From Frankia sp. AiPa1 (GTDB lineage Bacteria; Actinomycetota; Actinomycetes; Frankiales; Frankiaceae), in contig NZ_JALKFZ020000141.1 in the NCBI RefSeq assembly GCF_023243075.1, positions 62,001 through 126,000 of the forward strand: a stretch of 64,000 nt of DNA, read 5' to 3'. This document shows positions 1 to 64,000 of this stretch, piece by piece. Made by a program: the position numbers and the translations under genes. A model generated the notes under the pieces. The model did not search any database. It had not been told where the DNA came from and saw nothing but the letters and a program-made list of their open reading frames with translations. Position 1 is the stretch's first letter. The number at the start of each line of letters is the position of its first letter.

Positions 1-306
1 CGAGCAGCCACGGTAGCGGGATGCACGGTCACGGCGGTCGCTGACCCTGGGCGGGGCGACGGCGACAGCGGTCGATCTCACCGCGCCGACGATGGCACTG
101 GGCCGGTCTACCGCCTACCCGAGCCGGATTCCGCCCATGAGGTCGCCATGACCTTGCCGACCTGTTCGGCTAGCGCCCGGGACCGGTCGGACTACTGTCC
201 ATGCGCTCATCCAGATGACCGGCCCCCGCCGAGGCCAGCGGCCACCTGATCCCACCAGAGGCGCCCAGACCCACGGATCGTCACCATCCGCACTCGACGG
301 CAAAGC

Positions 307-380
307 AAGATCCGGCTATCCATGTCGCTGTGGGGGGCAATTCGGACACGAACGCCCCCACAACGACCTGTTTGGATCTT
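307..380 (-). repeat. 74-bp palindromic dispersed element, copy 1
   Basis: This is an imperfect long palindrome bounded by AAGATCC (307-313) and GGATCTT (374-380), with inner complementary blocks GTGGGGG and CCCCCAC. Read on the minus strand it matches 51837-51910 at 61 of 74 positions, so the two copies lie in opposite orientation. The central loop sequence TTCGTGTCCGA is identical in both copies, and many differences fall in unpaired positions. It could be a MITE-like element, a structured RNA or a bidirectional terminator. Nothing here distinguishes these. Confidence 0.8.
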
Positions 381-500
381 CGACCGGTCCGGCTCCGCGT
401 ATTCCGTTGCGGAACGTGACTCCGGCCGTCTGGTGGCGGCACGCCGACCCCGAATCGGCCAGCGGGTCCGGGGCGGCGGCAGGACCGGCCGGCCGGCGAG

Positions 501-590
501 CTCCGCTGCGGCCACAGACTCCACTGCGGCCACAGACTCCACTGCGGCCACAGACTCCGCTCCGGCCACAGACTCCGTTCCGGCCACAGA
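501..590 (+). repeat. 18-bp tandem repeat, five units
   Basis: Five head-to-tail copies of an 18-bp unit of the form CTCCxxTxCGGCCACAGA fill 501-590, with decayed copies to about 640. The period is a multiple of three, so the frame through it reads a repeated PLRPQT-like peptide. The stretch lies before the carbonic anhydrase start, so it is probably untranslated. Confidence 0.85.
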
Positions 591-724
591 CTGCCGCCGC
601 AGCCACCGAACCCACTGCGGCCACGGACTCCGCGCCCACAGGTCCGGCCCGCCGTCCGCCTGGTCTCGAGGAGGTGGGCGCGGGAGCAGCACCCGACATG
701 TTCAGCCGACCCCTGGAGGCCCAG

Positions 725-1216
725 ATGACCAGCACCGACGCTCTGCTCACCAACGCCGTGCGCTACGCCCAGGCATTCACCGCCGGCGGACTTCCCCTGC
801 CCCCGAAGCTTGGCGTCGCGGTCGTGGCCTGCATGGATGCCCGAGTCAACGTCTATGGCCTGCTCGGCCTGACCGAAGGCGACGCGCATGTGATCCGCAA
901 TGCGGGCGGCGCGGTGACGGACGACGAGATCCGCTCCCTGGCGATCAGCCAGCGGCTGCTCGGCACCCGGGAGATCATCCTGATCCACCATACGGACTGC
1001 GGCATGCTCACCTTCACCGACGAGCAGTTCAAGGCACAGATCGCCGCGGAGACCGGGATCCGCCCGCCCTGGGCGGTCGAGACGTTCACCGATCTCGAGG
1101 ATGACGTCCGGCAGTCGATCGCGCGCATCACCTCCAGCCCCTTCATCCCGCACCGCGACTCGGTCCGCGGCTTCGTGTACTCGGTCGAGCGGGGCGAGCT
1201 CACCGAGGTCCAGTAA
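725..1216 (+). CDS. Beta-carbonic anhydrase (small, Rv1284-like)
   Basis: The 163-residue product is a beta-class carbonic anhydrase, a zinc enzyme interconverting CO2 and bicarbonate in the cytoplasm. The zinc and catalytic residues are visible: Cys36 and Asp38 in ACMDAR, then His89 and Cys92 in HHTDCG. The length and the motif positions agree with the short mycobacterial type represented by Rv1284. I chose the ATG at 725 because GGAGG lies at 715-719 with a 5-base spacer. An in-frame ATG at 698 has a poorer ribosome site and would only add a few residues. The long open frame further upstream is a repeat artefact. The gene stands alone, with a methyltransferase gene about 80 bases downstream on the same strand. 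Confidence 0.9.
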   Translation: MTSTDALLTNAVRYAQAFTAGGLPLPPKLGVAVVACMDARVNVYGLLGLTEGDAHVIRNAGGAVTDDEIRSLAISQRLLGTREIILIHHTDCGMLTFTDEQFKAQIAAETGIRPPWAVETFTDLEDDVRQSIARITSSPFIPHRDSVRGFVYSVERGELTEVQ

Positions 1217-1293
1217 CTCGCCCCCGTTACCCCCCAGCCGGCGACATGGACACATCCGCCCTTCGACGAGGTCGTCCGCCGAGGGGATACCGC

Positions 1294-2001
1294 ATGCCCT
1301 ACATTGGTCCAATGAGTGAGACAAGCATCTCATATTCTGAGACGCCTATCTGGGATCCGGCGACCTACGACGCGCAGCGGCGGCGGCTCGTACCCTCCTT
1401 CGACCTGCTCTACGGCACGGTCGGCGACCTGGTGGCGAGGACCGATGTGCCGAGTCCGACCGTGCTTGACCTCGGCTGTGGTACCGGTCTGCTGGGCGCG
1501 GCAGTGCTGAGTGCTGTGCCCGCCGCGCGGCTGCACCTGTTCGACGGCGCGGCGGCCATGCTGGAGCGCGCGCGGGCACGGCTGTCCGCCGAGAGCGTCA
1601 CGGCGGCGACCGTCGCGGACCTGACCGGTGCGCTGCCGGCCGGGCCGTTCGACGCGGTCGTCTCCGGCCTGGCGATCCATCACCTCGATGATCCGGGGAA
1701 ACAGGACCTGTTCGCCCGGATCGCCGGCGTACTGCGTCCAGGTGGGCTGTTCGTCAACCTCGAGCAGGTGGACGGGCCCAGCCCGACGCTGACCCGCCTC
1801 TACGCGGACATGCACGAGCGCCACGCCCGCTCGTCGGGGTCGGACGATGCCGAGTGGCAGGCGGCGCTGGGCCGGATGGCCTTCGACCGGTGCGCCTCCC
1901 TGGCCGACCAGCTCGGTTGGCTCACCGACGCCGGATTCGCCCCGGTGGACTGCATCGTGCGTGACGGTCGGTTCGCCGTCTACGCCGGCTGGCGGGCCTG
2001 A
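1294..2001 (+). CDS. Class I SAM-dependent methyltransferase
   Basis: This 235-residue protein has the Rossmann-type SAM-binding fold. Motif I is LDLGCGTG at residues 58-65, followed by an acidic strand end (HLFDGA), and the later block VLRPGGLFVNLEQV is typical of the methyltransferase 11/12/25 families. The substrate cannot be read from the sequence. The ATG at 1294 is favoured because GAGGGG lies seven bases upstream. A second in-frame ATG at 1312 is possible and would remove only MPYIGP. The gene is co-directional with the carbonic anhydrase but not obviously functionally linked to it. It converges on the peptidoglycan amidase gene, with 36 bases between the stops. Confidence 0.8.
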   Translation: MPYIGPMSETSISYSETPIWDPATYDAQRRRLVPSFDLLYGTVGDLVARTDVPSPTVLDLGCGTGLLGAAVLSAVPAARLHLFDGAAAMLERARARLSAESVTAATVADLTGALPAGPFDAVVSGLAIHHLDDPGKQDLFARIAGVLRPGGLFVNLEQVDGPSPTLTRLYADMHERHARSSGSDDAEWQAALGRMAFDRCASLADQLGWLTDAGFAPVDCIVRDGRFAVYAGWRA

Positions 2002-2037
2002 CCAGGGTCCTGACCCGGGCCCGGCATGCGGGGCGCG

Positions 2038-3072
2038 TCACAGGACGCCCAGGATGGCGCCGACATCGCGCCGAAGGCCGGGCAGCATCGCGTACAGCGG
2101 GCCACCGGGGCAGGTGGTGGTCATCCAGTCCCGGTGACCGCTGATCGCGGGAACCCGACAGTGTGCGCCGCCGACCGGGTCCACGTACCGGACCGTGCCG
2201 GCCGGGTCGAGTCGGTGCGCGCCGATGAGTACGAGCAGTACCAGGGCGAGGGAGCGGCACGCGGCCGGCGTGGGCGCCCGGGTGGTGAAGTCGCCCATCA
2301 TGGCCACGCCGAGGTTTCCGGCGTTGTGGCCGCCGACGTGCGCGCCGGTCACCACCCGGCCGTCCAGGCTGTGCGCGGGGATCTCGTCGTCGCCCGACCA
2401 TCGCCCTTCGTATACGGCGCCGGCGTTGTCGATAAGCAGGTGGTAGCCGACATCCGCCCAGCCGCGGACCTTCGTATGCAGCCGGTAGACCTCGCGCACC
2501 GCCGCGGTGGGATCGGCGTCGTCCACCGGGAGGTCGGTGTGGTGAACGGTGACGGCCTGCGCGGGGTGGTAGGTCATCGGCCAAGGCCGGCCGGTCGACG
2601 GATTGATCCGCCAGGACTCGTCGGCGCCCCAGGCGGCCCTGCGCACGTAGCGCACGCCCAGCAACGGCAGCGGCTCCGCCGCCGGAGACCTCTGCCGGAC
2701 GGGCACGCCGGCGATCGACTGGTCCACACCCGCGCTGCCCGCCACGCCGCTACCGGTTGCCTCGCCGCTGCCGGCCGGTACGCCCCCCGCCTGGAATCCC
2801 GCCGAACGGCCTCCCCCGGACTGGGCTCCCGCGGACCGGGCTCGGGCGGCCTGGGCCGCTCCGGTCCAGGTCCCCGCGGGCGAGAGTGGGAGCCCGCCAC
2901 CGGGTGGCAGCGGCGGGCCCGGGACAGGGGACGCCCACACCCGGGTGGGCGTCAGCGTCAGGGCGCCGGCGAGCGTTCCGCCGGCACCGGCCAGGCTCAG
3001 CGCGGTCCGGCGGGTCAGAGCGGTCCGGCGGGTCAGGGCAGTCCGGGATGGACGGACAGACGGGTCGGCCAC
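2038..3072 (-). CDS. Tat-exported peptidoglycan amidase (PGRP/Amidase_2)
   Basis: The 344-residue protein is a probable N-acetylmuramoyl-L-alanine amidase of the peptidoglycan-recognition family, acting on cell-wall peptides outside the membrane. Zinc-ligand motifs are present: VHHTD (176-180), GHRD (312-315) and the Cys in TTTCPG (near 321). The N-terminus has twin-arginine motifs followed by a hydrophobic stretch, so Tat export is likely. An exact 18-bp duplication (3002-3037) has doubled the RRTAL motif, giving two twin-arginine sites. A low-complexity Gly/Ala/Pro linker of about 90 residues joins the signal to the amidase domain. The start is GTG at 3072, with GGAGG seven bases upstream. 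Confidence 0.88.
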   Translation of the reverse strand: MADPSVRPSRTALTRRTALTRRTALSLAGAGGTLAGALTLTPTRVWASPVPGPPLPPGGGLPLSPAGTWTGAAQAARARSAGAQSGGGRSAGFQAGGVPAGSGEATGSGVAGSAGVDQSIAGVPVRQRSPAAEPLPLLGVRYVRRAAWGADESWRINPSTGRPWPMTYHPAQAVTVHHTDLPVDDADPTAAVREVYRLHTKVRGWADVGYHLLIDNAGAVYEGRWSGDDEIPAHSLDGRVVTGAHVGGHNAGNLGVAMMGDFTTRAPTPAACRSLALVLLVLIGAHRLDPAGTVRYVDPVGGAHCRVPAISGHRDWMTTTCPGGPLYAMLPGLRRDVGAILGVL

Positions 3073-3127
3073 AGCGCAACCTCCGGGTCGCAGGATGGAA
3101 TGTGGTTACGCTACGTCACCAGCAATC

Positions 3128-6100
3128 TCACCCTGTGTAATGACGCTCGGAGGTCCAGCGGTACGCCTCCGCCTCGATGATCCTGGGCGTGCCGGGGCCG
3201 GGATCCTCGATGACGAATCCCCGGGCCCCCGTCACCGCCGGCGGCGACATGCCCTCACCGTCGTCGTAGCGCTGATAGTAGTGCCACGTCGGGGGGCCGA
3301 CAGGCGATGACGAACCGCCCTGCGGCGAATCCTCGTGCCGCCGCCGGTAGCTGATCTCCGTGGTCATCCGCGCGCCGCGGTCTCGGTGGCCGACCGCCAT
3401 GGGGTCACCGACGGTGACATAGTGGCCGTTGGTCGAGGCCCCGCGCGGCCAGCCATCGAACACCGGCGGGCGTCCTGTCCTGCCGGCCCCGGCGGCAGAT
3501 CCGGCGGCTCCGGCGATCGGCCCGGTATCCGGGCCACGGGCGGAATGCCGGCCGGTGGAGCCGCCCGTGTGCCGGGCAAGCCCACCGGCGATGCCGGCAC
3601 CGATCCCCGCACCTCCGCCCCCGCCCCTGGCGCCAGCGCCACGGCTACCATCACCACCGGCGGTCGATGGGCCTATGCCTATGCCGCCGGACCGCGTCCT
3701 GCTGCTGGCGGCAAGGCCCGTGGGGGCGGCGCCGAAGCGGCGCGAGTCCATCCCGTCCGGCCCGTGGGCCGCGCCGCCAACCGCGCCGGCCGGCAGGCCG
3801 TAGGGGGCTCGCCGTCGCGCCCCGCCCCGGGCTCCCCGGCCGGTGGTGATCGGGGTGGTGACCCGATGCGGCCCGGTCATCGGCGCCTGGCCGGCGCCGG
3901 CCGGGTGGCCGCGTGGCTCGTCGGCGTCCTCGCGCAGGCCGAAGCGGTCGTGCAGGCGGCGCAACGGCCCGGGCGCCCACCAGTTGTAGTCACCGGCCAA
4001 CGCCATGAACGCCGGCACGAGGATCGCCCGCACGACCGTGACGTCCAGGGTGATCGCGATGGTCAGTCCCACCCCGACTAGTTTGATCATGCTGATGTGC
4101 GACGTGGACAGGGCGACCATCACCACGACCAGGGCCAGGGCGACGCTGGTGATCAACGGGCCGGTGGCCCCGAGGCCGATCGCCACGGCCTCCGTGTTGT
4201 CCCGCGTGCGCTGGTACTCCTCGCGGATCCGAGCGAGCAGGAAGATCTCGTAGTCCATGCTCAGCCCGAACGCGATGAAGAACATCAGCACGGGACTGGT
4301 CATCTCCAGCGTCCCGGACACCTGGAAGCCGCCGACCAGGCCGCGCAGGTGCCCGTCCTGGAAGATGAACGTCAGCAGGCCGATCGTCGCCAACAGGTTC
4401 AACGAGTTCAGCAGCATCGCCTTGAGCGGGAGCAGCACGCTGCCGGTGAACAGGAACAACAGCACGAACGTGGCAACCATCACCACTGCGAACGCGCCGG
4501 GCAGGCTGTGCAGGATCGTGTGAGAGGTGTCCAGGAAGTGCGGCGCCAGACCGCCCATGAGGATCGCGAACGGCGCGGGTGTCGCCTCGATCCGCCGGAC
4601 GAGCCTCTTGGCCGCCTCCGACGTCGGTGAGCTATCCGTCTGCCACACCGAGAGCCAGGCACCCCCGTGGTCGCCGACGTAGCTCTCCTTGTCGGTCGAC
4701 GGCGGCACGGCCAGCCTGCCGGCCACGAATCTGCCGGTGACCGTGTCGATGGCGGCGACGCCCGGCAACGCCGAGAGCCGCGTGGCGTAGGCCGTCAGTT
4801 TCGCCGCGTTGGTCGGGTCACGGGCATCCAGGCCCGGCACCACGATCGGGATCTGGCACGGCAGGCAGGCCACGAAGTCGGTGCGCATCGCGTCGTTCAC
4901 GACATGGGATTCCGCACCGGCGGGCAGGACGGTGTCGTCCGCGAGCGAGAGGTTGAGGCTGCGCAGCGGCAGCGCGCACAGCAGCAGGACGACCACCGCG
5001 GCGCCGCCGAAGACGATCGGTCTGGCAAGCACCTTGCGCCCCAGGGCCGTCCAGCCCCGGCCGGCTCCGGACATCCCCTCCGCGCCCCCGGCGTGCCGTC
5101 TGCGGGCCTGCCCACGCCGGGCGAAGCAGGAGCGGGCGATCGCCGCCCGGATGTCACCGCGATCGAGCCGGTCACCGAGCACCATCAACGCCGCCGGCAG
5201 CACCAGCAGCGCCGCGACCTCCGACGCGACGACCACGATGGCCCCGGCGAAGGCGAACGAGCGCAGGTAGTCCAACGGGAAGACGAGCGCGGCGGTCAGC
5301 GAGAGGGCGACCGTCATCCCCGAGAAGAAGACCGTGCGGCCGGCGGTCTCCAGGGTGCGCCGCAGGGCGGCTCCGGGGAACAGGCCGCGGGCCTGTTCCT
5401 CCCGGAATCTTCGCAGGATGAACAGGCTGTAGTCGACGGCGAGTCCGAAGCCGAGCGCCGTCGTCAGGTTCACCGAGAACACCGAGATGTCGGTGACGGT
5501 CGCCGTCAGCCGCAGCAGGGCGAGGCTCGACACGACGGCGACCACGCCGACGAGCACCGGCAGCAGGGCCGCCGCGACCGTGCCGAACGCGTAGAGCAGG
5601 ACGAGGAACACCAGCGGCGCCGCGGCCAGCTCGCCACGTTCAAGGTCCGTCCTACTGTGTTCGGTGACATCACGCATGACGGCCGGGGCGCCACCGAACC
5701 TCACCTGCACGCCTGGCCCGCTGTGGGCGTAGGCGTCGTGCAGCTCGTTGAGCCGGTCCTGGATGTGATCCTCGGTGCCGGTCAGCCGGAACACGATGAG
5801 GGCCGAGCGGGTGTCCTTCGAGCGCAGCAGCGGGTTACCCGGGGTGGTCGCGCCCGGCCAGTAGGAGGCGACCGAGGTGACACCCGGCTCGGCGGTGATC
5901 TGCTGGGTGAGCTCCCGTCCCAGCCGGTCCGGCGTCGGGCCGGCGACGCCCTCCGACGAGGTGATGAGGATACCGATGTTCGGCGGCGCGTCCGGGAACT
6001 CCTCGTCGAGCAGCTGCTCGGCTCGGGTTGACGGATCGGACTTGGCGTAGAAGCCGCCGGTGGCCAGCTGGTGGTAGATTCCCGCGTTCCACGGGAGCAG

Positions 6101-6406
6101 GACGACGACGAGGAGGCAGGCGGCGGCCAGCAGGCGTCCACGGTGCAGGACGGCGAGGTCCGCCGCCATGGTGAACATGGAACGCCGAGGCGCGGGCACA
6201 CCCGCCATCGACGCCATCGAGGCCATCACCCGCGGCGGTGCCGAGGCACGGTCGGCCGCGGACGGCATCGGCCGCGCGGGCCGATGTTCCGGTCGCTCGC
6301 CGTCTTCGTCGGGCTCATGCGGCAGCGCCACATACGCCTCCCGACCGGCGGCGCCCCGATCGATCCGGGGTTCGCGTTGCGGCGCCGAATCGGCGAACAA
6401 CGGCAT
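3128..6406 (-). CDS. MMPL/RND family transporter with disordered C-terminal tail
   Basis: At 1092 residues this is a large RND-superfamily exporter of the MMPL type, usually moving lipids or hydrophobic compounds across the inner membrane using the proton gradient. Two homologous membrane halves each carry the family's Asp-Tyr proton-relay motif: GLAVDYSLFILRRFREE in the first half and GLSMDYEIFLLARIREE in the second. About 90 cytosolic residues precede the first membrane helix, with an external loop domain in each half. After the last helix there is a Gly/Pro/Arg-rich tail of roughly 250 residues that looks disordered. The start is ATG at 6406, preceded by AGGGAG. No lipid-synthesis neighbours reveal the substrate. 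Confidence 0.88.
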   Translation of the reverse strand: MPLFADSAPQREPRIDRGAAGREAYVALPHEPDEDGERPEHRPARPMPSAADRASAPPRVMASMASMAGVPAPRRSMFTMAADLAVLHRGRLLAAACLLVVVLLPWNAGIYHQLATGGFYAKSDPSTRAEQLLDEEFPDAPPNIGILITSSEGVAGPTPDRLGRELTQQITAEPGVTSVASYWPGATTPGNPLLRSKDTRSALIVFRLTGTEDHIQDRLNELHDAYAHSGPGVQVRFGGAPAVMRDVTEHSRTDLERGELAAAPLVFLVLLYAFGTVAAALLPVLVGVVAVVSSLALLRLTATVTDISVFSVNLTTALGFGLAVDYSLFILRRFREEQARGLFPGAALRRTLETAGRTVFFSGMTVALSLTAALVFPLDYLRSFAFAGAIVVVASEVAALLVLPAALMVLGDRLDRGDIRAAIARSCFARRGQARRRHAGGAEGMSGAGRGWTALGRKVLARPIVFGGAAVVVLLLCALPLRSLNLSLADDTVLPAGAESHVVNDAMRTDFVACLPCQIPIVVPGLDARDPTNAAKLTAYATRLSALPGVAAIDTVTGRFVAGRLAVPPSTDKESYVGDHGGAWLSVWQTDSSPTSEAAKRLVRRIEATPAPFAILMGGLAPHFLDTSHTILHSLPGAFAVVMVATFVLLFLFTGSVLLPLKAMLLNSLNLLATIGLLTFIFQDGHLRGLVGGFQVSGTLEMTSPVLMFFIAFGLSMDYEIFLLARIREEYQRTRDNTEAVAIGLGATGPLITSVALALVVVMVALSTSHISMIKLVGVGLTIAITLDVTVVRAILVPAFMALAGDYNWWAPGPLRRLHDRFGLREDADEPRGHPAGAGQAPMTGPHRVTTPITTGRGARGGARRRAPYGLPAGAVGGAAHGPDGMDSRRFGAAPTGLAASSRTRSGGIGIGPSTAGGDGSRGAGARGGGGGAGIGAGIAGGLARHTGGSTGRHSARGPDTGPIAGAAGSAAGAGRTGRPPVFDGWPRGASTNGHYVTVGDPMAVGHRDRGARMTTEISYRRRHEDSPQGGSSSPVGPPTWHYYQRYDDGEGMSPPAVTGARGFVIEDPGPGTPRIIEAEAYRWTSERHYTG

Positions 6407-7243
6407 GACGCTCCCTTCGAGCTGCCCCCCGCCTCGTTGGATGTCCCGGTGGACGGTGTAATGGTGACACCGCCGAGATTGCCAGACCGACGGGCCCGCT
6501 CGGTTCGACGTGCAACATCCCGATTCGCCATTCTGACGCTAGACCTGCCCGACCAGCCCCAACCCGAAATACCCCCGTTCGGGGGTGGCGGCAGGTGGCA
6601 TGGGTGGGCCCAGTGACATTCCGTACCCGGAAATCCCGCCGCGGCGGGGACGACGACCGAGGGGGATCGGGCCGTCCGGCGTACCACTGGCGGGAGGGAA
6701 TACCGGCGGCCCGATCTCGAAGGTGGTACGGCAATACCTGGCGCCTGAACATCGTCTGACTGGATCGCCCGGCACCCGCGACACCGGTGCATGCGACGTC
6801 CGGCGACATGGCCGAAATGATGCCGCCGCGGCCCGCCGAACGATGGGATTTGTGCCCGCCCCGGAACGTGCAGAAAGTCAGGCTCGCATCGGGCCGACAT
6901 TTCTGCGATCCAGATGTCGAAGGTCTCGTCGGAATTCCGGCAAATGGCCCGCCACATCATTCCAGAGCTCCCCTGGGAGGCTCGGGAACGCTGCCGGTCC
7001 AGGAACGCCGCGGGTTCCCGGCCGACCACAAGAACATCCCCTCGCCGGCACCGTCCGCGCGGTGCGGCATGGGGGTGACAGCGGGGCCGGTGCGGCGGAG
7101 CGGGTCGCACCGGCCCCGCGCCTGTCTCGCACCAGGCCGGACGTCCACCACCGTACGGTGCCGCTGGCCCTGTTCCGCCGCGCGAACGGCCTCACGATGC
7201 GGTCGCGTTCCGCATCAGTGATCCCGCGCATCATTGTGACCAT

Positions 7244-7293
7244 GCCGGCAGGTCGGGTGACCCGGGGCGCCCCAGGTCACCCGACCTGCCGGC
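7244..7293. repeat. Perfect 19-bp inverted repeat hairpin
   Basis: The arms at 7244-7262 and 7275-7293 are perfectly complementary over 19 bases (left arm starts GCCGGCAGGTCGGGTGACC). The 12-base loop contains GGGGCGCCCC, itself self-complementary, so the stem can continue past one mismatch. No T-run follows on either strand, so a classical intrinsic terminator is not certain. It lies over 500 bases from the nearest supported gene. Confidence 0.85.
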
Positions 7294-7503
7294 GACTGCT
7301 CGTGGTTTCCTCCCGCCCACGCTCGGCCACGGCCATGGTTGCCGGGACCGTCGCGTAGGCAACGGCACGATTGTGCGGAACCGTCCGTCGGCGAACAGGG
7401 TGAGTGAGCAGTGTGCCGGCATCCGTGAGTCACCGACCAGCAGGCCGGCGAGCACCGGATCGGCGAACATCGGGTCGGTCGATGACCTGGACTGTGCGGG
7501 CGG

Positions 7504-7574
7504 GTGGCCGGCGTGACTCGAACCCGCGCGTTCGGGTGTCGGACCTTGCTCGGTCCGGCACCCGAATGCGCGGG
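7504..7574 (-). other. tRNA 3'-end-like remnant joined to a 23-bp hairpin
   Basis: On the minus strand the sequence ends like a tRNA: a T-arm-like GGGTTCGAGTC (complement of 7513-7523) with four of five stem pairs, then an acceptor-like CGGCCAC. No matching D-arm, anticodon arm or 5' acceptor strand is visible. Instead a 23-bp stem with two G-U type pairs occupies 7523-7545 and 7552-7574 with a six-base loop. I read it as a decayed tRNA end, possibly an old attachment site. Confidence 0.4.
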
Positions 7575-7797
7575 GCGCGCCCCGCCGGGCCCCACAACGC
7601 TGTGTTCCCCACGGTCCAGCACCGTCGATATCAGCAGCTGGTCAGATAGTTACTGCTCCGAGAGCGGCCTCTGCGACCACAGCCGGTCGGAAACCAACTG
7701 GTCCCTATGACGGCTGGTTCGGTGACCGCTGATCACGGTCGTGGGAGACGGATCAGCCGGATTCGGCCGATCCCGCACCGTAACGACCGGACCGCTG

Positions 7798-8697
7798 TCA
7801 AGGCAGCATGCCCAGCTGACGGGCCGCGTGCACGGCCGCCGTGCGGTTACGCACACCCAGCTTGCGCATGATGCTGCGCAGATAGGCCTTCACCGTCTCC
7901 GGCGAAACCGTCAACCGTCGGGCCGTCTCGACGTTGGACAGGCCGAGAGCGACCTGCGCCAACACTTCGAGCTCACGCGGCGTGAGCGCGAGCCGGCCAC
8001 CGACCTTCGTATCCTGGTCGAGCAGACCGCGCAGCAGCTCCGACACGCCCCCGATCCGTCCCCGCAGCAGCGGGTCGGCTACGTGTTCGGTGACTTCCTG
8101 CAGTTCCCGGTAGGCCAGGCGCAGGCTTTCCTGCGGCTGACCGGGCGAGCGCGGCAGTGGCACCGCGCCCACTGGGTGTGCGGCGATGGGTGGACGGCGC
8201 CCTGGTGGCGCCGTCGATGACAGCGAATCCCCATGTACGGCAACCGCACCCAGCTCACGTTCCATCAGACGAGCCGTCGCAATGGCCGCCCGAACGGCGG
8301 CCTCGGTGAACGGCACTTCGGTCCGCATGGCTCCATAGAGCACGGCGACGACCGTGCCCCCCATGCTGACCGGTACCGCGAGAATCGCTCCGAACTCGCT
8401 GCCCTCGAACGGCACGGCAGTCGAGCGAAGAACCCTTCTCGTCGCCGCCGAGTCGTTGATGACGACCGGACGGCTGTGCCGCACCACCTGTCCACCGATT
8501 CCCGTACCCGGTGGAACGGAGGCGCCGAGCAGTCCACTCGGCGCTGGTCCGTCCACGTTGGTGACGGTCAATCGGCCAGAATGCGGCGCGACTATTCCAC
8601 CGAATGTGAGATGGGCTCCTGATGAAGCGCGCAGCCGGGCAAGCGCCCGCGGCAGGACCGTCTGCACGCGACTTGGGGCCGACACGTCTACGGTCAC
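7798..8697 (-). CDS. GAF-domain LuxR-family transcription regulator
   Basis: The 299-residue protein has an N-terminal GAF-like sensor region (about residues 15-155), a linker with a helical segment, and a C-terminal LuxR/NarL helix-turn-helix (about 235-290). The HTH is clear from LTPRELEVLAQVALGLSN and then SPETVKAYLRSIMRKLGV. It should bind DNA in response to a small molecule or redox state sensed by the GAF domain, but no ligand can be named and there is no partner histidine kinase beside it. The start is GTG at 8697, with AAGGGGA about six bases upstream. A comparatively AT-rich stretch at 8725-8790 is the likely promoter. Confidence 0.85.
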   Translation of the reverse strand: MTVDVSAPSRVQTVLPRALARLRASSGAHLTFGGIVAPHSGRLTVTNVDGPAPSGLLGASVPPGTGIGGQVVRHSRPVVINDSAATRRVLRSTAVPFEGSEFGAILAVPVSMGGTVVAVLYGAMRTEVPFTEAAVRAAIATARLMERELGAVAVHGDSLSSTAPPGRRPPIAAHPVGAVPLPRSPGQPQESLRLAYRELQEVTEHVADPLLRGRIGGVSELLRGLLDQDTKVGGRLALTPRELEVLAQVALGLSNVETARRLTVSPETVKAYLRSIMRKLGVRNRTAAVHAARQLGMLP

Positions 8698-8850
8698 GAG
8701 CGTCCCCTTCCCCGACCTGGTAAGACCGAGCGAATCGTAGCACCCGTTTTACATTAGCCACAGATAAGTGCACAAACGGCATGCCGGCGAAAGTCGGGCG
8801 AGGGTGTTCTGGAGTTCACGCGTAACGGATCCCACGGGCCCGATTTTCGA

Positions 8851-11800
8851 TCACCGGGTGGGCGTCACGGACCCGACCTGGGAGTCGACCGAGGGCTCGG
8901 ACCGGGGCTGAGCCGGGGCGGGCGGCGGCACGGGTGGCGGCACAGGTGGCGGCACGGGTGGCGGCGCGGGCGGGGCTTCGCGGACCGTCGCCATCGCGCG
9001 CAGTCGGGCAAGCCCGGCGAGCAGGCGGAGTTCGGCGATGCTGCGCGGGGCGCTGTCCAGCAGAGCCGGGGACATCACCAGGATCGCGACCACCTGGGCC
9101 CGGGAGAGTGCCACGTTGAGCCGGTTACGGGAGAGCAGGAAGTCCAGCCCGCGCGGCGCCTGCGCCGCACTGGACGTCGTGAGGGAGGTGATCACGACCG
9201 CCGCCTCCTGGCCCTGGAACCGGTCGACCGTGCCGACCCGCACGCCGACCAGCCCGGCGGCGTGCAGGGCCCGCTCGATCGCCCGGACCTGCCGGTTGTA
9301 CGGGGCCACGACCAGCATGTCCGCCACGCCCAACGGCCGGCTGTGCTCGCCGTCGACGAAGGTGCGGCCCACCAGGTCGGCCAGGAGCGCACAGACCGCG
9401 TCGACCTCGGCATCGCTGCGGGTGCTGGCTCCCTCGTGCGCGACGTCGAGCAGGTGCAGCCCCGGCTCGACCCCCGCCACCGAGCGTCCGGCGGCCACCG
9501 GGTGGGCCTGCAGCCGGCCGCCGTAGGCCAGCGCCGACACCGGCGCGCAGACCGCGGGATGCAGCCGGCGGGTCCGGTCGAGGAAGTAGCCGTACGCCGG
9601 CGGGATGACCTCGCCGGCACCGGGCCGCGCCAACTGATCGGACCGGGCCAGCTGGTCGGACCGCGCCAGCTGATCGGACCGGGCCAGCGCACCGTCGCCG
9701 GCCTGGGTGCCCACACCCAGCAGATGGGTCAGTGCGGAGGCGTCGGCACCGTCCGGATGGATGCCCGCGACCACCTGCGGAAGCTGCTGCGGGTCACCGA
9801 GCAGTACCAGGTTGCGGGCGGCGCCGGCCACCGCGAGCGTGTCCGCCAGGGCGAACTGGCCGGCCTCGTCGATGATGAGCACGTCGAACGGTTCGGCCGC
9901 GAGCGCCGGGTTGGCGAACGCCCAGGCCGTGTCACCGACCAGGTGCCCGTGAGGGTGCTCGCGGCGCCAGGCGGCCAGCGCCTTCAGGTCCCGCGGGGTG
10001 TCCCAGGGCGGCGTGTCCCGCGGCGCCGCCCGGTCTGACGTCGCGGGACCGCTCGCACGCGGGCGGGAGCGGCGCGCCTTCTTCGCCGCGGGCAGCCGCC
10101 GCTCGCCCAGGGCGGCGAGCATCGCGTTCTCGATCGCCTTGTGGCTGGTCGAGCAGATCCCCACCGAGGCGCCACCGTCGACCAGATGCCGGATGAGCCG
10201 GCCGGCCAGGTATGTCTTGCCGGCACCGGGCGGCCCCTGGACGGCGAGGTAAGAACCGTCCAGGGTGCTGACCGCGGCGAGCACCGCCGCCACCTGGTCG
10301 TCGCCGTGTTCGGCCGGGTCCGGCAGGCCCGGCGCCGCGCCTGCCCGGCGCCGGGGCGGGAGGCGGCGCAGCAGGTCGATGCCCGCGTCGAGGGGCAGCG
10401 CGGGCAAGGCGGCGGCCGTCCGTTCGGCGAGGAGGCGAACCGCCGCCGGCTTCGGCTTCGGCGACACCGGCTCGCCGGGCAGCACCGCCAGCGGCAGGGC
10501 TCGGGTGGTCCGCTCGGGTGGGGTGCTCTCGGTCAGGACCAGGCTGTCCGCATCGGCCTGGTCGACGGTGGCGTCGGTGGTCGTGCCCGGGGCGCCGGGC
10601 GGGCCCGGGTAGAGCAGGCGCACCGACTCGCCGCGTTCGAAGGGATGCGGTCGGCGTGGGTCGACCCGGGCGCGCAGCTCCCGGCGGGTGTTTCGGCGCC
10701 GCCCGGACGGCTCGTCCCAGTCCTGCGCCACCTGCCAGCCGATCGGCACCGCGCAGTCGTCGGCGGACTCGAGTGTCTCCCGGTCGGCCCGCAGCGCGGC
10801 GAAGTAGGTCCACCACGCCGGCTTGTTCTCCCGCCGGTGGTAGCCGATGGCAGCGGCCAGCAGGGCCCGGGCCCGCTCGTCGTCCGACCAGGTCGCGGGA
10901 TCCGCCGGCAGGCCTGTGACCAGGGCCTGCACTACCGCGTCGCCGTCGGCATCGGGGTCACCGTCGAGTGCGCTCTGTCCCGGCAGCGCCCCGCCGGCCG
11001 CGGCGCTGCCGGGACCGTCCGGGCCGACGGCGTCGCCGAGCTCGGCGCTCGGGTCCGGGACGAAGGCCGAGACGCCGGCCTCGCCGCGCAGGCCGAGCAG
11101 CCAGCGGTGCAGGCGATGGGTGGAGACGCAGTCGACCCGGTTGTAGGCGGCGATCTCGGCGAGCAGCCGGTCGGCCTGTGCCGTCTCGCCCGCGGCCCGA
11201 TGTTCGAGGACGGTCTCGTAGGCCACGATGCTGTCCGCCGCGGTGGTGACCGCCGCCGTCCGCGCGCCCGGGTAGAACAACGGCTCCAGATACTTGATCG
11301 AGTAGGACGGCTGGGAGACCCGCAGGCTGCGCCGGACCACCGCGTGCAGGTCGACCAGCCGGTGCCCGCGCAGCAGGTCGTCCACCTCACGTTCCCGGGT
11401 GCCGTGACGGGCGGCGAGGCGGCGCAGCGCGTTCGGTTCGTAGGGCGCGTAGTGGTAGATGTGGGCGCGTGGATGGTCGCGCAGTCGCGCCGTCGTCCAG
11501 TCGACGAACTCCTCGAACGCCCGTCGCTCCCCGGCCCGGTCGTGGGCCCAGAAGGCGTGGAACTGCTCACCGGGCAGACCCGCCTCCTCCCCCGGCACGG
11601 CCACCTCCCCGCCCGCCGCCTGATGGGGCTCCCGCACCGCCCCGTTGGGCACCGCCATCCCGTCCGGGCGGGCCACCCCGCTCGGGCCGTCCGCGTCGCG
11701 CGGCCTGTTCGGGGGATGGGTGAGGATCACCGCTCCGAAGAGGTACTCCAGGCCGGAGGCCTCCAACGCGTACGGATCACCTTCCATGTCGAAGTAGATG

Positions 11801-13107
11801 TCGCCCGGATCCGGTGCCGGCATCATCGCGAGGCCGGACGCGTCCACCATCCGCACGCTCACCGTCCCGAGCGGGTCGTCCGTACTGCGCGACGCATCCT
11901 GGGCGGCCTGCAGCTCGGCCTGTAGCCGCAGGCCGGCGAACGCGGTGGCGGAGATCTCCGCCGGGCGGCGCTCGTCCGCCGCCGCGGCGAGCTCCTCGAC
12001 GGTGGTGATGCCGGCGCCGCGCAGCGCGTCCCGCTGCTGCCCGCGCAGGCCCGCGACCAGGGACAGGTCCCGGGCCTGCGCGCGCTGCGAGCCGCAGTGC
12101 TCGGCGAAGGCGCAGGTCGCGCACTGGGCGCGGGGCTCGGCCCAGGTCGGCGTGGGCAGCCGCGCCGGACGGGCCAGACGGGCCTCGAGCCGGCCTCGTG
12201 TGTGCGCGACGAGCGACGCGAAGTCGTCCACGCGGAACGACCGCACCACTGCGGCCGAGGTGGCCCCAGCCGACGTGCCCCCAGCCGACAGGTCCGTCGG
12301 CGCGGGGTGCACCAGGTGCATCAGAGCCGGGACGGGCACGCCGACCGACGGCAGCGCGACGGCGTAGGCGGCCAGCTGCAGGACGGCGGCGGGCCGGGCC
12401 TGCCGGGTGAGCTTCGCGTCGACCGGCTCGTAGTGGCCGGGTCGCGCCGGGCCGAGCGCCGCGCCGGTATACGGATCCAGGTGTGCGGCGAGGAGGAAGT
12501 CGGGGCGGCCGAGAAAGGCGGGACGGCCGGCGCCCGGGCCAGCCTCGAACAACACCCCCTGGTAGACCACCGGGACGCCGCGGGCGAGCGCCTCGCGGGT
12601 GCGTGCCACCGCGGCGGCCAGGCCGTCCGCCGTGGGCGCCGGGCGCGGGATCTCCACGACGCCGTCCGCGCCGAACGTGCGGCGCAGATGCGCGAGCCAG
12701 CGCCGCTCGTGCGCCTCGCCGTGGTGCACCGCGGTGCGGTCAGGCGGGCTCAGCCGCAGCCTCGGAAGGCCGCCACGCGGGTCACCCTGACCGTCCGAAG
12801 GGACCCCGCCCTCCGATGGGACCCCGCCATCCGGGGACGGCCCACCGTCCTGCGGCACACCGCCGTCCGGGGACGCCCCAGCGCCCGGGTGCACACCGCC
12901 GATCGGGCTGCCGTCGCCCCCCGGGGGCGCCAGTTCGACGGCGGCCGCCGCCCGCCCGTCCGCCAGCGCATGGGCGAGCACCGCGCGGTGCCCGCATTCG
13001 ACGACGTCCACGAGGTCGCTCGCGGAGATGACCCACCGCCCGTCGAGCCTGTACACCCGCACCATCCCGTCCGGCCGTCCGGCGCGGCCCGGGCTAGAGC
13101 CTGACAC
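8851..13107 (-). CDS. TM0106-type RecB-like nuclease fused to Upf1-like helicase
   Basis: The 1418-residue protein combines an N-terminal RecB-family nuclease region (TM0106 type, roughly residues 10-720) with a C-terminal superfamily 1 AAA helicase. Helicase motifs are readable: Walker A QGPPGAGKT near 960, Walker B LIIDEAGQ near 1075, GDPQQLP near 1105, and VGTVDRFQGQEA with SRNRLNVALSRA near 1297-1330. It probably processes DNA or RNA ends, in repair or defence. A Pro/Gly/Asp-rich linker (about 75-115), an in-frame three-copy 18-bp repeat (9634-9687, reading ARSDQL) and a PPVPPP tail are low-complexity additions. The start is uncertain: GTG at 13107 and ATG at 13065 both lack a strong ribosome site. 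Confidence 0.85.
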   Translation of the reverse strand: MSGSSPGRAGRPDGMVRVYRLDGRWVISASDLVDVVECGHRAVLAHALADGRAAAAVELAPPGGDGSPIGGVHPGAGASPDGGVPQDGGPSPDGGVPSEGGVPSDGQGDPRGGLPRLRLSPPDRTAVHHGEAHERRWLAHLRRTFGADGVVEIPRPAPTADGLAAAVARTREALARGVPVVYQGVLFEAGPGAGRPAFLGRPDFLLAAHLDPYTGAALGPARPGHYEPVDAKLTRQARPAAVLQLAAYAVALPSVGVPVPALMHLVHPAPTDLSAGGTSAGATSAAVVRSFRVDDFASLVAHTRGRLEARLARPARLPTPTWAEPRAQCATCAFAEHCGSQRAQARDLSLVAGLRGQQRDALRGAGITTVEELAAAADERRPAEISATAFAGLRLQAELQAAQDASRSTDDPLGTVSVRMVDASGLAMMPAPDPGDIYFDMEGDPYALEASGLEYLFGAVILTHPPNRPRDADGPSGVARPDGMAVPNGAVREPHQAAGGEVAVPGEEAGLPGEQFHAFWAHDRAGERRAFEEFVDWTTARLRDHPRAHIYHYAPYEPNALRRLAARHGTREREVDDLLRGHRLVDLHAVVRRSLRVSQPSYSIKYLEPLFYPGARTAAVTTAADSIVAYETVLEHRAAGETAQADRLLAEIAAYNRVDCVSTHRLHRWLLGLRGEAGVSAFVPDPSAELGDAVGPDGPGSAAAGGALPGQSALDGDPDADGDAVVQALVTGLPADPATWSDDERARALLAAAIGYHRRENKPAWWTYFAALRADRETLESADDCAVPIGWQVAQDWDEPSGRRRNTRRELRARVDPRRPHPFERGESVRLLYPGPPGAPGTTTDATVDQADADSLVLTESTPPERTTRALPLAVLPGEPVSPKPKPAAVRLLAERTAAALPALPLDAGIDLLRRLPPRRRAGAAPGLPDPAEHGDDQVAAVLAAVSTLDGSYLAVQGPPGAGKTYLAGRLIRHLVDGGASVGICSTSHKAIENAMLAALGERRLPAAKKARRSRPRASGPATSDRAAPRDTPPWDTPRDLKALAAWRREHPHGHLVGDTAWAFANPALAAEPFDVLIIDEAGQFALADTLAVAGAARNLVLLGDPQQLPQVVAGIHPDGADASALTHLLGVGTQAGDGALARSDQLARSDQLARSDQLARPGAGEVIPPAYGYFLDRTRRLHPAVCAPVSALAYGGRLQAHPVAAGRSVAGVEPGLHLLDVAHEGASTRSDAEVDAVCALLADLVGRTFVDGEHSRPLGVADMLVVAPYNRQVRAIERALHAAGLVGVRVGTVDRFQGQEAAVVITSLTTSSAAQAPRGLDFLLSRNRLNVALSRAQVVAILVMSPALLDSAPRSIAELRLLAGLARLRAMATVREAPPAPPPVPPPVPPPVPPPAPAQPRSEPSVDSQVGSVTPTR

Positions 13108-13483
13108 CGCCCTGTCCGGCCATCGGCGTGGAGGTCCGCGGCCGCCGCGTCGTCTGGTCCGCTATAAGTCCCGCCGCTGTGCCGGCGCCGGCACCTTGGC
13201 ACTTTCGGGCCAGTCCTGGTGGGCCGGGAGGGCCTGGCGGCAGGTCATCCCATTGGGCCACCTCTATCGGGTGTTCCTGGCCTGGAAAGCCCCTTTTTCG
13301 GCCGACGGAAAAATTTGTGGTTCCGGCCACACCACCATCTCGGCTACTACCGCACGCGTCCGAAGAGTCGCGCACCGCGCAGCGGTTGTCCAGTACAACA
13401 CCATTCGTCCGATACACCGTCGTCCGGTACGACTATCCGCGGTCCGGTACTACGATGCGTACCGGGATCAGGGAGGGCGCGGC
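13108..13483. other. Divergent promoter region
   Basis: This 376-base gap separates the divergently transcribed nuclease-helicase gene and the acyl-CoA ligase gene, and it should hold both promoters. A locally AT-richer patch with CCCCTTTTTCGG and AAAAATTTG lies near 13290-13320. The right half contains the repeated operator-like array described separately. Confidence 0.6.
13388..13465 (+). promoter_or_regulatory. Operator-like array of GTCCRRTAC repeats
   Basis: Four direct copies of the nine-mer GTCC(A/G)(A/G)TAC lie at 13388-13396, 13407-13415, 13422-13430 and 13442-13450. The last is paired with an inverted GTACCGG at 13459-13465, making a 7-bp dyad with an 8-base spacer. The array ends 19 bases before the GTG start of the acyl-CoA ligase gene. 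Repeated sites this close to a start suggest cooperative binding by a repressor or activator, though no regulator gene adjoins. Confidence 0.55.
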
Positions 13484-15622
13484 GTGCGCGGCATCGACCG
13501 ACTGCTGCATCCACGGGTCGTCGCCGTCGTCGGGGCGAGCCGCGAGCCGGGCACGGTCGGTCACGAGGTGTTCCGCCGGCTGCTGGCGAGTGGCTTCACC
13601 GGGACGGTCTACCCGGTCAACCCGGCAGCCAGCCACGTGGCGTCCGTCTACGCCTACCGGGATCTCGCAGACGTGCCCGCCCCCGTGGACCTCGCCGTCC
13701 TCGCGGTGCCGGCGCCGGGAGTCGCGGCCGTGCTGCGGACCTGCGTGGCCCGCGGTGTGCGCTCGGTGATCGTCGTTTCGTCCGGTTTCGCCGACGCGGG
13801 GCCGGCGGGGCTCGCGCGCCTCGCCGAGGTCGTCCAGATCGCCCGGGACGGCGGCATTCGCCTGCTCGGCCCGAACGCGATGGGAGTCATCAACACCGCG
13901 CCCACCTCCCGGCTGCACGCGACCTTCGCCGTGGGTTCCCCGCCGGTCGGGCGAGTCGGGGTGCTGACCCAGTCCGGGGCGCTGGCGGGAACGTTCCTCA
14001 CCGACGCGGCGCGCCGCGCGATCGGGTTCTCGACCTTCGTCTCCACCGGCGATCGCTCCGACGTGTCGACCAACGACCTGCTCGAATACTGGCAGGACGA
14101 TCCGCGGACCGAGGTCGTCCTGGTGCATCTGCAGAGTTTCGGAAATCCGCGGCGCTTCGCCAGGATCGCCCGTCGCCTTGGCCGGACGACACCGGTGGTG
14201 GCGCTCAAAAGCGGCCGGGATCTCACCGACGGTGCCGCCGACGCGCTGTTCACCGGTGCGGGGGTGATCCGGGTCGACACCCTCAACCAGCTCTTCGACA
14301 CCGCGGCGCTACTGGCCCACCAGCCACTGCCGGCCGGGCGCCGGGTCGGCGTGGTGGGGACGTCCAGCGCACTCGCGGCCCTCGCCACCGACGCCTGCCA
14401 CAGCTACGGTCTGCGGGTGCCGCGGCTGTCGAGCCCGACCCGCGCGGCCCTCGCCGAGATCGTCGGCCACGGCGACACCGGCAACCCCGTCGACCTCGGC
14501 CCGCTAGCCGACCCCGAACGCTTCGACGCGGCGCTACGCCGGGTGGTGGGCAGCGGTGAGGTCGACGCCCTGCTCGCCCTGGTCACCCCGCACGCCCAGG
14601 TCGACCGGCTCGGCGCCGCCGTGCGCGCGGTCGCCCTCGAACACGGACTGCCGGTGCTCGCCTCCTACCTGGGGCACGACGGGATGCCGGCGGCCCTCGC
14701 CGTCCCCGACGACGAGGGCTCCCCCGGCCGGGGTTCGGTGCCGTCCTACTCCTCGCCGGAGTCCGCGGCGCTCGCGCTGTCCCGCGCCGCCGATCACGCC
14801 GCCTGGCGGGCCCGGGAGCAGGGCCGGGTGCCGGAGCTCACCGACATCGACGCCGAGCACGCCCGCGCGCTCGCCGACCATGCCGCCACCGACCATGCCG
14901 CCACCGGCCACATCGCCACCGGCCAGGAAGGAGCTACCGGTTCCGGGCCAGCCGCCGCGGGTGCCCGCCCGGTCAGCCACGTCGGCGACTGGTTGGCGGA
15001 GCCGGTGGCGCATGCCCTGCTCGCCGATGTCGGCCTGCGCGCGTGGCCAAGCGCCCGGGTGGCCACGCGCGACGCCGCTCTGGCCGCCGCGCACGACCTC
15101 GGCTGGCCCGTCGCGCTCAAGATCGCCGACGAACGGTTCCGCAGCCGGCTCGACGTCGGTGCCGTCCAGCTCGGCGTGGGTGACGCGAGCGAGCTCGCCG
15201 CCGCCTGGCAGACGGTGCGCGCCGCGGTGGGCCCCGGCGACATGCTCGTCCAGCCGATGGCACCGGGCGGGGTGTCCACGGTCGTGCGGATGCACCAGGA
15301 TCCCGCCGTCGGACCGCTGGTCTCGCTGCGTCTGGGCGGCGCCGTCGGGGACCTGCTCGCCGACCCCGTCGCCCGCATCCTGCCGCTGACCGACCGGGAC
15401 GCGACCGATCTCATCGCCACCGTCCGCGGCAGCGTGCTGCTGCTCGGCGGCTCCGGCGCCCCCGCCGCCGACACCAGCGCCCTCGCCGACCTGCTGCACC
15501 GCGTGGCCCGCCTGGCCGAGGAGGTGCCGGCGATCGCCGAGATCCTGCTCGATCCGGTGCTCGTCGGCCGCCGCGGCGTGGTGCTCCTGCACGCCGGCAT
15601 CCGACTGGGAAACCCGGACTAG
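13484..15622 (+). CDS. NDP-forming acyl-CoA synthetase (CoA-binding plus ATP-grasp)
   Basis: The 712-residue protein has the acetate-CoA ligase (ADP-forming) / protein-acyltransferase-like layout. A CoA-binding Rossmann domain comes first (VVAVVGASREPGTVG), then two succinyl-CoA-ligase-like domains (GRVGVLTQSGALAG, VVALKSGR) and a C-terminal ATP-grasp domain (about 490-712; ALKIADERFRSRLDVGAVQLG). It would make or break acyl-CoA with a nucleotide diphosphate product; the acyl substrate is unknown. No GNAT domain is seen. A short tandem repeat encoding HAATDHAATGHIATG marks the linker near residue 470. The start is GTG at 13484, with GGAGGG eight bases upstream, just after the operator-like array. 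Confidence 0.82.
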   Translation: MRGIDRLLHPRVVAVVGASREPGTVGHEVFRRLLASGFTGTVYPVNPAASHVASVYAYRDLADVPAPVDLAVLAVPAPGVAAVLRTCVARGVRSVIVVSSGFADAGPAGLARLAEVVQIARDGGIRLLGPNAMGVINTAPTSRLHATFAVGSPPVGRVGVLTQSGALAGTFLTDAARRAIGFSTFVSTGDRSDVSTNDLLEYWQDDPRTEVVLVHLQSFGNPRRFARIARRLGRTTPVVALKSGRDLTDGAADALFTGAGVIRVDTLNQLFDTAALLAHQPLPAGRRVGVVGTSSALAALATDACHSYGLRVPRLSSPTRAALAEIVGHGDTGNPVDLGPLADPERFDAALRRVVGSGEVDALLALVTPHAQVDRLGAAVRAVALEHGLPVLASYLGHDGMPAALAVPDDEGSPGRGSVPSYSSPESAALALSRAADHAAWRAREQGRVPELTDIDAEHARALADHAATDHAATGHIATGQEGATGSGPAAAGARPVSHVGDWLAEPVAHALLADVGLRAWPSARVATRDAALAAAHDLGWPVALKIADERFRSRLDVGAVQLGVGDASELAAAWQTVRAAVGPGDMLVQPMAPGGVSTVVRMHQDPAVGPLVSLRLGGAVGDLLADPVARILPLTDRDATDLIATVRGSVLLLGGSGAPAADTSALADLLHRVARLAEEVPAIAEILLDPVLVGRRGVVLLHAGIRLGNPD

Positions 15623-15791
15623 CAGACTCAGCGGCGCGCCGACGGCCTGTGCCGCACGCTCGCGGCCGGCCTTGACGGGAAGATCTCAAGCGCCCGTTTC
15701 CGGAGAGCGCGGGGAGCGGCGCCGCCGTGTCACGGCGGTGACGGCCCAGCGACGACCCACGGCCGTCAGCCAGCCCGGTACGTTCGTCATC

Positions 15792-16727
15792 ATGACGGCA
15801 CGCCAGCGGATCGCGTTCCAGGGCGAGCGGGGCGCCAACTCGCACATCGCCTGCCGGGACGTGTACCCCGACTTCGACGCGGTCCCCTACCCGACCTTCG
15901 ACGAGTGCTTCTCCGCGCTCGAGGACGGGACGGTGGATCTCGCGATGATCCCGGTGGAGAACTCCACCGCCGGCCGGGTCGCCGACATCCACCTGCTGCT
16001 GCTACGCCCCGCTGTGCACATCATCGGGGAGTACTTCCTGCCGGTCAGCCACCAGTTGCTCGGTCTCGCCGGCGCCACTCTGGACGACGTCAAGACGGTG
16101 CACAGCCATCCGCAGGCGCTCGCCCAGTGCCGGCTGGGCCTGCGCGCGCTCGGCCTGGTCGCGGTGGCCGCCGCCGACACCGCCGGTGCCGCCCGGGAGA
16201 TCGCCGAGGCCGGTGACCCGAGCCGGGCCGCGATCGCCTCCCGGCTCGCCGCGGAGGCGTACGGGCTCGAGGTCCTGCGCGCCGATCTTGAGGACGAGGC
16301 GCACAACACCACCCGGTTCCTCATCCTGTCCACCGAGAACCTGCGCGCGGCCGCCGGGATCGGCCCGCTGGTCACGACGTTCGTGTTCAAGGTGCACAAC
16401 CGGCCGGCCGCGCTCTACAAGGCGCTCGGCGGGTTCGCCACCAGCGGCGTCAACATGACGAAGCTGGAGAGCTACATGGTGGGCGGGCGCTTCGTCGCCA
16501 CCCAGTTCCTCGCCGACGTCGAGGGCAGCCCGGAGGACCCGGCGGTGGCGACGGCCTTCGAGGAGCTGTCGTTCTATGCCGACCACCGCATCCTCGGCGT
16601 CTACCGGGCCAGCCGCTACCGCGAGCGGGAACGTCTGTCCGCCCTCGAGCCCGCCGCCGCGAACCAGACGACCACCGTTGCCCGTGCCACCACGAACCAT
16701 TCCGCCACGAACCATTCCGCCCGGTGA
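15792..16727 (+). CDS. pheA: Prephenate dehydratase
   Basis: The 311-residue enzyme converts prephenate to phenylpyruvate in phenylalanine synthesis. The catalytic domain starts RIAFQGERGANS and contains the essential motif NTTRF near residue 176. A C-terminal ACT domain (ALYKALGGFATSGVNMTKLES) provides feedback control by phenylalanine. The ESRP-type effector motif of the family reads LESYM here. The start at ATG 15792 is by alignment to the family N-terminus, since no strong ribosome site is visible. The protein ends in a short Thr/Asn/His/Ala-rich tail made by a tandem repeat (CGAACCATTCCGCC, twice). Its TGA overlaps the GTG of nhaA. Confidence 0.9.
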   Translation: MTARQRIAFQGERGANSHIACRDVYPDFDAVPYPTFDECFSALEDGTVDLAMIPVENSTAGRVADIHLLLLRPAVHIIGEYFLPVSHQLLGLAGATLDDVKTVHSHPQALAQCRLGLRALGLVAVAAADTAGAAREIAEAGDPSRAAIASRLAAEAYGLEVLRADLEDEAHNTTRFLILSTENLRAAAGIGPLVTTFVFKVHNRPAALYKALGGFATSGVNMTKLESYMVGGRFVATQFLADVEGSPEDPAVATAFEELSFYADHRILGVYRASRYRERERLSALEPAAANQTTTVARATTNHSATNHSAR

Positions 16728-18115
16728 CGGCGCCGGCCGCGCCGCCCCGGCCCGGGCCCGCGCTGCGCATCCGGCTGCCGCAGGTCGCGCCCTCCATGCG
16801 GGAGTTCCTCGCCACCGAGGCCGGCGGGGCGGTGCTGCTCCTGGTCGCCGCGGTCACCGCCCTGGCCTGGGCGAACTCTCCCTGGTCGCACGGCTATGAC
16901 TCGCTGTGGGCGACGACCGCGCAGCTGCGCCTCGGTGACGCCGATCTCACCCTGAGCCTGCACCACTGGGTCAACGACGGGGCGATGGCACTGTTCTTCA
17001 CCGTCGTCGGGCTGGAGATCAGCCGTGAGTTCACCGCGGGTGAGCTGCGCGACCGGCGCATCGCCGCCGTCCCCGCGCTCGGCGCCATCGGCGGGCTGGC
17101 CCTGCCCGCCCTCGTCTACCTGCTGCTCACTCCGTCCGGGGCGGCGGGACACGGCTGGGGCATCCCGATGTCCACCGACACGGCTTTCGTCATCGGCATC
17201 CTCGCGCTGTTCGGGCCGGCCTGCCCCGACCGGCTGCGGCTGTTCCTGCTGACCCTCGCCATCGTCGACGACATCGGCGCGATCACCGTGGTCGGGGTCT
17301 TCTACACCGACCACGTCCGCTTCGGCGCCCTCGCGCTCGCCGCCGGCCTGGTGCTCGTCATGCTGGCGCTACGCTGGATGAGGGTATGGCGGCTGTTGCC
17401 GTACGCTCTCGTCGCCGTCGTGCTCTGGGGGGCGATCCACGCCTCCGGGGTGCACGCGACGCTGGCCGGGGTGATCACGGGGTTGCTCATCCCGGCCGTC
17501 CCGCCGCGGCGGGAGCAGGCGGCGCAGGTCCCGGTGTACGTGCGGGCGCTCGCCGAGGAGTCGAATGCCACCCGGGCCGCGCTCGCGGTCGTCGCGGCGA
17601 AGGCCACGGTCTCGGCGAACGAGCGGCTGCAACGGGTGTTGCACCCGTTCAGCGCCTTCGTGGTCGTCCCCCTGTTCGGCCTGGCCAACGCCGGGGTGCA
17701 TCTGGACGGCGCGACGCTGCGGGCGGCGTCGACCTCGGCTGTCACCTACGGGGTCGGGATCGGCCTGATCGCCGGCAACGCGATCGGGATCACCTTCGCG
17801 AGTCTGGGGGCGATGCGCACAGGCCTTGGCCAGCTGCCCGGGCAGGTCCGCTACGGCCATCTGATCGGTGCGGCGACGCTCGCCGGGATCGGCTTCACGA
17901 TCTCGCTGTTCATCACCGAGCTCGCGTTCACCGACGACAGCCTGCGCGACCAGGCGAAGATCGGCATCCTGGTCGGGTCGTTCGCCGCCGCCATCCTCGG
18001 CACCGTCATCCTGCGAGTGTTCGGCGAGCGCATGCCGCTGTGCTCGCCGCTGACCGACGAGCCGGTCCCCCGCCTGCCCCCGCGCCCCTGGCGCGCACCT
18101 GTGCCGGCGAAATGA
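16724..18115 (+). CDS. nhaA: Na+/H+ antiporter NhaA
   Basis: This 463-residue inner-membrane protein exchanges sodium for protons. About twelve hydrophobic segments are visible, and the ion-binding pair is present in LAIVDDIGAITVVG, with MSTDTAFVIG upstream as in the family. The GTG start overlaps the pheA stop by four bases (GTGA at 16724-16727), indicating translational coupling, although the two functions are unrelated. Many actinobacterial NhaA proteins, as I recall, carry a C-terminal DsbA/thioredoxin-like domain. This one ends at the antiporter, and a separate DsbA-like gene lies convergently just downstream. A 15-bp tandem repeat begins exactly at the stop codon. Confidence 0.93.
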   Translation: MTAPAAPPRPGPALRIRLPQVAPSMREFLATEAGGAVLLLVAAVTALAWANSPWSHGYDSLWATTAQLRLGDADLTLSLHHWVNDGAMALFFTVVGLEISREFTAGELRDRRIAAVPALGAIGGLALPALVYLLLTPSGAAGHGWGIPMSTDTAFVIGILALFGPACPDRLRLFLLTLAIVDDIGAITVVGVFYTDHVRFGALALAAGLVLVMLALRWMRVWRLLPYALVAVVLWGAIHASGVHATLAGVITGLLIPAVPPRREQAAQVPVYVRALAEESNATRAALAVVAAKATVSANERLQRVLHPFSAFVVVPLFGLANAGVHLDGATLRAASTSAVTYGVGIGLIAGNAIGITFASLGAMRTGLGQLPGQVRYGHLIGAATLAGIGFTISLFITELAFTDDSLRDQAKIGILVGSFAAAILGTVILRVFGERMPLCSPLTDEPVPRLPPRPWRAPVPAK

Positions 18116-18184
18116 CGGCCGACGAAATGACGGCCGACGATACGACGCCGACGAAATGACAGCCGGCGGAATGACAGCCGGCGG
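18111..18184. repeat. 15-bp tandem repeat at the nhaA 3' end
   Basis: Units of the form AATGACGGCCGACGA or AATGACAGCCGGCGG occur at 18111, 18126, 18155 and 18170, with a degenerate 14-base unit between them. The first unit contains the nhaA stop codon, and the array fills most of the gap to the convergent dsbA-like gene. It may have grown by slippage from the end of the gene. Confidence 0.8.
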
Positions 18185-18197
18185 CATAGGCCCGTCG

Positions 18198-18980
18198 TCA
18201 CCGCTCGCGCCGTCGTCCTCTCCCCCGTGGGCCCTGACGTTGGGAAAGGGACACCGCCTTGCGCAAGGGCGCGATCTCCAGACGCCCCCGATACGGCGTG
18301 CCGTCGACGAACAGGCTCGGCGTTCCGCGCACGCCCTGCTCGATCGCCCCGGCATAGTCGGCCTCGACGGCGTCGCCAAAGGGCTGCGCCGCGTCGCCGA
18401 CGACCAGCTCACCGTCGAGGCCCAGGGCCCCCGCGTAGTACCGCAGGAACTTGTCGGCGAGCCGGTCCTGGCTGGCGAACAGCCGGTCGTGCATCTCCCA
18501 GAACCGGCCCCGCGCGCCAGCCGCCTCCGCGGCGAGGGCCGCCGTGAGCGCGAACGGATGGATGTCGTACACCGGGAAGTGCCGGAAGACCAGCCGCACC
18601 TGCCCATCGGAGGTGTCGACCAGCTCGCGCAGCACCGGCGCCGTGCGCGCGCAGTACGGGCACTCGAAGTCGCCGTACTCCACCACGACGATCCGCGCGT
18701 CGGCCGGCCCGTAGACGTGCCGCTCGGGCGAGGTATCGACCACGAGCGCCGTCGGCGGGCCAACCGCCGTGGGCCGGGCCGGCCCGATCACCTCGCCGCC
18801 CGCGATGGCCGCGGCGATACTGCCGACCACGACCACCCGACCATCCGCTGTCTGCTCGTCCACCGACCCGCTCGCGTCCACCGACCCGTTCCCGGCGCCG
18901 CGCACGGCCGCGTCACTCAACGCGACGCCGTTGTACCCGGCACCGCGGTACTCAGCGCCGAGGGACGGGACACGACACAT
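18198..18980 (-). CDS. DsbA-family thiol-disulfide oxidoreductase
   Basis: The protein (260 residues from the ATG at 18980) has a C-terminal thioredoxin-fold domain of the DsbA/Thioredoxin_4 type. The redox motif is CPYC at residues 107-110 in EYGDFECPYC, and the cis-proline loop is GTPSLFVDGTPY near the end. No convincing signal peptide precedes it, so its location is unclear. The start is uncertain: the frame stays open to 19292, but sequence above 18980 does not look coding and no good ribosome site is visible. DsbA-like domains are often attached to NhaA in related bacteria, and this gene converges on nhaA with only 82 bases between them, so a split or duplicated arrangement is plausible. 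Confidence 0.75.
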   Translation of the reverse strand: MCRVPSLGAEYRGAGYNGVALSDAAVRGAGNGSVDASGSVDEQTADGRVVVVGSIAAAIAGGEVIGPARPTAVGPPTALVVDTSPERHVYGPADARIVVVEYGDFECPYCARTAPVLRELVDTSDGQVRLVFRHFPVYDIHPFALTAALAAEAAGARGRFWEMHDRLFASQDRLADKFLRYYAGALGLDGELVVGDAAQPFGDAVEADYAGAIEQGVRGTPSLFVDGTPYRGRLEIAPLRKAVSLSQRQGPRGRGRRRER

Positions 18981-19549
18981 GGCGCCATTGCCGTTCGCCG
19001 CGACATGATCATCTCCCGCCGCGACGCCGACCTCGGTGGCACCCGTCTGCTCGACGCCGTCCGGCTCCACATCCTCGATTATGCCGCCCCCGTCCAGGTG
19101 CATCCGGCCGAAGCCCGCCGAGGCGGTCCAGCGAGGACGGCCGCCATGCTGGCTACACCCGGACACGCCGCCACACCAGACCAGGAACCAAGGGGACATC
19201 AGCGGCACTGGCCATGCACACCGGGCGGCAACTCGGCCGTCATCAGAGCAGGTCTCGAGCCCACCGCGTGGGGCCGGGGCCGCGGCTGGCACCTGGGCGA
19301 CGCCGACGACGGAGGCCGCCGAGCCGCCCTACAGGTGTGTGCGCAACCCAGGGGTGGCACCGATCGTTCTGACCCACGCTCGCGCGCCAATGATCTCGGG
19401 ATCATGACTGATCAGGACGGGCTACTAGCTGGTCATGCCATCGCGGCGCAGCAGGAGAGTCCGCTCGGACGCGCCGCGATCCGTCCGCCTACAGCAACGC
19501 CATCGCCACAGCCTGCCCGGCGCGCCCAGGGTGAGGAAGAATCGGTTGC
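18981..19549. other. Intergenic region upstream of pxpA with stacked dyads
   Basis: No gene is supported in this 569-base region between the dsbA-like and pxpA genes. Near its right end, ATGATC-TCGG-GATCAT (19390-19405) is a perfect dyad, and it overlaps a wider CATGAC...GTCATG pair (19403-19408 and 19432-19437). CGCGGCG...CGCCGCG follows. These are about 110-160 bases before pxpA and could be operator sites, though this is only pattern reading. Confidence 0.4.
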
Positions 19550-20338
19550 GTGGCCACTGTGGACTCCGTCGCCGAGGGACAGCCCTCATGGGATCTCAAC
19601 GCTGATCTCGGTGAGGGGTTCGGGGTGTGGCGGCTGACCGAGGATGACGCGCTGCTGGGGTTGGTGACCAGCGCGAACGTGGCCTGCGGGTTCCATGCCG
19701 GGGATCCCTCGACGATGCGGCGGGTCTGCGAGCGGGCCGTGGAGCGCGGGGTGCGCATCGGCGCGCAGGTCAGCTACCGCGACCTGGCCGGGTTCGGGCG
19801 CCGCGCCATCGACATGGACCCGGACGAGCTGCGCGACGACCTCACCTACCAGATCGGGGCGCTCGACGCGTTCGCTCACAATGCCGGCGACCGGGTGCGC
19901 TACGTCAAACCGCACGGCGCGCTGTACAACCGGGTCGTGGCCGACGAGGCGCAGGCCGCGGCGGTTGTCGAGGCGGTTCGCCGGTACGACCCGGCCCTGC
20001 CGGTGCTCGGGCTTCCCGGGTCGGCGGTGCTGCGCCAGGCCAGGGCGGCGGGGCTGATCCCCGTCGGCGAGGCGTTCGCGGACCGCGCCTACACCGATGC
20101 CGGCACCCTCGTGTCCCGGCGCGAACCCGGCGCCGTCCTGCACGACCCCGAGGTGGTGATCAGCCGGACGCTGCGGCTGATGGCCACCGGGGTGCTCGAC
20201 TCCATGCTCGGCACGCCGGTGCGGGTGCCGGCCCGGTCGGTGTGCGTGCACGGCGACACCCCAGGCGCCGTCGACCTGATCCGGCGGCTGCGGACGGCGC
20301 TGGCGGACGCCGGGGTTCAGGTGCTGCCGTTCTGCTGA
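19550..20338 (+). CDS. pxpA: 5-oxoprolinase subunit A (LamB/YcsF family)
   Basis: The 262-residue protein belongs to the LamB/YcsF family, the PxpA subunit of the ATP-dependent 5-oxoprolinase that opens 5-oxoproline to glutamate. Family motifs are intact: LNADLGEGFG, NVACGFHAGDP, VRYVKPHGALYN and CVHGDTPGA. The start is GTG at 19550, with AGGAAG about ten bases upstream. The downstream gene encodes a fused PxpB-PxpC in an overlapping frame, so the three functions lie together. The role is cytoplasmic recycling of pyroglutamate, a damage product of glutamine and glutamate. Confidence 0.92.
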   Translation: MATVDSVAEGQPSWDLNADLGEGFGVWRLTEDDALLGLVTSANVACGFHAGDPSTMRRVCERAVERGVRIGAQVSYRDLAGFGRRAIDMDPDELRDDLTYQIGALDAFAHNAGDRVRYVKPHGALYNRVVADEAQAAAVVEAVRRYDPALPVLGLPGSAVLRQARAAGLIPVGEAFADRAYTDAGTLVSRREPGAVLHDPEVVISRTLRLMATGVLDSMLGTPVRVPARSVCVHGDTPGAVDLIRRLRTALADAGVQVLPFC

Positions 20339-22074
20339 GCCAGCCAGGCGCGCATCTCCCAGCCGCGGGCGGGCCACGGATCCTGACCTGCGGCGCCGAG
20401 GCGCTGCTCGTCGAGGTCGCCGACCTGGATGCGGCGGGCCGCCTGTATGCCCGGCTGCGCCGCTCGACTCCACCGGGAGTCGTCGCACTCGTCCCCGCCG
20501 CGCGCACCGTCCTGGTCCGCTTCGACCCGGCCCGCACCGATCCCTCGACGCTACGCCGTCATCTCGCCGACCCACGGTTCGCCGATGTCAATGGCAATGG
20601 CGGCGTCGATGGCGGCTCAGAGGCGGCATCCGACCCGCACGGGTCAGCCGGCCCGGACAAGTCAGCCGGCCTACCTTCGGTCACCGTCCCCGTCCGCTAC
20701 GACGGACCGGATCTCGCCGAGGTCGCGCGCCGCATCGGGCTGACTCCCGCGCAGGTCGTCGAGCGGCATGTCCGCGGCCCGCATCAGGTGGCGTTCTGCG
20801 GATTCGCGCCCGGGTTCGCCTACATCTCAGGCCTCGACCCCGCGCTGCGGCTGCCTCGCCGGGACTCGCCACGTACCCGCGTCCCCCTCGGCTCGGTCGC
20901 CCTCGCCGACCAGTTCACCGGTGTCTACCCGCGAGCCTCGCCGGGCGGCTGGCACCTGATCGGACGCACCGCCCTCCCCGTGTTCGACCTCGGCCGGGAC
21001 CCGCCGGCGCTACTCGCCCCCGGCACCCCCGTCCGCTTCGCCGCGGTGGACGCACGCACCCCCGCAGGCGCCAGCACTGCCGGAATCGAAACAAGGGAGC
21101 ACGAGGGTCGCGCGGAACACCTCGCGGCCTCCGTGCCCAGCGGCACGTCCTCGGGACGGTCACAGCCAGGGCGGTCACGACTGGAGATCGTCTCGCCCGG
21201 GCCGTTCGCCACCGTCCAGGACCTGGGCCGGCCGGGATGGGCTCACCTGGGCATCACCGGCGCGGGCGCGCTCGACCGGCGCAGCCTGCGCCTGGCCAAT
21301 CGGCTGGTCGGCAACCGGGAGTCGGCGGCCGGCCTCGAACTCACCTATGGCGGGCTGGTCGCCGAGTTCGACGCGCCCGGGTTGATCGCCGTCACCGGTG
21401 CGCCCTGCCCGCTGGAACTCGCCGGCCGCTCGATCGGTATGAACAGCCCCGTCGAGGTCCCGGCCGGCGCACGGCTGCGCGTCGGCTTCCCGAGCGGCCC
21501 GCAGGCCCTGGGCCAGGACGGACCGGCCGTTGCGGGACAGGGTCTGCGTACCTACCTGGCCGTGCGTGGCGGGGTGGAGGTGCCGTCGGTGCTCGGCTCA
21601 CGCTCGCGGGACACTCTCGCCGAGCTCGGGCCGGCACCGCTCACGGCCGGTGACGTGCTCCCGATCGGCCGTCCGCATGCCAGGCCACCGGTGGTCGACC
21701 TCGCCCCGCAGGCCCGCTTTGCCGCCCGGCCAGTGCTCCGGGTAATTCCCGGCCCGCGCGACGACTGGTTCCCCCCGGACGCCCTCGCCACGCTGTGGAC
21801 CGCCGACTACGAGGTCAGCGCGGACAGCGACCGCATCGGCATGCGGCTGCGCGGGGCCGCCCTGCGCCGACGCATCATGGGCGAGCTACCGTCCGAGGGA
21901 ATGGTCGCTGGCGGCATCCAGATCCCACCGGACGGCCAGCCAGTGATCTTCCTCGCCGACCATCCGGTCACCGGCGGCTACCCGGTCGTGGGTGTCCTCA
22001 CCCCGGACGACCTGGCCGTCGCCGCCCAGTGCCGCCCCGGCCAGCGCGTGCGCCTGAGCCGGTATCAGCCCTGA
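20242..22074 (+). CDS. 5-oxoprolinase subunits B and C fused (PxpB-PxpC)
   Basis: This protein joins the KipI-like PxpB region and the KipA/urea-carboxylase-like PxpC region. PxpB motifs include HQVAFCGFAPGFAYISGL and PGGWHLIGRT. PxpC motifs include GPFATVQDLGRPGWAHLG, GLELTYGGL and HPVTGGYPVVGVL. A low-complexity linker of about 40 residues connects them. The start is unclear: the only standard start in frame before the conserved sequence is GTG 20242, which would overlap pxpA by 97 bases and encode an Arg-rich leader unlike the family. Translation may begin nearer 20330-20400 from a non-standard codon coupled to pxpA. The stop lies seven bases from that of the next, convergent gene. Confidence 0.88.
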   Translation: MRARRHPRRRRPDPAAADGAGGRRGSGAAVLLSQPGAHLPAAGGPRILTCGAEALLVEVADLDAAGRLYARLRRSTPPGVVALVPAARTVLVRFDPARTDPSTLRRHLADPRFADVNGNGGVDGGSEAASDPHGSAGPDKSAGLPSVTVPVRYDGPDLAEVARRIGLTPAQVVERHVRGPHQVAFCGFAPGFAYISGLDPALRLPRRDSPRTRVPLGSVALADQFTGVYPRASPGGWHLIGRTALPVFDLGRDPPALLAPGTPVRFAAVDARTPAGASTAGIETREHEGRAEHLAASVPSGTSSGRSQPGRSRLEIVSPGPFATVQDLGRPGWAHLGITGAGALDRRSLRLANRLVGNRESAAGLELTYGGLVAEFDAPGLIAVTGAPCPLELAGRSIGMNSPVEVPAGARLRVGFPSGPQALGQDGPAVAGQGLRTYLAVRGGVEVPSVLGSRSRDTLAELGPAPLTAGDVLPIGRPHARPPVVDLAPQARFAARPVLRVIPGPRDDWFPPDALATLWTADYEVSADSDRIGMRLRGAALRRRIMGELPSEGMVAGGIQIPPDGQPVIFLADHPVTGGYPVVGVLTPDDLAVAAQCRPGQRVRLSRYQP

Positions 22075-22081
22075 GCCGGTG

Positions 22082-22849
22082 TCAGTGCGACGCGCGATGG
22101 CGGCGGTGACGCCCGAAGACACCTGTGTGCTCAGCCGGCGGTGCCGCACCGTCAGCCGGCGGTGCGGCACCGGCATCGGGTGCCGTCCCGGGCGCCGCCG
22201 CGGCGGGCCGGTCGCTCGGGTAGACCTGAGCCTCATAGTCCTGAGCCCCATATCCCTGCGCCCCGTGGCCAGCAGTGCCGTAGTCCACCGGGCCGGCCCG
22301 GCGCGGATCGCCGCGTCCGTCGCGCAGCTTGCGCAGTTCGCGGTGGCGGCGAGCGGCGGCCACGTCCCGGACACCGCGCACGCTCAGCCGCCCCCAGGCG
22401 GTCGCGCCCAAAAAGATGATCACAGCGCCGAGGCCGTAGAAGAAGCTCAGCCACTCGAGGCTCTGGCGCGCCGAGCCGCCGCGTGGGGCTCCCGTTGCGC
22501 CCAGATGCCACGGGCCGGCCAGGGTCGGACCGAAGATGAACCAGGCTCCGGCCGCGATCGCGAGCCACGCGCCGAGCGTCGCCGTGGCGCGGTTGGCGCT
22601 CAGCACCAACACCAGACCACCGACGAACGCCGCGATGCCCGGCAGCACCTCCAGCCAGAATCGCGCCGCACTCCACGTCCAGGAACTGTCGGAGGTGAAA
22701 GCGAAGTCGAAAGCGGGCCCAATGAAGGGGATCAGCGCGCCCCACACCCCGAGGAGCATCAGCAGCAGTCCACTGAGCACCCCGCGGGTACGCGGGATCC
22801 GCCAGGCACCCAGGCCTCGGATGTCCGTGTCGGCGACCGGTGCTGCCAT
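22082..22849 (-). CDS. Four-helix membrane protein of unknown function
   Basis: The 255-residue protein has four hydrophobic segments between about residues 22 and 170 (for example GVLSGLLLMLLGVWGALIPF and WLAIAAGAWFIFGPTL), then a charged Arg-rich stretch and a Gly/Tyr/Ala-rich tail. The arrangement resembles small actinobacterial membrane proteins with SPW-like repeats, but I do not recognise a specific family. The tail contains short repeats such as GAQGYGAQDYEAQ and is probably cytosolic or disordered. The start is ATG at 22849, with GGGAG and GGAGG upstream. It is transcribed divergently from the FadR-like regulator gene. Confidence 0.7.
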   Translation of the reverse strand: MAAPVADTDIRGLGAWRIPRTRGVLSGLLLMLLGVWGALIPFIGPAFDFAFTSDSSWTWSAARFWLEVLPGIAAFVGGLVLVLSANRATATLGAWLAIAAGAWFIFGPTLAGPWHLGATGAPRGGSARQSLEWLSFFYGLGAVIIFLGATAWGRLSVRGVRDVAAARRHRELRKLRDGRGDPRRAGPVDYGTAGHGAQGYGAQDYEAQVYPSDRPAAAAPGTAPDAGAAPPADGAAPPAEHTGVFGRHRRHRASH

Positions 22850-23178
22850 GACCCGCTCCCTCCGCCTCTGGGACGGCGTCCCCCGACCCGCGCCCGCCCC
22901 GTGGCCGGCGCGCACTGTCCTGCGATGGGAGAGACGTGCCCCGTTCGGCCGCGACAAACCTCCTGGTCGGGTGCTGACAGGCCGACAGGGGGCGACGAAC
23001 GCCCAGGTCACGGCGCGGGCGTATTCGTCACGGCATTGCCGCGCTCCAGGCCGCACCACCGGAGCCACATGGGTCAATCTGGGCGAAATCCGTCTGTTAA
23101 CATAAGTAGCCCACAGAGTCCACCGATCTGGCGATCTTCGCTCGATGATCGCCGCGCGTTGTCGCAGGAGGACCGCTC
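22850..23178. promoter_or_regulatory. Divergent promoter region before the FadR-like gene
   Basis: The 329-base gap lies between the membrane-protein gene and the regulator gene, so it should contain both promoters. The AT-richest part, near GTTAACATAAGTAG (about 23096-23109), is the best promoter candidate for the regulator. No clear dyad for autoregulation stood out. Confidence 0.4.
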
Positions 23179-24063
23179 ATGGCTCGGCCAGCTGCTTCCG
23201 CGGCACCTCGCCCAGGTACGCCATCGGGCGCCACGTCATCCACTGCCGTGTCCTCCAGTGCTGCGACATCCACTGCACTGCCGTCCTTCGCCCTGCCGGC
23301 GCTACCGCTGCCGGTGGGGTCCTCGCCGGTGGGCCGGCAGGTCCGCGTGCCGAAGACGGCGGAGCTCGTGGCGGGCCAGCTCCGCCGCCGCATCATCCGT
23401 GGAGAGCTGGCCGAAGGCGACGCCCTGCCGCCCGAGCCGACGCTCATGGCCCAGTTCGGCGTGTCCCGACCGACGCTGCGGGAGGCGTTCCGGGTCCTCG
23501 AAGCGGAGGCGCTGATCTCCGTACGCCGCGGCGCGCACGGCGGCGCACGGGTGCACACCCCGAGCCCGGCCGTCGCGGCCCGTTACGCCGGCCTCGTCCT
23601 CGAGCACCGGGGCGCCACGCTGGGCGACATCCACCAGGCCAGCGCTCTCCTCGAGCCGCCCTGCGCCGCGCGGCTCGCCGAGCGTCGCAACCCGGCGGAT
23701 GCGGCCGAGCTGCGCCGCTGCCTCGCCCAGGGCGACGCGGCCGGAGACGACGTCGGTGCTCTGGCCGCCGCCCAGACGACCTTCCATCTCACGATGGTCC
23801 AGCTCACGGGCAATCGGTCCCTGGCCCTGGTCACGGACATGCTGCACCACCTGGTCGACGCCGCCGGCGCGCAGCAGACTCGTTCGCTCGTCCTCGGCTC
23901 GGACGCCGACGCCACCCGGGCGACGCACGCCCGGCTCATCGATCTCATCGAGGCAGGTGACGCCACCGCCGCAGCCGAGCACTGGAGCCGGCATCTCGCC
24001 GCGCCCGGCCACGCCATGGCCGGTGGCCCCGCGGACACCTGCGTGCTGGACCTCCTCGGCTGA
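23179..24063 (+). CDS. FadR-type GntR transcription regulator (FCD domain)
   Basis: The 294-residue protein has a Ser/Ala/Pro-rich N-terminal extension of about 55 residues, a GntR winged helix (KTAELVAGQLRRRIIRGELA, then MAQFGVSRPTLREAFRVLEA) and a C-terminal FCD-type all-helical effector domain. FCD regulators usually bind small organic acids. A metal-binding set of histidines is partly suggested by FHLTMVQL and MLHHLVD. It may regulate the 5-oxoprolinase genes or nearby acyl-CoA genes, but this is only inferred from position. The start is ATG at 23179, with AGGAGG upstream. Confidence 0.87.
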   Translation: MARPAASAAPRPGTPSGATSSTAVSSSAATSTALPSFALPALPLPVGSSPVGRQVRVPKTAELVAGQLRRRIIRGELAEGDALPPEPTLMAQFGVSRPTLREAFRVLEAEALISVRRGAHGGARVHTPSPAVAARYAGLVLEHRGATLGDIHQASALLEPPCAARLAERRNPADAAELRRCLAQGDAAGDDVGALAAAQTTFHLTMVQLTGNRSLALVTDMLHHLVDAAGAQQTRSLVLGSDADATRATHARLIDLIEAGDATAAAEHWSRHLAAPGHAMAGGPADTCVLDLLG

Positions 24064-24142
24064 TCCCCGCCCTCTCCGGCCTTTACCCCCACCCCTACCC
24101 AGTACGGTCTCGGGACGAGTGGGGCCCGGGACCGGGACCCCG

Positions 24143-25642
24143 TCAGTCGGCGCGGCGAGCGTGGGCGGGCCACACCGTCCACTGGGTCACCGGCATCGCC
24201 GGTCGCCAGCCGGTGAATCCCCCGACCGCGGACGCGCGGCTCACCGCCAGACGGACCAGATCTCCCCCACCCCGGGCGTACCACCCGGCGAGAACCGCCT
24301 CGGACTCCAGCGTCACCGCATTGACGACGAGTCGCCCCCGTTCCCGCGCCCGGCCCTCGCCGTGCAGGGCCGCCCAGCAGGCGTCGAGCACACCGGGCAC
24401 GCTCACGCCCCCACCGACGAAAATCGCGTCCGGAACGGGCAGGCCGCGCAGGTCCTGCGGGGCGCGTCCCTGCACCACCCGCAGGTGTGGCACGCCGAGG
24501 CGGGCCGCGTTGCGACGGATGCGCTCCGCCCGGTCGGCCCGAGGTTCGAGCGCGACGGCCCGGGCGGACTCGTGGGCGCGCAGCCATTCGATCGCGACAC
24601 TTCCGCTGCCCGCCCCCACATCCCACAGCAGCTCACCGGGTGCCGGGGCCAGACGCGCCAGCGTCAGCGCCCGGATCTCCCGCTTGGTGATCTGACCGTC
24701 ATGCTCGAACGCGTCATCCGGCAACCCCGGGGTTCGCGGTCGGTACGCGACGTCCGCCTCGGGCCGCGCCCGGACGGCGACGATGTTGAGATCCGCCACG
24801 TCCGCGAGGTCCGCCGCAGCGGCCGACCACCGTCGCGCGTCCGCCGCCTGACGCGTCTCGTCCGACGCCCCGAGCCGGGACAGAACAGTCATCGGGCTGG
24901 CGCCGTACCCGCTGTCGACCAGCAGCGACGCGAGGGCGCCCGGTGTCGACCGATCCGCGCTGAGCACCAGCAGCCGTCGCCCCGGAGCCAGCAGGAGCCG
25001 GACCCGGTCCAGAGGCCGGCCCACCGCGCTGACGACGTCGACGTCCTGCACCGCCCAGCCCAGGCGCGCGCACGCCAGGCTCACCGACGACGGATGCGGC
25101 ACCACCCGCACCCGCCGCGCCCCCAGCAGACGCACCAGCGTCACCCCGATGCCGTAGAACATCGGGTCCCCGCTCGCCAACACGCACACCCCACCACCCG
25201 AGCCGCCCCCGCCGTCCACACCCGCATCGCCCACCCCATCCGCGGCCACACCATCCGCCGCCACACCACCCGCCGCCACACCACCCGCGTTCCCGTCCGC
25301 CGCGGTCGGCCCGCCCTCCTCTGCCAGGGAAACGCCGTGTTCAGCCAGCAGACGCGGCAACGCCGCCAGTAACGGCGAGGGCCATTCCACCCGCCGAACG
25401 CCAGGCGCGAGGCGGCTACCGGACTCCGCGCCATCCCCGGAGCCCTCGCTGCCCGGTGCCTCGTCATCGCCGGGCCCGGGGCCGTCGCCGGGGCCGGGCA
25501 GCTCGGCAAGCTGGCGACGGGAACCGAAGATGACCGAGGCCGCGCGCACCGCCGCGCGCGCGGCAGGCGACAGTCCGGCCCACCCCTCGGCCCCGATGCC
25601 GACGACCGTGACCGGGACGCGCGGATCCTCCAGATGCGACAC
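24143..25642 (-). CDS. cobL: Precorrin-6Y C5,15-methyltransferase (decarboxylating)
   Basis: The 499-residue enzyme is the two-domain CobL of aerobic cobalamin synthesis: an N-terminal CbiE-like tetrapyrrole methylase (about 1-260; VTVVGIGAEGWAGLS and LASGDPMFYGIG) and a C-terminal CbiT-like methyltransferase (about 310-499; LLWDVGAGSGSVAIEW). It methylates C5 and C15 and decarboxylates the ring side chain. A 15-bp tandem repeat (25238-25282) expands a Gly/Ala/Val linker in the first domain. The start is GTG at 25642 by family alignment, without a clear ribosome site. No other cob genes lie in the window. The product would supply B12 for methylmalonyl-CoA mutase encoded about 28 kb away. Confidence 0.9.
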   Translation of the reverse strand: MSHLEDPRVPVTVVGIGAEGWAGLSPAARAAVRAASVIFGSRRQLAELPGPGDGPGPGDDEAPGSEGSGDGAESGSRLAPGVRRVEWPSPLLAALPRLLAEHGVSLAEEGGPTAADGNAGGVAAGGVAADGVAADGVGDAGVDGGGGSGGGVCVLASGDPMFYGIGVTLVRLLGARRVRVVPHPSSVSLACARLGWAVQDVDVVSAVGRPLDRVRLLLAPGRRLLVLSADRSTPGALASLLVDSGYGASPMTVLSRLGASDETRQAADARRWSAAAADLADVADLNIVAVRARPEADVAYRPRTPGLPDDAFEHDGQITKREIRALTLARLAPAPGELLWDVGAGSGSVAIEWLRAHESARAVALEPRADRAERIRRNAARLGVPHLRVVQGRAPQDLRGLPVPDAIFVGGGVSVPGVLDACWAALHGEGRARERGRLVVNAVTLESEAVLAGWYARGGGDLVRLAVSRASAVGGFTGWRPAMPVTQWTVWPAHARRAD

Positions 25643-25713
25643 AGCCAGCCAGCGTAGTCGGGCCGCCTGGCCGAACGTGGGCCACGGCGGCGGACTTCCG
25701 AGAGGATGCCTTG

Positions 25714-27264
25714 GTGAGCCTGAGCCTCTTCCCCCCACTCGACATCGATCATGATGCCCCATCGGTCCAGGTCGGCGACGTCGTGCTGTCGCGGACGGAG
25801 CTGTTCGGCGCAGCCCACGCCGTCGCACGCCGCGTCGCCGGAGCGCAGGCCGCCGCCGTGTACGCGGACGCCTCGGCCACCACGATCGTCGCGATCCTCG
25901 GCTGCCTGCTGGCCGAGGTGCCGGCGGTTCCCGTGCCGCCGGACTCGGGGCCACGGGAACGCGCGCACATCCTGCGGGACAGCGGAGCCAGCCTGCTGCT
26001 GGGAAGCCCACCCTGGGATGATCTTCCGATCCCGGTGATCCCCGTGGACCCGCGCGCCCATGCCGACGCCGCGACGGGGCAGGCACCCACGGCATCATCC
26101 GCGCCACGACCAGCATCCGTACCCACCGCGACGCCGGCTGGAGGTGACACGCCGTCGGCCCTGATCCTCTACACCTCGGGGACGACGGGCGCGCCCAAGG
26201 GAGTGGTCGTGCCGGCGGCGGCCATCGCCACCGATCTCGAGGTGCTCGCGGAGGCGTGGGCCTGGACACCGGACGACACGCTTGTGCACGGACTGCCGAT
26301 CTTTCACGTGCATGGCCTGGTACTCGGCGTGCTCGGGGCGCTGCGGGTCGGCAGCCGGCTCATCCACACCGTTCGCCCGACGCCGACGGCGTACGCGGCG
26401 GCGGGCGGCAGCCTGTACTTCGGCGTGCCGACCGTGTGGTCGCGGATCTGTGACGACCCGACGAGCGCGCGGGCGCTGCGCGGCGCCCGGCTGCTCGTCT
26501 CGGGCAGCGCGCCACTGCCGGTGCCGGTGATCAGCCGGATGCGGGAACTCACCGGCGCACCGCCCGTCGAGCGGTACGGCATGACCGAGACGCTGATCAC
26601 GACGAGCGCCCGGGTGCAGGGCGAGCGCCGCGCGGGATGGGTCGGTCCCGCTCTGCCGGGCGTGCGCACCAGGCTGGTCGACGACGAGTCCGGGCAGACG
26701 CTGCCGCCCGACGGTGAGACCATCGGCGAACTGCAGGTCCAGAGCCCGACCCTGTTCACCGGCTACCTGGGCCGGCCCGAGGCCACCGCCGCGTCGTTCA
26801 CGGCCGACGGCTGGTTCCGCACCGGGGATGCCGCGGTGATCGACGCGGACGGGAACCACCGGATCGTCGGGCGGCGCTCCACCGATCTGATCAAGTCCGG
26901 TGGCTACCGGATCGGTGCCGGTGAGGTCGAGGCCGCGCTGCTCGCCCATCCGGCCGTACGGGAGGCGGCCGTGATCGGCCTGCCCGACGAGGACCTCGGC
27001 CAGCGCATCGCCGCCTTCGTCGTCGCCCCGGACCTCGCGCCCGGCGGATCTCAGGCAGCCGGCGGTGCTGCCAGCGCCGGCGCTGACGCTGGGACAGTGG
27101 ATTCTGGAATCGCCGACAGGAGCCGCGCCGAGCTGGTCGACTACGTCGCACGGGAGTTGTCCGTCCACAAGCGGCCGCGAGAGATCTACTTCGTCGCGGA
27201 GCTCCCCCGCAACGCGATCGGCAAGATCCGCAAGGCGGCCCTGAAACCACCCTCCACCGAGTGA
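25714..27264 (+). CDS. AMP-forming acyl-CoA synthetase (FadD36/MatB-like)
   Basis: The 516-residue protein is an adenylate-forming ligase. The ATP/AMP motif is LILYTSGTTGAPKGVV, followed by ERYGMTET, WFRTGD and a C-terminal catalytic Lys in LPRNAIGKIRKAALK. The overall sequence resembles actinobacterial FadD36 and malonyl-CoA synthetase MatB-like enzymes, so small acids are possible substrates. A low-complexity insert lies near residue 115, and another in the C-terminal domain. The start is GTG at 25714, with AGAGG eight bases upstream. The gene diverges from cobL with a gap of about 70 bases. Its stop lies four bases from that of the lasso exporter gene, and the palindrome TGAGCGCTCA (27262-27271) spans both stops. 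Confidence 0.87.
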   Translation: MSLSLFPPLDIDHDAPSVQVGDVVLSRTELFGAAHAVARRVAGAQAAAVYADASATTIVAILGCLLAEVPAVPVPPDSGPRERAHILRDSGASLLLGSPPWDDLPIPVIPVDPRAHADAATGQAPTASSAPRPASVPTATPAGGDTPSALILYTSGTTGAPKGVVVPAAAIATDLEVLAEAWAWTPDDTLVHGLPIFHVHGLVLGVLGALRVGSRLIHTVRPTPTAYAAAGGSLYFGVPTVWSRICDDPTSARALRGARLLVSGSAPLPVPVISRMRELTGAPPVERYGMTETLITTSARVQGERRAGWVGPALPGVRTRLVDDESGQTLPPDGETIGELQVQSPTLFTGYLGRPEATAASFTADGWFRTGDAAVIDADGNHRIVGRRSTDLIKSGGYRIGAGEVEAALLAHPAVREAAVIGLPDEDLGQRIAAFVVAPDLAPGGSQAAGGAASAGADAGTVDSGIADRSRAELVDYVARELSVHKRPREIYFVAELPRNAIGKIRKAALKPPSTE

Positions 27265-27268
27265 GCGC

Positions 27269-29131
27269 TCAGCCCGGGCCCGACGCCGTGGCGGGACCGG
27301 GCCACCCGGATGTGACCGGGCTGGACGGTGCGGAACCGGGCCGGGCAGAGCCGGCCACGGTAGGTCCGGGTGCGGTAGGGCTCGGTGCGGCGAGGCGGCG
27401 GTAGAACGCGCTGGTCGCCATCAGCTCGTCATGGGTGCCCTGGGCCCGGACCTGGCCGGCGTCGAGAACGATAATGTGGTCGGCAGCCCGGATGGTGGAG
27501 ATCCGGTGGGCGATGACCAGCAGGGCCCGTTCGGCCGCGATCCGGCGCATCACCCGGGTCAGGGCCCGCTCGTTCACCGCGTCGAGCTGCGAGGTCGGCT
27601 CGTCCAGCAGCAGCACGGCGGGGCACGGCAGCAGCGCCCGGGCGATCGCCACCCGCTGGCGCTCCCCGCCGGAGAGCAGCACACCGTGATCACCCACGGG
27701 GGTGTACAGGCCGTCGGGCAATCGGTCGACCAGGTCACGCAGCCCCGCGGCGGTGACGACCTCCTCGACGTCGGCCTCGACGGCGTCCGGGACGGCGTAG
27801 ACGATGTTGTCCCACAGGGTTCCGTGCAACACCGGGGTGCCCTGCTCGACGAGGTTCACCGCGCCCCGGGCGCGATGCCGCGAGATCGACCGGACGTCCT
27901 GCCCGTCGACGAGCAGCTGGCCGCCGTCTGGCTCGTAGAACCGTTCGACGAGTTCCAGGATCGTCGACTTGCCGGCACCCGACGGCCCGACCAGCGCCAC
28001 CTGCCCGCTGCGTGGAACCTGGAACGACACCCCGCGCAGCACCGGCTGCGTGCCATAGGCGAACCACACGTCGCGCAGCTCCAGCGCTGGCTCATCCGGA
28101 GGGGCACCTTCGCGACCAGAGACAGCCCGAACCCGACCAGGTGCGTCCTGGACGTCGTCGGTCTCCCGCGGCAGAGTGTCGGTCTCCCGCGGCAGAGTGA
28201 AGACCGCGTTCACCCGGCCGAGGGCACCCAGGCCCCGCTGGATCGTCGCGGCGGACTCGACCAGCTGGCCCAGCGGCATGACCAGGTACGTGGCATAGAG
28301 CAGGAAGGCGACCAGGCTACCCAGCGTCGCCTGGCCCTGGGCCACCAGCACACCGCCGACCAGCAGGACTACGAGCACACTGCCCTGCACCGCGAGCTGC
28401 ATCGCCGGCGCGATGATCGAGTCGAGGGTGGCCATCCGCAGGCCGGCCCGGTAGGCGGACTTCGCGTGCGTGCCGATCCGCTCGGCCTCGCGGGCCTCGG
28501 CCCGGTTCGCCCGGACGGTGCGAATGGCAGTCAGGGCGCGTTCCAGATCGGCGGTCATCGCACCGACGCTTGCCTGCCCCCGCTCGGAGACCGACCGGAT
28601 CCGCGACAGGGCGCCGAGCACGACGGTCCCGGCGACCAGAACCACCGCGAGAACGAGCAGGAACAGCAGCGGGTTGAGCCAGATCATCAGGGCGATCGCG
28701 CCGACCACCCCGATCAGGCTGGTGACGAGCGCGGTGAAGCTGTAGGCGACAGCCTCCCGCACCACGGTCGTGTCGGTGTTCGCCCGGGAGATCAGATCCC
28801 CCATCCGCCGGGTGTCGAGCACCGCGATCCGCAACCGCAGCACATGGCCGATCAGACGCTGCCGCAACCCCAGCAGAACAGACTGGCCGGAGCGTTCCAG
28901 CAGGTAGTGCCCGACCGTGTCGACCAGCGCCTGCCCGACGAACAGTCCGAGCAGCGCCCCGACGATCCACAGCGGGATCCCGCCCGCCTGCGCGTCGTCG
29001 ATCACCCGCATCACCAACAGCGGCTGCAACACGCCGATGCCGGTGCCGACGATGGTCAACCCGGTGGCGATGGCCACTGGACGGCGATGCCCGCGCAGGA
29101 GCGTCCAGAGCTCCCCCAGTCCGCGGCGCAT
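27269..29131 (-). CDS. Lasso peptide ABC exporter (D protein)
   Basis: The 620-residue protein is a half-transporter with a six-helix membrane domain (about 20-310) followed by an ATPase domain (about 355-590). It has Walker A GPSGAGKST, signature LLSGGERQRVA and Walker B VLLLDEPTSQLD. There is no C39 peptidase domain, as expected for lasso clusters in which a separate B protein removes the leader. A homodimer would export the mature peptide and give immunity. The start ATG overlaps the B2 stop by one base (TGATG), so it is the last gene of a tightly coupled operon. A Pro/Ala/Gly-rich tail ends the protein. Confidence 0.9.
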   Translation of the reverse strand: MRRGLGELWTLLRGHRRPVAIATGLTIVGTGIGVLQPLLVMRVIDDAQAGGIPLWIVGALLGLFVGQALVDTVGHYLLERSGQSVLLGLRQRLIGHVLRLRIAVLDTRRMGDLISRANTDTTVVREAVAYSFTALVTSLIGVVGAIALMIWLNPLLFLLVLAVVLVAGTVVLGALSRIRSVSERGQASVGAMTADLERALTAIRTVRANRAEAREAERIGTHAKSAYRAGLRMATLDSIIAPAMQLAVQGSVLVVLLVGGVLVAQGQATLGSLVAFLLYATYLVMPLGQLVESAATIQRGLGALGRVNAVFTLPRETDTLPRETDDVQDAPGRVRAVSGREGAPPDEPALELRDVWFAYGTQPVLRGVSFQVPRSGQVALVGPSGAGKSTILELVERFYEPDGGQLLVDGQDVRSISRHRARGAVNLVEQGTPVLHGTLWDNIVYAVPDAVEADVEEVVTAAGLRDLVDRLPDGLYTPVGDHGVLLSGGERQRVAIARALLPCPAVLLLDEPTSQLDAVNERALTRVMRRIAAERALLVIAHRISTIRAADHIIVLDAGQVRAQGTHDELMATSAFYRRLAAPSPTAPGPTVAGSARPGSAPSSPVTSGWPGPATASGPG

Positions 29132-29610
29132 CAGGCAGCTCCGACCGCGGCATCGTCCGCGGAGCCGTCCGCGCCCAGGCCGTCATCACCGCCGGCGGTG
29201 ACGCGCAGCAACGTGCGCAGGTAGCCGGGCGGCACCGACTCGCCGACCATCACCCCGTCGGCCTCGACCCAGGCATGCGCGGCGAACGGCGCGAGGGCGC
29301 GCACGCCCACACACCAGGTCGGCACAGCGCCGGACGGCCGGCACAGCAGCATCGTGGCGATCGAACGGGGCACGCAGCCGCGGGCTCCCCGGCAGGTCAG
29401 GCTCACTGCCATCACCGCCTGCCGAGCGGACAGGGCATGGTCGAAGTCCGCGGGTCGGGCACCACGGGCCAGACGAGCCAGCACGTGACGGATGCGGGCG
29501 GGCTGCTGGGTGGCGAGCAGCCGCGCCGCGCCGACAGCCAGGCACGCACAGAACCGCCGTCCCAGGCCCAGGCTGATCTCCGGCGCCTCGATGGCCATCG
29601 GTGTACTCAT
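29131..29610 (-). CDS. Lasso peptide leader protease B2 (transglutaminase-like)
   Basis: The 159-residue protein matches the transglutaminase-like cysteine protease that cuts the lasso precursor leader. The expected catalytic residues are visible: Cys79 in RGCVPRSIA, His112 in AHAWVEADG and Asp118 in the same motif. Its start is ATG at 29610, overlapping the B1 stop in the order ATGA (29607-29610). An earlier in-frame start would run far into B1 and is not needed. B2 works with the RRE protein B1, which delivers the leader. The short C-terminal tail is Gly/Asp/Ala-rich and ends at the overlap with the exporter gene. Confidence 0.92.
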   Translation of the reverse strand: MSTPMAIEAPEISLGLGRRFCACLAVGAARLLATQQPARIRHVLARLARGARPADFDHALSARQAVMAVSLTCRGARGCVPRSIATMLLCRPSGAVPTWCVGVRALAPFAAHAWVEADGVMVGESVPPGYLRTLLRVTAGGDDGLGADGSADDAAVGAA

Positions 29611-30068
29611 CGACGCCGCCTCAGCTTCGACCGCAGCCCCGTCCTCGTCTCCTCCTGCGGGCCGGGCCGGGGCCACGACCGGTGGGAGGCATCCCGTGCC
29701 GGCCGGCCCGTCGCACCCCGTGGTGACCCGACGGGTCGATGGCGTGCCCCCCGGCCAGGTCGGTGGCCCGGCCCTGGGGCAACGTCCGGCGGCCGGGCGC
29801 CGGACGCGTCGCCGGTCGGATCGATCAGGCCCACGTCGCGGAGCTGCGCGAGCAGGCCCTCCACGTCACGGCGGGCGGTTTCCGGGTCGACGGCACCGGT
29901 GGCGCACAGCTGTCGGGTCGCCGCCGTCACGTCACCGCCGGCCAGCATCACCCGCAGGACGAGGTCGCCGGAGGGGTTGAGCGTCCAGTACTGCCCGTTG
30001 TCGGTGTGCAGCAGCACCGCGCCGTACTCGGTCGGCGCCCGCACGACGTCGGATCGAAGCGTCACCAT
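29607..30068 (-). CDS. Lasso peptide RRE protein B1 (PqqD-like) with extra tail
   Basis: The 153-residue protein has a PqqD-like RiPP recognition element in its first 85 residues, with sequence such as GQYWTLNPSGDLVLRVMLAGG and LRDVGLID. It should bind the conserved leader of the precursor and present it to B2. Known B1 proteins are about 80-90 residues. This one carries about 65 additional residues rich in Pro, Arg and Gly at its C-terminus, of unknown role. The start at ATG 30068 is preferred over GTG 30074, because GGGAG lies five bases before it. Its stop overlaps the B2 start. Confidence 0.88.
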   Translation of the reverse strand: MVTLRSDVVRAPTEYGAVLLHTDNGQYWTLNPSGDLVLRVMLAGGDVTAATRQLCATGAVDPETARRDVEGLLAQLRDVGLIDPTGDASGARPPDVAPGPGHRPGRGARHRPVGSPRGATGRPARDASHRSWPRPGPQEETRTGLRSKLRRRR

Positions 30069-30110
30069 CGTCACTCCCGCTGTTCCCGTCCCGCTGGTCC
30101 CGTCGCTCGG

Positions 30111-30190
30111 TCACTGCCTTTCCCGGTCACTGCCTTTCCCGGTCGCCGACTTTCCCGGTCGCCGACTCTCCCGGTCGCCGACTCTCCCGG
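30111..30190. repeat. 16-bp tandem repeat between the C and B1 genes
   Basis: Five 16-bp units fill 30111-30190: TCACTGCCTTTCCCGG twice, TCGCCGACTTTCCCGG once and TCGCCGACTCTCCCGG twice. A further partial unit begins with the TCA that forms the cyclase stop codon (30191). The array sits between the cyclase stop and the B1 ribosome site, so it becomes part of the operon's transcript. Confidence 0.88.
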
Positions 30191-32122
30191 TCACTGCCGC
30201 CGGCCCGTCACTGCCGCTGGTTGTTCGCCGGTGCCGGTGCCGGTCACGGCGCGCAGCCAGGCGTCGGCGGCGATGGTGGGTTGCAGCGCTTCGGCGCGAT
30301 GGTCGGGCGCGATGCCCTGTCGGCAGGCCTGGCGCAGCAGATCCGGATCGATCAACCCGAGCTCGGCCAGTGGTGACTCGTCGCATAGCTTCACCAACAC
30401 CTCACGGTTGGCCCGCAGCCCCAGATCCTCCTCCGCGGACGCGTCGGCCTTGGTGCGCCGGTGCAGGCACTCCGCCGGCACCACCGGGCGCATCGCCTCC
30501 TTGAGCAGCGGCTTGTACTCCCAGGGAGTGGACCGCTGCTCGGGACGCACGGCCAGCGCCGCACGCACGACCCGCTCGTCGTAGAACGGCGCGGACAGCG
30601 GCGGACCGACCGGACCCGCGATCTGGTCGAACAGCCGGAACGCCGAGGCGCCCGCCCGCAGCGTGAACAGGTCGGCATGCGCGGCCCTGGACTCGGCGAG
30701 CGGCAGGGCCCGGTCGGCCGCCGTGGTGAAGGCCTCCGTGACCAGGTCCAGGGCAGCATCGGTGAGCCAGCCGGGAACGATCGGCGGCAGCGTCCAGTCC
30801 AGCGCCGTGAGGTACCGCTGGGCGGACCGTCGCGGCCAGGGGCCCTGCGGCGTGGCGTGCGCGCCCGGACCGCCGGAGCCGCCGTGACGCGCGGCGCCAC
30901 GGGCGCGGGCGGCCTGCGCCGCGCCGAGGGTGCGGGCCATGTCGCGCAGACAGTCCTGATAGTCCCGGGACCGCATCATACGCAGGCTCGCCGCCCAGGG
31001 CCAGCCCTGCTGGGCCCGGTAACCGCGCAGATGCCGCAGCGCCGTCCACGGACGGTGCCGGATGAGCGCCGCCAGGTGATTCGGGTTGCCGCCGACGAGC
31101 TCGTCGCCGCCGAATCCGGTCAGATGCAGGCGCGGGCCGTACAGCGCGAGGCGGTCGAGACCAGCCAGGAGTTTCGCCCGGTCGACGATGCCGACGAACG
31201 GACGGTCCGTCGGACCGTCCGGCTCGTCGATGCGGTCGTAGACCAGCGGCAGCTCGGCTGCCGGCAGGGTCTCCCGGGCGAGGTTCGGCAGCGATGCGGC
31301 GAGCCGCCCGGCCCAGTACGGGTCGTCGTCGCCGGGGTCCCGGGCCATTCCGGTGAAGGCGACGACGTCGGCCGGCCCCCGGGTGGCCAGGCAGCACACC
31401 ACACTCGAGTCCAGACCGCCGGAGAGGTCGGTGCTGACGGTCCGGCCCGCCGCGACCCGCACGGCCACCGCCTCGGCAAGCGCCGCCCGCAGCAGCGGGG
31501 CGCCCTGCACCCGGCTGCGCACCGCCGCCGGTGCCCGCCACCAGCGCACCGTGCGGGCCCGGTCGTCCCGGCCCACGCACAGATAGTGGTCGGGCGGCAC
31601 CGCGTCGACGGACGTGAACGGAACCAGGTCGTCGAGCGGGTACGGCGGCGACGGGTCGAGCAGCGCGAGGGCCAGTGCCGTCCGATCCAGATGGGCGCCG
31701 CACATAGCGGCGAGGATGTCGGCGCGGTCCGCGGCCAGCAGGTGGGGGCCCATCCGAGCGGTGAAGATCCGCCGGGTGCCGCTCGCGGTGCCCTGGATCC
31801 GCTGCTGCCCCTCGATCTCGGCGATCACGTGGTAGTCGCCGGCGACCTCTCTGGCCAGGTCGAGCGCGTGCACGTCGCGGGCCGCGACCAGCAGTTCCAG
31901 CAGCCGGCTCGGCCGGACGGCGGCACAGCCAACCAGAGCTATCCGGCGGCGCCCGGCCGTCACACTGACGATGGCATCGTCAGGCCAGGCGCCGACGATC
32001 CAGGGCCGGCTCGAGTGGTGACGCACCGCCCGGTGCGCCCCGGCAGGCACCACCACCTGGTCACGGTCGGGCAGGACGACGAACCAGCAGCCCGGCAGGC
32101 CCAACCGCGCGGGTGTCCTCAC
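30191..32122 (-). CDS. Lasso peptide cyclase (asparagine-synthetase-like, C protein)
   Basis: The 643-residue protein resembles asparagine synthetase B and is the ATP-dependent macrolactam-forming enzyme of lasso clusters. The nucleotide-binding PP-loop SGGLDS is at residues 234-239, and GFGGDELVGGNPNH follows in the synthetase domain. The N-terminal glutaminase-like half does not start with the catalytic Cys of true amidotransferases, as usual for lasso cyclases. It activates the Asp or Glu side chain of the core and joins it to the new N-terminal amine. The start is GTG at 32122, 17 bases after the precursor stop, so it should be translated from the same transcript. The tandem repeat begins right at its stop. 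Confidence 0.9.
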   Translation of the reverse strand: MRTPARLGLPGCWFVVLPDRDQVVVPAGAHRAVRHHSSRPWIVGAWPDDAIVSVTAGRRRIALVGCAAVRPSRLLELLVAARDVHALDLAREVAGDYHVIAEIEGQQRIQGTASGTRRIFTARMGPHLLAADRADILAAMCGAHLDRTALALALLDPSPPYPLDDLVPFTSVDAVPPDHYLCVGRDDRARTVRWWRAPAAVRSRVQGAPLLRAALAEAVAVRVAAGRTVSTDLSGGLDSSVVCCLATRGPADVVAFTGMARDPGDDDPYWAGRLAASLPNLARETLPAAELPLVYDRIDEPDGPTDRPFVGIVDRAKLLAGLDRLALYGPRLHLTGFGGDELVGGNPNHLAALIRHRPWTALRHLRGYRAQQGWPWAASLRMMRSRDYQDCLRDMARTLGAAQAARARGAARHGGSGGPGAHATPQGPWPRRSAQRYLTALDWTLPPIVPGWLTDAALDLVTEAFTTAADRALPLAESRAAHADLFTLRAGASAFRLFDQIAGPVGPPLSAPFYDERVVRAALAVRPEQRSTPWEYKPLLKEAMRPVVPAECLHRRTKADASAEEDLGLRANREVLVKLCDESPLAELGLIDPDLLRQACRQGIAPDHRAEALQPTIAADAWLRAVTGTGTGEQPAAVTGRRQ

Positions 32123-32139
32123 CTCGCTGCCCGCCGCGC

Positions 32140-32346
32140 TCAGAAGAAGAACCCGCCGGCGACGAAGCCCCCGCCGCCGACTCCGGCGCCGCCGAATCCG
32201 CCTCCACCCCCGCAGCCACCGTCGCAGCCGTAGTCATAGCCGAACCGGCGGTAGAAGTAGTCGTGCCCCCAGCCCCAGCGGCCCCGGGTGACGTCACTGA
32301 AACTGCCGGCGGTGGACAGCTGCGGGCGTTCGTAGGTCGCAGTCAT
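32140..32346 (-). CDS. Lasso peptide precursor (A) with long Gly-rich tail
   Basis: The 68-residue peptide is a lasso precursor. The leader shows the full recognition pattern Y5xxP8xL10xxxG14xF16xxxT20. Thr20 is the penultimate leader residue, and the cut is expected after Arg21. The core would then start GRWGWGHD, giving Gly1 and Asp8 for an 8-residue ring. Normal cores are about 15-26 residues. This one has 47, with an aromatic/Arg stretch, a CxxxC pair and a Gly/Phe-rich tail ending in FFF. The start is ATG at 32346, with GAGGGG about eight bases upstream. An earlier in-frame ATG (32391) lacks family support. The gene heads the operon with C, B1, B2 and D. Confidence 0.9.
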   Translation of the reverse strand: MTATYERPQLSTAGSFSDVTRGRWGWGHDYFYRRFGYDYGCDGGCGGGGGFGGAGVGGGGFVAGGFFF

Positions 32347-32409
32347 GTCTGGGCCCCTCTCGGTCGGGTATCCACTGATGTCACACCCCAAGGGATTCCC
32401 CGAACGGGT

Positions 32410-33444
32410 TCAGCGCCGGTTCACCGGGCGCCCTCGCCCGGCGGCTCCCGAGACCACCGACGATCCGGGCGCACTCGACCCGCCCGACCCGCCTGACGGG
32501 CCCGCGGCGCCGGACGGCGTCGGCCGCAGGGACGCCCGGGCAGCCGGGGTGGAATCCAGCACCTGCCGGTGGACGCGGCGCAGCTCCGCCCCGGGTTCGA
32601 TGCCGAGGTCGGCGACCAGCCGTCGGTACAGCGCGCTGTACTCGTCGAGCGCCTCAGCGCGCCGGCCGCTGCGTTCCAGCGCGGTCAGCAGCTGCGCCCA
32701 CAGGCGTTCCCGGTTCGGGAACTCGATGGTCAGCGCGCGCAGTAGCGGCAGCACCTCGTCCGTCTCCCCGAGCGCGAGACGCGTGTCGATGAGCTCCTCC
32801 CGGGCGGCGAAGCGCGCCTCCTCCAGGCGTTGGACTTGCGCCGCGCCGATCTCGGCCGGCAACTCGTCGAAGGCGTCGCCCCGCCACCAGCCCAGCGCCT
32901 CCTCGAACAGTTCGGCGGCCGGCTGCCACCGCGCATCCCGCACCGCCTGGCGGGCGCGAGTGAGGATGTTCTCGAACCGCAGCACGTCGAACTCGTCCGG
33001 GTCCACGAGCAGCCGGTACTCTCCCGGCCGGCTCTCGATGCGGCCAGGCCCCACCGACCGGCGCAGGACCGAGGCCCGCGGGCCGACCACCATGACCGCG
33101 TCCCGCGGGCCCGGTGCGCCCGTGGGCCCAGGCAGCGTGTGCCGCAGCTCCGACAGGTAGGTCTTGATGTTGCCGAGCGCCGAGCGCGGCGGCACGTCCT
33201 GCCACAGGGCGAGACGCAGTTCCTCCACGGCCGTCCACCGGCCCGGGCGCAGCAGAAGGGTGAGCAGCAGCACCCGCTTCTTGCGCTGGTCGATGCGGAT
33301 CTGTTCACCGGGCGCCCGCCACACCTCCAGCGGTCCGAGCGCGGCGAACAACATCCCGGACCCAGCGCCCGAACCGCCTCTGGGCGCCGGACTGTTCCCC
33401 GGCGCCGGACTGTTCCCCGGCGCCGACCTGCCACCGTCGACCAT
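32410..33444 (-). CDS. SARP/AfsR-type transcription activator
   Basis: The 344-residue protein has an OmpR-like winged helix (about residues 30-125; QRKKRVLLLTLLLRPG, LGNIKTYLSELRHTL) followed by a bacterial transcriptional activation domain (BTAD, about 150-300; ELIDTRLALGE, PNRERLWAQLLTALERSGR). Such SARP proteins switch on antibiotic-type clusters by binding direct repeats near the -35 region. No NTPase domain follows. It lies 63 bases upstream of the lasso precursor on the same strand, so it may be co-transcribed and control the cluster. The start is ATG at 33444, with GAGG six bases before it. Short repeats (NSPAPG) sit at the N-terminus. Confidence 0.87.
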   Translation of the reverse strand: MVDGGRSAPGNSPAPGNSPAPRGGSGAGSGMLFAALGPLEVWRAPGEQIRIDQRKKRVLLLTLLLRPGRWTAVEELRLALWQDVPPRSALGNIKTYLSELRHTLPGPTGAPGPRDAVMVVGPRASVLRRSVGPGRIESRPGEYRLLVDPDEFDVLRFENILTRARQAVRDARWQPAAELFEEALGWWRGDAFDELPAEIGAAQVQRLEEARFAAREELIDTRLALGETDEVLPLLRALTIEFPNRERLWAQLLTALERSGRRAEALDEYSALYRRLVADLGIEPGAELRRVHRQVLDSTPAARASLRPTPSGAAGPSGGSGGSSAPGSSVVSGAAGRGRPVNRR

Positions 33445-33621
33445 GATGATCCTCGTCGGTCGGGGACCGTCCGCACACGGGCGATCCTCACCAGACGGAC
33501 CCCGAATGTCGCGCCACCGCCCGGGGACCGGCGACCCGTCTGGGCCGCTGCTGGAAGTACCCCACCCCGACTGGGGTAGTCCCTTCCACGCGTCGGACAC
33601 GCAGATACGCAGCGGATTCGC

Positions 33622-34398
33622 TCAGATCCCCAGCCGGGCGCGCGTCCGCGGACCGACCGCGCCGTCCGCGATCAGGCCGTGCTTGAGCTGGTAGTCCTTG
33701 ACCATGTGGTTGGTCTGGTATCCGAACTTGCCGTCGACGGCGATCGGGTACCCGAGGTTCGCCAACCGCTGCTGGACCTTCTGGACATCCGAACGCCAGC
33801 CGAGCCCACTGGCAAGCGAGGGGTAGGCACTCGTCGTCGACGACGACGACGAGGACGAGGCCGAGGGCGAGGACGAGGACGGCGCGCTCGCAGGCGCGTA
33901 CGAGACCGAGCGCACACTCAGGCCGCCGGACACCGCCACCGCGGCCGCGGCACCCCGCGTCTGGTACCGGGCGTACATGCCATTGGTGTAGGTGCTCCAG
34001 GCCCGCACGCCCTGACTCGCGCAGACCTGCCGGGCCGCCCACGCGTTGGTCGCCGGGTCGTACAGGTTGCGCCCGCCCACCCAGCCGCCGTGCGCCCGCA
34101 TGTTGATCTGCCACAGTCCACGGGAGTCCTCACCGACCGTGGCGTGGGCGTAGGTGTTGCCGCCCGACTCCGCCAGGGCCATCGCGACCCAGGTCGACAG
34201 CGACGCTCCCCCGCACCCGGCGAGACCCGCGTTCGCCGCGACCCGGGCGATCTGGGAGTCCGGGATCCTGCTGCCGGTCGCGGCGCTGGCCGGATTCGCG
34301 GTGGCGAACATGCTGGCGCCCACGCCGAGCACGCCGAGCGCGGCGACGGTGGCGCCTCGACGCTGGGTCGAAGGCTTCCGATGCTTTCCCTTGGCCAT
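33622..34398 (-). CDS. Secreted lysozyme-like protein with peptidoglycan-binding domain
   Basis: The 258-residue protein starts with a basic signal peptide (MAKGKHRKPS, then a hydrophobic stretch ending NPASAATG). A lysozyme/Rpf-like transglycosylase domain follows (about 45-160), with AMALAESGGN holding the likely catalytic Glu and SRGLWQINMRAHGG. A poly-Ser linker of about 30 residues leads to a C-terminal peptidoglycan-binding domain type 1 (VQKVQQRLANLGY, KDYQLKHGLIADGAVGPRTRARLGI). It should cleave or remodel wall glycan outside the cell. The start is ATG at 34398 because the signal peptide begins there; the ribosome site is weak. I found no c-di-AMP riboswitch upstream, which is common in front of similar genes. 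Confidence 0.87.
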   Translation of the reverse strand: MAKGKHRKPSTQRRGATVAALGVLGVGASMFATANPASAATGSRIPDSQIARVAANAGLAGCGGASLSTWVAMALAESGGNTYAHATVGEDSRGLWQINMRAHGGWVGGRNLYDPATNAWAARQVCASQGVRAWSTYTNGMYARYQTRGAAAAVAVSGGLSVRSVSYAPASAPSSSSPSASSSSSSSTTSAYPSLASGLGWRSDVQKVQQRLANLGYPIAVDGKFGYQTNHMVKDYQLKHGLIADGAVGPRTRARLGI

Positions 34399-35540
34399 TC
34401 TCTGACATCTCGTTTCGGTGTCGTGGAGCACGGTCACAGAATTACTGCTGACAGCCACAAGGAGCCCGGCTGAATCTTTTTTTTAAATGGGCAGCACGGA
34501 TTACTTATTTGTGAAAACCCACACGCGGGCAGGATGTAACCACCGCCCGAGATCATTTATTCGAGCGGCATGGAGAATCTGTGCTCAGCGGGATGGACCG
34601 CGAGTGGGCGCGTGCGGCAGCCGCCGTCGGCGTTCAGGCCCGACGGACGCCCGGGCCGCTCGGGCGACCGAGCCAGTCAGGTGCAGGCCGCGCGAGCGAC
34701 CGGGCCGCCGAACGGACGGGTCACCCGAACCATCAGGCCAGGCAGGCAACGCGGCCCTCAGGCCGCGCGGGATGCCGCGCAACCCAGCGCGAGGTCCCCG
34801 ATCAGCGTGGCGGGTCCATACAGAGCGATCGGGCCGCGCTGGACCTCGGGCCGAGAAGAAAGGCCGGAACCGTGCGGCACGGCCGGAGAAGGCGACTGGT
34901 GGCGGGCGACTCGGACAGAACGCGAGACAGTATCGTGACCGATCTCGCGGGAGTCGGCACGGCAGCCGAAGCGGCCGGGCATTCCCGAAATGCAGGCAAC
35001 GTCTGGTCCTTCCCGTACGCCTGCGAGGTTAGCTGTCGGGTGCGGACCGGGAAGTCCGGCCATCCGTATACGGACGGCTTAACCCCGAGAGCAGCCCATC
35101 ACGCGGCTGCTCAGAGGAACCTGGTTCCCCCGCTTCTGCCCAACTGACATGGAGGGGACCTCGAGCCGTGGGCAGAACTCGGCGTCGGCTCGAAGCGTCG
35201 ATGCCAGGCAACCGTAGCGAACTACTCAGGGTAGTGACAAGTACTAGTTCAGTACGAATCCAGCCACCCATCCGTGACGATGCGTGCCTAGAGCTGTGGC
35301 GCAGGTACTATCTGACATCATCTTCCGCCTCGGCGACGCATCGCATCGACCTCGCCACCCGGACGGGAGAAGCGGTGGCCCCGGCGCCTTGGGCCTGATC
35401 GAGCGCCCGCACGCGACTCGCGAGACGATCGGAGCGTGAGCGCGCCGGCGTCGTACTCACGGTCTGCGCATCGCCCGGTCGGCCGACGCGCCCGTCCACC
35501 CGCAACCCCGGTTCCGCCGAACCGGACCGAAAGAGCAGCC
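34399..35540. other. Long intergenic region with AT-rich patch and hairpins
   Basis: No gene is firmly supported in this 1.14-kb stretch. The left end (34470-34560) is AT-rich for this genome and contains a run of eight T, suggesting a promoter for the lysozyme-like gene. The middle is low-complexity GC-rich sequence with GCGACCG-type repetition. A cluster of hairpins occupies 35043-35177. A 76-codon frame starts with GTG at 35168 and has a GGAGGGG site 11 bases before, but its product is not recognisable, so I do not call it as a gene. Confidence 0.45.
35043..35177 (+). other. Array of five hairpins, possible structured RNA
   Basis: Five stems follow each other: CGGAC/GTCCG (35043-35058), the palindrome TCCGTATACGGA (35063-35074), GAGCAGCC/GGCTGCTC (35089-35112), GGAACC-T-GGTTCC (35116-35128), and TTCTGCCCA/TGGGCAGAA (35134-35142 with 35169-35177). 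The loop of the last holds GGAGGGG, and its right arm overlaps a GTG codon at 35168, so pairing could affect a start. I could not match this to a known riboswitch class. Confidence 0.45.
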
Positions 35541-35747
35541 ATGCCCGTCGTCGTCGCGACCATGGTGCCCAGGCCGGACCAGGTCGACGAGGTCCGCGCG
35601 ATCCTGCTCGCGGCCATCCCCCAGGTTCACCAGGAAGCGGGTTGCCTGCTCTACGTGCCGCACGAGGCCCCCGGGAGGTTCGTGTTCGTCGAGGAAGGGG
35701 CGGATGACGCGGCGCTGGCCGCGTCTAATGGCACTGTGAGCTGCTAG
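35541..35747 (+). pseudogene. Truncated antibiotic-biosynthesis-monooxygenase-like gene
   Basis: The 68-residue product matches the start and middle of the ABM family, small ferredoxin-like proteins that oxidise or bind quinone-type compounds. PRPDQVDEVRAILLAAIPQV, EAGCLLYVPHEAPGRFVFVEE and DDAALAAS fit the family pattern, which normally continues for another 25-30 residues. Here the frame stops shortly after AALAAS with no continuation in other frames. I therefore read it as a 3'-truncated gene, although a short functional protein cannot be excluded. The ATG at 35541 has AAGAG upstream. A strong hairpin follows the stop directly. Confidence 0.55.
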
Positions 35748-35752
35748 AACAG

Positions 35753-35797
35753 CCGGCGGCGGCCTGCGGGACAACATCGTCCACAGACCGCCGCCGG
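35753..35797 (+). terminator. Hairpin after the truncated ABM gene
   Basis: Ten-base arms CCGGCGGCGG (35753-35762) and CCGCCGCCGG (35788-35797) are perfectly complementary, with a 25-base loop. It sits four bases after the stop codon of the ABM-like frame. There is no T-run, as usual for hairpin terminators in very GC-rich actinobacteria. Confidence 0.6.
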
Positions 35798-35862
35798 TAC
35801 ACTAGGAATAGCCAGTCAGAACTGCAGGTGACCAGAACTGCAGAGGCTGGGGAACGCGCGGA

Positions 35863-36219
35863 TCAGGCTGCGGCCCCGGCCATCGCAGTGCAGCTTTCCA
35901 TGCACGTCCGGCAGGCCTTGGCAAGCCGGGAAAGCTGCGCGTCGCGCGGCATCTTCTCGCACATCTCGGCGGTGGTCCCGCAGATGCGCGCGCACATCGC
36001 GCACATGTCGGCGCGCAGCGGGGACATGCGGCACATCATTTCGGCGCAGGTCCGGGTAATGGCGGCGCAGTCCATCATCAGGCGCATGTCAGCCGCGTCA
36101 ATCATCGCGCCGGGCATGTCCATACAGTACGAGATGGTCTCCTCGCACAACACCGAACAGGACATGCATTCGTCGATGGCCTTACGCGTGGACTCGCGCA
36201 TTTTTTCTGTGTGCTGCAT
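35863..36219 (-). CDS. Cys/Met-rich four-helix copper-binding protein
   Basis: The 118-residue protein has 14 cysteines and about 18 methionines spaced along amphipathic helices, for example DECMSCSVLCEE, DMCAMCARICG and KACRTCMESC. This matches four-helix-bundle copper-binding or copper-storage proteins of the DUF326/Csp3 type, which hold many Cu(I) ions in the cytosol. There is no signal peptide, so a cytosolic store is likely. The start at ATG 36219 is set by GGAGGTG five bases upstream. The longer frame above it is rejected. The 5' side has two strong hairpins and a symmetric dyad that may control copper-responsive expression. Confidence 0.85.
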   Translation of the reverse strand: MQHTEKMRESTRKAIDECMSCSVLCEETISYCMDMPGAMIDAADMRLMMDCAAITRTCAEMMCRMSPLRADMCAMCARICGTTAEMCEKMPRDAQLSRLAKACRTCMESCTAMAGAAA

Positions 36220-36237
36220 GGGACACCTCCGGTGTGC

Positions 36238-36281
36238 GGGCGGCGGCGTTGGCGCCGCCCCGGAACCCGCCTGCGGCGGGT
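36238..36281 (-). promoter_or_regulatory. Two hairpins in the leader of the copper-binding gene
   Basis: GGGCGGCG/CGCCGCCC (36238-36245 with 36253-36260) and ACCCGCC/GGCGGGT (36265-36281) are perfect stems. The first lies just before the ribosome site of the copper-binding gene. If transcription begins upstream of them they would form tandem structures in the 5' leader, for example an attenuator. Confidence 0.45.
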
Positions 36282-36344
36282 GTTCGGGCATCCCTGACGA
36301 TAGCTTTGGTCAACGAATCTGCATCCCGACAGTCTAACGTCTCC

Positions 36345-36362
36345 GACGTTTCCTGAAACGTC
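36345..36362. promoter_or_regulatory. Perfect 8-bp dyad GACGTTTC-CT-GAAACGTC
   Basis: This symmetric site sits about 125 bases upstream of the copper-binding gene start and touches the stop codon of the amidohydrolase gene (both on the minus strand). It resembles a repressor operator more than a terminator, given the two-base spacer. Which gene it serves is unknown. Confidence 0.45.
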
Positions 36363-37848
36363 ACGACAGGGCCGGGAGATCCGTGGTCTGGGGAACGTGC
36401 CGTCCGCTCTGGCCCGGCGCGAGCGCCGGGGGAAGACGCGGATGGGCGAGCACTGCCCGTCCGGCGGTGAAAACCCCACGCACCGCGTTCCGGTGCTCGA
36501 ACACACTCAGATCACCCGGGTCGGAGTCCAACAGGATCGCGTCGAACACGTAGCCAGGGGCGAGGCGACCACGCTGCTGGCCTGGCGCGCACAGGGCGGC
36601 GCCGTTCGCGGTCGCGGCGAGCAGAGCCTCCGGTGGGGTGAGCCCGGCGCGGCGCAGGTGACTGATCTCGGCAAGGTTGCCGCCATGGCGGTTGCGGTGC
36701 CGGGCATCGCTGCCGACAGCGATGCGGACCCCGGCCGCGCGGGCCACCGCGATGGTGTCGGCGAGCGCGGCGGCGGTCGCCTCGGCGCGTTCGACCGCCC
36801 AGCCGGGCAGGACACCGGTGCCAGCGAGCGCAGCGAGATCCAGGTAGGACGACAGGGTCGGCACCAGGGTCACCCCACGTGCCGCCATCGCGGCGGCGGC
36901 CCGTTCATCGAGGCCGATCCCGTGCTCGATCGAACGCGCCCCGGCGCCGGCCGCCGCCTCGACCGCCCGGGAGCCCAGGGCATGCATCATCACCGGCCGG
37001 CGGAACCGGGCGGCCTCGACGACGGCGGCGGCCAGTTCGGCCGGGGGAAACAGCAGGTCGGCATGCCCGGGGCGGGTGGACATCACCCCGCCACTGGCAT
37101 AGATCATCACCCAGTCGGCGCCGGCCCGCAGCACACCGCGCACGGCCGTGGGCAGATCACCGGCCGTATCCGTCGAGTGCGCCGGCCGGCCCGGGTAGTC
37201 CGGGCCGAGCACGTCCTCGGCGGACTCGAGGCCGGGTCCGAGGATGGCGCCGTCGCCGTGCCGGCCCGTACGGCTCAACGCCACCACCGACACGACGAGC
37301 CGCGGTCCCGGCACCACCCCGGCCGCGAGGGCATCGCGCACCCCCGCATCGGCGCCGCCGGCGTCACGCAACCCGGTGACCCCGGCCAGCACGGTGGCCC
37401 GCAGCGCCTCGGCGGCCTGCAGGAACCGGGTCGACAGCGGCGCGGTGACCAGCTCGAACGGGTCATACGTGGCCTGGGTGACGTGGGCATGGCAGTCGAT
37501 CACCCCCGGCATCACGAACAGACCGCGCGCGTCGACGTCGAACGCGTCCGGCTCAAGCGGCAGGCCCACGCCGACGGCCTGAACCACTCCGTCACGCACC
37601 GCGACGTCACAGGGCTCACCAAACCGCCCGCTCTCGTCGAGCAGGTGGCACTCACGCAGCGTGAAGTCGCGAGCCGCCCGTTCCGCGCGCCGCGCTGACG
37701 AAGCGTCGGCGGCGTTGGCTGGAACCGCGGAGTCAGCTGGAACCGCGGCGTTGGCGGGGACAGCCGCGTCGGGCCCGCCGGAGGCATCCGATGGAGCCGT
37801 CGGGCGGGACGGTTTGGGCGAGGGCGAGGATGCCCGGAATTCAGACAA
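36361..37848 (-). CDS. Amidohydrolase (imidazolonepropionase/prolidase-like)
   Basis: The 495-residue protein has the metal-dependent amidohydrolase barrel: HAH metal ligands at 120 and 122 (VIDCHAHVT), His289 (MMHALGS), His309 (SIEHG) and a late Asp in AVGSDARH. In the close prolidase-like relatives the strand before ASGG usually provides a carboxylated Lys (as in VKIMASGG). Here the equivalent reads WVMIYASGG, with Met248 at that place, so metal chemistry may differ. The substrate is unknown. About 60 N-terminal residues are Ala/Pro-rich repeats (AAVPANAAVPADS). The start is TTG at 37848, with AGGAAG seven bases upstream. Confidence 0.8.
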   Translation of the reverse strand: MSEFRASSPSPKPSRPTAPSDASGGPDAAVPANAAVPADSAVPANAADASSARRAERAARDFTLRECHLLDESGRFGEPCDVAVRDGVVQAVGVGLPLEPDAFDVDARGLFVMPGVIDCHAHVTQATYDPFELVTAPLSTRFLQAAEALRATVLAGVTGLRDAGGADAGVRDALAAGVVPGPRLVVSVVALSRTGRHGDGAILGPGLESAEDVLGPDYPGRPAHSTDTAGDLPTAVRGVLRAGADWVMIYASGGVMSTRPGHADLLFPPAELAAAVVEAARFRRPVMMHALGSRAVEAAAGAGARSIEHGIGLDERAAAAMAARGVTLVPTLSSYLDLAALAGTGVLPGWAVERAEATAAALADTIAVARAAGVRIAVGSDARHRNRHGGNLAEISHLRRAGLTPPEALLAATANGAALCAPGQQRGRLAPGYVFDAILLDSDPGDLSVFEHRNAVRGVFTAGRAVLAHPRLPPALAPGQSGRHVPQTTDLPALS

Positions 37849-38347
37849 GGCGCCACTTCCTGCTGGGTGGGGTGGACGGCCTCTGACACCGACGGCGACG
37901 GCACCGTGACCGAACCGCGGCCACGGTGCCGTCGCCGGGAACCGGCGACCACGATGAGTGCCGTGCCCGACAGGCCGGTCAGATCGGGCGGTCAGGAAGC
38001 CCGGAAGTCCGCAGACGTCAGCGGGGACAGGCCGTCGCGCAGACGCGGCAGGTGTCGATGTGGCGGCGATGGGTGAGTGCGTCGGCCCGCGCGCCGCGCA
38101 GCCGCGGTGTCACCGCAGCCACCCTCGTGCGCCCGCTCACCGTGCCTCCCACCATCGATCGCTGCGGCCCGCGCGCGCCGCCGGGTCCGCCCGCCCGCGA
38201 ATCCGACGACCGCAGGCTCGCCTACCCTCACGCCAAGGTAACCAACACACTTCTCTGACGCAATGCGTCAGGTGGGGATCCCCGCTCCGACGGGATCTCG
38301 ATCACTGGGGATGACAGCGGCTCACACACCTGGTCACACTTGTCCCG
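37849..38347. other. Divergent intergenic region with dyad TGACGC-AAT-GCGTCA
   Basis: This 499-base gap separates the amidohydrolase gene (minus) and the DUF309 gene (plus). I see no supported gene. A symmetric 15-base site, TGACGC-AAT-GCGTCA, lies at 38256-38270, about 78 bases before the DUF309 start, in the least GC-rich part of the gap. It is a plausible operator. Confidence 0.45.
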
Positions 38348-38884
38348 ATGAGCACATCACCGCATCCTCGGCGCCAGCCCGAGCGGCCACGCGACGCGCT
38401 GGGCCGCCCGCTGACACCGGGTGCCACCGGGGTCATGCCACTCGACCTGCCCGCCGCACTGCCGCCCGCGGCGACGCTTGCCGCCGCTCAGCACCTGTTC
38501 GACACCGGCCACCCGTTCCAGGCGCACGAGGTGCTCGAGGCCGCCTGGAAGGCCGCCGGTGACGATGATCGGGCGCTGTGGCGGTCACTGACGCAGCTGG
38601 CCGTCGGCCTCACCCATCTGGCTCGGGGAAACGTCCCGGGTGGGGTCACGGTGCTCGCGCGGGCGGCCGAGGGCCTCGGCCCCTATGTCGGGCGCGGCCC
38701 ACATGGCGTGGATGCGGACGGCCTGGTCCGCTGGTGCGAACAGACTGCCCGCGCCGCCGTGGACGGCAGTCTGGCGGCCGCCACCCGCGACGGAGGCGCC
38801 GGATCCGGCGACCGACCCTCGGCCACGGAGATCGACTCGTCCGCGGCGACAGTTGCACTGCGTCCACCTCGTCTGGTGCGATGA
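38348..38884 (+). CDS. DUF309-family protein
   Basis: The 178-residue protein carries the DUF309 pattern: HLFDTGHPFQAHEVLEAAWK followed by LWRSLTQLAVGLTHLARGN, an all-helical metal-hydrolase-like fold of unknown activity. The HEVxExxW motif is intact. The C-terminal 40 residues are low-complexity. The start is ATG at 38348; no strong ribosome site is visible, but the frame and homology support it. The gene stands alone, 134 bases before the thiolase gene on the same strand. Confidence 0.8.
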   Translation: MSTSPHPRRQPERPRDALGRPLTPGATGVMPLDLPAALPPAATLAAAQHLFDTGHPFQAHEVLEAAWKAAGDDDRALWRSLTQLAVGLTHLARGNVPGGVTVLARAAEGLGPYVGRGPHGVDADGLVRWCEQTARAAVDGSLAAATRDGGAGSGDRPSATEIDSSAATVALRPPRLVR

Positions 38885-39018
38885 TGCGATAAAGTCACTG
38901 CGGCTTGCTGAGTCCCGTCAATGGACTCACCGGAATGCTCACACACCGGCACTTGTTACTCCGGCAAGAGGGGGAAGGTGGACGGGTGACCGGCCACTGA
39001 AGTGGACGAGGAGATCCG

Positions 39019-40212
39019 ATGGAAGACGCAGTGATTGTCGACGCGGTCCGCACGGCGTCGGGCCGGGGCAAGCCGGGCGGAGCGCTCTCGGCCGTCCACC
39101 CGGTGCAGCTGTTGGCGACCGTACTGAACGCGCTGGTCAGCCGGAACGATCTTGACCCGGCGCTCGTCGACGACGTGATCGCCGGGTGTGTGACCCAGAT
39201 CGGCGAGCAGTCGGCGAACATCGCGCGTACCGCCCTGCTGTCCGCGGGTTTCCCCGAGTCGGTGCCCGCCACCACCGTCGACCGCCAGTGCGGCTCGAGC
39301 CAGCAGGCCGCCCACTTCGCCGCCCAGGGCGTGATCGCCGGCGCCTACGACATCGTCATCGCCTGCGGGGTGGAGTCGATGAGCCGGGTGCCGATGGGCT
39401 CCCAGACCGCCGGTCAGGACCCCTTCGGCCCCGGAATACATGCCCGCTACCCCGAGGGCCTGGCGTCTCAGGGCATCGGGGCGGAGCTCATCGCGGCCCG
39501 GTGGAAGCTTGACCGCGACGCGCTCGACGCGTTCTCGGCCCGCTCCCACCAGCTTGCCGCCGCCGCGGCCGCCGCCGGGGACTTCGCCGCCGAGATCGTC
39601 CCGGTCCCGATCGTCCGGCCTGACGGCACGAGCACGACCCATCTCGTGGACGAGACGGTGCGCCCCGGCACCACCGTGGAGAAGCTGGGGACGCTGCGGC
39701 CGGCCTTCCACACGCCGGCGTGGGCCCAGCGGTTCCCCGAGATCGGCTGGAACGTCACCCCGGGCAACTCGTCTCCGTTGACCGACGGTGCCTCCGCCGT
39801 GCTCATCATGAGCGCGTCGAAGGCGCGGGAGCTCGGCCTGCGGCCCCGGGCCCGCTTCCACGCCTTCGCCGTCGTCGGCGACGACCCGCTGCTGATGCTC
39901 ACCGCGCCCATCCCCGCCACCCGCAAGATCCTCACCCGGGCCGGCCTGTCCATCGACGACATCGACGCCTACGAGGTCAACGAGGCGTTCGCGCCGGTCC
40001 CGCTGGCCTGGGCGCACGACACCGGCGCGGACCCGGCGAAGCTCAACCCGCGCGGCGGCGCGATCGCGCTCGGCCACGCTCTCGGCGGCTCGGGCACCCG
40101 CCTGCTCACCACCCTGGTCAACCACCTGGAGGCCACCGGCGGGCGCTACGGCCTGCAGACGATGTGCGAGGGCGGCGGCATGGCCAACGCGACCATCATC
40201 GAACGCCTCTGA
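39019..40212 (+). CDS. Acetyl-CoA C-acyltransferase (thiolase)
   Basis: The 397-residue enzyme is a type II thiolase that cleaves 3-ketoacyl-CoA or condenses acetyl-CoA. Catalytic residues are in place: Cys91 in DRQCGSSQQ, His353 in IALGHALGGSG and Cys383 in MCEGGGMA, with NEAFAPV before them. It resembles the FadA5/FadA6-like actinobacterial group, which acts in fatty acid or steroid-type degradation, but no other degradation genes adjoin. The start is ATG at 39019, with GGAG upstream (AGGAGATCCG). The gene ends at overlapping hairpins shared with the convergent DUF4232 gene. Confidence 0.92.
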   Translation: MEDAVIVDAVRTASGRGKPGGALSAVHPVQLLATVLNALVSRNDLDPALVDDVIAGCVTQIGEQSANIARTALLSAGFPESVPATTVDRQCGSSQQAAHFAAQGVIAGAYDIVIACGVESMSRVPMGSQTAGQDPFGPGIHARYPEGLASQGIGAELIAARWKLDRDALDAFSARSHQLAAAAAAAGDFAAEIVPVPIVRPDGTSTTHLVDETVRPGTTVEKLGTLRPAFHTPAWAQRFPEIGWNVTPGNSSPLTDGASAVLIMSASKARELGLRPRARFHAFAVVGDDPLLMLTAPIPATRKILTRAGLSIDDIDAYEVNEAFAPVPLAWAHDTGADPAKLNPRGGAIALGHALGGSGTRLLTTLVNHLEATGGRYGLQTMCEGGGMANATIIERL

Positions 40213-40250
40213 CCGGCTTCGGGACCGGTGCCGGTCAGCGGCGCCGGTCC
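40211..40250. terminator. Overlapping alternative hairpins between convergent genes
   Basis: GACCGGC (40211-40217) pairs with GCCGGTC (40230-40236), and GGACCGG (40222-40228) pairs with CCGGTCC (40244-40250). The two stems overlap and exclude each other. They fill the 39-base gap between the thiolase and DUF4232 stops, so they likely form a bidirectional terminator. Confidence 0.6.
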
Positions 40251-40251
40251 G

Positions 40252-41103
40252 TCAGCGGGTGAGGGCGGTGACGGACAGCTGCTGGACGGACGCGGAGGTG
40301 CAGGCGGTCTCGTCCGACAGCGTCCGCCGCAGAGCCGTGCGCGACCCCGGCGGGTAGACCCGAAGCGCTGTCACGACGGTCGTCTGGCCGGGCTGGTCGC
40401 ACCCTTCCTGGATGCCGGGATGCACGATGCGCAGGGTGGCCGAGGCCGTCCCGCCCGGGGCCAGGGTGAGCGGCGCGGCGGCCGGCCCGGTCCGGGTGGC
40501 TGCCGCGCCGACCTGGTGTCCCGCGGAGTTCAGATAGGACACCCCGGGGAAGCCGAGCAGCGTGCAGGTCACCCGGCTGGTGTTGGTCAGCACCAGCCGC
40601 TCGTAGGTGCTGCCGGCAGCCCCTTCGGGATCGGCGATGCTCAGTGACAGCGCTGTGGCCGGGCACCGCGCGGACGACCCGGCACCGGCACCGCTGCCCG
40701 ACCGGGCCGGCTGGGAGTGTGCTCCCGAAGCTCCCGAAGCCGGGGCGCTTCCCGAGGTCCGAGAGGTGCCCGCGGACGCCGTGCCGCCCCGGGCCGCGGT
40801 CACGCTCGGCGACGGCGGGCCCGGGGCGGGTGTCACCGTCCCCGACCCGTTCCGCGCGCTCGAGGCCGGCGGGCCGCCGGCAGTCGCGATCGTCGCCGAG
40901 CTCCCCCCGTTGTCCGAGGCGCATCCGGCCGCGCCGACGACCACGAGCGCGGTGGCGGCGACCAGCCATGCCGCCCGCGCCCGCGGACGCCTCCCCCCGG
41001 ACATCGGCCAACGACTCCCCCCGGGCACCGGACCCCCGCTCCCGGGGACCACCGATGGGTACACCCGTCGGGACGACTTGCCATACCGGTGATACCTGCG
41101 CAT
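40252..41103 (-). CDS. DUF4232 probable lipoprotein
   Basis: The protein (283 residues from ATG 41103) has a hydrophobic segment ending in a lipobox-like VVVGAAGC and a Ser/Gly/Ala/Pro-rich linker. A C-terminal DUF4232 domain follows (LVLTNTSRVTCTLLGFPGVSYL, ATLRIVHPG, then conserved Cys and a final TR). The family is a secreted or lipid-anchored beta-sandwich of unknown function. The ATG at 41103 has a strong GGGAGG five bases upstream but gives about 50 residues before the signal. An in-frame ATG nearer the signal (MSGGRRPR) would give a normal lipoprotein leader. I keep the first start with doubt. Confidence 0.78.
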   Translation of the reverse strand: MRRYHRYGKSSRRVYPSVVPGSGGPVPGGSRWPMSGGRRPRARAAWLVAATALVVVGAAGCASDNGGSSATIATAGGPPASSARNGSGTVTPAPGPPSPSVTAARGGTASAGTSRTSGSAPASGASGAHSQPARSGSGAGAGSSARCPATALSLSIADPEGAAGSTYERLVLTNTSRVTCTLLGFPGVSYLNSAGHQVGAAATRTGPAAAPLTLAPGGTASATLRIVHPGIQEGCDQPGQTTVVTALRVYPPGSRTALRRTLSDETACTSASVQQLSVTALTR

Positions 41104-41627
41104 GGCGACCTCCCCCAGTCCGGCGCCCGGTCGGGCGCGGCGCCGGAGTGCTCGTGCGGCACCCCTTCGGATCATCACCGATGTCCGAGCCGGCGCGGCC
41201 GGCACCATCCTTCATCCTCGTCGCCACCCATCATTCCCACTGTCACGGTGCGTGACACCAGGCATTCGGGCTGGCCCGCCGGAGGCGCCCCGACCTCACC
41301 CGCGCCGGGTCGCGGCAGTACCAGACGGCCAGCGGCACTACCAGACGGCCGGGTGAGCGGGCCGGACGCGCGCCAGGCCGGAGGCGGCCGATCGCTGGAC
41401 GAGGGCGCCATGGCGTGATCTTTTACGGATGGCCGCCGCAGGGTCTGGACCGTCCGGCGACCACGGGTCATCGTGAAAACGAACGGGCTTCCCGACGCGT
41501 CGAAACCCGGATAAGGGGTAAGGCATCGTCAGGTCGACCCGCACCGACCGGAAGGGATCATGACCGACTCCGCCGACGCCGGATGTAGTTCCGGCCGACC
41601 CACGCACGCGCCGACGGGGGTCGACCG
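41104..41627. other. Divergent intergenic region with 20-bp duplication
   Basis: No gene is supported in these 524 bases between the DUF4232 gene and the first CNNM gene. A tandem 20-bp duplication (GCGGCAxTACCAGACGGCC) occupies 41312-41331 and 41332-41351. The stretch 41415-41520 is slightly less GC-rich and probably holds the promoter of the CNNM pair. Confidence 0.5.
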
Positions 41628-42983
41628 TTGATCGAGGCGCTTCTGTTGATACTCGGGCTCGCGCTCGTCGCGGCCTGTGGCGTGTTCGTGGCCGCCGAGT
41701 TCGCCCTCATCACCGCCGACCGGCCCTCCGTGGAGCGGGCGGCGCAGCGCGGGGAGCGCGGGGCCCGCGGGGTTCTGGCCGCGCTGCGTACGCTGTCCAC
41801 CCAGCTTTCGGGCGCGCAGCTCGGCATCACGATAACGAACCTGGCCATCGGTTTCCTCACCGAGCCGGCCATCGCCGACCTGCTGCGCGGGCCGCTGCGT
41901 GCGGCCGGCATCTCCGGCGGCGCCGTCGACGCGCTGTCGGTGACGATCGCGATGGTGCTGGCCACCGCGGTCACCATGGTGTTCGGCGAGCTGGTGCCGA
42001 AGAACCTCGCCCTGTCCAACCCGCTGCCCACCGCCAAGGTGGTGCAGGGGCCGCAGCGGGCGTTCACCCGGGCGGCGGGTCTGCTCATCCGCACCCTCAA
42101 CGCGACCGCGAACGGGCTGCTGCACCGCATCGGGATCTCCCCGCAGGAGGAACTGGCCTCGGCCCGCTCGGCGCAGGAGCTGTTCTCCCTGGTGGGGCGT
42201 TCCGCCGAGCACGGCACGCTGTCGCAGGAGACCGCGACGCTCGTCCAGCGCTCCCTGCTGTTCGGTGATCGCACCGCCGAGGACGTGATGACGCCCCGGA
42301 TGCGGATGCGGACCGTCCACGCCGACGAGCCCATCAGCGAGGTGATCACCCTTACCCGGCGCACCGGGCATTCCCGCTTCCCCGTGCTCGGCGCCGACAG
42401 TGACGACGTCGTCGGCGTCATCCACATCAAGAACGCCGTCGGCGTCCTGGAGGAGGATCGCGAGCACACGCCGGTACGGGAGGTCATGGTCGCGCCGGTG
42501 ACCGTCCCGTCCACGTTGCTGCTCGAGCCGCTGCTGGAGACTCTGCGCGCCGGCGGGCTGCAGATGGCCATCGTCGTCGACGAGTTCGGCGGCACGGACG
42601 GCCTGGTCACCGCCGAGGACCTCATCGAGGAGATCGTCGGTGACGTCGTGGACGAACACGACCGGGTCTCCCCCCGCGCCCTGCGCCGCCGCGACGGCAC
42701 CTGGCTGCTGTCCGGACTGCTGCGCCCCGAGGAGGCCGGCAACATCACCGGGATCGCCGTCCCCACCGATGACACCTACCAGACTCTCGGCGGGCTCATG
42801 GCCCGCGCGCTAGGGCGCATTCCGCGAGCCGGGGACACGTCCCTGCTGGACGGGGTGCGCTACACCGTCGAACGGATGGATGGTCGCCGGGTCGATCGGA
42901 TCCGGCTCGACCCGCTCACCGCCGCGAGAGGCGCAGGAGCCGGCGCCGGCTCCTTGCGGGAGCAGGAGACGAGCATCCGATGA
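41628..42983 (+). CDS. CNNM/CBS-domain membrane protein, first of a pair
   Basis: The 451-residue protein has an N-terminal CNNM (DUF21) membrane domain with three to four helices (ALLLILGLALVAACGVFVAAEFAL at its start), two CBS domains (about 220-340) and a C-terminal CorC/HlyC-like transporter-associated domain (FGGTDGLVTAEDLIEEIVGD, then a segment ending LDGVRYTVERMDGRRV). CNNM proteins are linked to magnesium export or divalent-metal balance, and the old hemolysin label is misleading. The start is TTG at 41628, after a G-rich ribosome site. Its end overlaps the second paralogue by four bases, so the two are coupled and may form a heterodimer. Confidence 0.88.
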   Translation: MIEALLLILGLALVAACGVFVAAEFALITADRPSVERAAQRGERGARGVLAALRTLSTQLSGAQLGITITNLAIGFLTEPAIADLLRGPLRAAGISGGAVDALSVTIAMVLATAVTMVFGELVPKNLALSNPLPTAKVVQGPQRAFTRAAGLLIRTLNATANGLLHRIGISPQEELASARSAQELFSLVGRSAEHGTLSQETATLVQRSLLFGDRTAEDVMTPRMRMRTVHADEPISEVITLTRRTGHSRFPVLGADSDDVVGVIHIKNAVGVLEEDREHTPVREVMVAPVTVPSTLLLEPLLETLRAGGLQMAIVVDEFGGTDGLVTAEDLIEEIVGDVVDEHDRVSPRALRRRDGTWLLSGLLRPEEAGNITGIAVPTDDTYQTLGGLMARALGRIPRAGDTSLLDGVRYTVERMDGRRVDRIRLDPLTAARGAGAGAGSLREQETSIR

Positions 42984-44047
42984 GCCCCCTGCTCGCGGTC
43001 TCGGCGACGATCGCCCTGCTCGTTCTCAACGCCCTGTTCGTCGGCGCCGAGTTCGCCCTGATCTCGGCCCGCCGCACGAACATCGAGCCGATGGCGGAGT
43101 CCGGCAACCGAATGGCCCGGATCACTCTGGGCGCGATGGAGCACGTGTCGCTGATGCTCGCCGGTGCGCAGCTCGGCGTCACCGTCTGCACCCTGGGCCT
43201 GGGTGCTCTCGGCGAACCAGCGGTCGCCCACCTGCTGCACGGTCCGTTCGAGGCCATCGGCCTGCCCTCGGCACTGCTGCATCCGGTGTCGTTCGCCCTC
43301 GCCCTCGCCCTGGTCACCTTCCTGCATGTCGTGGTCGGTGAAATGGTCCCGAAGAACATCGCCCTGGCCATGCCGGACCGGGCCGTCCTGCTACTCGCGC
43401 CGATGCTCGTCGGCTTCGTCCGGATCGGAAAGCCGCTGATCATCGTGCTGAACAAGGTCGCGAACCTGTCGCTGCGCGCCCTCGGCGTCGAGCCGAAGGA
43501 CGAGATCGCCAGCACCTTCACCCGCGACGAGGTGGCCGGACTCGTCGAGGAGTCACACCGGGAGGGTCTGCTCGCGCAGGACGAGCACGAGCTGCTCACC
43601 GGCGCGCTCTCCTTCGAGGAACGCACCGCTCGCAGCGTTCTGCTCGCGCCCGGCGGCCTGGTCACGGTCCCGCCGACGATCACACCCCGGGAGGTCGAGC
43701 AGCTGGCCGCCCGCACCGGCTACACCCGCTTCCCCGTTCTCGACGAGGCCGGCCAGCTCACCGGCTATCTGCATCTCAAGGACGTGCTGGAGACCCGCTC
43801 GGCCCGGCGGGCGAGCCCGGTGGCCGCCAAGTGGATCCGTCCGCTGGCCCATGTCGGCAAGGACGACAGCCTGCGTACGGCGCTCGCGACCATGCAGCAT
43901 TCCGGTGCCCATCTCGCCCGGGTCACCGACGACGCGGGCGAGGTCCTCGGCCTGGTTGCCCTCGAGGACATCCTCGAGGAGCTGGTCGGGGAGATCCGCG
44001 ACGACGCCGTCCGCAACCGCACCCGCCAGGAGCCCCAGCCCGCCTGA
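42980..44047 (+). CDS. CNNM/CBS-domain membrane protein, second of a pair
   Basis: The 355-residue paralogue has the same CNNM membrane domain (LLVLNALFVGAEFALISARRTN) and CBS domains (about 205-330; ARTGYTRFPVLDEAGQLTGYLHLKDVLE), but lacks the C-terminal CorC-like domain of its neighbour. The ATG overlaps the upstream stop as ATGA (42980-42983). Such CNNM pairs, one with and one without the third domain, are common in actinobacteria. It is probably part of a metal-ion transporter in the cytoplasmic membrane. The protein ends in a short Arg/Gln-rich tail. Confidence 0.88.
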   Translation: MSPLLAVSATIALLVLNALFVGAEFALISARRTNIEPMAESGNRMARITLGAMEHVSLMLAGAQLGVTVCTLGLGALGEPAVAHLLHGPFEAIGLPSALLHPVSFALALALVTFLHVVVGEMVPKNIALAMPDRAVLLLAPMLVGFVRIGKPLIIVLNKVANLSLRALGVEPKDEIASTFTRDEVAGLVEESHREGLLAQDEHELLTGALSFEERTARSVLLAPGGLVTVPPTITPREVEQLAARTGYTRFPVLDEAGQLTGYLHLKDVLETRSARRASPVAAKWIRPLAHVGKDDSLRTALATMQHSGAHLARVTDDAGEVLGLVALEDILEELVGEIRDDAVRNRTRQEPQPA

Positions 44048-44082
44048 CGGGGGCTCCGCGCACCAGCCCAACCCGCGTCGAC

Positions 44083-44124
44083 TCGGATCGAGGGGCATAC
44101 TGTTCGGATCGAGGGGCCTACTGT
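44083..44124 (+). repeat. 21-bp tandem duplication upstream of the kinase gene
   Basis: TCGGATCGAGGGGCATACTG at 44083-44103 (21 bases with the final T) is repeated at 44104-44124 with one change (CATA to CCTA). It lies about 190 bases before the kinase start and could carry duplicated promoter or operator sequence. Confidence 0.75.
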
Positions 44125-44314
44125 CACGAGATCACTGCTGGTAGGAGCATTTGCGCGGCCGCCGAGCGCGATGTCGCCGTTCCGACAAACCCCGGGACGG
44201 CGCCGCTATACCACGTACTGATATGAAAAGGTGGACGGACTGACGCCAGCCACGAGGGGGGCGTCGTCGTAGCTGGGGGTATGCGGAGCGTAGGCGCCGC
44301 AGGAGTGGGGCACG

Positions 44315-47110
44315 GTGACGGGGTCGGCACTACCGCCGCTGACCGGGGGCACCGCGCGACCGTTGCAGCCTGACGATCCCCGAAGCCTCGGGGCCTACCA
44401 GGTTGTCGGCCGGCTCGGGCAGGGCGGGATGGGCACGGTGTTCCTCGGCCGGGCACCCGACGGCAGCGCCGTCGCGATCAAGGTGATTCGCCCGGAGCTC
44501 GCCCAGCGGCCCGAATTCCGGGCCCGGTTCGCCCGCGAGGCGCAGAGCGCGCGGCGGGTCCGCCGGTTCACCACCGCCGCCGTGCTCGACGCCGACTCCC
44601 ACGGCCCCCAGCCCTATCTGGTGACCGAGTTCGTCGAGGGACCGACGCTGTCCCGGCACGTGTCGATCCGCGGACCGCTGCGCCCCGCCGACCTGGAGCA
44701 GCTCGCGGTCAGCACGACCACCGCGCTGGCCGCCATCCACGCCGCCGGCATCGTGCACCGCGACCTGACCCCCGGCAACGTCCTGCTGTCCCCGGTCGGA
44801 CCGAAGGTGATCGACTTCGGCCTGGCCCGTGAGTTCGACGCGGACACGGAGCTGTCCCGTAATGTCCGCCAGGCCATCGGCACCCCCGGCTACATGTCGC
44901 CGGAGCAGATCCTCGGCACCCCGATCACCTCGGCCGTGGATGTCTTCTCCTGGGGCGCGGTGATGATCTTCGCCGCCACGGGCCAACCGCCGTTCGGCAC
45001 CGGCCGGACGGAGGCGATCCTCTACCGGATCGTCAACGAGCCGCCCAAGCTCGACGCCGTGAACCCCGAGCTGCGCGGTCTTGTCGAGGTCGCGATGGCC
45101 AAGGATGCCGCCGCCCGCCCGAGCGCGGAGGAGCTGCGGGCCGCGCTGATCGCCGGCGGAACCCCGCAGATCCGCCCGGCTGGCACCGCCGGAACCGTCG
45201 GCGGCGCGGTCTCCAGTCCGGGTGCGGCACCGGCCGCGAGCGCATCGGCCGCCGAATCCGACCCGTCGTCCTCGCCGCATCGACGCCGATGGGGGCGGCG
45301 TGGACGCGGCAGCACCGGCGGCACGAATCCGCGGATGCCCTCGGGCCTGACTGGTGAGTCCGCGGTCTCACCACCAGCGATGTCGGGCTCGTCACCCGCT
45401 TGCGTGGACCCGGTGGCCTACAGCCGGTCACCCTCGTCGTCCGGCGCCCCGTCGCCCACCGGCTGGTCGGCGACGCCAGCCACCCCGGCCGGCCCGGGAC
45501 ACCCGGTGAGCTCGACCATGCCGCAGACCCAGCTCTCCCCGCCGCCGGTGGCCTCACCACCACCCGCGATCGTGCGCACGTCCTCGACGCCGCCAGTCCC
45601 GCCCACGCAGCCGCCGTCCTCAGTCGCGTCGCTGCCGTCCTCGGGTTCCGCCGCGGCGACGGATGTCTCGGCGACGGCGGGGTCCTCGGCCACGGCGGGG
45701 TCCTCGGCGACGGCGGGGTCCTCGGCGACGGCGGGGTCCTTGGCAACGGCGGGGTCCTTGGCGGCAGCGGGGGCGAGCAGACGCCGCGGACGGCGGATCG
45801 TGCTGCTCGGTGGCGGCCTGGCGGTGCTGCTCGCGGCCGCGGTGGCCGTCCCGCTCGCACTGCGCGGCGGGGGATCGTCACCACCGAGCGCCGCCGAGCG
45901 CACGAGGGTGTCGACGGAGCTGGCCGCCCAGGCAGGCTCCGCGCGGCCCCGGGATCCGCGCCTCGCGGCCCAGCTGAGCCTCGCGGCCTACACGGTCGCC
46001 CCGACCGCCGCGGCCCGGGACGCACTCATCGCCTCGTTCGCCGCGTCGACGGCGACTCGGCTGGCGCCCACCGGCACCATCTATTCTGATCTTGCGCTGA
46101 GCCCGGACGGCACCGTGCTGGCCGCCACCGACAGCGCCGGACGCCTGCGTCTGTGGCGGCTCGCCGACGGGCAGCCCCCCACAGTGACTGCCCGGGGCTC
46201 CGGCGGCGATCACGCCAGCGGCGTCGTGTTCGCCGCCGACGGCCGGACCCTGGCGACCGGCGGCGCGACCGACGCCGGTCAGCTGTGGGATGTCACCGAC
46301 CCGACCCATCCGCGTACGCTCGGCCAGCTCGGTGCGCAGGCCACCGCGGTGCGCCGACTGGCGCTGTCGTCCCCGGCCCATCTGCTGGCCACCGCCGGCG
46401 TCGACTGGTCGGTGGGGCTCTGGGACATCAGTGACCCGAGCGGTCCGCGTCCGCTGAATCCGCTCATCGGCCGAGCGGGGCCGGTGACCGGCGTGGCGCT
46501 GCGCCCGGACGGTGCCCTGCTCGCCGTCGCCGGCGTCAACGGAACCGTGCAGCTGTGGAACGTGCGCGACCCGGCGTCGCCGAGCCAGGTCGGGATGGTG
46601 CCCGGCCACAGTGGTGCGGTGAACACCGCGACGTTCAGCCCCGACGGGCACCTGCTCGCGACCGGCGGCGACGATCGGAGCGTGCAGATCTCCGACGTCA
46701 GCGACCCGGCGCAGCCACGGGTCGTGCGGCGGCTGAGCAGCCACGGGTCCGCGGTGACGGCCGTGGCATTCACCGGCGCCGGTCAGGTGGTCAGCGCCGA
46801 CACCGCCGGCACGATCGCCTACGAGAACCTCGACGGCTCCGCCTCCAGCTCCGGCTCCGGCGGTACCGAGGGTTCGACCAGTGGGGCGGTCACCCGGCTC
46901 AGCTCCTTGGGCCGGGCGGTTCAAGCGCTCAGCTCCACCCAGGGCGGCACCGTCGCGGCGACCACCGACGACGGCGCGATCGTCGTCGCCACCGTCGACC
47001 CGACGCGGTTGCGTCGGCTGGCCTGCGTGAATTCGGCGGTGGCCCCGAACCGCGCGCGGTGGGACAGCCTCGTGCCCGGCATCCCCTTCACCGACGCCTG
47101 CGCCCGCTGA
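44315..47110 (+). CDS. Transmembrane Ser/Thr kinase with WD40-repeat sensor
   Basis: The 931-residue protein has a Hanks-type kinase domain (about 27-285): glycine loop GQGGMG, Lys56 in AIKV, HRD at 148-150, DFG at 167-169. The residue after HRDL, usually Lys, is Thr152 (HRDLTPGN). A long Ser/Pro/Thr-rich linker includes an in-frame 18-bp repeat (45668-45757; SATAGS). One membrane helix (about 493-515; IVLLGGGLAVLLAAAVAV) precedes a C-terminal set of WD40-like repeats (QLWDVTDP, GLWDISDP, QLWNVRDP). The propeller would face outside and could sense a wall or ligand signal. The start is GTG at 44315 after AGGAG. It converges on the Hsp70-PstS gene. Confidence 0.9.
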   Translation: MTGSALPPLTGGTARPLQPDDPRSLGAYQVVGRLGQGGMGTVFLGRAPDGSAVAIKVIRPELAQRPEFRARFAREAQSARRVRRFTTAAVLDADSHGPQPYLVTEFVEGPTLSRHVSIRGPLRPADLEQLAVSTTTALAAIHAAGIVHRDLTPGNVLLSPVGPKVIDFGLAREFDADTELSRNVRQAIGTPGYMSPEQILGTPITSAVDVFSWGAVMIFAATGQPPFGTGRTEAILYRIVNEPPKLDAVNPELRGLVEVAMAKDAAARPSAEELRAALIAGGTPQIRPAGTAGTVGGAVSSPGAAPAASASAAESDPSSSPHRRRWGRRGRGSTGGTNPRMPSGLTGESAVSPPAMSGSSPACVDPVAYSRSPSSSGAPSPTGWSATPATPAGPGHPVSSTMPQTQLSPPPVASPPPAIVRTSSTPPVPPTQPPSSVASLPSSGSAAATDVSATAGSSATAGSSATAGSSATAGSLATAGSLAAAGASRRRGRRIVLLGGGLAVLLAAAVAVPLALRGGGSSPPSAAERTRVSTELAAQAGSARPRDPRLAAQLSLAAYTVAPTAAARDALIASFAASTATRLAPTGTIYSDLALSPDGTVLAATDSAGRLRLWRLADGQPPTVTARGSGGDHASGVVFAADGRTLATGGATDAGQLWDVTDPTHPRTLGQLGAQATAVRRLALSSPAHLLATAGVDWSVGLWDISDPSGPRPLNPLIGRAGPVTGVALRPDGALLAVAGVNGTVQLWNVRDPASPSQVGMVPGHSGAVNTATFSPDGHLLATGGDDRSVQISDVSDPAQPRVVRRLSSHGSAVTAVAFTGAGQVVSADTAGTIAYENLDGSASSSGSGGTEGSTSGAVTRLSSLGRAVQALSSTQGGTVAATTDDGAIVVATVDPTRLRRLACVNSAVAPNRARWDSLVPGIPFTDACAR

Positions 47111-47310
47111 GTTCCGTCCGCGCCCGCCGGGCTCCGTTGGACGCCCGCGCCCATCGAGCTTCTTGCCCGGAGGCCGCCATGGATCGGCCGGAGGCTGATC
47201 GGGCTCAGGGACTCAGGTCACGGACGGCACCCCGCACGTCGACCTCATCACGTCCGTCGCCTGGGCCTCAGGCCGTCCATCACGGGTCGGGCGGTGCCCC
47301 GGCCCCGACC

Positions 47311-49842
47311 TCAGGCGGGTACCGGGGCAACGCCCTGGGTGAGGGACGTCAGCCTGGCCACGTTCTCGTTCACCGTCTCGTCCGTACGCGGCACATAGTG
47401 CGCGTCGAACGCGATCTTCCGACCGTTCTGCAGGTAGTACCGCAGGAACGCGGCCGTCGCCGGCCTGCGCAACGACTCGGGCAGCGCGTAGACGTACAGC
47501 GGCTTGCACAGCGGCAGGTAGAGCCCGGTGCCCACGGCGACGGCGGTGGGGGCGACGCATCCGTCACCCTCGCCGTTGTCGATCTCCACGCCGCGCAGTC
47601 GGCCGCCGAACGTCTCGTAGGTCGGATAGTCGAGGAACCCGATGGACAGGCGGTCGCCGGCCACGTCGTTGGCGACACCGCTGAGATCGGTCTGCTGCTG
47701 GTAGGACCGTGACCTGTCACTCGCGTCGCTGATCGTCGCGTTGAACACCTGCGCCTGCACCGAAGTACGCGTCGGTCCGACAAAACTGATCGGCTCGTCC
47801 GGGAACGAGGCATCGATCTGGTTCCACCGGGTGACGGAGGAACTCGCGCCCCAGACCTGCCGGACCTGCTTGAGGGTCAGGCAGTGCAGCCAGGTGTTCT
47901 GCGGGTTGACCACGATCGGCAGCGTGTGGTGGGCCACTTCGAATCCCACCAGCCGCTTGGCGCAGGACGGGTCCTTCAGTGACCCCGGGTTCGGCTCGAA
48001 GGAGGCATCGGCCAGCTCCACCTTGCCGCTGCACAGGGCGTCGAAGCCATCCTCGGTGCTGCTCGACTCGACGCTCACGGTCACGTTGCGCTGGGACTGG
48101 CGGAACTCGTTGTACGCCGTCTCCGAGATCGGCGCGACCTCGGACGACCCGGCGACGCGCACCAGGTGCGCGGCCGGGGCCGGCTCCGGCGACGGGCTGG
48201 CCGTCTCCGGGATCGGGTCGGTGGTGGGGAATGGCCCGGCCGAGGCCACCGCGGCGGGCTCGGAGCCGGAGTCCCGGTTGACCAGCACCACACCCGCCGT
48301 CGCACCGGCGGCGACGAACAGGACCGCGGCGACCAGCGCGGCGATCATCGTCCGACGCGAGCCGAAGATCCCGCCACCGCCAGCCGGGCCACCGGCCGGC
48401 GCATGCCCGCCCACCGGGCCAGCACCACCACCACCACCAGCACCGGCCACGCCCGCCAGGGTCGGCCCGGCCGCACCCGTGGCGGACTCGGCCGTCACCC
48501 TCGTGATCTCGTCGGCGGACGTCGTCCCGGCGCTGCCGGCCGCGACGACTCCGGACGTGCCTGGGCCGGACGCGTTTGGGGCCCCGGCACCGGCATCGGC
48601 GGAGGCCTGGGCACGATCCGGGGACCAGCCGAGCGGGGTCGTGCCGCCACTGGACTGGAACGGGGGCAACGAGCCGAGGCTCGCCGCGTCCGGCGGACGG
48701 ATCACCGCCGTCACGTCGTACGGCTCCTCGGCAGGCGCCGCGGCGAACACCCCGCTGCCCGCCCGGGCCGCCCGGTCGGCGAAGTCGGCGGCGAGCAACG
48801 CGGCACCCATCGCGAGGTCCGCGTCGGACCGATGCTCGATCCGGCCGAGCTGCGGAAACGCCTCGCGTAGCCGCTGGGAGACCAACGGGAGGTAGGCAAC
48901 TCCACCGGACAGCAGAATCCGCGACAGGTCGGCGGGCCCCGCCGGCACCGAACGCAGCGCCCGGCGCAGCGCGCCCACTGTGTCGTCGACCGTTGGACCG
49001 GCAAGTGCCTCGAGTTCCTCGCGGGTGAGCGTCACCGAGGTGTTGACTCCGGGCAGCGCGAGGGTCAGCTCAACCTCGCCCTCCTCGGCGAGGACCTCCT
49101 TGGCCTGCGCGGCGTCCCGGCTCAGCTGGGCGAGCGCCAGCCGGGTCGCCGGGTCGGACCGGTCAACCTGCTGCGGCCCGATTCCGGCGCGGGTCAGCGC
49201 ATGGTCGACCAGCAGGGCATCGAGGTCGATTCCGATGCCATGGCGCATGCCCGCCGCCGAGCCCACAAGCTGGAAGCCGAATGGGGAGAACGACAGCACC
49301 GCGGTGTCGAGGAAACCGGCGCCGAGGTCGTACCAGCCGACGAGGTCGACGGTCTGCGTGACCGAGGCACGGGCAAGCAGCGTGCCCATGGCGTCGGCGG
49401 CCGCGACCGCCGTCACCGGCATCTCCAGCCCCGAGCGCTGCCCGACCGCCTCGGCGAAGGCCTCGCGCCGCGCGGGCGGCCAGAACGTCGGGTAGGTGAC
49501 GACCACATGGTCCGGAGGGCCGCCGATCTGCTCGGCCGCGGTCGCCACGAGGTGCGCGACCAGCCGGCCGAGCAGACTCTCCCGGCTGTAGGCCGCGCCG
49601 CCGAGCACGATCTGGCCGTCGTCCCCGAGACGGCGCAGCAGGTCGGTGGCGGAACGGTCCGGATCGGTGCGCGCCCGACGAGCGGCGGCCCGGGCGAACA
49701 ACAGGCCGCCGCCCGGCGGGGCGTACACCACCGACGGTAGCCGCCGCTGCCCGCCGAGTTCGAGCACCCGCGGCCAGCCGCCGTCGGCGATCCCCACAAT
49801 CGTGTGTACGGATCCGACGTCGATGCCGAGCTGATATCCCAC
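47311..49842 (-). CDS. Hsp70-type ATPase fused to a PstS-like phosphate-binding domain
   Basis: The 843-residue protein joins two parts rarely seen together. Residues 1-360 are an actin/Hsp70-type ATPase: LGIDVGSVHTIVGI (5-18), YDLGAGFLDTAVL (171-183) and LLSGGVAYLPLV (310-321). A Gly/Ala-rich linker leads to one membrane helix (about 499-521) after a basic RR. Residues 555-843 match SphX/PstS-type phosphate-binding proteins: VRVAGSSEVAPISE, ALCSGKVELADASF, LPIVVNPQNTWLHCLTLKQV and WNQIDASFPDEPISFVGP. The ATPase should be inside and the binding domain outside. GTG 49842 is chosen over longer starts because AGGAG lies five bases before it. Confidence 0.88.
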   Translation of the reverse strand: MGYQLGIDVGSVHTIVGIADGGWPRVLELGGQRRLPSVVYAPPGGGLLFARAAARRARTDPDRSATDLLRRLGDDGQIVLGGAAYSRESLLGRLVAHLVATAAEQIGGPPDHVVVTYPTFWPPARREAFAEAVGQRSGLEMPVTAVAAADAMGTLLARASVTQTVDLVGWYDLGAGFLDTAVLSFSPFGFQLVGSAAGMRHGIGIDLDALLVDHALTRAGIGPQQVDRSDPATRLALAQLSRDAAQAKEVLAEEGEVELTLALPGVNTSVTLTREELEALAGPTVDDTVGALRRALRSVPAGPADLSRILLSGGVAYLPLVSQRLREAFPQLGRIEHRSDADLAMGAALLAADFADRAARAGSGVFAAAPAEEPYDVTAVIRPPDAASLGSLPPFQSSGGTTPLGWSPDRAQASADAGAGAPNASGPGTSGVVAAGSAGTTSADEITRVTAESATGAAGPTLAGVAGAGGGGGAGPVGGHAPAGGPAGGGGIFGSRRTMIAALVAAVLFVAAGATAGVVLVNRDSGSEPAAVASAGPFPTTDPIPETASPSPEPAPAAHLVRVAGSSEVAPISETAYNEFRQSQRNVTVSVESSSTEDGFDALCSGKVELADASFEPNPGSLKDPSCAKRLVGFEVAHHTLPIVVNPQNTWLHCLTLKQVRQVWGASSSVTRWNQIDASFPDEPISFVGPTRTSVQAQVFNATISDASDRSRSYQQQTDLSGVANDVAGDRLSIGFLDYPTYETFGGRLRGVEIDNGEGDGCVAPTAVAVGTGLYLPLCKPLYVYALPESLRRPATAAFLRYYLQNGRKIAFDAHYVPRTDETVNENVARLTSLTQGVAPVPA

Positions 49843-49962
49843 CGCGACTCCTGAGCCACCCGTTCGCCAGGCCCGCCCCTCCCAGGAACAACGCGCCCGA
49901 CCAGCGGCGATTCTTCCCACCGCTGGTCCGATCATCGTAGACGCAAGGTCCGACAATCCGAC

Positions 49963-49980
49963 ATGTCCGCTGGTGGACAT
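49963..49980. promoter_or_regulatory. Dyad ATGTCC-GCTGGT-GGACAT between divergent genes
   Basis: A perfect 6-bp inverted repeat with six-base spacer lies between the divergent Hsp70-PstS and ada-alkA genes. A second small dyad, TTCAG...CTGAA, follows in the more AT-rich sequence at about 49985-50001. The site may be an operator for either gene. Confidence 0.4.
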
Positions 49981-50070
49981 AAATTTTCAGGATCATTCTG
50001 AACCGTGATCACCGCCGGGCGGATGAGGCAGACGTCGCATTCCTGCCAGAACTTGTCGGAGCCGACACCG

Positions 50071-51681
50071 ATGCTGGACGACATGTACGACGACACCGAG
50101 CGCTGCGCGCGGGCCGTGCGGTCCAGGGACCCCCGCTTCGACGGCTGGTTCTTCGCGGCCGTGCGCAGCACCGGGATCTACTGCCGCCCGAGCTGCCCGG
50201 CTGTCGTTCCCCGGCCCGAGAACCTTCGCTTCTACCCCAGCGCCGCGGCCGCCCAGCAGGCCGGCTTCCGGGCCTGCAAACGGTGCCGGCCGGATGCGAG
50301 CCCCGGCTCGCCGCTGTGGGACGTCCGCGCCGACGTCGTGGCCCGCGCGATGCGCCTGATCGCCGACGGTGTGGTCGACCGCGACGGCGTTCCCGGCCTC
50401 GCCACCCAGCTCGGCTACAGCACTCGGCAGGTCCAGCGGCAGCTGCTCGCCGAACTCGGTGCCGGCCCGCTGGCGCTCGCCCGGGCGCAGCGGGCGCAGA
50501 CCGCGCGGATTTTGATCGAGACCAGTGACCTGCCCATGGGCGATGTCGCCTTCGCCGCCGGGTTCACCAGCGTTCGGGCGTTCAACGACACTGTCCGGGA
50601 GATCTTCGCGCTCTCCCCCACCGAGCTGCGCCACCGCGCCCGCCATCCGGGCGCCCAGTCCGGGAGAACATCGCGGCCGGCGGTGTCCGCCCGGCTCGGC
50701 AGCCCGCCCGGGCCAGCAGGGATCGGGCCAGCAGGGATACTGTCGCTGCGACTGCCGTTTCGCGCGCCGCTGTGTCCGGACAACCTGTTCGGACATCTGG
50801 TCGCCACCGCCGTTCCCGGGGTGGAGGAGTGGCGCGAGGGCGCGTTCCGTCGAACCCTGCGCCTGCCGCACGGGCCCGCCGCGGTGGCTCTGCGTCCGCG
50901 GCCCGACCACGTCGCCTGCGAGCTCACCCTCGCCGACCTGCGCGACCTGTCCACCGCGATCAGCCGCTGCCGCCGCCTGCTCGACCTCGACGCCGACCCG
51001 ATCGCCGTCGACGCCCATCTCGCCGAGGACCCGACCCTCGCCGCGCCGATCCACGCCGCGCCCGGCCGCCGGGTTCCGCGCACGGTCGACCCGGCCGAGT
51101 TCGCCGTGCGCGCGGTCCTCGGCCAGCAGGTGTCCACCGCCGCGGCCCGCACCCACGCCCGCCGCCTGGTCGAGGCACTCGGCGAACGCGTGGAGGGCCT
51201 CGCGGGCGGCCTGACCCACCTGTTCCCCGCCCCACCAGCCCTTGCCGGCGGGCTGGCCACGCTCAGCGACACCGAGCTCGCTCTCCCCCGTGCCCGCCGG
51301 GCCGCGCTCACCGGGCTCGCCCGGGCACTCGCCGACGGCGCGATCGACCTCGGCACCGGCGCCGACTGGCGCCAGACCCGCGCCGCGCTTGCCGCCCTAC
51401 CCGGCCTGGGCCCATGGACCGTCGAGTCGATCGCCATGCGCGCCCTGGGCGACCCAGACGCGTTCCTGCCCACCGACCTCGGCGTCCAGCGCGCCGCCGC
51501 GCGCCTCGGCCTGCCGACCACCCCACGCGCACTCGCCGCCCATTCGGCGGCCTGGCGCCCCTGGCGCAGCTACGCCGTCCAGTATCTGTGGGCGACCGGC
51601 GACCACCCGATCAACCGCCTGCCTCCCCATCGTGCGCAGAGCGAGGCCCCTGGGACGGCGATGAAGGCGGCCACCCTCTGA
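50071..51681 (+). CDS. Ada-AlkA fusion: methylphosphotriester sensor and 3-methyladenine glycosylase
   Basis: The 536-residue protein couples the Ada N-terminal domain, an AraC-type helix-turn-helix and an AlkA glycosylase. The four zinc cysteines are Cys38, Cys42, Cys69 and Cys72, the same numbers as in E. coli Ada, which supports this start. The AraC region (about 90-200) includes SDLPMGDVAFAAGFTSVRAF. The glycosylase (about 225-510) has the HhH-GPD signature LPGLGPWTVESIAMRALGD and the likely catalytic Asp in FLPTDLGVQ. It would sense methylated DNA backbone, activate genes and remove 3-methyladenine. GGAG lies nine bases before the ATG at 50071. Confidence 0.92.
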   Translation: MLDDMYDDTERCARAVRSRDPRFDGWFFAAVRSTGIYCRPSCPAVVPRPENLRFYPSAAAAQQAGFRACKRCRPDASPGSPLWDVRADVVARAMRLIADGVVDRDGVPGLATQLGYSTRQVQRQLLAELGAGPLALARAQRAQTARILIETSDLPMGDVAFAAGFTSVRAFNDTVREIFALSPTELRHRARHPGAQSGRTSRPAVSARLGSPPGPAGIGPAGILSLRLPFRAPLCPDNLFGHLVATAVPGVEEWREGAFRRTLRLPHGPAAVALRPRPDHVACELTLADLRDLSTAISRCRRLLDLDADPIAVDAHLAEDPTLAAPIHAAPGRRVPRTVDPAEFAVRAVLGQQVSTAAARTHARRLVEALGERVEGLAGGLTHLFPAPPALAGGLATLSDTELALPRARRAALTGLARALADGAIDLGTGADWRQTRAALAALPGLGPWTVESIAMRALGDPDAFLPTDLGVQRAAARLGLPTTPRALAAHSAAWRPWRSYAVQYLWATGDHPINRLPPHRAQSEAPGTAMKAATL

Positions 51682-52051
51682 CCGCTCCCGCCCAGGATGG
51701 CGGGCAGGGGCCGAAAAGGGCCCGCCGACCGACCGACCCGCTAGCCCATCCGCTCATCAGGCTCGGCAGACGGCCCGCGGCAGCCAACGGCCCACGGCAG
51801 CCAGAAGTCACCCTCCGCGACGTCACCTCGGAGGCCAAGATCCAAGTAGGTCGCCGTGGGGGTATTCGTGTCCGATTTGCCCCCCACGACGACCTGCGTA
51901 GGCGGATCTTTCCCGGCGACCGGTCGCGCGGTGTGTCGATCATGAGGTGCGGGCTGGCCTTCGGCGGATCAGGGGGCGTCTCTGTGCGGATCCACGGGCC
52001 TCCGCCGAGACGGTGCCTAGACGGTGTGATGGCGCTTTCGGCGGGCGCCAG
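51682..52051. other. Intergenic region between ada-alkA and meaB
   Basis: No gene is supported in these 370 bases between the convergent ada-alkA and meaB genes. The sequence contains GGCCCACGGCAGCCA-type short repeats near 51775-51805 and the second copy of the 74-bp palindromic element at 51837-51910, which may end transcription from both sides. Confidence 0.55.
51837..51910 (+). repeat. 74-bp palindromic dispersed element, copy 2
   Basis: AAGATCC (51837-51843) and GGATCTT (51904-51910) bound the element. Inner blocks AGGTCG/CGACCT and GTGGGGG/CCCCCAC allow a long interrupted stem. It matches the inverted copy at 307-380 at 61 of 74 positions, with exactly the same length. This copy keeps all three arm pairs intact. 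It lies between convergent genes. Confidence 0.85.
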
Positions 52052-53149
52052 CTACTCCGAACGTTCCATGAACTCCGAGGATGGCGTGGCCGGTCGGGCG
52101 GAGGCGGTGGGCTCGGCGAAGGCGGTGAGGATGGCGTCGGCGGCCAGTGCCGGGGTGAGGGTGCCGTCGCGGACGCGTCGCTCCAGGTCGGGGGTCAGCG
52201 CGCGGACCTGCGGGTGGGCGTGCAGGTCGGCGAGCAGACGGTCGCGGACCATCGCCCAGGTCCAGTCGACCTGCTGGCGGCGGCGGCGGGCGGCGAGTTC
52301 GCCGGAGGCGTCGAGGGTGTCCTGATGCTTGACGATCTGCGCCCAGACCGTGTCGACGCCGGTGCGTTGTTCGGCGCTGCAGGTCAGCACGGGGGTGTTC
52401 CAGTCTCGCGGGCCCGAGGCACCCTGCAGCATCCGCAGGGCACCGGCGAGTTCGCGGGCGGCGCGGCGGGCGTCGAGTTCGTGCGGGCCGTCGGCCTTGT
52501 TCACCGCAATGACATCCGCGAGCTCGAGCACACCCTTCTTGATGCCCTGCAGCTGGTCGCCGGTACGGGCCAGGGTAAGGAACAGGAACGTGTCGACCAT
52601 GTCGGCGACCGTCGTTTCCGACTGGCCGACGCCGACCGTCTCGACGATGACCACGTCGTAGCCCGCGGCCTCCATGATGACCATCGCCTCGCGGGTGGCC
52701 TTGGCAACCCCGCCGAGGGTGCCCGCCGTGGGCGACGGACGGATGAACGCCGCCGGGTCGACCGAGAGCGCCGCCATCCGGGTCTTGTCGCCGAGGATGC
52801 TGCCGCCGGTGCGGGTCGAGGACGGGTCTACGGCGAGCACCGCCACCTGGTGGCCGCGGCCGGTGAGCGAGGTGCCGAGCGCGTCGATGAAGGTCGACTT
52901 GCCGACCCCGGGCACGCCGGTGATACCCACCCGGCGTGCCTTGCCCGCATGCGGCAGCAGCGCCACCAGCAGCTGCTGCGCGAGCGCGCGGTGGTCGGGC
53001 CGGCTGGACTCGACCAGCGTGATCGCCCGCGCGATCCAGGTACGCGACGCGGCGAGCACGCCGTCCGCGTACACACCCAGGTCGATCGGCGGCCGACTCA
53101 CGATGCGGGGAACGGCCGCAGGACCTGCGATGCCCATGCCCATGCCCAT
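52052..53149 (-). CDS. meaB: Methylmalonyl-CoA mutase-associated GTPase MeaB
   Basis: The 365-residue protein is the G3E-type GTPase that guards and repairs methylmalonyl-CoA mutase and gates its B12 loading. Motifs: P-loop GVPGVGKST near 78, VLAVDPSSTRTGGSILGDKTRM, VIVETVGVGQSE and AVNKADG. It follows mutB on the same strand with a 136-base gap that holds a (GGCGAC)5 repeat. The start is uncertain: three tandem ATGs (53149, 53143, 53137), products of a six-base repeat, and a GTG at 53101 are all in frame, and none has a good ribosome site. Homology begins around LGVYADGVLAASR. Confidence 0.92.
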   Translation of the reverse strand: MGMGMGIAGPAAVPRIVSRPPIDLGVYADGVLAASRTWIARAITLVESSRPDHRALAQQLLVALLPHAGKARRVGITGVPGVGKSTFIDALGTSLTGRGHQVAVLAVDPSSTRTGGSILGDKTRMAALSVDPAAFIRPSPTAGTLGGVAKATREAMVIMEAAGYDVVIVETVGVGQSETTVADMVDTFLFLTLARTGDQLQGIKKGVLELADVIAVNKADGPHELDARRAARELAGALRMLQGASGPRDWNTPVLTCSAEQRTGVDTVWAQIVKHQDTLDASGELAARRRRQQVDWTWAMVRDRLLADLHAHPQVRALTPDLERRVRDGTLTPALAADAILTAFAEPTASARPATPSSEFMERSE

Positions 53150-53155
53150 GCCAAT

Positions 53156-53185
53156 GGCGACGGCGACGGCGACGGCGACGGCGAC
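53156..53185. repeat. Hexanucleotide repeat (GGCGAC)5 before meaB
   Basis: Five perfect copies of GGCGAC are followed by imperfect ones, next to a three-fold CCCATG repeat that makes the tandem ATGs at the meaB start. The tract occupies the mutB-meaB gap. Confidence 0.85.
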
Positions 53186-53285
53186 ACCGACGGCGATCGC
53201 GGTGGCGATGCCGTCACCCGTGCGACCAGGAGCAACGGTGACGGTTCCAGTCCCGGGGACAGCTCGCTCACGGCGGCGCCCACGC

Positions 53286-55643
53286 TCAGGTGGCGGTGTG
53301 GCCGAGCTGCGCGGACAGGGCGGTCAGCAGGTCCAGTGCGGCGTCGGCGATCACCGTCCCGGGCGGGAAGATCGCCGCCGCGCCGGCCGCCCGCAGCTCG
53401 TCGAAGTCGCCGGGCGGGATGACGCCGCCAACCACGATGAGGATGTCGGACCGGTCGAGCGCCGCGAGCTCCTCGCGCAGCGCCGGCACCAGGGTGAGGT
53501 GCCCGGCGGCGAGCGACGAGACGCCGACGATCTGCACATCCGCCTCGACCGCTTGGCGGGCGACCTCGGCGGGCGTCTGGAACAACGGGCCGACGTCCAC
53601 GTCGAAACCGATGTCGGCGAAGGCGCTGGCGATCACCTTCTGGCCGCGGTCGTGGCCGTCCTGGCCCATCTTGGCCACGAGGATGCGCGGGCGGCGCCCC
53701 TCCTGCCGCTCGAACTCGGCTGCCGCCTCGCGGGCGGCGGCGATGTTGCCGGCAGGTCCCGCCTCGTCCCGGTACACGCCGGAAATGGTACGGATCTGGC
53801 CCGAATGGCGCCCGTAGACCTTCTCCAGCGCGTCGGAGATCTCCCCCACCGTCGCCTTGGCCCGGGCGGCGTCGACGGCAAGCGCCAGCAGGTTCTGCTC
53901 GAGGCCCTGTCCCCGGCGCCCGTCGCGGGCGGCGTCTGCGGCGGCGGTCAGCGCGTGCAGCGCCGCCTCGACGGTGGGGCCGTCCCGCTCGTCCCGCAGC
54001 CGGCGCAGCTTGTCGACCTGCTCGGTGCGCACCGCCGAGTTGTCGACCTTGAGCACCTCGATGGCCTCGTCGGCGTCGACCCGGTACTTGTTCACCCCGA
54101 TCAGCGGCTGACGGCCCGAGTCGATCCGCGCCTGGGTACGCGCGGCGGCCTCCTCGATGCGCATCTTCGGGATGCCGGCATCGATGGCCTGCGCCATGCC
54201 GCCGGACGCCTCCACCTCGGCGATGTGCCCCCAGGCTTTCCGGGCAAGATCGTAAGTGAGGCGTTCGACGTAGTAGCTGCCGCCCCAAGGGTCGATGACC
54301 CTCGTGGTGCGCGACTCCTGCTGCAGGAGCAACTGGGTGTTGCGGGCGATGCGGGCGGAGAAGTCGGTGGGCAGCGCCAGCGCCTCGTCGAGCGCGTTGG
54401 TGTGCAGCGACTGGGTGTGGCCCTGGGTGGCGGCCATCGCCTCCACGCAGGTGCGCACCACGTTGTTGAACACGTCCTGGGCGGTCAGCGACCAGCCCGA
54501 CGTCTGCGAGTGGGTGCGCAGCGACAGCGACTTGGCGCTCCTCGGGTCGAACTGCTTGACCAGCTTCGCCCACAGCAGCCGGGCGGCGCGCAGCTTCGCG
54601 ACCTCCATGAAGAAGTTCATGCCGATCGCCCAGAAAAATGACAGCCGGGGCGCGAACGCATCGATTTCCAGCCCGGCGGCAAGACCCGCCCGGATGTACT
54701 CCACGCCGTCCGCCAGCGTATAGGCAAGTTCGAGGTCGGCCGTCGCTCCGGCCTCCTGCATGTGGTAACCGGAAATGGAGATCGAGTTGAATTTCGGCAT
54801 CCGCTGCGAGGTGAACGAGAAGATGTCCGAGATGATCTGCATCGACGGCTGCGGCGGGTAGATATAGGTGTTGCGGACCATGAATTCCTTGAGGATGTCG
54901 TTCTGGATGGTCCCGGCGAGCTGCTCGGGCGCCACCCCCTGCTCCTCGGCCGCGACGATGTAGAGCGCGAGCACCGGCAGGACGGCGCCGTTCATGGTCA
55001 TCGACACGCTCATCCGGTCCAACGGGATGCCGTCGAACAGCTGGCGCATGTCGAGGATGGAGTCGATCGCGACGCCCGCCATGCCCACGTCACCGGTGAC
55101 CCGTGGATGGTCGGAGTCGTAGCCGCGGTGGGTGGGCAGGTCGAAGGCGACTGACAGGCCCTTCTGGCCGGCCGCGAGATTCCGCCGGTAGAACGCGTTG
55201 GACGCCGCGGCGGTGGAGAAACCGGCGTACTGGCGAATCGTCCACGGTTGCGTGACATACATCGCGGGATAGGGCCCGCGCAGGAACGGGGCAACCCCCG
55301 GGTAGGTACCCAGAAAGTCGAGGCCGTCGGTGTCGGCCGCCGTGTAGAGCGGCTTGACGGCGATGCCTTCGGGGGTGTCCCAGGTCAGGGCTTCGACATC
55401 CTTGCCGGTCGCCGCCTCGACGGCGGCACGCCATTCCCGCTCGGGCACATCGGCGCCGGCCGGCGGGCCGCCCAGCGCGACAGCGGAGAAGTCCGGGATC
55501 ACGCCGGACGCCGACCTGACGGGCGGAGTCCCGGTCGAAGAGGTTCCACCGGGCGGCGTCCCGGCCGCGGCGGCCCCAGCGGACGACGCCGGCACGGCGG
55601 ACTGCTCTGCCGGGCTGGGCTGGTTGGTGCTGTCGACGGACAT
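53286..55643 (-). CDS. mutB: Methylmalonyl-CoA mutase large subunit
   Basis: The 785-residue catalytic subunit interconverts methylmalonyl-CoA and succinyl-CoA using adenosylcobalamin. The TIM-barrel half carries [19 protein letters not shown], the substrate loop RQYAGFSTA and [14 protein letters not shown]. The C-terminal B12-binding domain (about 645-780) carries the [10 protein letters not shown] motif, whose His binds cobalt, and [13 protein letters not shown] low-complexity N-terminal extension of about 60 residues precedes the conserved start. The ATG at 55643 overlaps the mutA stop by a base, so the subunits are translated together. MeaB follows, completing the propionate/odd-chain utilisation set. 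Confidence 0.94.
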
Positions 55644-57556
55644 CAGGCGACTCCCGCCTCGGCCAGCGCCGCCTCGAGTACCGCGACGGCGTTACATCCT
55701 GTGAACACGTATCCGCCGATGCCGGCCTCGGCGTCGGCGTCGGCCCGAGAGCCGGGTTTGCCGGCCAGCCACACCTGGCCCGCACCCGCGGCGCGCAACG
55801 CCCTGGTCACCGCGGCGGCATGCTCGGCGTAGACCTTGTCCGCCGAGCACAGGCAGGCCACGGCCGCACCGGACGCGGTGAAGGCCGCGGCGATCGCCGC
55901 CGGGTCGGTGCCGACACCCGAGGTCGGAGTCTCGAACCCGCCGGCCTGGAACAGGTTCGCGGCGAAGGAGGCGCGCGCCGTCGACGCGGCGGCGCTGCCC
56001 AGCGTCACCAGAAAGACCGCCGGCCGGTCGGCCACTGCGAGGTGCGCGTCGGCACGCGCGCGCAGAGCCTCGAAGTCCGCGTCGTAGTAGATCTCCGGCA
56101 GACCCGCGACCACGGAGTCCGCGGAGGCGGGCAGCACGACGGGCGGGGCCGGGACGCGCTCGGGAAGCTTCTCCGCGACGTTGGGAAACTCGCTGACGCC
56201 GGTGATCGGATCCCGCCGGTGGGCGATCGCCTCCGCGCGGGCGGACCGGCTGGCCGTGATCTGCTCGGCGACCAACCCGTCGCGCAGTGCGGCGACGATT
56301 CCGCCGGCCCGCTCGATCTCGGTGAAGGCGGACCACGCCGCCTCGGCGAGCCGGTCGGTGAGCGACTCGACGAACCAGGAGCCGCCGGCCGGGTCGATCA
56401 CCCGGATGAGACTTGATTCCTCCTGCAGCAGGATCTGGGTGTTGCGGGCGATCCGACGGGAGAAGTCGTCGGCCAGACCGAGGCGGGTGTCGAAGGGCAG
56501 CACGGTGACCGCGTCGGCGCCGCCCACCCCGGCGGCGAAGCAGGCCAGCGTCGTGCGCAGCATGTTCACCCAAGGGTCACGCCGGGTCATCATCGCCGCG
56601 GAGGTGACCGCGTGCTGGCGCTGGGCCCGTTCGGCCGGCGCAGCGCCACTCACCTCGGCGACCCGCGCCCACAGCCGACGCGCCGCCCGCAGCTTCGCGA
56701 TCGAGCTGAACTGGTCGGCGGTGACCGTGTAGCGGAACTCCAGCTGGCCGAGGGCCTCGGCAAGACCCAGCCCCGCGTCGGTAAGCGCACGCAGGTAGGC
56801 CACCCCGGTGGCGAGCGAGGCGGCGAGTTCCTGCGCATCGCTGCCACCGGCGCTGTGGTACGGCTGGGCGTCCACCACCAGCGCGCGCAGGCCAGGAAAC
56901 TCGCCCGCGCAGCGCCGCGCCAGGGCTGTCACCTCGGCGAGCCCGGCCGGCTCGGATGCGCCGAGCCCAGCCCGGGCCGCAAGACCGATCGGGTCGGCGC
57001 CGAGGGTGCCGGCCAGCTGGGAGCCGAGCACGCCGCGGGCGTCGGCCACCCGCCACAACTCCTGGGCCGCCTGCGTCGCGTGTGCGCCCGCGTCGAGGGC
57101 GACGGGGGCGAGTTCGAGGTAGACCTGCGCGAGCACCGTCCCGAGCGCGTCGATCGGCAGGCCACCCTCGCCCAGCCGCAGCCACAGGGAGGTGACGCCG
57201 TTCTCCAGGTCGGCAAGCACGTCGACGGCCGCGGCCTTCGGGTCCGGCCCGGCATGCAGAGCTCGTACATCCCAGCCGCTGCCGACCGCCCCCTGCGGAC
57301 GCGCACCGCGCACAAACGGGGCAAGACCCGGCAGGCCGACGCCCCGGGGGGGGGGGGCGGCCGCGGTGTAGAGCGGCTGTATGCGTGGCCCCTCGTACGT
57401 CGGTGTGGCGAGCAGATCCTCGACATCGGCCGGAGTGTTCGCCTCACTCGCCACACCGGATTTGCGCAGGACCCCGAGGACCAGCTTCTGCCACTCGTCC
57501 CGCGTGGTCTCCGGAAAGTCGGCGGCCAGCGACAGCCCGGCAGGGGGAACGCTCAT
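55643..57556 (-). CDS. mutA: Methylmalonyl-CoA mutase small subunit
   Basis: The 637-residue non-catalytic subunit pairs with the large subunit in the heterodimeric mutase. It keeps the mutase barrel ([41 protein letters not shown]) and a degenerate B12-like C-terminal domain without the DxHxxG motif, as expected. A run of 13 G (57345-57357; poly-C on the coding strand) lies in the sequence coding PPP near residue 68. A one-base change there would shift the frame early in the gene. The start is ATG at 57556. It is the first gene of the mutA-mutB-meaB operon. Confidence 0.93.
57345..57357. repeat. Homopolymer of 13 G in the mutA coding sequence
   Basis: Positions 57345-57357 are all G, preceded by CCCC. 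Tracts of this length are prone to slippage in replication and to sequencing error. The mutA frame stays open across it as given. Confidence 0.95.
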
Positions 57557-57648
57557 GCACCGGATCGTAGGCCGGCGGGTGGTGGGAGGCTCGTAATGTA
57601 CTTCCTGTCACAAGCCCTCGCACACGTTTGGCCCGATGGTGGCCCCCC

Positions 57649-59019
57649 TCACGAGGCTTGCCGGCCCAGGGAGGGCGCGCCGGACAGGCATCGCGCCACC
57701 GTCTCCGCGACGCGCTCCGGGAACCAGGCGACGTCGAGGTCGCTGAAGCGCAGGACCGTCCAGTGCATCGCGGCCAGCAGGTTGGCCCGCTGGCGCTCCC
57801 GGTGCATCATGGCCGCGGGGCGGCTGGCCGGGGCCAGGTCCGCCTCGACCGCGACACGCAGCGCCGGCCAGGCCAGGTCCAGCTGGGCGATGACCTGCCC
57901 GGCGGCGTCGGACACCGCCCACTGGGGGCGCGGCGGGGCAAGCCCCGCGTCGGCGAACAGCAGCCGCAGCCGCGTCTCCAACGGCGACTGGGCGCGCCGG
58001 TCGGCGAGTGACCACCAGGCCTGCACGCGACGGTACCCACGCCGACCGGTCACCGAATGCCGGACGGCCCGCAGGTCCGGCACCATCGCGGCGTGCAGGG
58101 CCGCGTCCATGACAGCGACGGCAGCCTCACGACCGGGTGCGGCCAGCACCAGATCGGCAAGGGTCCGCTCCGGCGAGGTCAACGGAATACCGTCGTGCTC
58201 GATCCGCTCCGTGGCGGCCAGATCAGTGAAATGCAGCCGGATCCCGCGGGGCTGGGCCCGGGTGAGCCGGGCCGGCAGGATGAGATGGACGGGCTCCGAC
58301 CCGTCATCGGCGCCGCCGACTGATCCGGGTACGGACAGGGCGGACTCGACCGCGCCGGTTCCCGCCGTCTCCAGCACCGACAGCCCCGGGAGGAACGTCC
58401 CGGGCAGAAACGCCTGTGGCCCGAGCGAACCGGGCGACATCGAACCGAAAGTGGGCGACATCGAACCGAAGGTGGGATAGCCCGCCGCGGGGAGACCGGG
58501 CGCCGCGAAGCCGAGCAGCCGGGCCGCGGTGACACCACAGGCCACCGCCTGCGGGCGGCCGACCAGCGCGGCGCGAACCCGGGCCGCCAGCGTTCCGGTG
58601 GCGGGCGGCAGGCCTACCGCCCCGGCTTCGACACCATGGTCTCCCGGGGCCCCGCGACCGCCCAAGGCCGCTGGGCCGCCAGAGCCGACGGGGTTACCAG
58701 AGTCGACGGGAACACCGGGCCGGTCGGACACCACCACAAGATCCGGCCGCTTCGGTGTGGGGACGCCCACCCCGCCGCTGGGACTCGCAGGGCGCCGCGC
58801 CGCCGACGGGACGACGAAGGCACCGCGCACCGGGTGGTTCCACTGCCCGGACAGGACGAGCCGGCGGAGCTGGCCGCGGGTGAGTCCGGAATCGATCGCC
58901 TGGCGAAACGTGATCATTCCGCCTTGCGCGCGGGCCAGCGCCAGCGCCGGGTCGAGACCGGGATAGGCGGCGTGCGCGGGTCGGGTCGGCTGGGTCGAGG
59001 CCGAGGTCGAGAAGGTCAT
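57649..59019 (-). CDS. AbiEi-antitoxin-like protein with DUF559 nuclease-like C-terminus
   Basis: The protein (456 residues from ATG 59019) starts with a winged-helix-like domain of the AbiEi type IV antitoxin family (GGMITFRQAIDSGLTRGQLRRLVLSGQW, then HPVRGAFVVP). A long low-complexity insert with an exact 21-bp duplication follows (58432-58473; PTFGSMS), then the rest of the AbiEi-like region (TSPERTLADLVL). The C-terminal part (QSPLETRLRLLFADAGL, QLDLAWPALRVAVEAD, LRFSDLDV) fits the DUF559/Vsr-like nuclease fold. No AbiEii-type toxin gene is adjacent, so it is probably a stand-alone actinobacterial form. The start is uncertain. Confidence 0.75.
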   Translation of the reverse strand: MTFSTSASTQPTRPAHAAYPGLDPALALARAQGGMITFRQAIDSGLTRGQLRRLVLSGQWNHPVRGAFVVPSAARRPASPSGGVGVPTPKRPDLVVVSDRPGVPVDSGNPVGSGGPAALGGRGAPGDHGVEAGAVGLPPATGTLAARVRAALVGRPQAVACGVTAARLLGFAAPGLPAAGYPTFGSMSPTFGSMSPGSLGPQAFLPGTFLPGLSVLETAGTGAVESALSVPGSVGGADDGSEPVHLILPARLTRAQPRGIRLHFTDLAATERIEHDGIPLTSPERTLADLVLAAPGREAAVAVMDAALHAAMVPDLRAVRHSVTGRRGYRRVQAWWSLADRRAQSPLETRLRLLFADAGLAPPRPQWAVSDAAGQVIAQLDLAWPALRVAVEADLAPASRPAAMMHRERQRANLLAAMHWTVLRFSDLDVAWFPERVAETVARCLSGAPSLGRQAS

Positions 59020-59165
59020 GGGCTCGAGAATCCAGGACTGCGGGCCGCCGATCCAGAGCCCGGAAAAATCTGTGGATAACGCCTGGCGGCAAGCCGGTGA
59101 ACAGGCACCTTGCCCGACCACCACATCGCCGGAATGTCTGCGTGCACTCCGCGGGATACCGCGCG

Positions 59166-60455
59166 TCAGGCCGCCCGGCTGGCCAGGCCCTGGGCATACT
59201 CGAGCCACCACTGTCCAGCCGCTGGGCCGCCGTTGCAGGCGCCGTCCGACTCGCCGGGCACCTTCACCCACAGAAAGGCGTCGACCCGCGGGTTTCCGGT
59301 GGCAGCGGTCGGCGCCACGCCGAGACCGCGCCCGGGCGGATTGCACCAGGTGTTGTCGGCGGCCGGCCCACGCCCGTTGCGCGAGGTGTCCACGACGTAG
59401 TGCGCCCCGCCACCGACGGCCGCGACCACGGCGTCGCCGTAGACGATCTCGCTGGCCGTGTCGTCGAAGTTCGAGACGTTCAGCGCGAACCCGCGGGCCC
59501 GCTCCACCCCCGCCAGACGCAGCCGGGAGGCCATGACCGCGGCGGGCTGCCAGTCCGCGTGGCCGGCGTCAAGATAGACGTCGGCCCCGGTGCCGGCAAG
59601 CTTGTCGACGGCGTAGTTCAGCATGGCGTAGCGAGCCGTCGTGGCGGCTGGGGACAGACAGTCCATCTGAGCCAGCGCGTCCGGTTCGACGATGACCGCG
59701 GCCGCTCCCTGGCCGAGCCCGGCGGCGAAGGCGTCGATCCAGGCCGGGTAGGCCGCCTGGTCGGCCACGCCGCCGACGGACTGCCCGCCGCCGCAGTCCC
59801 GCTGCGCAATGGCGTAGGCGACGAGCAGCGGCAGGGCGCCCGCGGCCCGCGCGACCCGCACCCGCTGGGCGACCTGGGTACGTACCGTGGTCGGATTCGG
59901 ATCGCCGAACCAGTCGGCATGCCCGTGATCGGCAATGCGGGACAGCGTCTGCGCCCCCGCCGGATCGGTCGCGCGCAGCGTGTTCACCGCCCGGGCCGCG
60001 TCACTGTCGGGGTCGACGTACAGGTTGGCCGAGGCAAACGGATCTCCGACGGCAGCAGCCACGCCGGAGCCGGCAGCCAGCGACGAGGCCGCGCTCATGG
60101 ATGCCGTCGCACCGGTCCCGGACGGGCCACGGGCGCCCGCCAGCCGGGTTGCGGTGGGACTGCCCGCGGCGGAGGCCGAGGGACGGTCCGGCGACGCTGT
60201 CCGGCCGGCACCGTCCCCGTCGCCGCCCGACCGAGCGGACGAGGTCGGGGCGGGATCGATCACGCCGGGCCGGGCGGCGACCATGCTCGAGCCGCCGGCA
60301 GCGCCCTGTCCCGGACCGAGTGTCTGCTGCAGACCGAAACCCGCACACATCAGCAGCAGGGCACCGGCACCCAGGCCCACTCGGAATCGCCGCTGCCCGT
60401 GGGAACCAGTCCCGGCGGGAAGCCGACGGTGGCGGCGGATCGGGGCGTTCGACAC
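59166..60455 (-). CDS. GH6 family secreted glycosidase, first copy
   Basis: The 429-residue protein has a basic N-terminus with a hydrophobic helix (VGLGAGALLLMCAGFGLQQ), a long Ser/Ala/Gly linker, and a glycoside hydrolase family 6 domain (about 135-429). Key acids are visible: Asp220 in AIAQRDCGGG and Asp259 in VIVEPDALAQMDC. WCNPPGRGLG and DAFLWVKVPGESDG are further family motifs. GH6 enzymes cleave beta-1,4-glucan with inversion. The start is GTG at 60455, with GGAGG six bases before it. A paralogous GH6 gene lies upstream in the same direction. This copy is probably membrane-anchored or secreted. Confidence 0.9.
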   Translation of the reverse strand: MSNAPIRRHRRLPAGTGSHGQRRFRVGLGAGALLLMCAGFGLQQTLGPGQGAAGGSSMVAARPGVIDPAPTSSARSGGDGDGAGRTASPDRPSASAAGSPTATRLAGARGPSGTGATASMSAASSLAAGSGVAAAVGDPFASANLYVDPDSDAARAVNTLRATDPAGAQTLSRIADHGHADWFGDPNPTTVRTQVAQRVRVARAAGALPLLVAYAIAQRDCGGGQSVGGVADQAAYPAWIDAFAAGLGQGAAAVIVEPDALAQMDCLSPAATTARYAMLNYAVDKLAGTGADVYLDAGHADWQPAAVMASRLRLAGVERARGFALNVSNFDDTASEIVYGDAVVAAVGGGAHYVVDTSRNGRGPAADNTWCNPPGRGLGVAPTAATGNPRVDAFLWVKVPGESDGACNGGPAAGQWWLEYAQGLASRAA

Positions 60456-61016
60456 ACGACCTCCGGCTACCGGCAGAACAGGGAGACTCCGGGCGACGGC
60501 CCAGGTAACGACCCAGGACAACGACCTGGGACGGCGGTGGCCCAGGTCGTTGGCAGCAGGTTATCGAGCACCGAACCGGCGAAGGCCGACGACGGTGTAC
60601 GGACGGATCAGGCAATCCGAACGTTGAGACTTTCGAGAGGTTACGGCGGCCGAAGGAGACCTACCGATGGCCACAAGCACAGGAAACTGCCAGAATTCCC
60701 ACCACACGCCTGGTTCGTTGTCGTGGAGATGTGAAACGGCCATCACGATCGCCGGTCGCCCGCAGACGGGTTCCGTCCGATCCGGGTCGGCCCTGTTCCA
60801 CCTCGACGCAGCCCGGCCCGCACCCGCAGCAGCCCAGGTCGAGGCGCATCCTTCGCCACCACTGGAACAGGCGGACATCGCGGCCGACAGGAGTCACCGC
60901 CCACAGCGGCAGCGCGGGCAGAAGGGCAGAGCGGGCAGAAAGGCAGAGCGGGCAGGGAAGCAGCGGCAGAAACCGGAATGCGTGGACATTGACCGGTGAC
61001 GAGAAAAGGCTCCGCG
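60456..61016. other. Region between the two GH6 genes
   Basis: No gene is supported in these 561 bases between two minus-strand GH6 genes. Besides the inverted repeats listed separately, positions 60905-60965 hold a purine-rich short tandem repeat of the GGGCAGAGCGGGCAGAA type. The least GC-rich part, near 60590-60760, may hold the promoter of the first GH6 gene. Confidence 0.5.
60500..60551. promoter_or_regulatory. Inverted repeats upstream of the first GH6 gene
   Basis: AACGACCTGGG (60520-60530) and CCCAGGTCGTT (60541-60551) form a perfect 11-bp inverted repeat with a 10-base spacer. A related CCCAGGTAACG precedes it at 60500-60510. The sites lie about 65-95 bases before the GTG start, so they could be operator half-sites or a leader hairpin. 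They do not match the known CebR-type operator core TGGGAGCGCTCCCA. Confidence 0.5.
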
Positions 61017-62171
61017 TCAGTTGGCGGCGGCGTTGTGGACGAGGTCGGCGGCGGCCTGCGGCCACCACGCACCGGCCTCGGGGTCGCCACGGCCGCATTC
61101 ACCGTCGCTGGCGCCGGGGGTCTTGACCCACAGGAACGCGTCCGCGTGGGGATAGCCGGTGTCGGTCGTCGGTCGGTCGCCGAGTCCGCGCCCGGGCGGG
61201 TTGCACCAGGGGTGCGAGATGCCGGTCGCGGGGCCCCGGCCGTTGCGGGAGGTGTCGATGACATAGTGGGCGCCGCCGAGCAGCCGGGAGAGCACCTCGC
61301 CGCGGGCCGCCTCATCCGCGGTGGCGTAGTAGTTCGCCACGTTGACCGCGAATCCGCGGGCATGTGTCACCCCGGCCTGGACCAGGCGGCGGGCCATCTC
61401 CGCGGCGTCGGTCCAACCACAGTTGGCGCCGTCGAGATAGACACTGGTCGCGGGCAGGCCGCCATAGACGTCGATCGCGTCGCGCAACAGGGCATAGCGC
61501 TCCTGGGCCTGGCCGGCGTCAAGCTCGTCGATCTGGCCGAGCGCATCCGGTTCGAGGACGACGACGGCCCGGGCGCCGCCGATGCCGGCCGCGACCTGGC
61601 TGGTGAACTGACGGTAGGAGCCGGCGTCGGGCAGGCCCCCGGATGAGTAGCCGGCACCCACGTCCCGGTGCGGGATCGCGTACACCATGTACACCGCGGT
61701 GGAACCGGCCGCCTGCGCGGCGGCGGCCCGAGCGTGCACCTCGCCAGCCACGTCCTTGATCCAGTCGCCCACCGGGAACGCGGTGGGGGTCCGCACCAGC
61801 GTCGCGATCGTGGCCGCCTCGTCGCGATGAGCGGCGGCGCGCTGCGCCGCCTGGCTGTCCGGATCGGCGAGGAACGGCGCCCGGGGCGCGCGGGTGGCGG
61901 CGCCGTCGCTGTCGGGAGCGGCGATCGCCGTCTGGTTCACGGCGTCGGCCCCGCCGACCGGGCAGCGGGTGCGGTCCGGCGCGGGTACCGGCGCCGCGGC
62001 GGTGGCCCCTCCGGTCCGGCCTGATCCTCCGTCCGAACGCCCGTCATCCCCGCCGCCCAGGCCGCATCCGGCCAGCGAGGCCGCCAGCGCCAGCAGTGCC
62101 GTGAAGGCCAGGACCGCGGCGCCCCGGCGCGCAGGCTCCCGGGTCACGGGCATCGACCTGGTTGACGGCAC
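61017..62171 (-). CDS. GH6 family lipoprotein glycosidase (CslZ-like)
   Basis: The 384-residue protein has a lipoprotein signal with lipobox LAGC (Cys36), a Gly/Ala/Pro linker and a GH6 domain (about 95-384). The catalytic acids are Asp170 in AIPHRDVGAG and Asp209 in VLEPDALGQID. WCNPPGRGLG and ADAFLWVKTPGASDG are shared with the paralogue downstream. Its place next to glxA matches the Streptomyces cslA-glxA-cslZ cluster, where a GH6 enzyme trims the cellulose-like surface glycan. The start is GTG at 62171, with GAGGA about eight bases before it; ATG 62153 is a second choice. The gap to glxA (62172-62371) shows only pyrimidine-rich short repeats on this strand. Confidence 0.9.
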   Translation of the reverse strand: MPSTRSMPVTREPARRGAAVLAFTALLALAASLAGCGLGGGDDGRSDGGSGRTGGATAAAPVPAPDRTRCPVGGADAVNQTAIAAPDSDGAATRAPRAPFLADPDSQAAQRAAAHRDEAATIATLVRTPTAFPVGDWIKDVAGEVHARAAAAQAAGSTAVYMVYAIPHRDVGAGYSSGGLPDAGSYRQFTSQVAAGIGGARAVVVLEPDALGQIDELDAGQAQERYALLRDAIDVYGGLPATSVYLDGANCGWTDAAEMARRLVQAGVTHARGFAVNVANYYATADEAARGEVLSRLLGGAHYVIDTSRNGRGPATGISHPWCNPPGRGLGDRPTTDTGYPHADAFLWVKTPGASDGECGRGDPEAGAWWPQAAADLVHNAAAN

Positions 62172-62371
62172 GGCGGCGTCCTCTCTGCGGAGACTCGCGT
62201 GACAGGTGGTGACGCGAGGGTCTGGCGGCGGCTCGCGGATCAGGCCTCGCCGAAGGCCGGCGCGCGCAGGGTGGGCAAGGTCGAACGAAGTGGGCAGGGC
62301 GAGCAGGGACAGGAGGCGGGGCGGTCAGGGGCAGGGCGGACAGAGCTCGGGGCAGCCTGCACCGCCGGGCG

Positions 62372-63976
62372 TCACTGGGCCACATGCACCCAGCTGGCGA
62401 CCGACGGCACGCCTGCCCCGTTGTCGACAAAGAGCATGTAGTAGTCACCCGGCAGAACGTTCGGGTTCGTCGGCACGCTCACCGTGACCGTACCGTCTGC
62501 CTGGGACGCGATCGGCAGAGCCACGGATCGTTGCTCGGTATCCGTCACGTGAGTGTAGGCTCCCGGCCGGATCAATCGGACCTTTGCGACTTTCTGGGAC
62601 ACTTTCAGGGTGAGGGAAGTACCGCGCGTCACGGCGTTCGGCGCAGTGCGAATCACCGGACGCGTCCCGGCGTACAGGTACGGCGGCGAGTAGACCTCGA
62701 CCCTCGTCTCGAAGGTGTTGTCGTCGCTGAGCGGGTTGGACCCGAACACCGCCACCCGTCCATCCGGGAGCAGGATGTACTCGGAGTGATAGTCCCGGCC
62801 GACGTGCGGGTCGGCCACCTTGCGGAAGGTGTTCGTCGTCGGGTTGTAGATCTCGGCGGTCAGGGTGTCCTTGGCCCGGTAGCGCCGGGAGCCACCCGAG
62901 ACCAGCACCGTGTCGTCGGGCAGCACGACCGCGCCCGGATAGCGCTTGGGCGAGCTGAGGTCTGCACCACGCTCCCAGACGGGCTGGGGCTTCGTCAGGT
63001 CGACGATCGCGGTCCGGTCGGTGGCCACCTGGGTGTCGCCGACGCCACCGCCGCCGATGAACATGATCTTCTGGTCCTGCGCCGGGGCGAGCAGCACCGT
63101 GCCGGCCGTCTCGTTGACCTCGGGCAGCGGCAGGCCCGTCACAGGCTGGAAGTTGTTGTTCGTGAGGTTCCACAACCCGGACTGCCGCGCCTCCAGTGAC
63201 GCCGGGCCGTAACCCGCGTTCGCCCCGGAGAAGAACAGCCGGCCGTCCGCGGTCAGCAGCAGCGACGGGTAGGTCGGGAACTCCTTGACCAGCTCGGGGT
63301 GCTCGATCCAGCTCGCGGAGGCGCTGTCGTACGACTCGGTGTTGCCCGGGTCGATGTCGCCTTTCTCGTTCAGCCCGGATACGGCGACCACCGCCCCGTT
63401 GGCGAGTGTGACCAGCGTCGGATACCAGCGGGCGTGCCGCAGAAAGCCGGTCTTGGTATAATGCTCGGTTATCGGGTCGAACAGGTAGGCGTCCTTCAGC
63501 CCCTCGTATTCCTTCTTTTTGCCGTCGGGGGCGTCCTGGGCGAGGACCTCGTACGCCTTGGTGCCACCGGCGATGAGCAGGTCACCGTTGGGCAGGAAGG
63601 CATGCCCGGCGCAGAAGAGGTCCCAGGGGGTGTAGATCTTCTGGAACGTGTTCGCGACCGGGTCCCACAGGACGGTCTCGTACCGCTTGGCGTCGAAGTT
63701 CTTCTTGTCGTTGCCCGAGCCGGCCATCAGCAGCACCTTGCCGGTGCGCAGCATCGCCGCGTGGATCGAGCGCGACCCACTGTCCGCCACGATGTCCCAG
63801 CGCCCGTTCGTGCGCATGTAGTCCGGCTGGTGCGACCGCCACTCGTTGAGCCGGTCGGACGCCCAGGAGTTGACATAAGGGAAGTTGCCGGCCAGCACCA
63901 CGAGGACGATGATCGAGGCCTGCAGGATCCGCCGGCGACGGCGGGACTTCGTCGGCGTCGCCACCACCGGCGCCAT
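62372..63976 (-). CDS. glxA: GlxA-like radical copper oxidase (galactose-oxidase family, DUF1929)
   Basis: The protein (534 residues from ATG 63976) is a membrane-anchored kelch-propeller copper radical oxidase. One helix (ASIIVLVVLAG) follows a basic N-terminus. The Cys-Tyr cofactor is suggested by Cys122 (FCAGHAFLPNG) and Tyr157 (KKEYEGL). Copper ligands are Tyr396 and His397 (RDYHSEYILLP) and His476 (AYTHVTD) in the DUF1929 domain. In Streptomyces GlxA helps deposit a glycan at hyphal tips together with CslA. The frame stays open to the window edge (eight more codons), so the true start might lie outside. A GH6 gene follows it. Confidence 0.9.
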   Translation of the reverse strand: MAPVVATPTKSRRRRRILQASIIVLVVLAGNFPYVNSWASDRLNEWRSHQPDYMRTNGRWDIVADSGSRSIHAAMLRTGKVLLMAGSGNDKKNFDAKRYETVLWDPVANTFQKIYTPWDLFCAGHAFLPNGDLLIAGGTKAYEVLAQDAPDGKKKEYEGLKDAYLFDPITEHYTKTGFLRHARWYPTLVTLANGAVVAVSGLNEKGDIDPGNTESYDSASASWIEHPELVKEFPTYPSLLLTADGRLFFSGANAGYGPASLEARQSGLWNLTNNNFQPVTGLPLPEVNETAGTVLLAPAQDQKIMFIGGGGVGDTQVATDRTAIVDLTKPQPVWERGADLSSPKRYPGAVVLPDDTVLVSGGSRRYRAKDTLTAEIYNPTTNTFRKVADPHVGRDYHSEYILLPDGRVAVFGSNPLSDDNTFETRVEVYSPPYLYAGTRPVIRTAPNAVTRGTSLTLKVSQKVAKVRLIRPGAYTHVTDTEQRSVALPIASQADGTVTVSVPTNPNVLPGDYYMLFVDNGAGVPSVASWVHVAQ

Positions 63977-64000
63977 CCGCGGATCGTCCAGGGGATTACG

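Follow-up and report, generated by a model that had tools for sequence, protein, structure and literature searches.

How long a tail can a lasso peptide carry? The longest reported in one review is that of pandonodin, a class IV lasso peptide with a tail of 18 aa and 33 aa overall (PMC13352647). Extra tail residues usually reduce lasso yield, although astexin-1 and pandonodin tolerate fusions (PMC13352647). Tryptophan modification also has a precedent, since RES-701-2 and RES-701-4 are lasso peptides with 7-hydroxy-Trp (PMC9266682). Here we describe an operon whose product, judging from its genes, is probably a lasso peptide with a Gly-rich tail that is native and very long. The operon lies in a 64,000-nucleotide stretch of Frankia DNA, hereafter the window, which is contig C165 in a draft genome of 6.98 Mb (G000).

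The precursor and its operon

The precursor gene A (32140..32346, minus strand) encodes 68 aa between an ATG at 32346 and a stop codon at 32142-32140, with a ribosome-binding-like stretch, GAGAGGGG, 5' of the ATG. Its minus-strand translation reads MTATYERPQLSTAGSFSDVTR (leader) followed by GRWGWGHDYFYRRFGYDYGCDGGCGGGGGFGGAGVGGGGFVAGGFFF (core). An earlier note made from the DNA alone had described a lasso leader joined to a 47-residue Gly-rich core, and the open reading frame, its match to NF033521 and its orthologues all bear this out. The 21-residue leader (32284..32346, minus) carries the YxxPxLxxxGxFxxxT pattern with Thr at position −2, as the lasso rule claimed for it prescribes, and scores above the cut-off of 19 against the NF033521 lasso_leader_L3 profile (E 6.4e-6, 25.9 bits). 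The core begins with Gly1, has its ring acid within positions 7-9 (Asp8), and continues through an aromatic/Arg segment, a C20/C24 pair and a Gly/Phe tail to a C-terminal FFF. Residues 1-8, GRWGWGHD (32260..32283, minus), form the predicted macrolactam ring, closed between the Gly1 amine and Asp8, and these ring residues are kept in orthologues of two genera. Residues 9-19, YFYRRFGYDYG (32227..32259, minus), are the putative loop and steric plug, and residues 20-47, CDGGCGGGGGFGGAGVGGGGFVAGGFFF (32143..32226, minus), are the Gly-rich tail, which is under purifying selection and has a conserved ending. No RNA structure signal was found at the end of the gene (z 0.20).

The operon runs regulator, A, C, B1, B2 and ABC exporter on one strand throughout. 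C (30191..32122, minus) is an asparagine-synthetase-like lasso cyclase (PF00733, 2.9e-41) in which the SGGLDS, GGDE, EYKP and TKA motifs are all intact; its best curated match is NF033561 (3.1e-73), the albusnodin/ikarugamycin cyclase family, at 247.2 bits and so below the 300-bit cut-off. B1 (29607..30074, minus) is a PqqD-like leader-binding protein, or RRE (NF033530, 1.8e-27), and B2 (open reading frame 29131..29676, likely start ATG 29610, minus) is a Transglut_core3 leader peptidase (NF033537, 5.1e-29) whose Cys and His are kept in all homologues. Both B1 and B2 exceed their curated cut-offs, and with the catalytic motifs of B2 and C intact, the adjacent B1/B2/C set that had been postulated is complete. 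The exporter (27269..29131, minus) has membrane (PF00664) and ATPase (PF00005) domains, and a domain search found no peptidase domain in it. Upstream of A is a SARP/BTAD-type regulator (32410..33600, minus; PF03704, 2.1e-38), and almost every Frankiaceae cluster has such a gene adjoining A or B1. Upstream of the regulator, a lysozyme-like protein with SLT_3 and PG_binding_1 domains (33622-34458, minus) is syntenic in clusters of Frankia (g1) and was not found in other genera.

Orthologues, core length and selection

At the B2 locus, the nearest named relatives are Frankia sp. R82, Frankia sp. AgB32 and Frankia sp. CiP1_Cm_nod1. A B2 scan of the contig collection gave only four loci; whole-genome searches recovered more. 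Of 35 Frankiaceae genomes, 14 contain a match to the precursor. Because orthologous operons elsewhere in Frankiaceae repeat its leader, ring and tail, the precursor is more than a chance reading frame. Frankia orthologues repeat the ring GRWGWGHD and the ending GGFVAGGFFF (variants FFY and FIV), such that GGFVAGGF(F/I)(F/Y/V) closes all six full-length sequences. The second genus, g7, has GRWGWGRD as its ring and GGGGGAIIIVGGG or similar as its tail. Genomes whose cyclase motifs are intact thus keep the ring as GRWGWG[H/R]D; a Gly-rich tail recurs in the family while its sequence differs between genera. The aromatic/Arg pattern of residues 9-19 is kept among orthologues as [YW]..RRF or [YW]L[WY]RSF. 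The CxxxC pair pointed out in the earlier note is present in the window, but only its two closest relatives (G008 and G012) share it, other orthologues having a single Cys or none; it is therefore not a conserved feature, and we rejected it as a defining disulfide.

Pooled over the six Frankia orthologues, pN/pS is 0.34 for the leader, 0.14 for core residues 1-18 and 0.34 for the tail (residue 19 onward), values that are descriptive only because orthologue pairs are not independent. All gaps in the alignment of these six are whole codons.

The length of the core, which the earlier note had thought exceptional, is so by comparison: about 48 lasso-leader precursors from Actinomycetes outside Frankiaceae have cores of 14-36 aa, against 47 in the window, single control lengths perhaps being off by one or two because the core start was set by a simple rule. 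Approximately 46 of these controls have Asp or Glu at positions 7-9. Where Frankiaceae clusters combine intact cyclase motifs with a ring acid, the core measures 34-48 aa in 11 of 13 cases, the exceptions being G023 (30 residues, with Asp9) and G034. In the latter, an intact cyclase accompanies a core of 20 residues, so a long tail cannot be a requirement.

Other precursors were seen along the way. Genus g6 has a third, Tyr/Arg/Gly-rich core type, GYYGYHRRNYYGGYHGYRRFRGFRRFRY, in clusters with or without a cyclase (L122, L123, L124 and L125). In genus g7, L099 (G033) and L103 (G028) hold a seemingly separate, conventional lasso precursor, GQPGLLLDAIISIGTIS or similar, with G1 and D8, and several genomes of the g7 group have second B2 copies.

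Decay and loss of the cyclase

The ring acid and the catalytic residues of the cyclase are kept or lost together in Frankiaceae clusters: 13 clusters have an intact cyclase and a ring acid, one has the cyclase only (G022), two have the acid only (G003 and G024) and seven have neither (Fisher p 0.001, with clusters counted as independent despite their relatedness). Catalytic residues of the cyclase are mutated in seven genomes, where the neighbouring precursor has mostly decayed or lacks the ring acid; B1, B2 and the exporter are still constrained there. In G001, G004, G009, G010 and G011 the local precursor is decayed and catalytic-motif residues are lost, for example by change of SGGLDS to SGGLAS, of GGDE to GGVE, GGEE or GGAQ, or by loss of EYKP. 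In G005, Asp8 has been lost through an internal deletion (GRWGRGHGGGGFAAGGFFF) and the cyclase shows Lys-to-Arg and TK-to-SR changes, and in G003 a tail-less core of 15 residues stands next to a cyclase with SGGLSS instead of SGGLDS. The dN/dS of C is 0.33-0.47 in the decayed group of five and 0.31-0.33 in G005 pairs, compared with 0.20-0.28 among the window, G008 and G012, a contrast that is only moderate because the intact g7 group spans 0.18-0.36. For B1, B2 and the exporter, dN/dS is mostly 0.1-0.3.

Ten of the 31 Frankiaceae genomes in which B2 was found (G016-G021, G024, G026, G029 and G032) have no cyclase in the cluster, and a genome-wide search of these ten at E 1e-15 gave none. B1, B2 and the regulator are retained, as is the exporter where the contig extends far enough. 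On a tree of B1, B2 and the exporter, the cyclase-free genomes occupy five places, and the degraded cyclases belong to G003 and a single Frankia clade. The sister genomes G022 and G026 carry acid-less precursors that closely resemble each other, and only G022 retains the cyclase.

Precursors away from the operon

Searched with the leader model, most Frankiaceae showed lasso-type leaders at sites outside the operon. The 33 orphan precursors that we collected have cores of 29-52 residues with a median of 56% Gly and 27% Trp, and not one of the 33 has Asp or Glu at core positions 7-9. A search at E 1e-7 located precursors of this kind in 23 of 35 Frankiaceae; the 360 other Actinomycetes had none. 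The genome of the window has two orphans (G000:C135:18123-18326 and G000:C59:2750-2935) and only one B2 that we could find, so both would need the B1-B2 pair of the window unless another peptidase serves them. The first, GFFVAGFGGGGGGWGWGRHWGGYGGWGGYGCDGYGG... (about 8124-8326 of L033, minus), has no lasso enzyme or VioD-like gene nearby. The second, MKATYDPPILQHQGSFLEATGFIGFFFGGRGGWGGWGHWGG..., is a Gly/Trp-rich precursor with a lasso leader, followed 235 bp downstream by the gene of a VioD-like FAD monooxygenase (G000:C59:2750-4400, L159).

In 17 genomes such a flavoprotein is encoded downstream of an orphan precursor, on the same strand and 100-305 bp away. The best solved match of the flavoprotein is VioD, a tryptophan hydroxylase (E 4e-38), and it is present in 23 of 35 Frankiaceae. 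The flavoprotein may, by homology, oxidise the tryptophans of the orphan peptides, a proposal only, because the family is common in Actinomycetes that have no such peptides. It is widespread there, and we saw no Gly/Trp-rich or lasso-leader gene beside the non-Frankiaceae homologues that were checked; as far as seen, the association is specific to Frankiaceae, and we rejected the VioD-like gene as a marker outside the family. In G033, a long G run upstream of a VioD-like gene (L165, about 3900-4500) looks like a misassembled Gly/Trp-rich precursor.

Both kinds of peptide place a hydrophobic patch beside a Gly run, with FVAGGF and AIIIVGGG in ringed tails and FFVAGF, GFIIIGGGG and AGVIIVGGGG in orphans, a likeness that is only suggestive because the sequence is of low complexity.

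Discussion

What does this operon make? We propose that B1 binds the leader of the precursor, that B2 cleaves after Arg21, as the Thr −2 rule would predict, and that C then activates Asp8 and bonds the amine of Gly1 to it, closing the ring around core residues 9-19, after which the exporter would carry the product outside. The tail of about 28 residues would be a retained part of the product and not a discarded extension. It may be the part common in kind to other, mostly ringless, Frankiaceae peptides that use this leader system, and the lasso ring could be regarded as a knot that such secreted Gly-rich peptides may or may not carry at the N-terminus.

That the frame itself is in error and the true core ends earlier is highly improbable. 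The Gly run is a GC-rich, error-prone context, and some of the draft genomes have contig ends or misassemblies at Gly-coding runs, as in G033, where a G run is misassembled at a similar orphan gene. Nevertheless, independent assemblies give the same frame and tail, and synonymous changes dominate. Given the pN/pS of the tail and gaps that occur only in multiples of three, we exclude a frame error or missed stop, which the earlier note had suggested checking through homologues. A more substantial objection, though one we judge unlikely to be correct, is that the peptide is an ordinary lasso whose tail is cut off during or after export, leaving a mature product of about 15-20 residues (GRWGWGHDYFYRRFG...). 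Carboxypeptidases are known to shorten lasso tails (PMC13352647), and there are the 20-residue orthologue in G034 and the tail-less GRWGWGRDYSWRRFA in G003. The latter might seem to prove the tail dispensable, an argument weakened by the lack of the catalytic Asp in the G003 cyclase: because this neighbouring enzyme reads SGGLSS, the precursor is possibly a degenerate allele. Two further points speak against trimming: the operon of the window has no recognisable additional protease, and the extreme C-terminus, GGFVAGGFFF, is kept in six Frankia orthologues.

The cyclase could instead be irrelevant, such that only leader removal and export operate on a linear Gly-rich peptide. The ten genomes with B1, B2 and an exporter and no cyclase, together with the 33 orphans lacking an acid at positions 7-9, are in keeping with such a product, and so is G022, with an intact cyclase and an acid-less precursor, which also counts against the long-tailed lasso. 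For the window this is nonetheless improbable: it and its relatives keep both Asp8 and the cyclase motifs, and the ring and loop are the most constrained part of the precursor. Among the three options raised in the earlier note, then, a lasso with an exceptional tail best explains this gene and a new RiPP using lasso enzymes explains it less well, although the latter description may well be right for the acid-free relatives elsewhere in the same genomes.

These comparisons suggest that, in Frankiaceae, Gly-rich peptides in general are served by the half of the lasso machinery that processes the leader and exports the product. Quite possibly, if we may offer a tentative wider reading, the lasso leader, RRE, peptidase and exporter are now a general secretion system for such peptides, with the cyclase optional and repeatedly lost. 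Its main substrates would be linear peptides, rich in Gly and Trp and encoded outside the operon, many of them paired with the VioD-like flavoprotein that may oxidise their Trp, and the peptide of the window would be the ringed form. If so, the linear substrates would represent a new class of RiPP, one that uses lasso enzymes and contains no lasso. As for the role of the window's peptide, our guess, for which only a weak case can be made, is that it is extracellular and self-associating, or surface- or membrane-binding, with the knot protecting its N-terminus; an antimicrobial role is equally possible.

The joint loss of ring acid and cyclase residues, with the leader peptidase kept, is a natural experiment that splits the two halves of lasso maturation. 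The comparative pattern also suggests that plant symbionts encode a family of Gly/Trp-rich peptides that seems not to have been described before; we found no description of them or of the window's peptide in the open-access literature.

Comparison with known systems

Standard actinobacterial NF033521 precursors share the leader grammar, Thr at −2, G1 and D/E at positions 7-9 with the window, but their cores are 14-36 aa long in our sample and are not Gly-rich. Albusnodin/ikarugamycin-family clusters provide the best curated match of the cyclase (NF033561); however, the window's enzyme falls below the family cut-off, its core is unlike albusnodin, and no acetyltransferase was recognised next to the operon. 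RES-701-2 and RES-701-4 are a precedent in the lasso field for Trp hydroxylation, relevant to the orphan relatives, but they have a single C-terminal Trp and the enzyme proposed for them, ResE, is a hypothetical protein (PMC9266682). Pandonodin (PMC13352647, citing Cheung-Lee et al. 2019) is alike in its B1/B2/C lasso logic, its long C-terminal tail and a Cys pair in that tail (C20/C24 in the window, one of only three strains that have it). The window differs in its 47-aa core with about 28 tail residues, in being Gly-rich and actinobacterial, and in being known from its genes alone. If the product is full length, it would be longer, both overall and in its tail, than any lasso peptide that the review names (PMC13352647), and as a naturally occurring fusion of a lasso ring with a repetitive Gly-rich chain it could help to define the tail-threading limit of a lasso cyclase.

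Follow-up and report, generated by a model that had tools for sequence, protein, structure and literature searches.

The fusion gene and its surroundings

The window analysed here is a 64,000-nucleotide stretch of the genome of Frankia sp. AiPa1. On its minus strand lies a gene (47311..49842) encoding a protein of 843 aa in which an Hsp70-type nucleotide-binding domain (NBD), a linker, a transmembrane (TM) helix and a PstS-like domain follow one another. Its frame begins with GTG at 49842, ends with the stop codon at 47311-47313, and stays open further 5' as far as an ATG at 49980. An earlier note on this DNA had given the same interval without a strand; the frame proved real, but the gene belongs to the minus strand. 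Pfam searches placed HSP70 at residues 5-352 (5.4e-29) and PBP_like_2 at residues 553-804 (1.1e-14). Between them, alignment delimited a low-complexity Gly/Ala/Pro linker (residues 353-502; 48337..48786, minus strand), whose length differs between species and which ends in a conserved GIFGSRR. It is followed by a single TM helix (residues 503-521; 48280..48336, minus strand), recognised by its hydrophobicity. Exactly one strongly hydrophobic helix was found in the fusion (19-residue window 503-521, with FGSRR before it) and in each of 23 homologues. The basic residues lie toward the NBD, and the five Cys of the protein, counted by inspection of the translation, all fall inside the outer domain. 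These sequence signals support a topology with the NBD inside the cell and the PstS-like domain outside, as the earlier note had proposed. The layout that it had read from the letters (Hsp70 ATPase-type domain, long linker, one TM helix, PstS-like domain) was likewise recovered by Pfam, the TM scan and structure models.

Convergent with the fusion lies a gene for a receptor-type Ser/Thr protein kinase identified by Pfam (44315..47110, plus strand). The predicted protein has a kinase domain at residues 28-274, a linker, a TM helix at about 495-513 and a WD40 propeller at about 591-871. Just ahead of the TM helix the hexapeptide S-[SL]-A-T-A-G is repeated in tandem (window 45683-45790, approximate), a stretch that could be a modification or spacer segment. 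Other neighbours, identified by eye, include an Ada/AlkA-like frame and meaB-like, mutase-like and CNNM-like genes; no pstCAB genes were seen beside the fusion when the neighbourhood was read. Searches with PADLOC returned no model matching the fusion. The kinase did match PADLOC kinase models (PD-T4-6 and others), which we took as generic kinase similarity, and a defence-system reading was rejected.

Distribution, origin and kinase co-occurrence

The PstS-like half of the fusion clade was present in 30 of 35 Frankiaceae genomes, covering 5 of 7 genera and mostly in frames of 789-1057 aa. Reading at the DNA level showed a single open frame spanning both halves in 22 genomes, which represent 5 genera. 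Within the genus Frankia both halves were matched in all 13 genomes, mostly in one frame. In two genomes (G006 and G009) the halves lie on different contigs, and the NBD match of G009 is short. In Candidatus Frankia nodulisporulans (G012; L008 and L024) a break within the GC-rich linker leaves the fusion as two overlapping frames, through either a real frameshift or a sequencing error. The scan of the class covered 393 genomes, and every stop-free match of fusion size came from Frankiaceae. No large fused frame occurred in the approximately 358 genomes from outside the family, where the PstS-like domain stands alone. The frames of other actinomycetes were of stand-alone size (mostly 320-480 aa), and the 198 genomes scanned across the phylum agreed with this. 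A 717-aa open frame in G384 was considered as a fusion outside Frankiaceae and found unsupported: with a 300-aa minimum, the 5 kb of sequence read there gave frames of 313-418 aa.

The fused proteins formed one clade in both the NBD tree and the outer-domain tree (100/99 and 100/100). The major inner order also matched between the trees of the two halves, with clade C outermost, clade B together with genus g153, and clade A. A single clade and a matching order in both trees indicate one fusion, inherited as a unit and duplicated later. Within Frankia, purifying selection acts on both halves (NG86 dN/dS of 0.11-0.21 in clade A, with dS close to saturation for some pairs); values in genus g154 were higher (0.33-0.48). 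Given that the single frame recurs across 22 genomes and 5 genera and that purifying selection acts on both domains, the fusion is no chance or assembly join. The split in G012, with its change of frame between the halves at the linker, could be cited in favour of a frame error or of an assembly that joined two genes. This explanation is practically ruled out by the other genomes read, independent assemblies from 5 genera in which one frame stays open through both halves, and by the congruent trees. The fusion, whose recurrence the earlier note had made a matter for domain searches across genomes, does recur, and neither outcome named there as counter-evidence (a frame error, or separate proteins only in close relatives) was found.

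The duplicate in clade B, hereafter paralogue B, is 48% identical in its PstS part and, in three genomes of Frankia (G001, G005 and G011), is found 4-6 kb away from the A copy. At its loci (L043, L044, L111:15270-17813, L124 and L125) the NBD is more decayed and the outer domain conserved, and in all copies the adenosine motif has GP in place of GG. In genus g152 (L124 and L125) paralogue B sits in another neighbourhood, without the kinase.

The best match to the C-terminal half of the kinase occurred in exactly the 30 genomes, among the 35, that have the fusion. The distance between the two genes was below 3 kb in 26 of these 30, and in the remaining four (G007, G012, G221 and G229) they lie on other contigs. 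Four of the five fusion-less genomes had no kinase match and the fifth (G223) had a weaker, partial one; three of these five genomes are 81-88% complete and one is 63% complete, and the 35 related genomes are not independent. The arrangement of the pair varies. In genus g154 the kinase stands in tandem upstream of the fusion, with about 170-240 bp between them. In most Frankia it is convergent and forms no operon with the fusion, and in several the two are 2-2.5 kb apart with genes between. The pair is kept where other flanking genes differ (L117 and L123). Since the synteny with mutase/meaB and CNNM is also conserved, slow rearrangement explains part of the pairing.

Nucleotide and ligand sites of the two domains

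The inner domain (residues 5-352; 48787..49830, minus strand) was assigned from Pfam, alignments, an AlphaFold2 model and Foldseek. The model has a pLDDT of 89.6, and Foldseek returned DnaK/Hsc70 NBDs, including that of Geobacillus DnaK (2v7y, TMq 0.83). The Pfam HSP70 match stops at profile position 373 of 599 and is followed by the linker, the TM helix and the PstS-like domain; by the same profile and the TM scan, the substrate-binding domain and lid are absent. In the alignment, the NBD retains D8, S11 and D172 (D8, T11 and D194 in DnaK) and has L69, A148 and F177 at the positions of K70, E171 and T199. The K70 position is L, P, V or A in all 24 fused proteins. In comparison with the DnaK of the AiPa1 genome itself, E171 is replaced throughout and T199 in all except two members; the E171 column moves by one or two places between two alignments, and in both the NEP/TEP motif is absent from the fused members. 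By the same comparison, D8 and, almost always, D194 are retained in clades A and C, together with a hydroxyl at T11. Clade B has lost T11, G342 and the GGGT loop in all members, and those from Frankia also lack D8 and D194.

T11 and K70 are gamma-phosphate sensors (PMC12406271). DnaK K70A and Hsc70 K71A bind ATP and do not hydrolyse it, and T199A lowers DnaK hydrolysis by at least 95% (PMC9691929). From these mutant data and the replaced K70 and T199 positions, the NBD of the fusion is expected to have lost ATP hydrolysis. Judged by its retained residues, the clade A domain may still bind nucleotide, and hydrolysis through an unusual geometry may still take place. For clade B in Frankia, the loss of D8, D194 and the adenosine-motif GG (G342 to P) makes the usual use of ATP impossible.

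The outer domain (residues 547-818; 47389..48204, minus strand) has a PstS/SphX fold according to TIGR02136, alignments, an AlphaFold2 model and the match to 4jwo. TIGR02136 (PstS family; NCBIfam) covers residues 547-818 with an E-value of 1e-40, and its 139.8 bits lie below the curated cut-off of 206.6 bits. The model has a pLDDT of 80.4, with low confidence at about residues 694-717, where loop IV is altered. The best solved match was 4jwo (Z 25.7, rmsd 6.7, 271 aligned), and 4exl was matched with Z 21.4 and rmsd 3.0 over 236 aligned residues. The domain has five conserved Cys.

The residues of the anion pocket have been rebuilt (E568, E597, D598, F615, V695, Q696 and D738), these positions coming from alignment and not from coordinates. 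The loops concerned are those that we take to correspond to the E. coli PstS phosphate contacts T10, S38, D56, R135, S139, G140 and T141, and in the alignment the contact motifs GSST, SGTGGG, ASR and SGT are all altered. The comparison set was 29 stand-alone relatives, of which the phylum scan supplied 28 and a relatives search one. In all 24 fused proteins the T of loop I is E (E568), the R of 'ASR' in loop III is F or Y (F615), and the GT of loop IV is V (V695) followed by Q, H or P (Q696); T, R and GT are each kept in 29/29 stand-alone relatives. Furthermore, the GG of loop II has become E/D-D (E597 and D598) in 20 of the 24, and all fused members have a new D in GFLD (D738). E568, V695 and D738 are strictly conserved across genera in the 24 fused proteins. 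The lost Arg and the Glu placed in an anion loop strongly disfavour phosphate as the ligand, while strict conservation of the new pocket residues favours a new ligand or partner. Judged by these residues, the ligand of the outer domain is most likely not phosphate; its two conserved acidic loops point rather to something cationic, to an amine or to a protein partner.

The same genome encodes a canonical PstS (L102, with HRSDGSGTT), its strongest PBP_like_2 match, followed by a frame that by eye resembles a PstC-like permease. With this separate protein present and the phosphate motifs of the fusion lost, we dropped phosphate uptake as its main role. A 571-aa frame elsewhere in the genome (L103, contig C146) has PBP_like_2 after hydrophobic stretches, by eye, and is perhaps another membrane-anchored PstS-like protein.

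Possible roles and comparison with known systems

Given that a matching receptor kinase gene lies beside it, the fusion appears to be a sensor of a new type. Our preferred reading, to which we assign a probability of roughly one half, is that of a membrane co-receptor that senses a ligand, has a pseudo-ATPase as its inner domain and works together with the neighbouring kinase. The outer PstS-fold (Venus-flytrap) domain would bind a non-phosphate ligand, and the ligand-induced change would pass through the single helix to the cytoplasmic Hsp70-NBD-like domain. With hydrolysis lost, this pseudo-NBD would be either nucleotide-locked or a purely structural module for signalling or docking. The co-inherited kinase-TM-WD40 protein would then probably read the signal, in a membrane heteromer and/or by phosphorylating the linker or the NBD.

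Alternatively, the kinase might be a mere neighbour, with the pseudo-NBD recruiting or regulating cytosolic partners (e.g., DnaJ/GrpE-type proteins or the envelope-growth machinery) in response to a cell-wall or host ligand. Paralogue B of genus g152, which sits elsewhere without the kinase, is in keeping with such independence, as are the TM-anchored Hsp70-NBD relatives with other ectodomains in actinomycetes, which were compared at the protein level. We nevertheless hold it to be rather unlikely, because the presence and absence of fusion and kinase are matched in the 35 genomes and the pair survives changes in its flanks. A structural or scaffold protein, in which both folds are inert, bind no small molecule and mediate contacts between proteins across the envelope, would fit the rebuilt active sites of both domains and the additional losses of clade B in Frankia (D8, D194 and the adenosine-motif GG). 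It is improbable in our view, since the altered pocket residues are themselves conserved (E568, V695 and D738 in every fused protein, the loop II E/D in 20/24), which suggests a new ligand site rather than decay.

The earlier note had suggested a phosphate sensor in which binding outside alters an ATP-driven Hsp70 clamp inside. The PstS fold and family-level similarity speak for the first half, and the Hsp70 fold, the Mg residues of the D8/D194 type and the T11 hydroxyl kept in clade A, with which ATP may still be bound, for the second. Neither half was supported. The T, R and GT positions are changed in every fused protein and kept in every stand-alone one, the genome encodes a canonical PstS elsewhere, together with what by eye is a PstC-like permease, the K70, E171 and T199 positions of the presumed clamp are replaced, and it has no substrate-binding domain. 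The proposal is accordingly very improbable.

If the co-receptor reading is true, a family with nitrogen-fixing plant symbionts among its members would be using the Hsp70 fold for signalling and not to drive a chaperone. Few bacterial receptor Ser/Thr kinases have a known stimulus, and a co-inherited binding-protein co-receptor would provide such a kinase with a concrete, testable ligand-sensing partner. With both sets of motifs lost, the vague 'Hsp70 family / phosphate-binding protein' annotation gives way to sharp predictions, namely that the protein neither turns over ATP nor binds phosphate. More tentatively, and with well under even confidence, we suggest an actinobacterial 'pseudo-Hsp70 receptor' class, with a dead Hsp70 output module, a WD40-type kinase partner and a PstS-fold ectodomain for a new, probably cationic, ligand. 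To our knowledge, a binding-domain transmembrane sensor with a pseudo-Hsp70 inner module is unprecedented. The open-access literature searched on Hsp70-PstS and Hsp70-receptor proteins and on Frankia Hsp70 and kinases contained no account of such a layout, consistent with the earlier note, which knew of no protein built in this way.

As it lacks several of the defining features tested for each, the fusion belongs to neither the chaperone Hsp70 nor the PstS proteins. It shares with DnaK/Hsp70 (PF00012) the fold, the overall NBD sequence (E-value 5e-29) and, in clade A, the Mg-site Asp residues. It differs in lacking the substrate-binding domain and lid, in the replacement of K70, E171 and T199, in its membrane anchor and in the fused outer binding domain. 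With PstS/SphX (TIGR02136, PF12849) it has in common the fold of a Cys-bearing, exported-type domain, the closest solved relative, 4jwo of Planctomyces limnophilus, being 26% identical to the outer domain. Unlike PstS/SphX, it is not a free protein, its anion loops are rebuilt in every fused member, it is not beside pst genes and it scores below the TIGR02136 cut-off. Metazoan HSPA13/STCH also has an Hsp70 NBD without a substrate-binding domain; it is a eukaryotic ER protein with no fused binding domain, whose NBD has the Lys and Thr that were mutated to disable its ATPase (PMC9691929).

Of similar build are TM-anchored actinomycete Hsp70-NBD proteins (L163, L155, L166 and L040, and L002 in this genome), which likewise have an NBD, a low-complexity linker, one TM helix and an outer part. 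In contrast to the fusion, these proteins, from Frankia and from further families of actinomycetes, retain GTT, K, E and GGGTFD and have no PstS domain. With their catalytic residues intact, they are possibly an unrecognised receptor family. By eye, the outer parts in this group (L163, L155, L154, L156, L166, L171, L170, L040 and L002) are beta-propeller-like, ricin-lectin-like or almost absent, and an 865-aa protein of the same genome (L005:154-2751) has an Hsp70 NBD followed by WD40-like repeats. The system that works most alike is actinobacterial GlnH-GlnX-PknG (PMC6069109), where both conservation and function tie a Ser/Thr kinase to a membrane protein and a solute-binding protein. Here too a binding protein is conserved together with a Ser/Thr kinase, a comparison of working and not of membership. 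GlnH is a separate lipoprotein and PknG a cytosolic kinase, whereas in the Frankiaceae pair a TM helix connects the binding domain with a pseudo-Hsp70, and the kinase carries a WD40 ectodomain and a TM helix of its own.
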